This document shows, piece by piece, positions 1-33,990 of a stretch of DNA of 33,990 bases (the first letter of the stretch is position 1; every line of letters begins with the position of its first letter). Source of the stretch: an uncultured Chlorobiaceae bacterium (lineage in GTDB: Bacteria; Bacteroidota; Chlorobiia; Chlorobiales; Chlorobiaceae); NCBI GenBank assembly GCA_903836465.1, contig CAILRB010000050.1, forward strand, positions 1 through 33,990, read 5' to 3'. Both the position numbers and the translations under genes were made by a program. The notes under the pieces were generated by a model. It was not told where the DNA came from and made no database searches. It worked only from the letters and a program-made list of their open reading frames with translations.

Positions 1-2
1 AT

Positions 3-92
3 GGAAATGAAGACATGATAGGCAAGTATGTCAAAGGGCAGGGCGGTACGTATCAGAAACGCTACAGTGATTATCAGTTGTCACTGTTCTAA
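3..92 (+). CDS. C-terminal end of an unidentified protein, possibly an IS200-like transposase
   Basis: An open frame enters from the left edge and stops at TAA 90-92, giving about 29 residues ending in YSDYQLSLF. I do not recognise it firmly. The short basic tail, immediately followed by a GC-rich hairpin of the kind that bounds IS200/IS605-type elements, makes the end of a Y1/REP-associated tyrosine transposase the most likely reading. The N-terminus and any catalytic residues lie outside the window, so this rests on context only. Confidence 0.35.
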   Translation, partial: GNEDMIGKYVKGQGGTYQKRYSDYQLSLF

Positions 93-110
93 AAGAGGAA
101 ATCTTCAATA

Positions 111-130
111 CCCCGCTGCTTGCGGCGGGG
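111..130. mobile_element. GC-rich stem-loop, probable right end of an IS200-like element
   Basis: CCCCGCTG and GCGGCGGGG face each other around a tiny CTTG-type loop and form an 8-9 bp hairpin containing one G-T pair. It sits 18 bases after the stop of the partial upstream ORF and just before the first recognisable NACHT codons. IS200/IS605 transposases recognise such subterminal hairpins. The matching left end is outside the window, so the element's identity is inferred. Confidence 0.45.
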
Positions 131-1514
131 ATTCTTTATTAAAAAATATGGTATAGTCAGATTCTGGAATCGCCGAAAAAAACAGGTAGCCAAAGAGGTT
201 GTAAAAAACTCACCCAAGCTTGTGGTTCGCCCGATGCTGCTCAGCTATATTGATGTTTTTGTTAAAGGCGAGGCAAAGTATAGCAACACCTATCAGATTT
301 ATGAGGCCCTGGTTAACGGGTGGATTGAGCGTGAAGGCACCAAACGCGAGAAAGAACAGGAAAATAAAGATGCTGCCGAGTTCAAACTTAAATTGAAAGA
401 TTATTCAAGTAAAGTGGCATTGTTACTTTATGAGCGTCGCAAGGAGGCTCCGTCCTACTCGTTAAGCAGAGATGAGGCCACAGATATTGATGCCGGGCTC
501 AAGGATTATCAGATAACCGGACAGTCGCTGCTGACACGCGATGCGGCGCATCAATGGAAATTTGCCCATCGATCCATTTTGGAGTTTTTCCTGGCAAAAG
601 AGGCTCTTGAAAACCCTGAATTTGCTCAAAAACTTGCGCGTGATCTTACGGGTTTGAATATGGCAAAGCAGTTCTGTGATGAAAACGGGGTGCTATTGCT
701 GCTCAATTTTGTGCTGATGAAAGGCGGTATTTTCACAATGGGGAGCCCGGACACTGAGCCAGAGCACCAAAGCGATGAAGCACAACATGAGGTGAAGTTG
801 TCAGATTTTTATATGAGCAAATATGCTGTGACTGTTGGTGATTTCAGGAGATTTCTGGAGGATTCGGTTTATAGGACTGATGCTGAAAAAGAGAACAAGA
901 GCAGGATATGGAGTGAACAGGAGCAGACGTGGAAAGATATGGCAGGTGTCAATTGGCGTCATGGTGTGTCAGGCAAGCTCCGGGAATTAGATGACTACAA
1001 CCATCCGGTTATTCATGTGAGTTGGAACGATGCTGATGCCTATTGCCAGTGGTTGTCGAAGAAGAGCGGGAAGCTGTATCGGTTGCCGACGGAGGCGCAA
1101 TGGGAATATGCGTGCCGTGCAGGCGAGCCAAAGCCATTTAATACGGGTGATAACCTGACGACGGCTCAGGCGAATTACGATGGCAATCATCCGTATAATG
1201 GTCATGACAAGGGAGAGTATCGGCAAAAAACAGTGCCAGTTGACCATTTTTTGCCGAATGCATGGGGTTTATACAACATGCACGGTAATGTGTGGGAGTG
1301 GTGCCGTGACTGGTATGGAGATAAATTCTATGATGAATGCATCGCGAAAGGAGTGGTTGAAAATCCGGAAGGCCCTGTAACCGGTTCGGACCGTGTGCTT
1401 CGTGGCGGGAGCTGGGACGACGACGCCGAGGCCTGTCGGTCGGCTTATCGCTTTTGGAGCACCTCCGACTTCCGGGGCAGCGGCGTTGGCTTCCGCCTGG
1501 TGTTCGTCCCGTAG
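120..1514 (+). pseudogene. NACHT/STAND C-terminal remnant fused to an FGE-sulfatase (C-type lectin fold) domain
   Basis: The frame opens at a TTG inside the hairpin, so its first ~20 residues are not native. Residues 25-165 look like the region C-terminal to a NACHT ATPase (VRPMLLSYID, YEALVNGWIERE, FAHRSILEFFLAKEAL). The NACHT P-loop and Walker B are missing, consistent with 5' truncation by the upstream element. Residues 197-462 are an FGE-sulfatase/SUMF1-type domain (MKGGIFTMGS, HPVIHVSWNDADAYCQW, RLPTEAQWEYACRAG, NMHGNVWEW, LRGGSW, GFRLV). This family includes diversity-generating-retroelement targets, and the last ~30 codons fit a variable region. Proteins of this architecture are suspected sensors or defence proteins; this copy may be inactive because it lacks its ATPase half. 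An alternative is a gene expressed from a chance start as a stand-alone lectin-fold protein. Confidence 0.75.
1392..1512 (+). repeat. Candidate DGR variable region (VR) at the 3' end of the FGE-domain gene
   Basis: Codons from about residue 433 onward are GAC-GAC-GAC, then TTT-TGG-AGC-ACC-TCC-GAC-TTC and GGC-AGC-GGC, set between conserved LRGGSW and VGFRLV. Many third bases are C while first and second bases vary, as expected if AAC codons in a template repeat were copied with adenine mutagenesis. Adenines are scarce throughout. A small CCCG/CGGG hairpin (1508-1520) straddles the stop codon, where DGR loci carry an IMH-associated hairpin. No reverse transcriptase, avd gene or template repeat is visible in the window, so this is a pattern-based call. 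Confidence 0.5.
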
Positions 1515-1706
1515 TTCGGGGGCAGTTTTCCGACTTTGATTTTGAGCTAACGCGGAGCAAAAACAAGGGTGAGGAGAGCGGCTGTGAGGGACGAACTGCC
1601 GCACACCTCATCCGAGCAGGTGGGCAAGGACTAGAGAAAAGGGCGCCTCGTGGCGGCCGATTTTTGAAACGCCCAAAACCCGAAAAAGTCTTGAGGAGAG
1701 ACCGGC
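1515..1706. other. GC-rich non-coding stretch between the FGE-domain gene and the Fic fragment
   Basis: About 190 bases, distinctly more G-rich than the flanks, with no gene that I can support. The short frames crossing it on both strands are low-complexity Arg/Gly/Pro translations. It may be the remains of a DGR cassette (template-repeat neighbourhood) or other transferred DNA, but no copy of the variable region is repeated here. Confidence 0.35.
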
Positions 1707-1952
1707 ATGGGCGATGAACCATCGTATTCCATTACACCATTGATGGTTCAGCAGGTTGCGGAGATTGTTAAACTCGTTACCCGCTGGTCTGCTTCTGATG
1801 AACGCCGCCTGACTCCGCAGCTCCGGCGAAGCAACCGAATTCCTACCATTCATGCTTTTTTTGCTATCGAAAACAACACCATGAGCAGATGCCGGGTTGA
1901 CAATGAGAGGTACTGTAGTGAACAAGAGGATACGTATGAAATATTCCTGTGA
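1707..1952 (+). pseudogene. Truncated Fic-family protein, N-terminal fragment
   Basis: Residues 6-60 resemble the N-terminal segment of Fic/DOC proteins: YSITPLMVQQVAEIV, then LTPQLRRSNRIPTIHA and a degraded form of the usual ASLAIENNTLS (here FFAIENNTMS). Full Fic proteins are around 330-380 residues and carry an HPFxxGNGR AMPylation motif; here the frame ends after 81 residues and the motif is absent downstream. A GAGGAGAG ribosome site lies about 10 bases before the ATG, so the start is probably original. It is most likely a gene broken by recombination, with no catalytic domain left. Confidence 0.65.
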
Positions 1953-1955
1953 GAT

Positions 1956-1983
1956 TTGCAGTCAGTGGTTATTTTTTTATCTT
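1956..1983 (+). promoter_or_regulatory. Possible sigma-70 promoter for the leuA leader
   Basis: TTGCAG (1956-1961) and TATCTT (1978-1983) are separated by 16 bases. The predicted start near 1990 would place the leader peptide about 45 bases into the transcript. The match is only moderate and was chosen partly because of its position. Confidence 0.35.
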
Positions 1984-2033
1984 TAAGGAAAGTAAGATAT
2001 TCAGTTCATCTGTTGATTATTGCGGTGATAACA

Positions 2034-2120
2034 ATGCGTATAACGAACACAAACGACCTTCTGCTTACCCTTAACCTGCTGCTGGCAGGTATTGGCGTTC
2101 GTGGGGGAGGTGCTTTTTAG
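2034..2120 (+). CDS. leuL: Leucine-rich leader peptide of the leuA attenuator (28 aa)
   Basis: ATG at 2034 opens a 28-codon frame closed by TAG at 2118-2120. Codons 9-17 are Leu-Leu-Leu-Thr-Leu-Asn-Leu-Leu-Leu (2058-2084): seven leucines in nine codons. The reading MRITNTNDLLLTLNLLLAG has no other apparent role and lies directly upstream of 2-isopropylmalate synthase. Leucine leader peptides are known in enterobacteria (leuL) and predicted elsewhere. Low charged tRNA-Leu should stall the ribosome at 2058-2084 and free the next RNA segment. The symbol is by analogy. The coding reading is seen directly; the regulatory function is inferred from structure and context. Confidence 0.8.
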   Translation: MRITNTNDLLLTLNLLLAGIGVRGGGAF

Positions 2121-2167
2121 TTCGTTTTCGCCGTCAGAGAGAACATTGTGAAAGCCACCAGTCCCTC
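2103..2167 (+). promoter_or_regulatory. Predicted antiterminator helix of the leuA attenuator
   Basis: GGGGGAGGTG (2103-2112), inside the last codons of the leader peptide, can pair with CACC (2156-2159) and TCCCTC (2162-2167), with only a 2-base AG bulge and one G-U pair. The 3' arm is the left arm and loop of the terminator, so the two structures exclude each other. A ribosome stalled on the Leu codons ending at 2084 would leave 2103-2112 free, whereas one that reaches the stop at 2120 would cover it. This geometry is what leucine attenuation requires. Confidence 0.65.
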
Positions 2168-2183
2168 AGGGATTGGTGGCTTT
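2154..2183 (+). terminator. Attenuator terminator hairpin upstream of leuA
   Basis: GCCACCAGTCCC (2154-2165) pairs with GGGATTGGTGGC (2169-2180) over 12 bp with a single G-U pair and a 3-base loop, followed by TTTAT. The U tract is short, but the stem is very stable. It lies between the leader peptide stop and the leuA ribosome site, the expected position of an attenuator. Confidence 0.7.
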
Positions 2184-2231
2184 ATCCATTTATATATCCA
2201 TTCATAAAAAGAAGAAAAGGGAGCGATGACC

Positions 2232-3908
2232 ATGATGAATTATAAAAAATATGCGCCGTACCCCCAGGTTGCTCTTACCGGGAGAAGTTGGCCAGACAAG
2301 ACCATCACGAAAGCCCCGATATGGAGCAGTGTTGATCTTCGGGATGGCAACCAGGCGCTTCCTGTGCCGATGAGCGTTGATGAAAAGGTTGCCATGTTCC
2401 AGCTTCTGGTTTCAATCGGTTTCAAGGAGATTGAGGTTGGTTTTCCTTCCGCATCAGCAACCGAGTATGCTTTTGCCCGGCGGCTGATTGATGGCAACCT
2501 GATTCCTGATGATGTCACCATCCAGGTGTTGACCCAGGCGCGCGAACATCTGATTCGAAAAACATTCGATGCCATCAGCGGGGCGAAACATGCCATTGTG
2601 CATCTTTACAACTCGACGTCGACCTTGCAGCGGGATGTGGTCTTCCGCAAAAACAGGGAGGAGATCAAGGCAATTGCGATTGAGGGGACAGCGCTTGTTC
2701 GCCGTCTTAAGGATGAATCTGGCAACGCTGGTATTCGCCTCGAGTACAGCCCTGAAAGTTTTACCGGCACCGAGCTTGATTATGCGCTGGATGTCTGCCA
2801 TGCGGTTATGGATACCTGGGGCGCTTCTGCGGATGACAAGATTATTTTGAACCTGCCCTCTACTGTTGAGATGTCGCAGCCGAATATTTATGCTGACCGG
2901 ATTGAGTGGTTTTGCCGCAACATCAAGGCGAGAGATGCTGTCCTGATCAGTGTTCATGCCCATAATGATCGCGGCACTGCCGTTGCTACGGCTGAATTGG
3001 CCGTGATGGCTGGCGCTGACCGTGTTGAGGGAGCATTGTTTGGCAATGGTGAGCGGTGCGGCAATATGGATATTGTCACTATGGCGCTGAACCTCTTTAC
3101 CCAGGGAGTTGATCCTGAACTTGATTTTTCTGATCTGCCCCGTATTCGGGATGTTTATCGGCGCTGTACCCGTATGGATATTCATTCCCGTCATCCTTAT
3201 GCCGGTGATCTGGTCTATACCGCTTTTTCAGGTTCGCACCAGGATGCTATCAGCAAAGGGATGAAAGCGCAGCCATCTTCGCCCGGTGGCTTGTGGGCAG
3301 TTCCCTATTTGCCCATCGATCCTCAGGACGTTGGCTGCACCTATGAGGCCATAGTGCGTATCAACAGTCAGTCCGGAAAGGGAGGTGTCGCTTACGTTCT
3401 TGAGAAGGATTACGGGATTCAAATTCCGAAATGGATGCAGCCCGATTTTGCTGAGGCGGTTCAGGGCGTTGCCGATACCACAGGCGCAGAGTTGACTCCT
3501 GAGCAGATTCATGAACTGTTTCATGCGGAGTATGTAAAACTCAGGGAGCCGGTTACCCTCAAGAAGTGCCATATCACCTGGGATGATGAGGAGCCTCGTC
3601 GTCAGGATGAAGAAGATACTACCATCAGTTGTGTCGTGCAGACGAAAGAGCGGGAGTTCAGCTTTGAAGCACAGGGGAATGGTCCTCTTGATGCCTTTGT
3701 CAAGGGATTTATCAGGGAGAGCGGACTGGATTTCAGTGTTGACGAGTATGCCGAACATGCTATCGGGCGCAGTGCCGGAGCCTTGGCGGTTGCTTACATC
3801 AAGATTGTTTGTGCTGATGGCAGTCTCTCTTATGGTGCCGGTATTGATTCGAATATCAGCCTTGCATCAATCAAGGCGACGGTCAGTGCCCTGAACAGGC
3901 TTCCGTAA
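2232..3908 (+). CDS. leuA: 2-isopropylmalate synthase (LeuA, type II)
   Basis: Condenses acetyl-CoA with 2-oxoisovalerate, the first committed step of leucine synthesis. Numbering from the upstream ATG at 2226, the HMGL-like TIM barrel shows LRDGNQA (38-44), the metal-binding HAHND (244-248) and the FGNGERCGNMD signature (about 272-282). The last ~130 residues, with GNGPLDAFV, form the LeuA dimerisation/leucine-feedback domain. Length (about 558 aa) fits the longer, actinobacterial/fungal-like LeuA class rather than the ~510 aa E. coli type. ATGs occur at 2226, 2232 and 2235; GGGAG at 2219-2223 is too close to 2226 but about 8 bases from 2232, so 2232 is preferred. It stands alone behind a leucine attenuator, so both transcriptional and allosteric leucine control are expected. 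Confidence 0.95.
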   Translation: MMNYKKYAPYPQVALTGRSWPDKTITKAPIWSSVDLRDGNQALPVPMSVDEKVAMFQLLVSIGFKEIEVGFPSASATEYAFARRLIDGNLIPDDVTIQVLTQAREHLIRKTFDAISGAKHAIVHLYNSTSTLQRDVVFRKNREEIKAIAIEGTALVRRLKDESGNAGIRLEYSPESFTGTELDYALDVCHAVMDTWGASADDKIILNLPSTVEMSQPNIYADRIEWFCRNIKARDAVLISVHAHNDRGTAVATAELAVMAGADRVEGALFGNGERCGNMDIVTMALNLFTQGVDPELDFSDLPRIRDVYRRCTRMDIHSRHPYAGDLVYTAFSGSHQDAISKGMKAQPSSPGGLWAVPYLPIDPQDVGCTYEAIVRINSQSGKGGVAYVLEKDYGIQIPKWMQPDFAEAVQGVADTTGAELTPEQIHELFHAEYVKLREPVTLKKCHITWDDEEPRRQDEEDTTISCVVQTKEREFSFEAQGNGPLDAFVKGFIRESGLDFSVDEYAEHAIGRSAGALAVAYIKIVCADGSLSYGAGIDSNISLASIKATVSALNRLP

Positions 3909-3964
3909 CAGCAGTTCTTTCGGCGGTAACGCGGGCCGGGTTATTACCTCGGCCTGGCGGCTGT

Positions 3965-4426
3965 TCACCACTTTTTTGAAGGCACGATAATGACCGGGCA
4001 GGATGCCTGCCGGATTACTCCTTCCGAGACGCTGCCAATGAGCAGGTGAAAAAGTGCTCCGTGTCCATGCGATCCAAGCATGATCATATCAACACTGTTT
4101 TTCTTGCTTTCACCGATAATCGCCGTAACCTCGTCGTTTTGTGCAATAATGACTGAGGTATCAATGCCTTTTTCCTGCAGCTTTGCGGCAACAGTCAGAA
4201 GTCTCTTGGATTCAGGCTCTTCGCTGAGCGGAAAACCCTCGTTATTATGCGTCTTTTGAGCGGGGAGCAATGTTTCGACTTCTGGAGGTACATCAAGAAT
4301 TGGTGAGGAGGGTGGAATGACATGAAGCAGAAAAACTTGTGCCGAAAGGCTTTTTGCAAGTTTTTCTGCTTCAGCAATAACTCTCCCGGCAAGTTCAGAG
4401 AAATCGATTGCAACCAGAAGCTTCAT
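3965..4426 (-). CDS. Universal stress protein (UspA family, ATP-binding type)
   Basis: Single-domain, cytosolic Usp of 153 aa. It begins MKLLVAIDFSELA, with the conserved Asp at 8 that contacts adenine in ATP-binding Usps, and carries the nucleotide motif G118-x2-G121-x9-G131-S ending in the CPVIIVP strand. These residues indicate the ATP-binding (MJ0577-like) subclass rather than the UspA subclass. Residues 40-70 form a longer variable loop. The gene starts nine bases after the stop of the Pmp3-like gene, so the two are probably co-transcribed. The exact stress response served cannot be read from sequence. Confidence 0.9.
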   Translation of the reverse strand: MKLLVAIDFSELAGRVIAEAEKLAKSLSAQVFLLHVIPPSSPILDVPPEVETLLPAQKTHNNEGFPLSEEPESKRLLTVAAKLQEKGIDTSVIIAQNDEVTAIIGESKKNSVDMIMLGSHGHGALFHLLIGSVSEGVIRQASCPVIIVPSKKW

Positions 4427-4435
4427 GGGGGGATG

Positions 4436-4606
4436 TCAGGCGCTTGCCTGGCGTTTTTCCTGGAGCATCATGAAAACGGCGAAGGCGATACCGGGTACCC
4501 AGCCGAAAAGCGTCAGAAGCCCGGTTAGCATAATCGTGCCAGCCTCCTTGTTTGTGACGGCTGCGGGGGGAAGAATAACAGCAAGAATCCATCTGCGAAT
4601 ATCCAT
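4436..4606 (-). CDS. YqaE/Pmp3 family small membrane protein (56 aa)
   Basis: Two hydrophobic segments (about 5-18 and 25-47) with the family hallmarks ILAVILPPAAV and LLTLFGWVPGIAFAVFMM. Pmp3/YqaE proteins are tiny plasma-membrane proteolipids linked to salt and cold stress and membrane potential. The frame extends upstream to 4675, but that part is not family-like. ATG at 4606 gives the normal length and has a GGAG site about eight bases upstream, so it was chosen. It precedes the Usp gene by nine bases, which suggests a small stress operon. Confidence 0.85.
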   Translation of the reverse strand: MDIRRWILAVILPPAAVTNKEAGTIMLTGLLTLFGWVPGIAFAVFMMLQEKRQASA

Positions 4607-4817
4607 TGATAATCTCCGGTTTTTTTGTGAAATAATTAAGAATTTACGACTTATACCGACAACAAGCAATGCCAAAACGCGAACAGGCCGGTATTAACAG
4701 GGGAGAGTTTAAGGTATTGCTTGTATTTTAATTCTAAAATTGTAAATTAGACTCCCTTCAGAAATAATCCTGAGTAAAAAAAGTGCTCTTGATTTGTTGA
4801 ACATAAATTGAAATAAC

Positions 4818-5123
4818 TTGGTTACTAAAGTTCATCCCGACGTGGTTTTGGATGATGTTGAGGTCATTGACGAACCGAATTTTAATAATTACAATACCTC
4901 TCCAGACCCGCCCAGTCCTTATGCTGACCTTGAAAAAAAGTACCGCAAAAACCGGTTTAACAAAAGCAAAGCCAAAAGCCCGTCAGACTATTTCAGTGTG
5001 AGTGGCGGGGGAGTGCATCCGGGTTCGAAAAGTGCGGACGGAAACAAGCCTCAGAAAAGAAAGCCGAAAAAGAAGACTTTTTCAAAAGTATCGCGTCCTG
5101 CTTCCGGCAAACGTAACCCATAA
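4818..5123 (+). CDS. Hypothetical basic, low-complexity protein
   Basis: A 101-residue frame with an acidic N-terminal third (DVVLDDVEVIDEP), a central Pro/Ser-rich part (TSPDPPSPYADLEKKYRKN) and a strongly basic tail (KPQKRKPKKKTF). There is no ATG; TTG at 4818 is the earliest possible start and GTG at 4842 an alternative, and neither has a clear ribosome site. The composition suggests a disordered, perhaps nucleic-acid-binding protein. The glycerophosphodiesterase gene begins 29 bases downstream on the same strand. I know no family for it; codon usage resembles the neighbours, which is the main reason to call it a gene. Confidence 0.55.
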   Translation: MVTKVHPDVVLDDVEVIDEPNFNNYNTSPDPPSPYADLEKKYRKNRFNKSKAKSPSDYFSVSGGGVHPGSKSADGNKPQKRKPKKKTFSKVSRPASGKRNP

Positions 5124-5152
5124 GCGATCCTGCTGCCTGGGAGTTTGAAACT

Positions 5153-6013
5153 ATGGCTTTTGAGATACAGGCACATCGGGGCGCGAGATCGTTTTTCCCC
5201 GAAAATACCCTTCAGGCATTTTGTCATGCGGCTGCTCTTGGTGTAAGGGTTCTGGAGCTTGATCTTGTTGTTTCGAAAGATCATGAGCTTGTTGTTTCTC
5301 ATGATCCCTGGCTTTCCGCGCCACTTTGTTCGGATCCGCAAGGGCATCCTCTGAACATGGAAGACCGATGGCGCTACATCATGTACGATATGATGTATGC
5401 CGATATTGCCTCGTTTGACTGTGGTCTGCCTCATCCCTCTTTTCCCTCCCAGGTTCGAATTCCCGTGTGCAAACCGCTTCTTGCCACCGTATTCAGGGAG
5501 GTCGACACCTTTATGGCTTCTTCAGGGATGAAGGAACCTATGATTTATAACCTTGAAATCAAGTCATGGCCCGACAAGGATGCTGTTTTTCATCCACACC
5601 CCGACAAGTATGCAGCGCTTGTTCTTCAGCTCGTTCAGGCAGAGGGGTTTTCGTCCCGGGTCCGGATACAATCTTTCGATAGTCGGGTGATTGGGGCGGC
5701 ATGGAAGTTAAACCCGCAGCTCAGCTATGGTTTGCTGATTGATGAGGTGCAACATATTCCGAAATCCCTGCAAGCACTTGGCTTTGTTCCGCAGTATGTC
5801 AATCCCCACTTTTCTCGTGTTGACCGCGAATTGACTGATGATCTCCATAAACAGAGAATCAGGATTGTTCCCTGGACGGTGAATCTTTCTGAAGAGATGC
5901 TTGCCATGAAGTCCCTTGGTGCCGATGGAATCATTACCGATTATCCTGAACGAGCCATCGCTCTCTTCAGCGAGCCCCTCCCGCCTTGTTCAATTCATTC
6001 AGCAGAACAGTAA
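5153..6013 (+). CDS. Glycerophosphodiester phosphodiesterase (GDPD family, cytosolic UgpQ-like)
   Basis: Hydrolyses glycerophosphodiesters from phospholipid turnover to glycerol-3-phosphate and an alcohol. The GDPD TIM barrel is complete: H8-R9 in AHRGARSFFPENT, E17, the metal ligands E35 and D37 in LELDL, H50 in VSHDPWL, E135-x-K137 in LEIKS, and the C-terminal GADGIITDYPERA. There is no signal peptide, so it is cytosolic like UgpQ rather than periplasmic GlpQ. Length (286 aa) is slightly above the ~250 aa norm because of an insert around 55-110. Its 3' end overlaps the convergent BatD-like gene by 47 bases. Confidence 0.92.
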   Translation: MAFEIQAHRGARSFFPENTLQAFCHAAALGVRVLELDLVVSKDHELVVSHDPWLSAPLCSDPQGHPLNMEDRWRYIMYDMMYADIASFDCGLPHPSFPSQVRIPVCKPLLATVFREVDTFMASSGMKEPMIYNLEIKSWPDKDAVFHPHPDKYAALVLQLVQAEGFSSRVRIQSFDSRVIGAAWKLNPQLSYGLLIDEVQHIPKSLQALGFVPQYVNPHFSRVDRELTDDLHKQRIRIVPWTVNLSEEMLAMKSLGADGIITDYPERAIALFSEPLPPCSIHSAEQ

Positions 6014-7313
6014 CTTTTGCAGGAATCCATTCAGGGATTCCTGTCTCTGTTGTCCCGGCGGGACAGTAGATGATCATGTCTAATGCATCAAGCACCGTCA
6101 GGAGTTCTGTTCGACGCTCATCGGTAATGTTGATCTCCAGCAGAGCCTGTTTCAGCTCACTCCGGGTCATGCCTCCCGGGCTTTTTATTCCTGCCTCTTC
6201 AAGCATGGTGAAAAGCTGCTGTTTCATTTTTCCGGCTGATTTTCCCATATCAGGCTTGAGTTCTGACGCAGCATCACGTTGTATCTTCTCTCTCTTCTGT
6301 ACTATTATTTTTCTTGCTCTTGCTATGGCAACGCCACAGAGCAGCAATACTATTATGATTGCTGTATTGGTGATAAGCGGAGAGAAGTCTCTCATTTTTT
6401 CCGGGGTTGCGTCAGAAGGCTCTTTTTCGTTTGTCATTATACCTTGCACTGCTGCTGTTACTGTTAAGGCAAGCGGCTTTGCAAGAAGTGTGCTGAATTG
6501 TTTTGTTGCAGGATTGAAAACAACAAGACGAGGTGCCGTGATTTGAAACTCACCCTCCGATTGAGGCCAGGCAAGAATTGTAGAGGTTATGGAGCCTGAG
6601 CTGAGCTCTGACTCTTTGTTGAGGGTTGTCGTTCTTTCGGGTGGGTTTTGCCGGAAACTTTCGGGGAGGTGAACAACGGGAAGTTCCAGGGTCAGCAGGC
6701 TTCCCTTTCCTGTGAGCGTGAGTTTCACGGATAACGGTTCGCCAACCCTCAGATGTTCTTTATCGGAGAGAAGGGTAAGCGAAAAGTCACCGACGGCACC
6801 TGAAAACCCTTCCGGTACTGGTTCGGGAAGAGCGCGTGCGGAGATGATTATGGGAGGCGCTGTTATTTTTACAGGCGTATCGGGCAGCTCATTGCCATTG
6901 GTCGCAACCTGTTGCTGTGGTAGAACGCACTGCATGTTGTAGCCTGAAACTGTGATACTCCCGCTCTGAATAGGCACCAGTCTGAACTGCTTGACAATGG
7001 CGCTTCTGAAGCGCTCTCCCTGAACTGTGGCTGGAATGCTTTTGATAAAGTGGTCAGGGACGCTCTCCTTTGCCCATAAACCTTGCAGTGAAGGGTTGGT
7101 TTCAGCGGATATTTTTGGTGCAGCATTCTTGAAATAGAGTGTATAGGTCAAAAGAATTTCCTGGCCAACAAAAGGGCTTGTGCTGCTTATTGAAGAAACA
7201 AGAAACGGCTTATCCTGATTCCCTGATGCCCCTGTAATTGCTGGAGCGCAAAGGGAGGTGATGATAAGCCAGAAGAGAGCGCAGTACCGCTTAAGAGCCA
7301 AGCTTTTGGCCAT
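5967..7313 (-). CDS. BatD-like (oxygen tolerance) membrane-anchored protein
   Basis: A 448-aa exported protein: signal peptide at 1-29, tandem immunoglobulin-like beta regions (about 38-160 and 175-290) with the BatD-typical SSTSPFVGQEILLTYTLYF and HLRVGEPLSVKLTLTGKG, a single membrane span at 313-333 and a ~115-residue cytoplasmic tail. BatD belongs to the Bacteroides aerotolerance module with MoxR, DUF58, vWA proteins and a TPR protein. Here it follows proC by five bases and is probably co-transcribed with it, away from the other Bat-type genes at 10208-10876 and 15148-18026. Its biochemical role is unknown in the family. The last codons overlap the convergent glycerophosphodiesterase gene. 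Confidence 0.8.
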   Translation of the reverse strand: MAKSLALKRYCALFWLIITSLCAPAITGASGNQDKPFLVSSISSTSPFVGQEILLTYTLYFKNAAPKISAETNPSLQGLWAKESVPDHFIKSIPATVQGERFRSAIVKQFRLVPIQSGSITVSGYNMQCVLPQQQVATNGNELPDTPVKITAPPIIISARALPEPVPEGFSGAVGDFSLTLLSDKEHLRVGEPLSVKLTLTGKGSLLTLELPVVHLPESFRQNPPERTTTLNKESELSSGSITSTILAWPQSEGEFQITAPRLVVFNPATKQFSTLLAKPLALTVTAAVQGIMTNEKEPSDATPEKMRDFSPLITNTAIIIVLLLCGVAIARARKIIVQKREKIQRDAASELKPDMGKSAGKMKQQLFTMLEEAGIKSPGGMTRSELKQALLEINITDERRTELLTVLDALDMIIYCPAGTTETGIPEWIPAKVTVLLNELNKAGGAR

Positions 7314-7318
7314 AATGA

Positions 7319-8119
7319 TTATTTCATGAGTTCTCTGGAACGGGCCGCAGCGGCGGCAACGGTTTCTACAAGAATCTGCCTGATATTATGTTCATCCATG
7401 ACCTTCAGTCCGGCTTCTGTTGTTCCGCCCGGCGTCGTGACCTCCCGTTTGAGTTCATCAGGATTTTTTGTGCCGGACAGCACCATTTTTGCCGCCCCGA
7501 TCATGGTTTGAGCTGCAAGAAGCAGCGCTTCATCATAAGAGAGGCCACTCAGCCTTCCCCCTTCGGCCAGCGAGTCAAGGATAGAGAACATATAGGCTGG
7601 TCCGCTGCCGGAGAGCGCCGTTGCAGCATCCATCTGCGATTCATCCAGAATGAGCACTTTACCTATTGAACTGAAGAGCTCACTGGCAAGGGCGAGATCC
7701 GTATCCGTCGCCATTTTGCCACGGCAGAGAGCGGTCATGCCTTCGCCAACGAAAGCGGGAGTATTGGGCATAACTCTGATGACCTTCAGCTCTTCCTTTG
7801 CATTTTTTCTGATAAACTCCGACGAGATACCCGCAGCAACGCTGATCATAAGGTGATCGGCATTGAGTGATGGTTTCAGTTTGTCGAGCACCTCTGCAAT
7901 CTGGTAGGGTTTGACGGCAAGGATGATGACTTGCGCTTTCCGTGCGACCTCTTCAATCGACTGGCAGGGCTGCACGGGGTAATCGGCGGAAATGGCAGAG
8001 AGTGCAGCAGGCTCCTTGTCAAAACCTGAAATCAGAGTGTTCTCTCTCTGGCTGAGGCCTCCAATAAGAGCCCGGGCAATTCTTCCTGTTCCGACAAAGC
8101 CAATATGGAGAGGGGTCAT
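7319..8119 (-). CDS. proC: Pyrroline-5-carboxylate reductase
   Basis: Last step of proline synthesis, reducing 1-pyrroline-5-carboxylate with NAD(P)H. The N-terminal Rossmann fold starts IGFVGTGRIARALIGGL, with MPNTPAFVGEGMTAL at the domain junction. The P5CR signature occupies the C-terminal dimerisation domain (ALSGSGPAYMF, then GLSYDEALLLAAQT and TTPGGTTEAGL). Length 266 aa is standard. It lies between the cytochrome gene, whose own terminator precedes it, and the BatD-like gene five bases downstream. Confidence 0.95.
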   Translation of the reverse strand: MTPLHIGFVGTGRIARALIGGLSQRENTLISGFDKEPAALSAISADYPVQPCQSIEEVARKAQVIILAVKPYQIAEVLDKLKPSLNADHLMISVAAGISSEFIRKNAKEELKVIRVMPNTPAFVGEGMTALCRGKMATDTDLALASELFSSIGKVLILDESQMDAATALSGSGPAYMFSILDSLAEGGRLSGLSYDEALLLAAQTMIGAAKMVLSGTKNPDELKREVTTPGGTTEAGLKVMDEHNIRQILVETVAAAAARSRELMK

Positions 8120-8202
8120 GATACAAAGAATTTTTGTGTATGAGACAGGTGCATGTTCTATGGCGGGAAGGTAACTGCAATCAGTTCTGCTGTGGAGCCG
8201 AT

Positions 8203-8235
8203 ATAAAGAAGGGGAGCTGTTGTACTACAGCTCCC
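8203..8235 (-). terminator. Rho-independent terminator after the cytochrome c gene
   Basis: GGGAGCTGT (8212-8220) and ACAGCTCCC (8227-8235) form a perfect 9-bp stem with a 6-base loop. Read on the minus strand, it lies 15 bases beyond the cytochrome stop and is followed by a T-rich stretch (CTTCTTTATA). Confidence 0.65.
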
Positions 8236-8250
8236 GCTCGCAATGATATT

Positions 8251-8685
8251 TTATTTCGATTTATCTGCCATGAAGGCGACAGCGTTTGTCACCTGTTCAT
8301 CAGTCAGAGCTGGATTGCCGCCTTTTGCCGGCATCATGCCCGCTTTACCCGTGAATCCCTGGAGTGAATTTTTCGTCATAACATCCAGACCTTTTGCTAT
8401 ACGAGCACTCCATGCAGCTTTGTCGCCCGGTTTTGGGGCACCCATCATGCCCGCCTCGTGACATCCCGCACAACTGGCGTCATACACAGTTTTGCCTGCA
8501 GCCAGTTTAGGGTCTGCCGGAGCTTCAGTTGCGGCAGGTGCAGCGGCAGGTGCAGCAGCTTCTGGCGCAGGTGCGGCCGCTTCTTTCTTTTCATCAGGAA
8601 ATTTGAGAGAGGCAGGTGGCTTCTCAAGGCCACAGGCGCCAAGGCAAAGAAGGCCTGCTGTCAAAAAAGGCAGAAAGGGTTTCAT
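8251..8685 (-). CDS. Lipoprotein-anchored monohaem cytochrome c, similar to Chlorobium c-555
   Basis: A 144-residue electron carrier. Residues 1-18 form a lipoprotein signal with lipobox LGAC (acylated Cys18), residues 28-60 are an Ala/Pro/Glu tether, and 61-144 are a class I cytochrome c with haem site C72-AG-C75-H76 and Met ligand in GMMPAKGG (about 117). The domain closely resembles soluble cytochrome c-555 of green sulfur bacteria (YDASC, GMMGAPK, GDKAAW, AFMADKSK). The tether should hold it to the membrane surface, where it could donate to the reaction centre or accept from sulfur or thiosulfate oxidation. Start ATG 8685 fits the signal peptide; ATG 8691 is equally possible. No clear ribosome site is seen, and the gene appears monocistronic. 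Confidence 0.85.
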   Translation of the reverse strand: MKPFLPFLTAGLLCLGACGLEKPPASLKFPDEKKEAAAPAPEAAAPAAAPAATEAPADPKLAAGKTVYDASCAGCHEAGMMGAPKPGDKAAWSARIAKGLDVMTKNSLQGFTGKAGMMPAKGGNPALTDEQVTNAVAFMADKSK

Positions 8686-8785
8686 AGTCATGTTCAGGAA
8701 AGGTTTAGGTTGTTGTGCCGGGTATGGTCTCAAAAACTTTGATAGACAGTTTAAAAATTATTCGGCGTATGGCAAAATGGTTTTT

Positions 8786-10201
8786 TCAGAAGTTATTTTC
8801 ACGTTGATGCTGCAGATCCCGACGGGAGAGCCCGTAAAGATGGGTGTAGAAGAGATTGAAGAGCATGACAGCACTTTTCGCCCTGGGTGCCGACAGGCCT
8901 CTTGTGACGGAGTTTTTTATAGTAAACACTTTGCGAGTAAGGGTGGAGTAGCTTTCGATAAAAGCGTCGAGTGAAATATTTTTTGGCAGATAAAGCATCT
9001 CCTGGCCGAAGGAGTAACGATATGCGGTAATGTCGAGAGGGTCAAAGAGCAGTCGTCCCTCCTCCCTGAGCCGCTCAAAAACCTGTGTGCCGGGCGTCGG
9101 TCGCAGAATGTTGATGCCCGGCACGTCAAGCTTTGTTTCATGGATAAAATCAAGAATTGCTGCCGGAGTATCAACGGTGTCGCCGTCGAGGCCGTAAATG
9201 AAGCTTCCATAAAGGCTTATTCCTGCGTCTCTGATGGTTGTAATGGCCCTGACCAGCTCTCCAGCCCTGTTCTGATTTTTTTTGTGGGCGCTTCGGCTTT
9301 TTGCCTCAATGCTCTCTATACCAACAAGGAGCGCCTGGCATCCGGAATTGGCGAAGGTTTTAAGCAACTCATGCTGCTGGCCGAGGGTTGTGGTCGCCTG
9401 CCCGAACCAGCGAATCTTCAATGGAGTGAGTTTTCGAAAGAGTTCAAGCGCATAAACGGGGTCGGCATTGATGGAGTCATCAACAAAAAAGAATATTCGG
9501 CGGTCATCCTGCTGAAACCGTGCAACTTCACTGACGACATCGGCGATTGCTCGTCTACGCAGCGTATGGCCGTTGAGGAGATGGACATTGCAGAAGTCGC
9601 AACTATACTGGCAGCCCCGTCCAGTCTGGATCAGGTTAGTGGTAAAGTATCGTCTTTTGATGAGCGATGTTTTACTGACAGGCCTTGAGCGTCCGAGATC
9701 GGGAAAGTTGTCGGAGCGATAGAGAGGTTTAAGTATCCCTGCTGCAAGGTCGGTGAGCACCTCTTTCCAGAGGTCGTCAGCCTCTCCTGGTACAAGCACA
9801 TCGGCATGAGGGCGGCATGATTCAGGAAAAAGCGTTACATGGGCGCCTCCAAGAGCGACAGGGATTGCTGCGGAACGCAGTTTGTCGGCGAGAGCAAACG
9901 CATTTTTTGCCATTCCGGTCTGGACGCTGATACCGACCAGATCCCATTTTTCGTTCCATGGAAACTCTTCAAACCGCATGTCGCAAATCGACTGCCGAAC
10001 TCCTGGTACCTCAACAGAGCTGAGGATCATGAGCGAGAGTGGTGGAATGGCGAACTGGCTTTGTTTGATGATTGTTCTGAGCGAACGGTTGAAAAAACCC
10101 AAGAGAGGGTTTATCTCTTTTTCGCTATAGAGTGAACGGGCGCCATCAACACCGCTTTCTGAGGGAAGAAAAACCAGCAGGACTTTTTTTGTCGGGGGCA
10201 T
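8786..10201 (-). CDS. B12-binding-domain radical SAM protein, function unknown
   Basis: 471 residues. An N-terminal cobalamin-binding-like Rossmann region (about 50-165: WDLVGISVQTGMAKN, VALGGAHVTLFPE, VLVPGEADDLW) is followed by a radical SAM core with the cluster motif C197-xxx-C201-xx-C204 (GCQYSCDFC), then FFVDDSINADP and LLVGIESIE. The cobalamin region lacks the classic DxHxxG, as in the BchE/HpnP/BchQ class. Last gene of the yajC operon, six bases after the TPR gene. Family members perform methylations or ring rearrangements, several in tetrapyrrole or hopanoid synthesis. The substrate cannot be read from sequence. Confidence 0.85.
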   Translation of the reverse strand: MPPTKKVLLVFLPSESGVDGARSLYSEKEINPLLGFFNRSLRTIIKQSQFAIPPLSLMILSSVEVPGVRQSICDMRFEEFPWNEKWDLVGISVQTGMAKNAFALADKLRSAAIPVALGGAHVTLFPESCRPHADVLVPGEADDLWKEVLTDLAAGILKPLYRSDNFPDLGRSRPVSKTSLIKRRYFTTNLIQTGRGCQYSCDFCNVHLLNGHTLRRRAIADVVSEVARFQQDDRRIFFFVDDSINADPVYALELFRKLTPLKIRWFGQATTTLGQQHELLKTFANSGCQALLVGIESIEAKSRSAHKKNQNRAGELVRAITTIRDAGISLYGSFIYGLDGDTVDTPAAILDFIHETKLDVPGINILRPTPGTQVFERLREEGRLLFDPLDITAYRYSFGQEMLYLPKNISLDAFIESYSTLTRKVFTIKNSVTRGLSAPRAKSAVMLFNLFYTHLYGLSRRDLQHQRENNF

Positions 10202-10207
10202 TTCGCT

Positions 10208-10876
10208 TTACCAGTCCTGGTTGTTTTTGCTTCTTGGTGACGATGATTTTCCTGTTCCTGAAAGCCTTCGCATCAGTGAAGATTCATCATGTTGAGCATT
10301 CTCCAGCAGGCGATCTGCAATACCCTTTCCAATGCCGGATGTTGGTTGATGAGAGCTTTTTTTATCGGTTGTTGATGACGATGATTGTTCCGGTTTCTCG
10401 AGTTCATCCAGATACCGAAGGACAATTTCATAATTGATTTTTGCATCGCCATCGCCCGGTTCGGCTAACAGTACACGTTTAAAGCAATTGAGTGATTGGT
10501 GGAACAGCGCGTTTTTTTGTGCTTTTTCGCTGCTTCCGATGGCTCTCATGGCAAGGGTATTGCCTTCATTAAATATTGACTTCAGTCGGTTCTCCCGGTG
10601 TTCATTGCCAGGTTTGGTGTTGCTGGCAAAGAGAGTACCCGCTTCAGGATACTTCCCCTGCATGTAGAGAGCACAGGCAAGATTGAAACTCGCTGCCGAT
10701 CTCTCTTGAGGTGCAGGAGCAAGGGAGACAAGCTGCCGAAAAACGGTTTCAGCTTCTCTGTATGCGTGTCGTTCGTAGAGTGCATCAGCTTTCAGTTGCA
10801 AACGATACTCCCTGAGCATCTCCTGCATTGAAGATGCGAGTGCAACAACAAGCAGGAGAGTGTGCAGGAATATCAT
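10208..10876 (-). CDS. TPR-repeat membrane protein, BatC/BatE-like
   Basis: 222 residues: an N-terminal hydrophobic segment or signal at 3-15, two to three tetratricopeptide-like helices pairs (about 30-85 and 100-158, including AASFNLACALYMQGKYPEA and AKINYEIVLRYLDELE), then a Ser-rich, polar tail. Proteins of this layout are the TPR members of Bat operons, where the second repeat carries a similar INYELALR motif. Here it is inside the yajC-carA operon, not beside the MoxR/DUF58 genes. It probably acts as a scaffold at the membrane. The Bat assignment is supported by the presence of BatD-like and MoxR/DUF58 genes in the same window. Confidence 0.7.
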   Translation of the reverse strand: MIFLHTLLLVVALASSMQEMLREYRLQLKADALYERHAYREAETVFRQLVSLAPAPQERSAASFNLACALYMQGKYPEAGTLFASNTKPGNEHRENRLKSIFNEGNTLAMRAIGSSEKAQKNALFHQSLNCFKRVLLAEPGDGDAKINYEIVLRYLDELEKPEQSSSSTTDKKSSHQPTSGIGKGIADRLLENAQHDESSLMRRLSGTGKSSSPRSKNNQDW

Positions 10877-10897
10877 AGTGAAAGCACTCCCGGGGCT

Positions 10898-12037
10898 TTA
10901 GTTGCCGAGGAATGCCTTCTGGACAGCGCTGACGCCTGCGCCGATTTCAAAAGGGAACTCAATCTCTTTCAGTGCCCGTTCAATGCCGCCAATGACGGTC
11001 AGCATGTCGAGTTCATCGTAAAAACCAAGATGGGAGATCCGGAAAATTTTATCCTTGTACTCATCCTGGCCTGCAGCGACCGTAATGCCATTGCTTTTTT
11101 TCAGTGCCTTGTTGAATGCAGACCATTTTACTCCTTCAGGAAGCCAGACAGGAGTAACGGCAAACGAGGGAGAGTTGCTGAACAGCTTCATGCCGAGAGC
11201 GTTGCATCCCTGTCGGCATGCACTTGCAAGACTTTCATGCCGTTTCCAGATATTTTCAATGCCTTCAGCCTTGATCATCTGCAATGCTTCATCAAGCCCT
11301 ATGACCAGTGAGACCGCAGGGGTAAAGGGTGTATCGTCGCCTGCATGGGCTTTCAGAGCTTTTTTCAGGCTCAGGTAGTACTGCGTCATGCCGGTTTGGC
11401 CTTTAATGATATCCTGTGCCCGTTCAGAAATGGCAACCAGCGCCAGCCCAGGAGGCATCATGAGACCTTTCTGGGAGCCGGTAATGCAGATATCAACACC
11501 CCAATCATCAAACAGAAATTCGTGAGCTCCGACAGCAGTAATGCCGTCAACGATAACCAGAGCTTCTGACTGTTCGCGAATCAGTGCGCTGAGAGCCTGA
11601 ATATCGGCAGCCGTACCGGTTGATGTTTCCGAGTGAGTCAGACAAACACCTTTGGCATCAGGGTGCTCCTTGAGCAGTTCAGCAAGTCGCTCAGGCTGAA
11701 TGGCTGAACCCCAGGCCACTTTTTCCTCAATACAGTTGCCAGTGAAGACGCGTACCAGCTCGCCCCAGCGTTCGCCAAACTTGCCTGCGTTGACGGTGAT
11801 GACCTTGTCGCCCTGTTTGAAGAGGCTTGAAATAGTGGCTTCCATGCCGCCGGTTCCAGAGCAACTGAGCACAACAACCGGCTGGGTTGTTCTGAACAGA
11901 TATTTGAGATCTTCGTGAACCCTGGTCAATATCTCCATGAACTCAGGGTTCCTGTGATGGATAATTGGAGCCGCCATGCGAAGCATGACATTTTCGGGCA
12001 CCGGGGTTGGTCCCGGAGTAAATAATCTTTTTTTCAT
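10898..12037 (-). CDS. Class V aminotransferase (alanine-glyoxylate / serine-pyruvate type)
   Basis: PLP enzyme of 379 aa starting [15 protein letters not shown], a hallmark of the AGT/SPT subgroup. Other markers are [10 protein letters not shown] (59-67) for phosphate binding, VDGITAVG with the ring-stacking Asp at 164, and the Schiff-base lysine K190 in [11 protein letters not shown]. Such enzymes interconvert glyoxylate/glycine or hydroxypyruvate/serine with alanine; the exact substrate here is unresolved, and the 'soluble hydrogenase small subunit' label sometimes given to this family is a historical misnomer. Its ATG overlaps the carA stop by four bases (ATGA), indicating translational coupling. 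Confidence 0.88.
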
Positions 12038-13158
12038 CTCTTCAATATAATGGGTTGAGTTAAATCCATAAGCGAGGTGAACTCTTCAAAAAGATAGTTC
12101 GAATCATGTGGTCCCGGTGCGGCTTCGGGATGGTACTGTACCGAAAAGCAGGGAAGCTTTTTGTGCTTTATCCCTTCAACGGTATTGTCGTAAAGATTGA
12201 GATGGGTCATTTCAAGATCTTCAGGCAGTGACTCCATGGTCACCGCAAAGCCGTGATTCTGTGATGTTATCTCTATCTGACTGCTTTTTAAATTCTTAAC
12301 CGGGTGATTGCCGCCGTGGTGGCCGAATTTCAGTTTGTAGGTTTCTGCACCGAAAGCCAGCGAAAGCAACTGGTGACCGAGGCAGATACCGAAGATCGGC
12401 AACGGCCTTGTGCTCCGGTTATAATCGACAAGTTTTTTGATTGTCTCAATAGCGTAACCTACCGCTGCGGGATCGCCAGGACCATTCGAGAGAAAAACCC
12501 CGTCCGGGTCAAGTGCGATGACCTCTTCTGCAGATGTCCCTGCCTGTAACACCGTCACCTTGCATCCTGCCTGGTGCAGCATCCGAAGGATATTGGTTTT
12601 AATGCCGAAATCAATTGCGGCGACATGGTAACGGGCATCCTCTCGTTCAAGAGTATAATTTTCAGCGACGGTAACGGTTTTGACCAGATCGCGGCCCGAC
12701 ATTTCAGGGCTATGAAGTGCTTTCTCTCTCAGCTTTTCATCGCTTTCATCAAGCACCGAAATAATTCCCCGCATGGCTCCTTTTTCACGGATCTCGCGAA
12801 CAAGTCTGCGGGTATCAATACCGGCAAGCCCCATGACTCCGGAATCCCTGAGCAAAGAGTCAAGACTTTGCGATGCTTCGAAGTTACTGTGGACGCGCGA
12901 TACTTCGTGAACAATAAAGGCTGAGGCCCATATTTTTCCCGATTCGTTATCGGTTGGATTAATGCCGTAGTTTCCTATCAGCGGATAGGTCATCATCACC
13001 ATCTGACCGGCATAGGAAGGATCGGTCAGAATTTCCTGGTATCCGGTAAGCGATGTATTGAAGACCACCTCACCGGTTGCTTCTCCGATATGGCCGAATG
13101 CGGTACCTCTATAGACAGAGCCGTTTTCCAGTACCAGTTTTGCGCGTATTGGCTGCAT
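12034..13158 (-). CDS. carA: Carbamoyl-phosphate synthase small (glutaminase) subunit
   Basis: Supplies ammonia from glutamine to CarB for arginine and pyrimidine synthesis. The N-terminal CPSase small-chain domain ([27 protein letters not shown]) is followed by a class I glutamine amidotransferase domain with nucleophile C259 (FGICLGHQ) and the His-Glu pair H343/E345 ([10 protein letters not shown]). Length 374 aa is normal. carB is not in the window. It follows yajC by nine bases and overlaps the aminotransferase gene by four. Confidence 0.96.
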
Positions 13159-13167
13159 TATATCTTC

Positions 13168-13524
13168 TTACTCTTTGGTCGTGAGTTTATCGCCCGAATC
13201 CTGTTTGTCAATATTGGCAATGGCGGTGCGGTCAAACGTGATTTTTGTGGAATCACTGACCTGAACAAGAACAGTTTTCTTCTCTGTATCAATTCCTGCA
13301 ACAGTACCATGAACGCCGCCAATGGTGACAATTTTGTCGCCTCGTTTCAGGCTATCAAGCACCTTTTCCCTGTCTTTCTGCTTTTTCTGCTGAGGGCGAA
13401 TCATGAAGAAATAAAAGACAACAAAGATAAGGACTAACGGGACAATCTGAATCAATGGGTTTGGTGCCGCCTGACCTGCGACGGGAGGTGCGAAAAGAAG
13501 TAGTGACAGTAAAGTATTGTGCAT
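13168..13524 (-). CDS. yajC: Preprotein translocase accessory subunit YajC
   Basis: 118 residues with one N-terminal membrane span (about 24-44: [19 protein letters not shown]) followed directly by the family motif [14 protein letters not shown] and the beta domain [15 protein letters not shown]. YajC associates with SecDF at the Sec translocon. It is the first gene of a five-gene operon (yajC, carA, aminotransferase, TPR, radical SAM) with gaps of 9, -4, 21 and 6 bases. The upstream region has several inverted repeats that may carry its promoter or control. Confidence 0.95.
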
Positions 13525-13578
13525 AACAGGGTCGTGATATTAAAAAAAATAACAGCTTTTTGGTGAGCATTACTGCAA

Positions 13579-13660
13579 TGTATGTATAGTCTTAGCTGTA
13601 CACATACAATAACTTGCATTCTTGTTGTTACAAAAGCGTTACAAGAGGTATACTATACCT
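13579..13660. repeat. Inverted repeats upstream of yajC
   Basis: Two symmetric elements lie in the 283-base gap between yajC and tsaD. TGTATGTATA (13579-13588) faces TACACATACA (13599-13608) with one mismatch and a 10-base loop, and AGGTATACTATACCT (13646-13660) is a perfect 15-base palindrome. They may be operator sites or a 5'-UTR hairpin of the yajC transcript. No regulator is known, and the rest of the gap shows nothing I can name. Confidence 0.35.
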
Positions 13661-13697
13661 TGCCCGTAAACATACAAAAAAGCTTGTTCATGGACAC

Positions 13698-13728
13698 AAA
13701 AAAAAGCAATGCACCACGAAGATGTGGC
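13698..13728 (-). terminator. Possible terminator after tsaD
   Basis: On the minus strand, CCAC-atcttc-GTGG with an extra GC pair (13711-13728) is followed after five bases by eight Ts (13705-13698). The stem is short, so this is a modest call. It lies about 80 bases after the tsaD stop. Confidence 0.4.
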
Positions 13729-13807
13729 TGAGTGAGTGAGTTTCAACCCTTGTCGTTCTTCTGCCCTCTTGCCAGAAGCATCCTGATTTCCCGGAGAACT
13801 CTTTCAA

Positions 13808-14860
13808 TCACGCCTTCTTTGCGCCAGCGGCAAAGCTTGCGTAAGGCGCCACATTGTAGCGGCGTTCAGCGTTCATGCCGCGCGAGAGTTTCAGCCCGGC
13901 AAGTGTGGCAATCATTGCGGCGTTGTCGGTTGAGTAGGTGACGGCGGGCAGATGCAGTGCAATGCCTTCTTTATTGCAGGCCTCTTGCATGGCTTTTCGC
14001 AGTCCTGAGTTGGCGCTGACTCCTCCGGCAATTGAGACCGCTTTGACGTTTCTGCTGCGTGCTGCCACAATGCTCTTTTCGACCAGCACGCCGACAATCG
14101 CGGCCTGAATTGAAGCGGCAATGTCTGCTTTATGGCGCTCTATGAACTCCGCGCTCTGTTTCTGCAGCCAGGTGAGTACAGAGGTTTTCAGGCCCGAAAA
14201 GCTGAAATCAAAATTTCCCTGCCAGCTTTTACTGCTCTGCGACCGGGAGGTGAGGGCGCGTGGGAAGAGGTGAAAGGTCGGGTCGCCTTTTTCTGCCAGT
14301 TTGTCAATGACCGGGCCGGCAGGATAGGGGAGACCGAGCATCTTGCCGGTTTTATCAAACGCCTCTCCTGCGGCGTCATCAAGCGTCCGGCCAATCACCG
14401 TATAGGAGAGATCAGGCGCCACAACTGAAAGCAGGGTATGGCCTCCCGAGACGGTCAGCGACACATAGGCAGCTTCAGGGGCACTGTGCCCGGAACCTTC
14501 ATTAATAAAAGGAGAAAAGATATGAGCTTCGATGTGGTTGACCGGCACAAAAGGGACTTCGAGAGCATAAGCCAAACCCTGGGCAAAACAAAGCCCCACC
14601 ATGACGGCGCCGATCAGGCCGGGGCCCGCAGTCGCTGCTATGACATCAAGTTCATTTTTTGTTATATTGGCTTTAGTTATGGCAGCATCAACAATTGAAA
14701 CGATAAGTCGTTCATGTTCTCTTGAAGCCAGTTCCGGCACAACGCCGCCAAAAGATGTGTGACAAAGCTGTGAACTGACGACGTTGGAGCAGACGTTTCC
14801 GTTACAAAGCACGGCTCCCGATGTTTCGTCACAACTGGTTTCTATGCCTAAAATATTCAT
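13808..14860 (-). CDS. tsaD: tRNA N6-threonylcarbamoyladenosine (t6A) synthase subunit TsaD
   Basis: ASKHA-fold enzyme that transfers threonylcarbamoyl to A37 of ANN-decoding tRNAs. [14 protein letters not shown] at the N-terminus, the metal-binding pair H109/H113 in [31 protein letters not shown] and the C-terminal STDNAAMIA are all present. Length 350 aa is normal. The frame continues upstream to 15106, but ATG 14860 begins exactly at the family start with AAGG about nine bases upstream, and the extension overlaps a divergent small gene, so it was discarded. Confidence 0.96.
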
Positions 14861-14884
14861 GGTATACCTTATTTCATAAAATCT

Positions 14885-15109
14885 ATGGGCAAAACTAATA
14901 ATCCGGGCAATAAGAGCAAATCCCAGGTCAAAGTAAGCATTCTTCACCTGCTTTTGATTCTGGCCGGAGCGAATTGTATAATGTTGTTCGCCCCCAATGT
15001 CGGGATGCTCAACAGCTTTCTTTATATTCCTGATCTCTATACCTGGCCGGCGTCTATCGTCGGGATTGCGCTGCTGATTTTTGGTTTCAACGGTCTTTAC
15101 AAACAATAA
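14885..15109 (+). CDS. Small two-span membrane protein, hypothetical
   Basis: A 74-residue protein with a polar, basic N-terminus ([16 protein letters not shown]) and two hydrophobic segments (about 18-37 and 52-69: [17 protein letters not shown] and [15 protein letters not shown]). It begins 24 bases from the divergent tsaD start and ends 38 bases before the MoxR gene, on the same strand. Its composition is that of a real inner-membrane protein, but no family is recognised and the ribosome site is weak. It could be a membrane partner of the MoxR module or simply a neighbour. Confidence 0.6.
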
Positions 15110-15147
15110 AGAAAATATCCAGGCAAAAAGTAGAAGAAGGATTTACT

Positions 15148-16146
15148 ATGCAGCTTGCCGTAGAACTGGAGGAACTGGGAACGCAGATCATTGAGGCATC
15201 CAGCTTCCTTGAACATGCAGAGAAAGAGCTTTCCCTTAGGATTATAGGCCAGCGCGATGTGATCAGGCGGGTCTTTATTGCGATGCTGGTCAACGGTCAT
15301 ATTTTGCTTGAAGGGGTGCCGGGTCTTGCCAAAACGCTGATTGTCAGCACCTTTGCTGCAGCAATGAACCTGAAGTTCCAGCGTATCCAGTTTACTCCCG
15401 ACATGCTTCCGGCGGATCTTGTCGGGACCATGATTTATAACCCAAAGGATCTGGAATTTTATCCCCGCAAGGGACCGGTTTTCGCCAACGTGATCCTTGC
15501 TGATGAAATCAACCGTTCGCCGGCCAAAGTGCAATCTGCGCTGCTTGAAGCTATGCAGGAACGGCAGGTTACCATCGGCAGTCAGACCTTTCCCCTGCAG
15601 GAACCATTTATTGTGCTTGCTACCCAGAATCCTATTGAGCATGAAGGCACTTATCTTCTTCCTGAAGCACAGGTTGACCGGTTTATGATGAAGGTTATTG
15701 TTGATTATCCCTCTTATGACGAAGAGCTTGAAATCATGCTTCGGTCGGCGACCAATGCCATCAAAGTACCGGTTAAACCAGTTGTGAAGCCTGAGGATAT
15801 TTTCCGGGCAAGAGCCTTGATCGACCGTATTTACGTTGATCCCAGAGTACAGCGCTACATCGTTGATCTTGTTGTGGCTACAAGAAAACCTGCACAGTTC
15901 GGTATGCCAGAACTCGAAACCATGATCGAATACGGCGCCTCTCCGAGAGCCTCGATATTTCTTCTTCTGGCTGCTAAAGCGCATGCATTCCTGCAGCATC
16001 GACCCTATATCACCCCGGAGGATGTCAAGGCAATTGTCTACGATACTCTTCGTCACCGCATAAGGCCCGGGTACGAAGCTGAAGCCGACAACATGAAACC
16101 TTCCGATATTATCAGGCTGATCCTGCAGCATGTGCAGGTGCCGTGA
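15148..16146 (+). CDS. MoxR-family AAA+ ATPase
   Basis: 332-residue AAA+ chaperone-like ATPase with Walker A GVPGLAKT (56-63), Walker B VILADE (115-120) followed by INRSPAKVQSALLEAMQERQVTIG, sensor 1 ATQNP (158-162) and LPEAQVDRFM for the arginine finger region. MoxR ATPases work with vWA-domain proteins in maturing or remodelling protein complexes. The next gene encodes a DUF58 protein with a vWA-like core, starting 31 bases downstream. AAGAAGG about eight bases before the ATG supports the start. Confidence 0.92.
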   Translation: MQLAVELEELGTQIIEASSFLEHAEKELSLRIIGQRDVIRRVFIAMLVNGHILLEGVPGLAKTLIVSTFAAAMNLKFQRIQFTPDMLPADLVGTMIYNPKDLEFYPRKGPVFANVILADEINRSPAKVQSALLEAMQERQVTIGSQTFPLQEPFIVLATQNPIEHEGTYLLPEAQVDRFMMKVIVDYPSYDEELEIMLRSATNAIKVPVKPVVKPEDIFRARALIDRIYVDPRVQRYIVDLVVATRKPAQFGMPELETMIEYGASPRASIFLLLAAKAHAFLQHRPYITPEDVKAIVYDTLRHRIRPGYEAEADNMKPSDIIRLILQHVQVP

Positions 16147-16177
16147 GGTTGGCGGGAAAAAGAGTGAGGAGAGAGCA

Positions 16178-17068
16178 ATGGAAAAAAGTGAAGAGTATCT
16201 GAAGGAGCTTCAGCGTACCATCAGGCGGGTTGAAATCCGTTCCAAGCGGATGGCCAGTGAGCTGTTCAGCGGCGAATACCACTCTTCGTTCAAGGGGAAA
16301 GGCATTGAGTTCAGCAATGTACGCGAATACCAGTACGGCGACGATGTCCGTTCTATTGACTGGAATACCTCTGCCCGCAAGCACGAGTTGTATGTCAAGA
16401 TATTTACCGAAGAGCGGGAGCGAAGCCTGTTGCTTGTTGTTGATGCATCGGCCTCCATGCTTTTCGGGAGCGGGGAGCATCGCAAAAAAGATCTGGCCCT
16501 TGAAGTGAGTGCTGTGCTTGCTTTCAGTGCACTTCAGAACAACGACAAGGTTGGGCTTCTGGTCTTTACCGACCGGGTAGAAACCTTCATTCCCCCCCGA
16601 AAAGGGAGGCATCATGTGCTTATTATTCTCGAAGAGCTTTTTCGGTTGAAGCCTCAAAGCCGGACGACCAATATCAACGCGGCCCTTTCATTTATACGCT
16701 ATACCCGCCGGCGGCAAGAGATTATATTTCTTTTGACGGATCTTGTCGACAGTGACTATGAAAAAGGGATGAAACTGCTGAATACCCGTCATGATTTTAT
16801 TCTGGTGCACATCAGCGACCCGCTTGACAAAGCTCTTCCTCTCAGTGGACTGCTTGATCTTGAAGACCCGGAAACGGGTCTGCGGTTTACTGTTGATGCT
16901 GCAAGCCGCCACGAAATCGCTCGTTATCGCCTTGAGCAGTCACGTCAGCACGAAGAGCTGCGGCTACGGCTTCGGCGCATGCGCATTGACTCGGTATTTC
17001 TTGATACTGATCGCTCCTTCATCGGCGATCTGAACTCTTTTTTCCGGTATCGTGAACGCAAGGTCTGA
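16178..17068 (+). CDS. DUF58 / vWA-like protein, MoxR partner
   Basis: 296 residues carrying the DUF58 signature YQYGDDVRSIDWNTSAR (51-67) and a vWA-type metal site D89-A-S91-A-S93 (VVDASASM), plus FVLTDLVDS-like sequence around 185 (FLLTDLVDSDY). DUF58 proteins are the usual partners of MoxR ATPases. The frame opens at 16130 inside moxR, but ATG 16178 is preceded by GAGGAGAG and starts the family homology. The stop overlaps the start of the next gene by 17 bases, indicating coupled translation. Confidence 0.9.
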   Translation: MEKSEEYLKELQRTIRRVEIRSKRMASELFSGEYHSSFKGKGIEFSNVREYQYGDDVRSIDWNTSARKHELYVKIFTEERERSLLLVVDASASMLFGSGEHRKKDLALEVSAVLAFSALQNNDKVGLLVFTDRVETFIPPRKGRHHVLIILEELFRLKPQSRTTNINAALSFIRYTRRRQEIIFLLTDLVDSDYEKGMKLLNTRHDFILVHISDPLDKALPLSGLLDLEDPETGLRFTVDAASRHEIARYRLEQSRQHEELRLRLRRMRIDSVFLDTDRSFIGDLNSFFRYRERKV

Positions 17069-18026
17069 TCGACAGAGAGCGGGGTTGCTCACACGGCTTC
17101 TTTTCTTGCTGTTGTTGACGTTTCCCATGAGCCTCCTGACTGCATGTTCAGCCGCAGCGGGAAAAACAGAGCAGCCCTCAATAACGGTGATGGTTATCCC
17201 CGATAATGTTCTTGTCGGCGACCGCATCCGCTGCATCATCAGCATCAGTCATTCTGAAAAAGAGGTTGCCGCACTTGAATGGCGAGACGGAATCGACACG
17301 TTTTCGTCTCGCTCGTTTGAGCTGATCAGCAGCAAACACCTCTCGTCCACTCTGTTGCCGGGGAGTAGCCAGGACAAGTTCGAGCTTGAACTTGCGGTTT
17401 TTGGTGCTGGCCACCAACCCCTTCCACCGGTGACTGTTGTGCTTCGCGACAGCAAAGGCCTGGTTACTAAAAAAGTAGTCTATTCACCTCCAGCATCAGT
17501 GTTTGTGCGTGCGCTCACCGACTCCTCAGTGCGCGATCTCACCCCTCTCAAGCCTCCGCTGAAGCCGCAGATTCCCTTTCTCCTGATTATGCCGGTTATT
17601 CTTGGAGCATTTGGTGTTGCAGTGGTGGTGCTTCTGCTGCTTTTCTTGCTCAAACGCGTTGTGCGGAAAAGTGCTGAAAAGGTTGACTCAAGTCAGGTTG
17701 CCCAGCGAAAACTCCGCAAACTTGGTTCAAGCCTTTCGGCGGGAATGCCCCCCCACGAATGCTACGAAGAACTCAGCAATATCATGCGCTCGTTTCTCGA
17801 AAACCACTACCGTATCAGAGCGCTTGAAGCCGTTACACAAGAGATCGAACGCGACCTGAAAAAGCTCGGCATCGCCGGTTTTGAAAACATCATGAATCTT
17901 CTGAAGCAGGCAGATCTTGTCAAATTCGCTGATAGCCGCCCGGACGTCGAAGAGTCGCGGCAGTCGCTCCACAAAGCTTCAGAAGTGATCCGTTCAACCC
18001 GCCATTCCCGTCCGCCGGAGGAGTAA
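17052..18026 (+). CDS. Exported, membrane-anchored protein of the MoxR-DUF58 module
   Basis: 324 residues from a GTG start within the end of the DUF58 gene. There is a signal peptide with a possible lipobox LLTAC (Cys32), an extracytoplasmic beta-rich region (40-165, resembling a short BatD-type domain), a proline-rich hinge (LTPLKPPLKP), a membrane span at 174-200 and a cytoplasmic helical tail (LRKLGSSLSAGMPPHECYEELSNIMRSFLENHY) like those of DUF4381/BatD tails. This third gene is typical of MoxR operons. No vWA genes (batA, batB) follow; the next gene is convergent after 15 bases. Function unknown. Confidence 0.75.
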   Translation: MNARSDRQRAGLLTRLLFLLLLTFPMSLLTACSAAAGKTEQPSITVMVIPDNVLVGDRIRCIISISHSEKEVAALEWRDGIDTFSSRSFELISSKHLSSTLLPGSSQDKFELELAVFGAGHQPLPPVTVVLRDSKGLVTKKVVYSPPASVFVRALTDSSVRDLTPLKPPLKPQIPFLLIMPVILGAFGVAVVVLLLLFLLKRVVRKSAEKVDSSQVAQRKLRKLGSSLSAGMPPHECYEELSNIMRSFLENHYRIRALEAVTQEIERDLKKLGIAGFENIMNLLKQADLVKFADSRPDVEESRQSLHKASEVIRSTRHSRPPEE

Positions 18027-18041
18027 GTGCGCCACCAGCGT

Positions 18042-19868
18042 TCAGTCGCTTTTGCGGTAAGCGCTGAGAAAAAGAGATGCCAGTTTTCCGCCAAAGTGCA
18101 GAACTTCGCGATCAGCAAGTATTGAGAGTATCTGACCGTTTATTCGTCCCGGGTTGTTTCTCAACCACTCGTTCCGGTAGAGAACACTCATGAGTTTGTC
18201 CATGGAGACCGCACAGGCAGAGGCGACCAGTTTGTCAAGTCTGATTTCCGGGCCGGTCATTTGCGGCATTGATGAACCGTTCTGGTGGAGTGTCATGCTG
18301 AGCACCCTGTTGCCGTTACGTTCGGAAAGGGTAAAATCAATACATTTTGCTGGTGAATGCAGGATACGGACGTGTAGAGGCTCTGCAAGTGGTTTGCATG
18401 AAGCTGCAGCGGGTTGTTCGACCTCGCCATGCTTCTGTTCGAGAAAGAGTTGAAGGGCGTTAAATAAAAGGTCTCTTATCTGCTCATTCGAGTTGTTTTT
18501 ATTGATTCGCAGAAGAAAACAGAGTTGAAAAAGGTCGATCATAAAGCTGAGGTGCACAGCTTTGGTGCTGTTGCGTTTCATCACTGAGCGATAGCCATTG
18601 AACGCGACGTTGCAGTAAGTCAGCATCGCGACAAGAGTATCGGTGTCCATAGTTCGGGTTGCAATAACCGGGCAGTAGTTATTGTAGAGGTCCCAGTCAA
18701 ATGAGCGGATTTTACCCTCGTCCTTGTACTCTTTAAAAATACCGGTACCGGGATAGGGAGTCATAATCATGAAAAGAGCCTGACGGAGGCCGAGTGATCG
18801 TGCAAACTCAGGATAGACAAGGGTATCCTGAATGTTTTCTGTATAGTGTCCGATGATAAAATACCCTTCTGCGCCGACCTTGTTTTTCTGGCAAAGCGTA
18901 ATAGCTTTGGCTACATCGTTGAGGCTGTTTTTTTTGTTCATGAGCGCCAGCGTCGCTTCGTTCGGACTTTCAATCCCGAGTCCTACTTTGCTTAACCCTA
19001 TTTTGCGAAGCTTGTCGAGAATTCGTTCAGCTCTTACAAGGTCTTTCGCCCTGCTCTCCGTCATGATCCTGAAATTGGTCAGTCCTCTTTCGATCATCAT
19101 GTCGCAGATTTTTTCTGCCCGCCCGATGTTGGTGAGAAAATTTGCATCCCAGATTTTCAAAAGTTTTTTGTTTTTAGGATCGTGTAAAAGGGCGATCTCT
19201 TCAACAACATTTTCAGCGCTTCGCCCTCTCCAGCCTTTATGCATCTGGTCATTGGCGCAAAAAGAGCAACTCCAGGGGCATCCCCTTGACGTATAAATCG
19301 TATCGATAGAGTAGGCGTTGCCTTTTTCACCGTAACGATCGGGTCGCAGACTGCGGAGCGGGAAGCGGATGGAGTCGATTTCGGCAATAACCGGCCTCGG
19401 CTCGGTGTGAACAATGCCGCCGCCCTCCCGGTAGGCAATTCCCTTTATGTCGCGAGAGGGGCCTTTGAGCACAAGCTCACGGAAGGTCTCTTCGCCTTCT
19501 CCGATGACAACGACGTCAACGCAGGAGAGTTTCAGAACTTCGTCGGGAAGTGCTGTAGGATGAAAGCCTCCCATGACAACGAATGCGCCGGATTCTTTGG
19601 CAATGCGGGCAAGTCGTTCAGCCTGATGAAAAGCTCCGGTCATTGAGGAGATGGCGACAAGATCTACTGGCCGTTTTTTCAGAAGTGAACGCATGCTTTC
19701 AAAAACGCCGTCATTGTAGAAATTGTCTGGCATAACGAGGCTTTCGACATCATGCTCAACGGCAGCCCCAAGGTAACAGACGCCGATACAATCGGTGATG
19801 AAGCGGGGAAAAGGCGCTATGATGGTCTGGGGTGCCTCAACGAGACAGAGGTGCTTAAAGTATGCCAT
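18042..19868 (-). CDS. B12-binding radical SAM protein with a long unassigned C-terminal region
   Basis: 608 residues. An N-terminal cobalamin-binding-like domain (1-150: [44 protein letters not shown]) precedes a radical SAM core with C197-xxx-C201-xx-C204 ([11 protein letters not shown]), [11 protein letters not shown] and [13 protein letters not shown]. Residues after about 410 (roughly 200) match nothing I recognise. Start ATG 19868 was preferred over the TTG at 19901 because the family homology begins there and GGA precedes it. It lies downstream of bchU but is separated from it by a strong terminator, so it is probably transcribed independently. A tetrapyrrole role is possible by context but unproven. 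Confidence 0.82.
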
Positions 19869-19963
19869 AAAATTCCGAGTTTTGACGTAGATGACCGGCA
19901 AAATAAAAACGGAAGATACGCATTACAACGGTTTTTTCTATAGCCTTATTAGTTGAACCGGGC

Positions 19964-20002
19964 GCAGACAAAAGAGCGGCCTACCGTTGGAGGGAGGCCG
20001 CT
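19964..20002 (-). terminator. Rho-independent terminator after bchU
   Basis: AGCGGCCT (19975-19982) and AGGCCGCT (19995-20002) form a perfect 8-bp GC-rich stem with a 12-base loop. On the minus strand it begins 10 bases after the bchU stop and is followed by TCTTTTGTCT. Confidence 0.65.
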
Positions 20003-20012
20003 GAGTCAATAT

Positions 20013-21032
20013 TTATGCGACTTTTACAGCTTCACATAAGAGATGGCCATACTTTCTGACCGTGCGAACATCACGGAAGCCGACGCCTTCAAGAATTTCT
20101 TTGTAAGTACTCTGCTGCTTGAAGCCGAGTACTGAAAAAGGCAATCCTGCACCAAGAATATAGTGGCTGAGATAATCGAAATTCGGGTTTTCCGGATCGT
20201 CGATAATCATGTCGAGAATAAGTAGTCTGCCTCCGGGGGGAAGAGCTTCCCAAGCCTTTTTACACATCATGTTGGTCAACTGTTCATTGGCCGAATACAA
20301 AATCCGGCAGAACATGACGGCATCGGCCTCAGGATATGCATCTCTGTAAATATCTACGGCAGATCCCCGAAGACGGTCACCAACACCTTTTTCCGCAGCA
20401 TTTTCATTTACCAGATCAACGGCACCGGGCAGATTGAGGATAGTGGAATCAAGCTGGGGAAATTTTTTCAGAAGAGCGGCTGAAATATCACCAATGCCCC
20501 CGCCGACATCCACAAGAGTTTTTGCGTCAGAAAGGTCAACCTCTTCCAGCAACAGCATGATGGCAAAATGGGCATTACTGCGATGTATCTCTTCAAAATA
20601 CAAGTTATCCTCCCGTGTTATCGGAGGGTAGGCTACTTCGGCCTTGAAATTCATGTTACCCTTGACGGCATCTGCGATCTTCAGGTAGAAATTATCCGAA
20701 AGGCTGGCCATGGCTTTTGCCACAGGGATCATATAAAGGTTAGGATGCTCCTGGTTTGGCAGAAACATTTTTTTTGCAAATGGGGTAAGGCTCCATTTGC
20801 CATCCTCTTCAGCCGTAATCCCCATATGCCGCAAGGTTTCTAGAAGCATTGCGAGTCTTGATGGAACTGCGCCGGCACTGGTGGCAAGTGTTTCTGTATC
20901 TTTTGCTTCGTCTGCAAGGTGTGAAAAAAGATCAAGTTCAAGAGCCGCTTTAAAGCATCCTGACTCCACAAGACCTTTAAAGATAAGTTCGTTGGCTCTG
21001 TGATTATGTTTCAGTAACTCGCTGGTGTTCAT
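20013..21032 (-). CDS. bchU: Bacteriochlorophyllide d C-20 methyltransferase
   Basis: SAM-dependent methyltransferase that methylates the C-20 meso position, turning BChl d-type into BChl c/e-type chlorosome pigment. At 339 aa it is full length. It has an N-terminal winged-helix dimerisation domain (about 1-110), ITREDNLYFEEIHRSNAHFA, the SAM motif VDVGGGIGD (174-182) and NFDYLSHYILGAG. Y246 and H290, which I recall as the active-site and Mg-ligating residues of the C. tepidum enzyme, are both present at the same numbers. Some Chlorobium strains make BChl d because bchU is frameshifted; this copy is intact. It lies 107 bases behind a radical SAM gene that abuts an ArsA gene, so all three are probably one operon. 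Confidence 0.95.
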   Translation of the reverse strand: MNTSELLKHNHRANELIFKGLVESGCFKAALELDLFSHLADEAKDTETLATSAGAVPSRLAMLLETLRHMGITAEEDGKWSLTPFAKKMFLPNQEHPNLYMIPVAKAMASLSDNFYLKIADAVKGNMNFKAEVAYPPITREDNLYFEEIHRSNAHFAIMLLLEEVDLSDAKTLVDVGGGIGDISAALLKKFPQLDSTILNLPGAVDLVNENAAEKGVGDRLRGSAVDIYRDAYPEADAVMFCRILYSANEQLTNMMCKKAWEALPPGGRLLILDMIIDDPENPNFDYLSHYILGAGLPFSVLGFKQQSTYKEILEGVGFRDVRTVRKYGHLLCEAVKVA

Positions 21033-21139
21033 AGTGAAGAAATGCTGAATAGTTATTGAAAATTAAATGTTGTACTGAAAGAGAAAATCCTGTTTAGAGC
21101 ATTGAAGTCTGATCCGTCGATGCAGGAATCATGCATCTA

Positions 21140-22573
21140 TTATTTTTTGATGAAATTATCCTGCTCAAAGGTATCCAGTTGTTCGCGAAGATTTTTTCTG
21201 AAGGCAAGACTGGTGACAAGATTAAGTAATTTATAAGGATTCACTCTCACCCTGTTGGCAATGTTTTTCCATGAATAGGCCTTGTAATAGGAGGTCATGA
21301 ATTTATGTTGAAACTTTACGGAGTCGTAGATGTCCGAACGAATGACAAGATTCATGGCATTGTATTTTTCCCAGTTTTCATCGGTGATCCACCCTTTATC
21401 CTTGTATTCCCAGTACATGGTTGTCCCTGGATATGGAGTGATAATCTGGAAAATCGGCATGAAAATATTGTTTTTGCTGACAAATTGTACGAGGTCATCC
21501 AGATCTTCGTAACTGTCGAGCGCCGGGTTTACCAGAAAATTTCCCTGAACATTCAGGCCAGCCTGACGACACTCTTCAATGAGACGGGAAAACTGGTCTG
21601 CGGAATTGACGTGACCTTTGTTGTAGGCTTCAAGGGTACTTTGTTTTATAGATTCAAAGCCGACCAGCACCATAATGCACCCTGCTTCAACGAGCCTTCT
21701 TACCGTCTCTTTGTCTTCCAAAAAATTGATACTGAAAAAAACGCTGAAGTTGATATTGCACTCTTTAATGAGTTCAAGCGATTCCCATAATTTTTTTTTG
21801 CTAACCCCGAGGTTTTCATCACAAAGCATGAACCAGGGCTTTGCTGATTTTTTGGTTGCTTTAAAAAAAACTCTTTTGGCAGTCTCAATTTGTTTTTTTA
21901 GTTCCTCGGGTTTTTGTGCACGATAAAGCTTACCCGTAAAATTCGGGGTAACGCAGAATGAGCATTCATACGGGCAGCCTCGAGTGATGTAAAGAGGAAT
22001 TGATTTTGTCCCATCAACTTTTTCACGTTTTGAGGCTTTTGCAATCCGGTTGTAATCAAGCGGGATAATCTCCTTGACTGGCGGAAACTCTTTTGAATCG
22101 TAGAGTGGCTTTAAACGCTGGTGAGCAACGTCCTGAAGAACGGTCAGCCAGAGGTTCTCTGCTTCACCGCAAACAATACAATCCGCATGGACTCTGGCTT
22201 CTTCGGTATTGAAAGAGATATGCAGCCCGCCGAGAATAACTTTTTGTCCTTTTTCACGAAACCTGTCGGCAATTTCATAAGCCCTGGTAGCATCAATTGT
22301 TCTTGATGTGATGCCTATGACATCATAATCCCCGTCGTAATTGACAACATCGCCGAAATGTTCATCGACTATCTCGATATGGTGATGTTCCGGAGTAAGG
22401 CTAACAAGAACGCCTAATGCCATATTAAATAATGGCTTCTGGTTTGTTTTCGAATCTTTTTTGCCTTTTGGAGCGATAAGGAGGATCTTGAGTGGGTTTA
22501 TTTTTTGAGGTTCAGGATGACTCATGCTCAAATACTTTTTTAATGCTGTTTTGTCGAGTTTTTTTAGAACCAC
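21140..22573 (-). CDS. B12-binding radical SAM protein, candidate bacteriochlorophyll-tailoring enzyme
   Basis: 477 residues with a B12-binding-like domain (60-155: [44 protein letters not shown]), a radical SAM motif C200-xxx-C204-xx-C207 ([11 protein letters not shown]), LVGFESIKQ and [13 protein letters not shown]. It is clearly paralogous to the gene at 24641 and belongs to the class that includes BchQ and BchR, the C-8 and C-12 side-chain methylases of chlorosome pigments. The GTG start at 22573 directly follows the TGA of the ArsA gene; the internal ATG at 22525 is an alternative. Placement between arsA and bchU points to pigment modification, but the specific carbon is not deducible. 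Confidence 0.85.
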
Positions 22574-23797
22574 TCAGTTAAGCGTCTTGTTATACTCTTT
22601 TTGTATTCGGCTTCGCTCGTGCTGGTTAAGATCAAAAGGAATGTGGAGCCACTTGTCCTTGAAGACGGCATCCCCTGGTTCCAGACCAGTCAGACTGATC
22701 GGCAGTGTGATAATTTTCCGTTGATTCCCGATGTGAACAAACAACTCATCACCGGTTACCCAAACGTCGATATCAACAGGATTGGCAAACATAAGTTTCA
22801 ACTGTACCTCGTAGACATCCTTGTTCCTGACAAACTTGATGGGGGGTTCGTCATACATCATGTCGGAAGGATCCGTATCACCGTACATATCCCTTGCAAA
22901 CTGTTCAAGCGCCTTGAGGCCGACAATTTCCTGTTCGTACATCCGGAGCTTTTTAACGGGAAGCGGAGAGAAGCCTTCCTCAATCTCACCAAGGTATTTC
23001 TGCTGAATGGTTTTCCACTTTTCCAGGTATCCGCTGTTCTCATTGGTATCAAGCAAGCGGTTAACAAGCACCATATCTACTTTGAAACCGTAGAGATTCA
23101 GGTAAGTCAGTGCTCGCATAGTCTCCTTGATCGACATTTTTTCAGCGTTCATAACGAGTCGAACGGTCGATTTCGTGTTATCCGTCAGGATCTCCCGGAT
23201 ACCTTCAAGCTCATCAAACACCTGGTCAACCGAATCAAGAGCCTCGTCAGGAGGGATATAACTTGCGATTTTGTCAGACATTTTTGAAAGCGGTTTGCTG
23301 AGCGGTCTGACAATATATTTGGTGACGTTTTTAACGGCTTTCATTCCCCAGGCGAGGGTATCGGGAAGAGAGAGAAGACGCAGCGTTTCGCCTGTAGGAG
23401 CAGTATCAAGCACAAGAACGTCATAGCGACCGGAGGCTTTATAGCGCTTTATTCTCAGCAGTGAAAACAGCTCTTCCATACCAGGCAGAATCGTCATTTC
23501 ATCAGCGACAACACCTGAAACGCCCTGCGCCATGAAAATCCTTGTATAGAATTTCTGGACGGACTGCCAATTCTCCTTAAGGTCTACATAAGGATTTACC
23601 TCAATGGCATGAAGATTCTCCCTGATTTTTGTTGGTTCTGAACCGAGAGGAAGATTAAAGGAATCCGACAGGCTGTGTGCGGGATCGGTTGAGAGGACAA
23701 GAGTTCGATAGCCCAGTTCCGACAGGCGTACAGCCGTAGCCGCAGAGACACTGGTTTTACCTACCCCGCCTTTACCGGTAAAAGTTAAAATACGCAT
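22574..23797 (-). CDS. ArsA/Get3-family ATPase with C-terminal HSP20-like domain
   Basis: 407 residues. The deviant P-loop GKGGVGKT (8-15), STDPAHSLSD switch I and DTAPTGETLRLL (131-142) are those of ArsA/Get3 ATPases. Residues about 310-400 form a beta-sandwich-like segment (VYEVQLKLMFANPVDIDVWV, LFVHIGNQRKIITLP) matching the ArsA_HSP20 extension found in cyanobacteria, Chlorobi and related phototrophs. No arsB pump or arsenite-binding cysteine cluster is evident, so arsenic efflux is unlikely. A Get3-like role in delivering hydrophobic or membrane proteins is plausible. It heads the operon ending in bchU, suggesting a link with chlorosome assembly. Confidence 0.88.
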   Translation of the reverse strand: MRILTFTGKGGVGKTSVSAATAVRLSELGYRTLVLSTDPAHSLSDSFNLPLGSEPTKIRENLHAIEVNPYVDLKENWQSVQKFYTRIFMAQGVSGVVADEMTILPGMEELFSLLRIKRYKASGRYDVLVLDTAPTGETLRLLSLPDTLAWGMKAVKNVTKYIVRPLSKPLSKMSDKIASYIPPDEALDSVDQVFDELEGIREILTDNTKSTVRLVMNAEKMSIKETMRALTYLNLYGFKVDMVLVNRLLDTNENSGYLEKWKTIQQKYLGEIEEGFSPLPVKKLRMYEQEIVGLKALEQFARDMYGDTDPSDMMYDEPPIKFVRNKDVYEVQLKLMFANPVDIDVWVTGDELFVHIGNQRKIITLPISLTGLEPGDAVFKDKWLHIPFDLNQHERSRIQKEYNKTLN

Positions 23798-24112
23798 GAG
23801 CCCAACTTTTATTTTGGAAGATCCAGAGAAACATCAGAACGGTTGAAGTATAAAAAACGCAATAGAATAGTGCTATTAGAAAAACAAATATGCCAGCATG
23901 CGGAATTATTAGTGTTATATAATAAAAGTGTTTACAAAGCCGGAAAACGCTCAGTCACTAAAAATCGTTTTCTTGAGCTGCTTATTCAATGTTGAATTAG
24001 CAAAACTTAAAAAAGGATAATTGATATATAAGCATGTAAAGCTTATAGGTTAGAAAGATTTCAAATGCACTATAACTTAACCTTTAATTATCAAAAAATA
24101 ACAATATACGCT

Positions 24113-24145
24113 CTACATATATCCTGCATATATTCTACATTTTTA
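24113..24145. repeat. Three tandem 11-base AT-rich repeats
   Basis: Units at 24113, 24124 and 24135 share CT[A/G]CATATAT in the first two copies and CTACAT in the third. The 11-base period is close to one helical turn, so the same face of the DNA is presented three times. This suits a protein-binding site or intrinsic curvature about 60-90 bases upstream of the promoter. Confidence 0.5.
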
Positions 24146-24147
24146 GA

Positions 24148-24180
24148 AACTCGTAGTTTTTTATAAATCTCGTAGAGATT
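24148..24180. promoter_or_regulatory. Paired palindromes sharing CTCGTAG, possible operator
   Basis: AAACT-CGT-AGTTT (24148-24160) and AATCTC-GTA-GAGATT (24166-24180) are each inverted repeats and share the core CTCGTAG at a 19-base offset, about two helical turns. They sit about 25-60 bases upstream of the -35 box at 24206. The regulator is unknown. Confidence 0.4.
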
Positions 24181-24205
24181 CCTTCAAAAACCCCTTGCTC
24201 AAAAA

Positions 24206-24234
24206 TTGTCAGACATATATATTTTTGATATAAT
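24206..24234 (+). promoter_or_regulatory. Near-consensus sigma-70 promoter
   Basis: TTGTCA (24206-24211), a 17-base spacer, then a perfect TATAAT (24229-24234). The predicted start near 24241 gives a 5' UTR of about 40 bases to the ATG at 24282, with a G-rich ribosome site in between. This is among the best promoter matches in the window and predicts strong expression of the small hydrophobic protein. Confidence 0.75.
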
Positions 24235-24281
24235 ACATTATTATTAAACTAATAACGGGAAATAAAGAGCAGGGGGGTGCT

Positions 24282-24506
24282 ATGTTGAAAGAAGCTGGAG
24301 GTTTGGCTGTTGGTGCCTTGGTGTTTTCTCCTCTTGGCATGCCATTTTTTCTTCATGGGGTAGCTGGTATTCTGGTTGGTGGTGCAGAACTTTTTGTTGC
24401 TGATGCAGTCCTGAGACAAGTGGTTGGTAATGCAAGTAAACTAATTCCGCAATCCGGGAATTCTGAGTCTGGCGAACAAAACCTGGATCTGAGGAATTCG
24501 GTGTAG
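24282..24506 (+). CDS. Small hydrophobic glycine-rich protein, chlorosome-envelope-like
   Basis: 74 residues, with a hydrophobic Gly-rich core (5-50: GGLAVGALVFSPLGMPFFLHG, then GILVGGAELFVADAVLR) and a polar tail. The core is paralogous to the protein at 27621 (GAFLLSPLGIPFF, RGVPRILLAG). Both look like small chlorosome-envelope proteins of the CsmC/CsmD/CsmH group, which are short, hydrophobic and sit in the lipid monolayer; I cannot verify the subgroup from memory. The strong promoter and an AGGGGGG ribosome site five bases before the ATG fit an abundant structural protein. A B12-radical SAM gene follows after 134 bases. Confidence 0.7.
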   Translation: MLKEAGGLAVGALVFSPLGMPFFLHGVAGILVGGAELFVADAVLRQVVGNASKLIPQSGNSESGEQNLDLRNSV

Positions 24507-24640
24507 CTTGTTTCTCCTGATATCATGACGGGTATTTGACATTTTCTTTTTTCGGAGAGGGGGCCATTTTTTTCTAAACTTTTCATAACTTGTTGTTTTA
24601 GTCATAAAGGGTTTTATACATTTTTCGCAGATTTCAGGGT

Positions 24641-26050
24641 ATGCAGACCTCACCATCCAATACTGTCGTTTCCCCCCTTGGTTCCCCTTCCGATTTCTCT
24701 GAGGAACTTCTTCATCAGCTTGCAGCACAGCAAAAGTCACACAAGAAATGGTTGCTCATTCAGCCCATAAGCAATACGAGTATGATGGTGGATTCCGGCA
24801 CGGTCAGTATGCCGTTAAACCTGATTATGGTCGCTACACTTGTCGGTACGTTGTTTGACGTTACCTTTATCGATGAACGGCTCGGCGATAAAGTGCCAGA
24901 GGATTTTTCCGGATTTGACGTTATCGCCATCACCTCACGAACACTCAATGCGTCAAAGGCTTACCGGATTGGTGATGCCGCTCTTCGGCAGGGGAAAACC
25001 GTCATCCTTGGAGGAGTTCACCCTACCATGCTGCATGACGAGGCATCACAGCACTGCACCAGCGTCGTGTATGGCGAAATAGAATCGATCTGGCATGAAC
25101 TGGCTGCTGATGTGCTGAAAGGAACGATGCAGAGAGTGTATCGGGCGAAAGAGCTCAAGCCGATGGGCAATATGCTCCATCCTGATTTCAGTTTTGCGCT
25201 TTCATCGAAAAACGCAAAAAAATACAGTACACGCATTCCTCTTCTTGCAACAAAAGGATGTCCTGTTGGTTGTAACTTTTGTACAACACCGACTATCTAT
25301 GGTAAAAATTATCGATACCGCGAGCTTGACCATGTGCTTGATGAGATGCGCTATCATCAGAAAAGAGTCAACAAAGAGAATGTCAATTTCTCTTTCATGG
25401 ATGACAATATCAGTTTCAGGCCGCAGTATTTCATGACGCTGCTTGAAGAAATGGCAAAACTCGGCGTGCACTGGAATGCCAATATCTCCATGAACTTTCT
25501 CGATAAACCGGAAGTTGCCGAGCTGGCTGGCCGGTCCGGCTGCGATCTGTTGAGCATAGGGTTTGAATCACTCAATCCCGAAACGCTGAAAAGTGTTCAT
25601 AAAGGTTCCAACAGGTTGGGCAATTATGAAACCGTAGTGAGTAATCTGCACAAGAACGGTATTGCCATTCAGGGATATTTCATGTTCGGTTTTGACAACG
25701 ATACTGAAGAGAGCTTCCAGCTTACCTACGATTTCATCATGAAAAACAGGATTGAGTTTCCTGTTTTTTCGCTTGTGACTCCATTTCCCGGAACACCCTA
25801 TTTCGATGAAATGAAGCCTCGCATGCGCCATTTCGACTGGGACAAGTACGACACCTACCACTACATGTTCGAACCAAGCAAAATGGCTGGCGATAAAATG
25901 CTGGAAAAATTTGTCAAACTTCAGAAAGAGGTTTACAAGGGGCGCGCCATCATGCAACGTATGAAAGGCAAACCGCTAAACTGGATCTGGCTGGCAAACT
26001 ACGCCATGAATCGCTTTACCCAGAAACTTTCAATTGAGTATTATTATTGA
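24641..26050 (+). CDS. B12-binding radical SAM protein, BchQ/BchR-like candidate
   Basis: 469 residues with a 35-residue polar N-terminal extension, a B12-binding-like domain (about 55-165: DVIAITSRTLNASKAYRIGD, VILGGVHPTMLHDEA, VVYGEIESIW), the cluster motif C207-xxx-C211-xx-C214 (TKGCPVGCNFC), FSFMDDNISFRP, LLSIGFESLNPE and VTPFPGTPYFDEM. It is paralogous to the protein at 21140. BchQ and BchR, which add methyl groups to the C-8 and C-12 side chains of chlorosome bacteriochlorophylls, belong to this class, and the setting (chlorosome-like genes, bchU nearby) fits, but the two cannot be told apart by eye. A 162-base structured gap separates it from the flavodoxin gene. Confidence 0.85.
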   Translation: MQTSPSNTVVSPLGSPSDFSEELLHQLAAQQKSHKKWLLIQPISNTSMMVDSGTVSMPLNLIMVATLVGTLFDVTFIDERLGDKVPEDFSGFDVIAITSRTLNASKAYRIGDAALRQGKTVILGGVHPTMLHDEASQHCTSVVYGEIESIWHELAADVLKGTMQRVYRAKELKPMGNMLHPDFSFALSSKNAKKYSTRIPLLATKGCPVGCNFCTTPTIYGKNYRYRELDHVLDEMRYHQKRVNKENVNFSFMDDNISFRPQYFMTLLEEMAKLGVHWNANISMNFLDKPEVAELAGRSGCDLLSIGFESLNPETLKSVHKGSNRLGNYETVVSNLHKNGIAIQGYFMFGFDNDTEESFQLTYDFIMKNRIEFPVFSLVTPFPGTPYFDEMKPRMRHFDWDKYDTYHYMFEPSKMAGDKMLEKFVKLQKEVYKGRAIMQRMKGKPLNWIWLANYAMNRFTQKLSIEYYY

Positions 26051-26052
26051 TA

Positions 26053-26107
26053 CACGGAGTCTGTTCAACTGAACGAAGCGAAGAAGAGTTGTCCGTGCCT
26101 TGTCCGT
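26053..26107. repeat. Two-tier hairpin plus short direct repeat in the 26051-26212 gap
   Basis: CACGGA (26053-26058) pairs with TCCGTG (26092-26097), and inside it CAACT (26066-26070) pairs with AGTTG (26087-26091) next to the outer stem. TTGTCCGT then occurs twice (26089-26096 and 26100-26107). It could be a processing site, a weak terminator of the radical SAM gene or a regulatory RNA structure. No U tract follows. Confidence 0.35.
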
Positions 26108-26212
26108 TGCATTTGAAATAATTCTGTGATGTGTAAATATTCTTTCGAAGTCTCAATGCGATGATTCAAGAAAAATAATATCTGACTCTCTATAAGACAA
26201 CACTATGAAGAT

Positions 26213-26836
26213 ATGAAAGCCGTTATATTATACGACAGTAAAACTTCTGGCGGTTCTACGGAAGCTCTTATCGATTCCATCGGGTTGAGTCTTGCTGAAT
26301 CGGGATTTTATGTGGAGAAAGCAAAATGTAAAGCCCTGGCGGATTACAGTTTTATCAAGGATTTTGATCTTGTTATCCTTGGTGCGCCTGTTTACTATTT
26401 CATTGTTGCATCACAGCTTTTGGGGGCGTTGATTCAGGGTAATCTGAAAAAGTGTCTGAAGAGAAAAAAAATAGCGCTTTTCCTGACCTGTGGAAGCTCG
26501 GAATCAGTGGCAGCCTTGCTTTACCTGCCCCAATTGAAAATGCATTTGCTTCGCAATAAAATTCTTGCTGAAAAAATTTTTGCACTTGATACTTTTTCAG
26601 ATGGCTCGGTCGATGCGTTTGTTGAGGATCTTCTGCTTCACTACAACAAGCCTCCGAAATCAAAAGTGCTTTCTGCGAAATGGACAGCCGAGGCCCAGGA
26701 CTGGTTTCAGTCAATGCCCGCTTTTATGCAGGGAAAGTTCAGAACCATGGCTGAAGAGTATGCCGAGGAGATGGGATATAAGGAGATTACCCTTGAAGTA
26801 CTTGCAGAAGCTCGGGATAACCTTGGAGGTACCTGA
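26213..26836 (+). CDS. Flavodoxin-like protein fused to a PCP_red domain
   Basis: 207 residues in two parts. Residues 1-150 are flavodoxin-like: AVILYDSKTSGGSTEAL (FMN phosphate loop at 7-19), GAPVYYF (58-64) and ALFLTCGSS. Residues 157-204 (WTAEAQDWFQSMPAF, GKFRTMAEEYAEEMG, ITLEVLAEARDNL) match the PCP_red domain that ends the BchB subunit of dark-operative protochlorophyllide reductase (consensus W-x-A-x(6)-P-F-V-R, AE-YARE-G, IT-EVL-EA). In BchB this segment helps shape the substrate site. A stand-alone flavin-protein fusion suggests an electron donor or reductase acting on a chlorophyll precursor, or delivering electrons to the adjacent radical SAM enzyme. Function is inferred. Confidence 0.8.
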   Translation: MKAVILYDSKTSGGSTEALIDSIGLSLAESGFYVEKAKCKALADYSFIKDFDLVILGAPVYYFIVASQLLGALIQGNLKKCLKRKKIALFLTCGSSESVAALLYLPQLKMHLLRNKILAEKIFALDTFSDGSVDAFVEDLLLHYNKPPKSKVLSAKWTAEAQDWFQSMPAFMQGKFRTMAEEYAEEMGYKEITLEVLAEARDNLGGT

Positions 26837-26888
26837 GAGGTTATCCTCAGGGCCTTGATCACGAATGCTCCCTCTGTATTCCTGTTGA

Positions 26889-27014
26889 TTACTCAGCTTT
26901 TTTTTTCGATGAATTTTTGCCGATAAACTTGTTGAGAAGAATGACAATGGCGATTCCAGAGCAAAAAAAGAGAACAGGAGCAAATAAGGTCGTGTATTGA
27001 GCGATTTTCGGCAT
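26889..27014 (-). CDS. Single-span membrane miniprotein (41 aa)
   Basis: ATG at 27014 (with an additional in-frame ATG at 27017) opens a 41-codon frame ending at TAA 26891-26889. The peptide has a short polar N-terminus (MPKIAQYTT), one clean hydrophobic helix (about 10-27: LFAPVLFFCSGIAIVILL) and a strongly basic tail (NKF, then KNSSKKKAE). The layout is that of a small integral-membrane subunit with the tail in the cytoplasm. It lies alone on the minus strand between photosynthesis-type genes. It may be a small subunit of a photosynthetic or respiratory complex. No ribosome site is evident, which limits confidence. Confidence 0.5.
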   Translation of the reverse strand: MPKIAQYTTLFAPVLFFCSGIAIVILLNKFIGKNSSKKKAE

Positions 27015-27139
27015 CATTGGTAATAATGTTTACTATTTGATCAGATTAAAAAATACGAAATTCTGTTCGCGTTAAAAGTTTTTTCATGAGAGATAATCTT
27101 CTGTCGCTCTTATTTATTACTTAAGTTATATATAGATTA

Positions 27140-27166
27140 TGTGAAGTTGACAGATAAGACTTCACA
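27140..27166. promoter_or_regulatory. Inverted repeat upstream of the 27222 gene
   Basis: TGTGAAGT (27140-27147) and ACTTCACA (27159-27166) are perfect 8-base inverted repeats with an 11-base centre. They overlap a TTGACA hexamer (27147-27152) that lacks a good -10 partner. The site may be an operator or a 5'-UTR hairpin. Confidence 0.4.
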
Positions 27167-27221
27167 ATTCTGTTTTGATGGCGCAGTTGTTTTTACAAAA
27201 ATTTTACCAAAAACCGAGATT

Positions 27222-27569
27222 ATGGCAAAAGATCAAAAAAAAGGTGGTTTTTTTTCAGCATTCAGAGACCGTGAAGTTACCGGAAATGGCGGAGCTGCTT
27301 CACAGGCTCAAACCCCACCGGCAGTTTCTGTGCCAAGTCGCCCGGTAACCCCTGCAGATCCCCCAAAAGCAGCGGTTGTTCAGAAGCCTGTCGCAGTTCA
27401 GGCTCAAGCCGAGCCGGTCATTGATACGGTAGAATCCTTTAAGGTTCTCTGCCAGTCATTGGCTGATATTGGAGCTTCGCAATTGAAGGTTGTAGAGATG
27501 ACGGTGAACATGCTGTCCAACTCACTCAATAAAATCGTTGCAGGCTCGAAGCCTGAGAAGCAGGGTTAA
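27222..27569 (+). CDS. Candidate chlorosome-envelope protein (CsmB/CsmF/CsmH-like C-terminal region)
   Basis: 115 residues: a basic N-terminus (MAKDQKKGGFFSAFRDREV), a Pro/Ala/Gln linker (about 25-68) and a conserved-looking amphipathic helix region (72-108: DTVESFKVLCQSLADIGASQ, then LKVVEMTVNMLSNSLNKIV). The helix region reminds me of the CsmB/F/H group of chlorosome proteins, but I cannot confirm it without alignment. The frame opens at a GTG at 27141, but ATG 27222 is the natural start. It is followed by the CsmC/D-like protein 51 bases downstream, an arrangement that splits the two halves seen fused in CsmH. Confidence 0.6.
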   Translation: MAKDQKKGGFFSAFRDREVTGNGGAASQAQTPPAVSVPSRPVTPADPPKAAVVQKPVAVQAQAEPVIDTVESFKVLCQSLADIGASQLKVVEMTVNMLSNSLNKIVAGSKPEKQG

Positions 27570-27620
27570 CGATGAGAGGGAGTGCTTTTCAGTAAATATT
27601 ATATAAATCCGGAGGCATCT

Positions 27621-27881
27621 ATGCTTGGTAATCGACTAAACATTTCACCAGAAGGTCTTATCAGACCGGCTGCAACCATTGCAAGCGGAGCATTTCTGCT
27701 GTCACCTCTCGGCATCCCGTTTTTTGTTCGAGGAGTTCCCCGAATTCTTCTTGCCGGTGTTGGCGGGCTTTTGGCCGGGAAGGTGGCCGACAAAGTTGCT
27801 GACACCGTGGCCGAGAATTTAGGAAACCTGATGTCATCACAAAAGCATGAAAATAATGAACAATGGAGAGATGAGCAATAA
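27621..27881 (+). CDS. Small hydrophobic protein, chlorosome-envelope-like, paralogue of the 24282 product
   Basis: 86 residues. The hydrophobic Gly-rich core at 12-56 (GLIRPAATIASGAFLLSPLG, FFVRGVPRILLAGVGGLLAG) shares the SPLG-[MI]-PFF motif with the protein at 24282, followed by a short helix repeat (KVADKVADTVAENLG) and a polar tail. ATG 27621 has a GGAGG site five bases upstream, the strongest Shine-Dalgarno in this part, in line with high expression. It forms a pair with the 27222 gene. Assignment to the CsmC/CsmD group is likely but unverified. Confidence 0.7.
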   Translation: MLGNRLNISPEGLIRPAATIASGAFLLSPLGIPFFVRGVPRILLAGVGGLLAGKVADKVADTVAENLGNLMSSQKHENNEQWRDEQ

Positions 27882-27958
27882 AAGGAACTCTCTGTAAAGA
27901 GCAGGTGTTTAGGGAACTCAAAGCTTACTCTACGGGGTCATAATAATTTTTATACATC

Positions 27959-28585
27959 ATGGAAGTCGTTGGTAAAAGCAAAGCGCACATTGTTCTTGAT
28001 TCACGTTTTCATGAATCAGGGATTTATTTTGCAGATCATGAAAAGTTGATCATGTGTAATCCTTATTGCAGTAATGTTAAATATTTGAAGGATCTTGATA
28101 TTTTTCAGTGGATTTTTCAGGTGGCGGATCCCCGAAGCAATCCGATTATTGCAGTTTTTTTTGTTCGTCAGCACGAAGAGAATTTTTCACTTGACGACAG
28201 TTATGGTAAGGCATTTGCTGACGCCCGTGTAAAAAACAGGGCCCCTTATAATGGCAAGGGAAAGCGGATTCGCTGGGAAGCTGTTCATGATCATCCTGAA
28301 TTTGAAAAAACCACCCCCCATACATTTGTCGGGAAAGCCAGTTCCGAGATCTGCCTGCTCCATCAACATGATGACAAGACGTCTGTTTACTTCGACACCG
28401 ATATCTGTCTTGATTTTGAGATCTCTTTTCCTCTGAGCCTTATGCCGGAAGGTATACTCAAATTTATGACAGAAACGATCATGTCACAGATCATGCAGCA
28501 GGCAACTGAAAGCATGCTGTGCAAGGTGCAATCAGATATCTGCTGTTCGGTGCCGGAACTTATTGTTGAGGGAGGAAAAAAATAG
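27959..28585 (+). CDS. DUF1997 family protein
   Basis: 208 residues without signal peptide or membrane span. Visible features are SLDDSYGKAFADARVKNRAPYNGKGK, FVGKASSEICLLHQHDDKTSVYFDTDICLDFEISFPLSLMPEG and a helical end (ILKFMTETIMSQIMQQATE). This alternating strand pattern with a long C-terminal helix resembles DUF1997, an SRPBCC-like family common in plants, cyanobacteria and green bacteria. It may bind a hydrophobic ligand such as a pigment or lipid, which would fit the neighbouring chlorosome-type genes. The link is by family distribution and location only. Confidence 0.6.
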   Translation: MEVVGKSKAHIVLDSRFHESGIYFADHEKLIMCNPYCSNVKYLKDLDIFQWIFQVADPRSNPIIAVFFVRQHEENFSLDDSYGKAFADARVKNRAPYNGKGKRIRWEAVHDHPEFEKTTPHTFVGKASSEICLLHQHDDKTSVYFDTDICLDFEISFPLSLMPEGILKFMTETIMSQIMQQATESMLCKVQSDICCSVPELIVEGGKK

Positions 28586-28680
28586 GCAAGTTTGCAAGTT
28601 CCAGGCGGTTCTTGAATTGCCGATTGTCTGTTATCGTGTGGAAATGAAGTCTACAAAACAGCGTGATGAACGGGACGGTC

Positions 28681-29322
28681 ATGATTGTCAAACAGTTTCA
28701 TACCGGGGGTGACAGAAACTTCGGGTATCTTGTTGCCGATGAGGTGTCGGGTGAAGCGATGGTTGTTGATGCCTCCTTCAATCCCGGCATCATTGTCCGG
28801 TTTGCTGCTGAGCGTGGTTTTATCATCAGGTATATCTTTTCAACCCACGGTCATGACGATCATACCAATGGCAATGAGGCCATCAGCAAATTGACGGCTC
28901 TTGTTCCCCTCCTCTACGGGGATACCTGTTCCCTTACTGGGATCAAAGTGGAAGATGGCGCTCTCTTTCCGCTTGGTTCTCTTGAAGCGCGTATCCTGCA
29001 TACACCGGGTCATACCAAAGACTCGGTCTGTATTTCTATCAGCGATGCGCTTTTTACCGGAGATACTCTGTTTACAGGGAAAGTTGGAGGAACAGCGACT
29101 GAAGAGCAGGGGCGTCAGGAATATGAGTCACTGCATCACAAACTCATGGTGTTGCCCGAAGAGACAACGGTCTATCCGGGACACGATTATGGCGTCTCGC
29201 CGGTCTCATCTATCGGCAATGAGCGATCGACCAATCCCTTTCTTCTTCAGAAAAATTTCAGGGAGTTTCTTTTTCTCAAACAAAACTGGGCGGCATACAA
29301 AAAAACTCACGGGATTGCATAA
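28681..29322 (+). CDS. Metallo-beta-lactamase-fold hydrolase (glyoxalase II-like)
   Basis: 213 residues with the full MBL metal set: THGHDDH (H56, H58, D60, H61), H111 in HTPGHTKDS, D128 in FTGDTLFTG and the last His in YPGHDYG (about 173). Members of this group are hydroxyacylglutathione hydrolases or persulfide dioxygenase relatives; green sulfur bacteria lack conventional glutathione, so another thioester or persulfide is probable. Alternative starts are GTG 28663 and ATG 28666; 28681 fits the family start (MIVKQFHTGGDRNFGYLV). A weak inverted repeat overlaps its 3' end (29302-29332). Confidence 0.88.
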   Translation: MIVKQFHTGGDRNFGYLVADEVSGEAMVVDASFNPGIIVRFAAERGFIIRYIFSTHGHDDHTNGNEAISKLTALVPLLYGDTCSLTGIKVEDGALFPLGSLEARILHTPGHTKDSVCISISDALFTGDTLFTGKVGGTATEEQGRQEYESLHHKLMVLPEETTVYPGHDYGVSPVSSIGNERSTNPFLLQKNFREFLFLKQNWAAYKKTHGIA

Positions 29323-29355
29323 TTTGAGTTTTAATTGAGCAGTTGTTGCATTTAG

Positions 29356-29384
29356 TTGTTAATTTTTTTATAAATTACTATAGT
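29356..29384 (+). promoter_or_regulatory. Sigma-70-like promoter for the CBS-domain gene
   Basis: TTGTTA (29356-29361), a 17-base spacer, TATAGT (29379-29384). The predicted start near 29391 leaves a ~150-base leader that contains the mini-ORF with a strong ribosome site. Confidence 0.6.
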
Positions 29385-29500
29385 TATATAGTTGCACTTG
29401 TACTTGCGCTCATTTCCATGGGTGATAGTCTTATTTACCCCCGTTTCCTGCGTTTTGACATAACATCAGTGCCCGTTTATCTTTTCTGTTGAAGGAGGAG

Positions 29501-29533
29501 ATGGGTCTTATGAGCTTTTTAAAACTTAAGTAA
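29501..29533 (+). CDS. Upstream mini-ORF (7-10 codons) with a perfect ribosome site
   Basis: GAAGGAGGAG at 29491-29500 is the best Shine-Dalgarno in the window, yet it precedes not the CBS gene but a tiny frame: ATG 29501 or, at better spacing, ATG 29510, encoding MSFLKLK and ending at TAA 29531-29533. The CBS-domain start follows after 10 bases in another frame and has no ribosome site of its own. Translational coupling through the mini-ORF is the simplest reading. Confidence 0.5.
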
Positions 29534-29543
29534 CATTGACACT

Positions 29544-29990
29544 ATGGATCAGCTTATAACATTACGGACTATGCCTGTATCTGCCCTTATGCGGAAGGAA
29601 TTTCAAATTATCAAAGGAAGCTGCACCGTAGCTGAGGCTCTCCAGATTATGAAGCAGAGCAAAGAGAGCGGTCTTATAGTCGAACCTCGTAACGAAGATG
29701 ATTGTTACGGTATCGTTACGGAAAAAGATATTCTTGAAAAAGTGATCGATCCGGGCGAGGATATTCACCGTGATCCATGGAATACTCCTGTATTTCAGAT
29801 TATGAGCAAGCCGATTATCAGTGTCAATCCAAGTCTCAGGATAAAGTATGCGCTTCGTTTGATGAAACGTACCAATATCAGGCGTCTTACTGTTATGGAA
29901 AACAATAAAGTTCTTGGTCTTCTCAATATGACAGATGTTCTTCACGCAGTAGAGGAGCTTCCCGTTCATGACGACCATGTAGCATTGTAG
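29544..29990 (+). CDS. Protein with two CBS domains
   Basis: 148 residues composed of a CBS pair (about 10-70 and 85-143): [42 protein letters not shown] in the first and [43 protein letters not shown] in the second. CBS pairs bind adenine nucleotides and sense energy state. As a stand-alone protein, its target is unknown. Its own start lacks a Shine-Dalgarno; see the coupled mini-ORF upstream. It precedes the succinate dehydrogenase genes by 137 bases with no clear terminator between. Confidence 0.9.
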
Positions 29991-30127
29991 TCGTCAGGAT
30001 ACCTTATACGGTTTTCCTCAGTTACTACCAGAAAATTCAATTTCAATGAGCAGGCCCTGGCTGTTGCAGCGCTCTTCTCATGTAATCAGAGAGGCTCTCT
30101 TTACAGCTTCATAAGGAAAATTAGCGT

Positions 30128-31831
30128 ATGAAACCATTTGATGTCGTTATTGTCGGTGGCGGCGGGGCGGGGCTCTATGCTGCCATGGAGGCCATGAAAA
30201 CCAATCCGTCTCTGAATATCGCGGTGCTCTCCAAAGTGTATCCGAACCGTTCACATACTTCTGCAGCACAGGGCGGGGCCAATGCCGCCCTTGCCAACAA
30301 GGCAAAGGATGATACCGTCGAAATGCATATTTTCGATACCATCAAAGGCGGCGATTATCTTGCCGATCAGGATGCGGTAGAGGTACTCTGTTCAGAGGCG
30401 CCTAAAATTATCCGTGAACTTGAAAATATGGGGACACCGTGGTCAAGAATGCCGGACAACACCATCGCGCAGCGGCCATTTGGCGGGGCCACGCTGCCAA
30501 GATGCTGCTACTGCTCCGATAAAACTGGACATACCATTCTGCAGACACTTTACGAACAGTGTTTGAAAAAAGGGGTGATTTTCTTCAATGAATATTTTGC
30601 GCTGAACCTGTCGGTCAACGGCAGTCGATCGAGAGGGCTGATTGCCATGAATATGAAGAGCGGCAAAGTTGAGGCTTTTCCGGCAAGAACCGTGATTTTT
30701 GCGACAGGCGGCTATGCCAAGATGTACTGGAACCGTTCAAGCAATGCTGCGGGTAATACCGGAGACGGTCAGGCCATTGCTTTCCGTTCAGGTATTCCTC
30801 TCAAAGATATGGAGTTTGTCCAGTTTCATCCGACCGGATTAAGAAAAAGTGGACTGCTCATTACAGAAGGAGCAAGGGGTGAGGGCGGTTATCTGGTCAA
30901 TAAGGACGGAGAACGTTTTATGGCAAGGTACGCGAAAGAAAAGATGGAGCTTGGGCCAAGGGATCTTGTGTCGCGATCGATTGAAACAGAAATTCTGGAA
31001 GGAAGGGGTTTTGACAGCCCTGCCGGGACCTATATCCATCTTGACCTTACCCATCTTGGAGCGGATCTCATCAAATCGAGGTTGCCCCAGATACGGGAAA
31101 TGTCGATGCAGTTTGAAGGCGTCGATCCAATAGAAGAGCCAATACCAATAAGGCCTACGGCCCATTATTCGATGGGAGGAATCGATACCGATAATTTTGG
31201 ACGAACGGTTATGGAGGGGGTGTATGCGGCTGGCGAATGTGGTTGTGTGTCGGTTCATGGCGCAAATCGTCTTGGAGGAAATTCGCTGCTTGATATTCTT
31301 GTGTTTGGCCGTATTGCCGGTCACACAGCCGCTGAAGAGGCTCGAAAATTTGAACCGGGGACAATTCCGGAAGTCGAACTCAAGGAGCAGTTGGATGCCG
31401 TGAGGGGTGGCATGCACTCTTCCGGTAATTATGAACGGTATGGCGCGTTGCGGGAGGATCTTGGCAAGACTCTTGCACGCAATGTTGGTATTTACAGAGA
31501 ATCATCCCTGTTGCAGAAGGGTATAGAGGAGATTTCGGAACTTAAAGAGCGATTCAAAAAAGTCCGGGTCTTTGATACCAGTGATGTTTTCAATACCAAC
31601 CTTATGCAGGTGCTTGAACTGAAAAATATGCTGGATCTGGCTGAAACCGTTGCTGCTGGTGCTTATGCCCGTGAGGAGAGTCGGGGTTCTCATACCCGTG
31701 TCGATTTTCCTGTAAGGGATGATGCAAACTGGCACAAGCATACACTGGCAACCCTGATCAATGGTAAAGTCGTTCTTGGTGAAAAGCCGGTAACGATGGG
31801 ACGTTATGAACTCCAGGAAAGAACTTATTAA
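30128..31831 (+). CDS. sdhA: Succinate dehydrogenase/fumarate reductase flavoprotein subunit
   Basis: 567 residues. FAD-binding GGGGAG (10-15), the histidine for covalent FAD (H43 in [10 protein letters not shown]), FHPTG, the catalytic-region GARGEGG, and the C-terminal FAD loop [22 protein letters not shown] are all present. In green sulfur bacteria the enzyme mainly serves the reductive TCA cycle as fumarate reductase, although direction cannot be read from sequence. It is followed by sdhB (start 12 bases after the stop) and sdhE. The CCYC pair around residue 126 is a feature of this subgroup. A start at ATG 30128 is natural. Confidence 0.96.
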
Positions 31832-31842
31832 CTATTTTGCTT

Positions 31843-32880
31843 ATGACTGTGCCAATAGATCAGCATTTAGAAGAGGGAAAAAAAGATGTCACCTTTCGCG
31901 TTTTCCGCTTCAATCCACAGGTTGACAGTAAGTCATATTTTGATGATTATACCATACCCGTAGAAAGAGGTATTACGGTGCTCAGGTCGTTGAATTATAT
32001 CAAAGAGCACATTGATGCATCGGTCAGCTTCAGGGCTTTCTGTCAGGCAGGAATCTGTGGTTCCTGCGGCATGAGGATAAACGGGCTTTCCCAACTTGCC
32101 TGTACGACGCAGGTTTGGGATGTGCTTGCCAAAAGTCGGGAGCAAGGCATCATCAAGGTTGAGCCCCTGCGTAACCTGCCGCTGGTCAAGGATCTTATTG
32201 TCGATATGGACCCGCTTGTCGACAAGATGAAGCACTACTCAAACTGGATCGACTCGACCATGCCTGAGGCCAGTATGGGTAAAAAGGAGTTTCTGATATC
32301 CGAAGAGGAGTTTCTCCGCTACGACAAGGCGACTGACTGTATTCTTTGCGCTTCGTGTGTTTCAGAGTGCAGCATTTTGAGAGCGAACAAGGAGTATGTT
32401 TCTCCTGCCGTGCTGCTGAAATCATTTCGCATGAATGTTGACAGCCGGGATTCCATTCACGATCAACGTCTTGCTGAACTGGTCAAGGATCATGGCGTAT
32501 GGGATTGTACCCACTGCTATCGTTGCCAGGAGAGCTGCGTCAAAAGCATTCCGATCATGGATGCCATTCATGGCATACGCGAAGATGCCATTGAGACAAG
32601 AGGCGTGAAAGACACCAGCGGTGCAAAACATGCGGAAGCGTTCATGTCCGATATTGAAAAGAAAGGCAAACTGGTCGAAGCCACTTTGCCTATACGGACG
32701 AATGGGGTAGTCTGGACCTTGCAGAACTTGCTGCCGATGGCCGTGAAAATGATCATGAAACGCCGCACTCCCCCTCCTCCGCCTCTGGTTAAATCAGCCA
32801 AAGGGATAAAGATTTTCAGAGAGATGTTCAGGGAGATGACCGAACATGTCAAGCAGGACCACAAATCTCATAAAAAATAA
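31843..32880 (+). CDS. sdhB: Succinate dehydrogenase/fumarate reductase iron-sulfur subunit, extended form
   Basis: 345 residues. An N-terminal [2Fe-2S] ferredoxin domain with C67, C72, C75 and C87 (FCQAGICGSCGMR, LACTTQV) and a C-terminal bi-cluster ferredoxin domain (CILCASCVSECSIL and CTHCYRCQESCVKSIP). It is about 100 residues longer than the typical 240-aa SdhB, with a basic C-terminal tail, as in thiol:fumarate/type E complexes. ATG 31843 was chosen over the TTG at 31837 as the first proper start. It transfers electrons from SdhA to the SdhE-type subunit encoded 17 bases downstream. Confidence 0.95.
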   Translation: MTVPIDQHLEEGKKDVTFRVFRFNPQVDSKSYFDDYTIPVERGITVLRSLNYIKEHIDASVSFRAFCQAGICGSCGMRINGLSQLACTTQVWDVLAKSREQGIIKVEPLRNLPLVKDLIVDMDPLVDKMKHYSNWIDSTMPEASMGKKEFLISEEEFLRYDKATDCILCASCVSECSILRANKEYVSPAVLLKSFRMNVDSRDSIHDQRLAELVKDHGVWDCTHCYRCQESCVKSIPIMDAIHGIREDAIETRGVKDTSGAKHAEAFMSDIEKKGKLVEATLPIRTNGVVWTLQNLLPMAVKMIMKRRTPPPPPLVKSAKGIKIFREMFREMTEHVKQDHKSHKK

Positions 32881-32897
32881 CAGGGGAGCACTGCTGA

Positions 32898-33746
32898 ATG
32901 AAACGATACGCCTATTACCTGAGCTGCATCAATGAGTCCATGACCAAAGAGGTGGACCGTTCAATCGATCTTTGGCAGAAGGATCTTGGAATTGAGCTTG
33001 TCAAACTGCACGAAGGCACCTGCTGTGGTGGAAGCAATCTCGATTATGTGAGCCCGAAACATTTTGCGCTGGTCAATGGACGCAATATTGCGCTTGCCGA
33101 AAAGATGGGGCTGGATCTCATCGTCTCCTGCAATACCTGCCTGATGACGATTCGCAGCGCCAAGAAAAAGCTTGATGAAACACCGGCCCTGAAACAAGAG
33201 GTCAATGAGATTCTGAAAAAGGAGGGGCTTGAATATCGTGGAACGTCAGAGGTACGGCACCTGCTCTGGGTGCTGGTCGATGATGTCGGGCTGGATACCA
33301 TCCGTCAGAAGGTCAAGGTTCCCCTGAAAAATTACCGGATTGCCCCTTTTTATGGTTGTCACATTCTCCGGCCCTCAACTGTTCTTGGCCATGACAATCC
33401 TCTTGACCCAACGTCACTTGACCAGTTGATTGAGGCGCTGGGAGGTCAAACGATACCCTACAAACACAAAAATCGTTGCTGTGGATTTCACACACTGCTT
33501 GTTGCCGAGCAGGAGTCACTCAATGTGGCGGCAGAGGCACTTCAGGAGGCAATTCAGGCGAAAGCTGATTTTATTGTAACACCATGCCCGCTATGCCATA
33601 CCTCACTGGATGGCTATCAAGCCAAGGCGCTCAAACATGCGGGGGTTGAGACCTCAATTCCTGTTTTTCATATCTCTGAAATGATTGGTCTTGCACTCGG
33701 ATACAGCCCGAAACAGCTTGGTATCAAAAGGCACATTGTGAGCTGA
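32898..33746 (+). CDS. SdhE/HdrB-type CCG-domain subunit of type E succinate:quinone oxidoreductase
   Basis: 282 residues with two cysteine-rich CCG domains: GTCCGG (41-45) with SCNTC (77-81), and YGCH (152-155) with CCGFH (194-198) and CPLCH (230-234). These resemble heterodisulfide reductase subunit B and bind a non-cubane 4Fe-4S cluster. In type E complexes this subunit replaces the classic haem-containing membrane anchors; it has no transmembrane helix but may associate with the membrane by amphipathic helices. No sdhC/sdhD genes follow; hemE begins 143 bases on. Confidence 0.9.
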   Translation: MKRYAYYLSCINESMTKEVDRSIDLWQKDLGIELVKLHEGTCCGGSNLDYVSPKHFALVNGRNIALAEKMGLDLIVSCNTCLMTIRSAKKKLDETPALKQEVNEILKKEGLEYRGTSEVRHLLWVLVDDVGLDTIRQKVKVPLKNYRIAPFYGCHILRPSTVLGHDNPLDPTSLDQLIEALGGQTIPYKHKNRCCGFHTLLVAEQESLNVAAEALQEAIQAKADFIVTPCPLCHTSLDGYQAKALKHAGVETSIPVFHISEMIGLALGYSPKQLGIKRHIVS

Positions 33747-33889
33747 AGCCTCATTTGCTTATCTTCCGGAAAGTTTTCATAAAAGGCTAAAAAAACGTAG
33801 CTTTGCACTTTTACTTTGCTCTCAGCCGGGAATTACCGGACGTTCTGACGGGCCTCTTGTTTTGTTAACCCATCAAATTATTGCATTGC

Positions 33890-33990
33890 ATGCTCAAAAA
33901 TGATCTTTTTCTCCGGGCATTAAAGCGTCAGCCCTGTTCCCGGACGCCAATCTGGGTGATGCGCCAAGCCGGTCGTTATTTGCCGGAGTA
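33890..33990 (+). CDS. hemE: Uroporphyrinogen decarboxylase, N-terminal part (runs off the window)
   Basis: ATG 33890 begins [15 protein letters not shown], then [15 protein letters not shown], which includes the first UroD signature with the substrate-binding Arg in [11 protein letters not shown]. Only 33 codons are within the window. HemE decarboxylates uroporphyrinogen III to coproporphyrinogen III, a common step of haem and bacteriochlorophyll synthesis. There is no clear ribosome site before the ATG. Confidence 0.93.

What the first reader, a model, noticed from the sequence alone, without database searches (positions are those of the whole stretch)
2034..2183. Leucine attenuator with Leu-rich leader peptide in front of leuA
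A 28-codon ORF with seven Leu in nine codons (2058-2084) is followed by two mutually exclusive helices: an antiterminator (2103-2112 with 2156-2167) and a 12-bp terminator (2154-2180). The spacing fits ribosome stalling. Such ribosome-mediated control is well known in Proteobacteria and much less described for Chlorobi and for the long LeuA class.
Basis: partly seen in the sequence, partly recalled or inferred. Interest (0 to 1): 0.7.

Follow-up and report, generated by a model that had tools for sequence, protein, structure and literature searches.

The report
Leucine attenuator controlling Chlorobiaceae leuA
In front of the leucine-synthesis gene leuA, this green sulfur bacterium carries a classic "stalled ribosome" switch: a tiny leucine-rich peptide gene and two competing RNA hairpins that should let leuA be read only when leucine is scarce; the mechanism is textbook, but the switch is conserved throughout its family and seems to be shared with leuA genes of distant phyla.

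Summary
Confirmed. The window holds a complete classical leucine attenuator in front of a long-class leuA (2226-3908): a promoter (about 1956-1983), a 28-codon leader ORF (2034-2120) with 7 Leu in 9 codons, an antiterminator (2103-2116 with 2151-2167) and a 15-bp terminator hairpin (2151-2183). All 65 aligned Chlorobiaceae sequences have an intact leader with 4-12 Leu codons. Leu is kept through synonymous changes; frame-breaking indels fall only after the Leu run. Both competing hairpins pair far better than register-shifted controls. A covariance model finds the element in 81 of 86 Chlorobiaceae genomes. No Rfam family matches. Similar elements with Leu-rich leaders precede long leuA in Elusimicrobiota, Omnitrophota and FCPU426 genomes, which fits gene and attenuator travelling together (inferred).

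Mechanism (inferred, no expression data): low leucine stalls the ribosome on the Leu codons, the antiterminator forms and leuA is transcribed; with ample leucine the ribosome reaches the stop codon, covers the antiterminator strand and transcription terminates.

Verdict: a new member of a known kind.

The parts
1956..1983 (+). sigma-70-like promoter: TTGCAG (1956-1961), 16 nt, TATCTT (1978-1983)
   Evidence: Promoter-like pair (TTGCA(A/G) - 16 - TAT(A/T/C)TT is the commonest form) found upstream of the leader in 62 of 65 relatives, mostly 40-50 nt before the leader ATG; not mapped experimentally, and the stricter consensus scan did not list it
2034..2120 (+). leader peptide ORF, 28 codons + TAG; ATG start, weak Shine-Dalgarno-like GGTG at about 2024-2027
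   Evidence: ORF intact in 65/65 aligned Chlorobiaceae, 4-12 Leu codons each
2058..2084 (+). regulatory Leu codon run (7 Leu in 9 codons)
   Evidence: Leu at the seven columns in 42, 52, 36, 53, 58, 47 and 60 of 65 sequences, with mixed synonymous codons
2036..2131 (+). protector (1:2) hairpin: leader codons 2042-2064 pair with the antiterminator strand and the bases after it (2103-2126)
   Evidence: MFE, 66% of cells paired against at most 54% slid, native partners better than foreign; its role without a ribosome is uncertain
2103..2116 (+). antiterminator 5' strand (segment 2), overlapping the last leader codons
   Evidence: pairs 2151-2167; 80% of cells paired, at most 60% slid
2151..2167 (+). 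shared strand (segment 3): antiterminator 3' strand and terminator 5' arm
2151..2183 (+). intrinsic terminator hairpin, 15 bp, loop TCA, weak U-tract following
   Evidence: -26.5 kcal/mol; 85% of cells paired, at most 62% slid
2226..3908 (+). leuA, 2-isopropylmalate synthase, long class (560 aa), the regulated gene; apparently monocistronic
   Evidence: NF002991 851 bits and TIGR00970 734 bits, both over cut-off; the next ORF downstream is on the opposite strand; the other homologues found in this genome are homocitrate and citramalate synthases

Best explanation
A classical ribosome-mediated transcription attenuator that sets leuA transcription by charged tRNA-Leu. RNA polymerase starts about 1990 and makes the leader. 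With scarce leucine the ribosome stalls on the Leu codons 2058-2084; its front edge stays upstream of 2103, so segment 2 (2103-2116) is free and pairs with segment 3 (2151-2167) as soon as that emerges, blocking the terminator, and leuA is transcribed. With ample leucine the ribosome runs to the stop codon 2118-2120 and covers segment 2; segment 3 pairs with segment 4 (2169-2183) and transcription stops near 2184-2195. A protector hairpin between the leader ORF and segment 2 may favour termination when the leader is not translated. Shown here: sequence, conservation, alternative pairings, genomic position. Inferred: stalling, termination, leucine response. The cross-phylum similarity suggests the gene and its attenuator spread together (inferred).
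For: 65/65 intact Leu-rich leaders. Leu kept through synonymous change, and frame-breaking indels confined to the stretch after the Leu run. Both competing helices conserved above slid controls. Native strands pair better than strands swapped between species: p = 5e-5 for terminator and protector, 0.007 for antiterminator, not corrected for relatedness. The stall and stop-codon folding model gives the expected outcome in 64/65 and 65/65 (window steps). One element in the own genome, at leuA; 81 of 86 Chlorobiaceae genomes, 64 of 65 good ones. Conserved promoter-like pair. Long LeuA is the only isopropylmalate synthase found in the genome, so Leu control of it makes sense.
Against: No expression data. 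The window's U-tract is weak. The antiterminator (-14.3) is far less stable than the terminator (-26.5), so it must win kinetically; at equilibrium the terminator forms even with the leader covered. Antiterminator covariation does not exceed column shuffles. In free RNA ending at 2168 the antiterminator is predicted over the protector, so behaviour without translation is unclear. Three of 68 relatives with readable upstream DNA lack the leader (L044, L045, L057).
Confidence: 0.93

Rival explanations
1. The small ORF encodes a functional hydrophobic micropeptide and the hairpin is only a terminator of that small gene; leuA has its own promoter.
For: The ORF is conserved and ends before a terminator.
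Against: The C-terminal half of the peptide varies freely and is cut short by frameshift or early stop in nine of 65 sequences (L048, L053, L054, L058, L073, L076, L078, L080, L103), while the overlapping RNA strand is conserved; the competing antiterminator is conserved.
Confidence: 0.03
2. Leucine-dependent control through something other than ribosome stalling: a protein- or ligand-bound RNA such as the actinobacterial LEU element, a T-box, or a riboswitch.
For: In Streptomyces coelicolor, leader mutations of leuA were not consistent with classical attenuation (PMC1262725).
Against: No Rfam riboswitch or T-box match; a terminator and antiterminator are present here, unlike the LEU element, where the Leu codons pair with the leuA ribosome site; here the MFE does not pair the Leu run with the leuA start region.
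Confidence: 0.03

Closest known systems
E. coli/Salmonella leuL attenuator (Rfam RF00512 Leu_leader)
   Same: Leu-rich leader peptide, antiterminator and terminator before leuA (established knowledge)
   Different: No Rfam match even at E up to 5; different leader sequence, long rather than short LeuA class, apparently monocistronic leuA rather than leuABCD
Actinobacterial LEU element upstream of leuA (PMC1262725)
   Same: Leu-codon leader upstream of leuA
   Different: LEU element is described as a pseudoknot with the Leu codons paired to the leuA ribosome site; here a terminator/antiterminator switch
ilvB-II and ilvB-OMG uORF motifs (PMC10272879)
   Same: Branched-chain-amino-acid-rich uORF, terminator, one copy per genome at one gene (described for ilvB-II); ilvB-OMG also occurs in several phyla
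   Different: They precede ilvB and use Ile/Leu/Val or Thr codons; this one precedes leuA and its codon run is Leu; no Rfam match in the loci of other phyla

Membership tests
Classical ribosome-mediated amino-acid attenuator | short leader ORF with a run of the regulatory codon | tested here: met
   7 Leu in 9 codons; 65/65 relatives
Classical ribosome-mediated amino-acid attenuator | mutually exclusive antiterminator and terminator sharing one strand | tested here: met
   segment 3 (2151-2167) in both; conserved above slid controls
Classical ribosome-mediated amino-acid attenuator | intrinsic terminator with U-tract | tested here: inconclusive
   stem strong; U-tract good in most relatives, weak in the window, and not listed by the terminator scan
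Classical ribosome-mediated amino-acid attenuator | stall at regulatory codons leaves segment 2 free, stop-codon ribosome covers it | tested here: met
   geometry and folding, 64/65 and 65/65; in silico only
Classical ribosome-mediated amino-acid attenuator | directly upstream of a gene of the cognate pathway | tested here: met
   leuA
Classical ribosome-mediated amino-acid attenuator | leader is translated and termination falls on leucine starvation | not testable with these tools
   needs reporter or Term-seq data
Rfam RF00512 Leu_leader | match to the covariance model | tested here: not met
   no match at gathering score or at E up to 5
Actinobacterial LEU element | Leu codons paired with the leuA ribosome-binding site, pseudoknot | tested here: not met
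   MFE of 1990-2240 pairs the Leu run within the leader; pseudoknots not searched explicitly
T-box or known riboswitch | Rfam match | tested here: not met

The most novel reading that the evidence does not exclude
A sequence-conserved leucine attenuator family, absent from Rfam, that has moved between phyla (Chlorobiota, Omnitrophota, Elusimicrobiota, FCPU426) together with the long-class leuA as one self-regulated gene cassette, and works in the recipient's own transcription-translation machinery.
Probability: 0.5. Interest if true: 0.5.

Novelty: new member of a known kind. Interest (0 to 1): 0.35.

Why it matters
It extends textbook amino-acid attenuation, with strong comparative support, to the green sulfur bacteria, for which I found no such description in the held papers, and provides a covariance-grade family for annotation. 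The shared element in front of long leuA in candidate phyla gives a testable case of a gene transferred together with its RNA switch, which would bear on how attenuators spread and would suggest that transcription and translation are coupled in these uncultured groups.

Tried and rejected
Rfam search of the window, of the leader alone and of relatives: no regulatory family. The weak second hit in the own genome (L117) is the groEL-queC intergenic terminator, rejected. Weak hits (32-39 bits) in other Bacteroidota: six regions fetched, they look like ordinary terminators between unrelated genes, not leuA attenuators. A second leuA with its own attenuator in this genome: the other homologues are NifV and citramalate synthase. 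Centring a genome search on another phylum was not possible. Literature for Chlorobi: none found in held papers. The tool's terminator scan missed the hairpin, presumably because of the weak U-tract.

Full report
What is there. Window 2034-2120 is a 28-codon ORF, MRITNTNDLLLTLNLLLAGIGVRGGGAF*, with seven Leu in the nine codons 2058-2084. It lies 105 nt before leuA (2226-3908), a 560-aa 2-isopropylmalate synthase of the long class (NF002991 and TIGR00970 above cut-off). Such a Leu run occurs in 2 of 5000 dinucleotide shuffles of the upstream region, and at one other place in the six frames of the window. The RNA 2034-2190 folds far better than shuffles (z = -4.9). The terminator is 2151-2165 with 2169-2183 (-26.5 kcal/mol). 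The competing antiterminator is 2103-2116 with 2151-2167 (-14.3 kcal/mol). A long protector hairpin (about 2036-2131) pairs the leader with the antiterminator strand.

Conservation. LeuA loci were gathered from 148 genomes of the phylum sample and from the GTDB contig collection. Of 68 Chlorobiaceae loci in the second set with readable upstream DNA, 65 carry the element (64 aligned with the window, plus the truncated L089). All 65 aligned sequences (window included) have an ATG leader with 4-12 Leu codons. At the seven Leu columns of the window, Leu is present in 36 to 60 of 65 sequences with mixed codons; column 2082, for instance, is CTC 21, CTA 16, CTT 15, CTG 8. Indels inside the Leu run add up to multiples of three. 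One-base and four-base deletions occur only after the Leu run and lead to an early stop, while the overlapping antiterminator strand is kept. So the Leu codons are conserved as codons, and the 3' part as RNA.

Structure tests. Terminator: 85% of cells paired, at most 62% when slid. Antiterminator: 80% against at most 60%. Protector: 66% against at most 54%. Column shuffles are exceeded by the terminator (covariation score and percentage paired, 0 of 500) but not by the antiterminator, whose columns vary little. Swapping strands between species weakens all three helices (p = 5e-5, 0.007 and 5e-5 for terminator, antiterminator and protector; no correction for relatedness). When RNA downstream of a ribosome stalled at a Leu codon is folded up to the end of segment 3, the antiterminator forms in 64 of 65; with the ribosome at the stop codon the terminator forms in 65 of 65. 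One search shows the steps for the window. At equilibrium the complete terminator always wins, so the antiterminator must act by forming first, as in other attenuators (own knowledge). In free RNA ending at 2168 the antiterminator competes well with the protector, so behaviour without translation is uncertain.

Promoter and gene context. A promoter-like pair, most often TTGCA(A/G)-16-TATATT or TATTTT, lies upstream of the leader in 62 of 65 relatives; in the window it is TTGCAG-16-TATCTT at 1956-1983. leuA appears monocistronic: the next ORF (3965-4426) is on the opposite strand. The genome's other homologues found are homocitrate synthase NifV and citramalate synthase, so the attenuated gene is the only isopropylmalate synthase found.

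Distribution. A covariance model of the antiterminator strand to terminator region (R1) finds one place in the own genome with a strong score and matches in 81 of 86 Chlorobiaceae genomes, 64 of 65 good ones. Two of these matches are weak or partial (G159; G182, whose match covers only the terminator half, as in L044). Outside the family only weak scattered matches (32-39 bits) appear among other Bacteroidota; the six fetched look like ordinary terminators. In contrast, in front of long leuA in non-Chlorobi genomes the model finds L101 (FCPU426, 39 bits), L102 and L097 (Omnitrophota, 39 and 34 bits) and L096 (Elusimicrobia, 32 bits); L098 (Omnitrophota) scores 21. All have Leu-containing leaders, such as MKLNNLLPGLLLSLLR* (L097) and MKQKLTNLNLLLLNLLLQLKTAADGVF* (L096). 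L100 (Spirochaetaceae) and L107 (SAR324) have Leu-rich leaders and a hairpin, but no significant model match. A 20-sequence LeuA tree groups the R1-bearing genes except for one long-branched member without the element (two label changes, which may be one gain plus one loss). Sampled sister families of the same order have no LeuA of this class; their best matches are below 31% identity or absent. This fits horizontal acquisition of leuA with its attenuator; direction and date are not determined, and it is an inference.

Exceptions. L044 and L057 keep the terminator hairpin but have lost leader and antiterminator strand; L045 has neither. L044 looks like a deletion next to a tRNA-like gene when compared with L042. 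These are metagenome assemblies; if real, they should have low or altered leuA control.

Comparison with known systems. It works like the enterobacterial leu attenuator but is not a match to Rfam Leu_leader. ilvB uORF motifs (PMC10272879) are parallel cases. No held paper that I found describes it for Chlorobi, but a 2010 survey that may touch on it could not be read. Verdict: real, strongly supported, mechanistically ordinary, new member of a known kind.

Noticed in passing
L044 1340-1483, L057 1399-1442, L045 upstream of leuA: Three Chlorobiaceae MAGs lack the leader; L044 (deletion beside a tRNA-like gene) and L057 (Chlorobium chlorochromatii MAG) keep only the terminator hairpin in front of leuA.
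   Followed up: partly
L048, L053, L054, L073, L103 leaders: A one-base deletion just after the Leu run shifts the leader frame to an early stop (e.g. ...LLLRALWL*), while the downstream RNA strand stays conserved: a natural experiment suggesting the C-terminal peptide is dispensable.
   Followed up: yes
L096 273-848: In an Elusimicrobia MAG the attenuator is separated from leuA by about 575 nt that includes a tandem repeat of a roughly 52-bp unit ending just before leuA.
   Followed up: no
L100 and L107 upstream of leuA: Spirochaetaceae and SAR324 long leuA genes have Leu-rich leaders and strong terminator-like hairpins of unrelated sequence: possibly independent attenuators for the same gene class.
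   Followed up: partly
   Followed up: partly
window 120-1514: Upstream gene carries a C-terminal FGE-sulfatase (SUMF1-like) domain (Pfam 226 bits) after an unassigned N-terminal part; function unknown.
   Followed up: no
L112 7-3078: In the same genome a citramalate synthase gene lies just downstream of an isopropylmalate dehydratase large-subunit-like gene.
   Followed up: no
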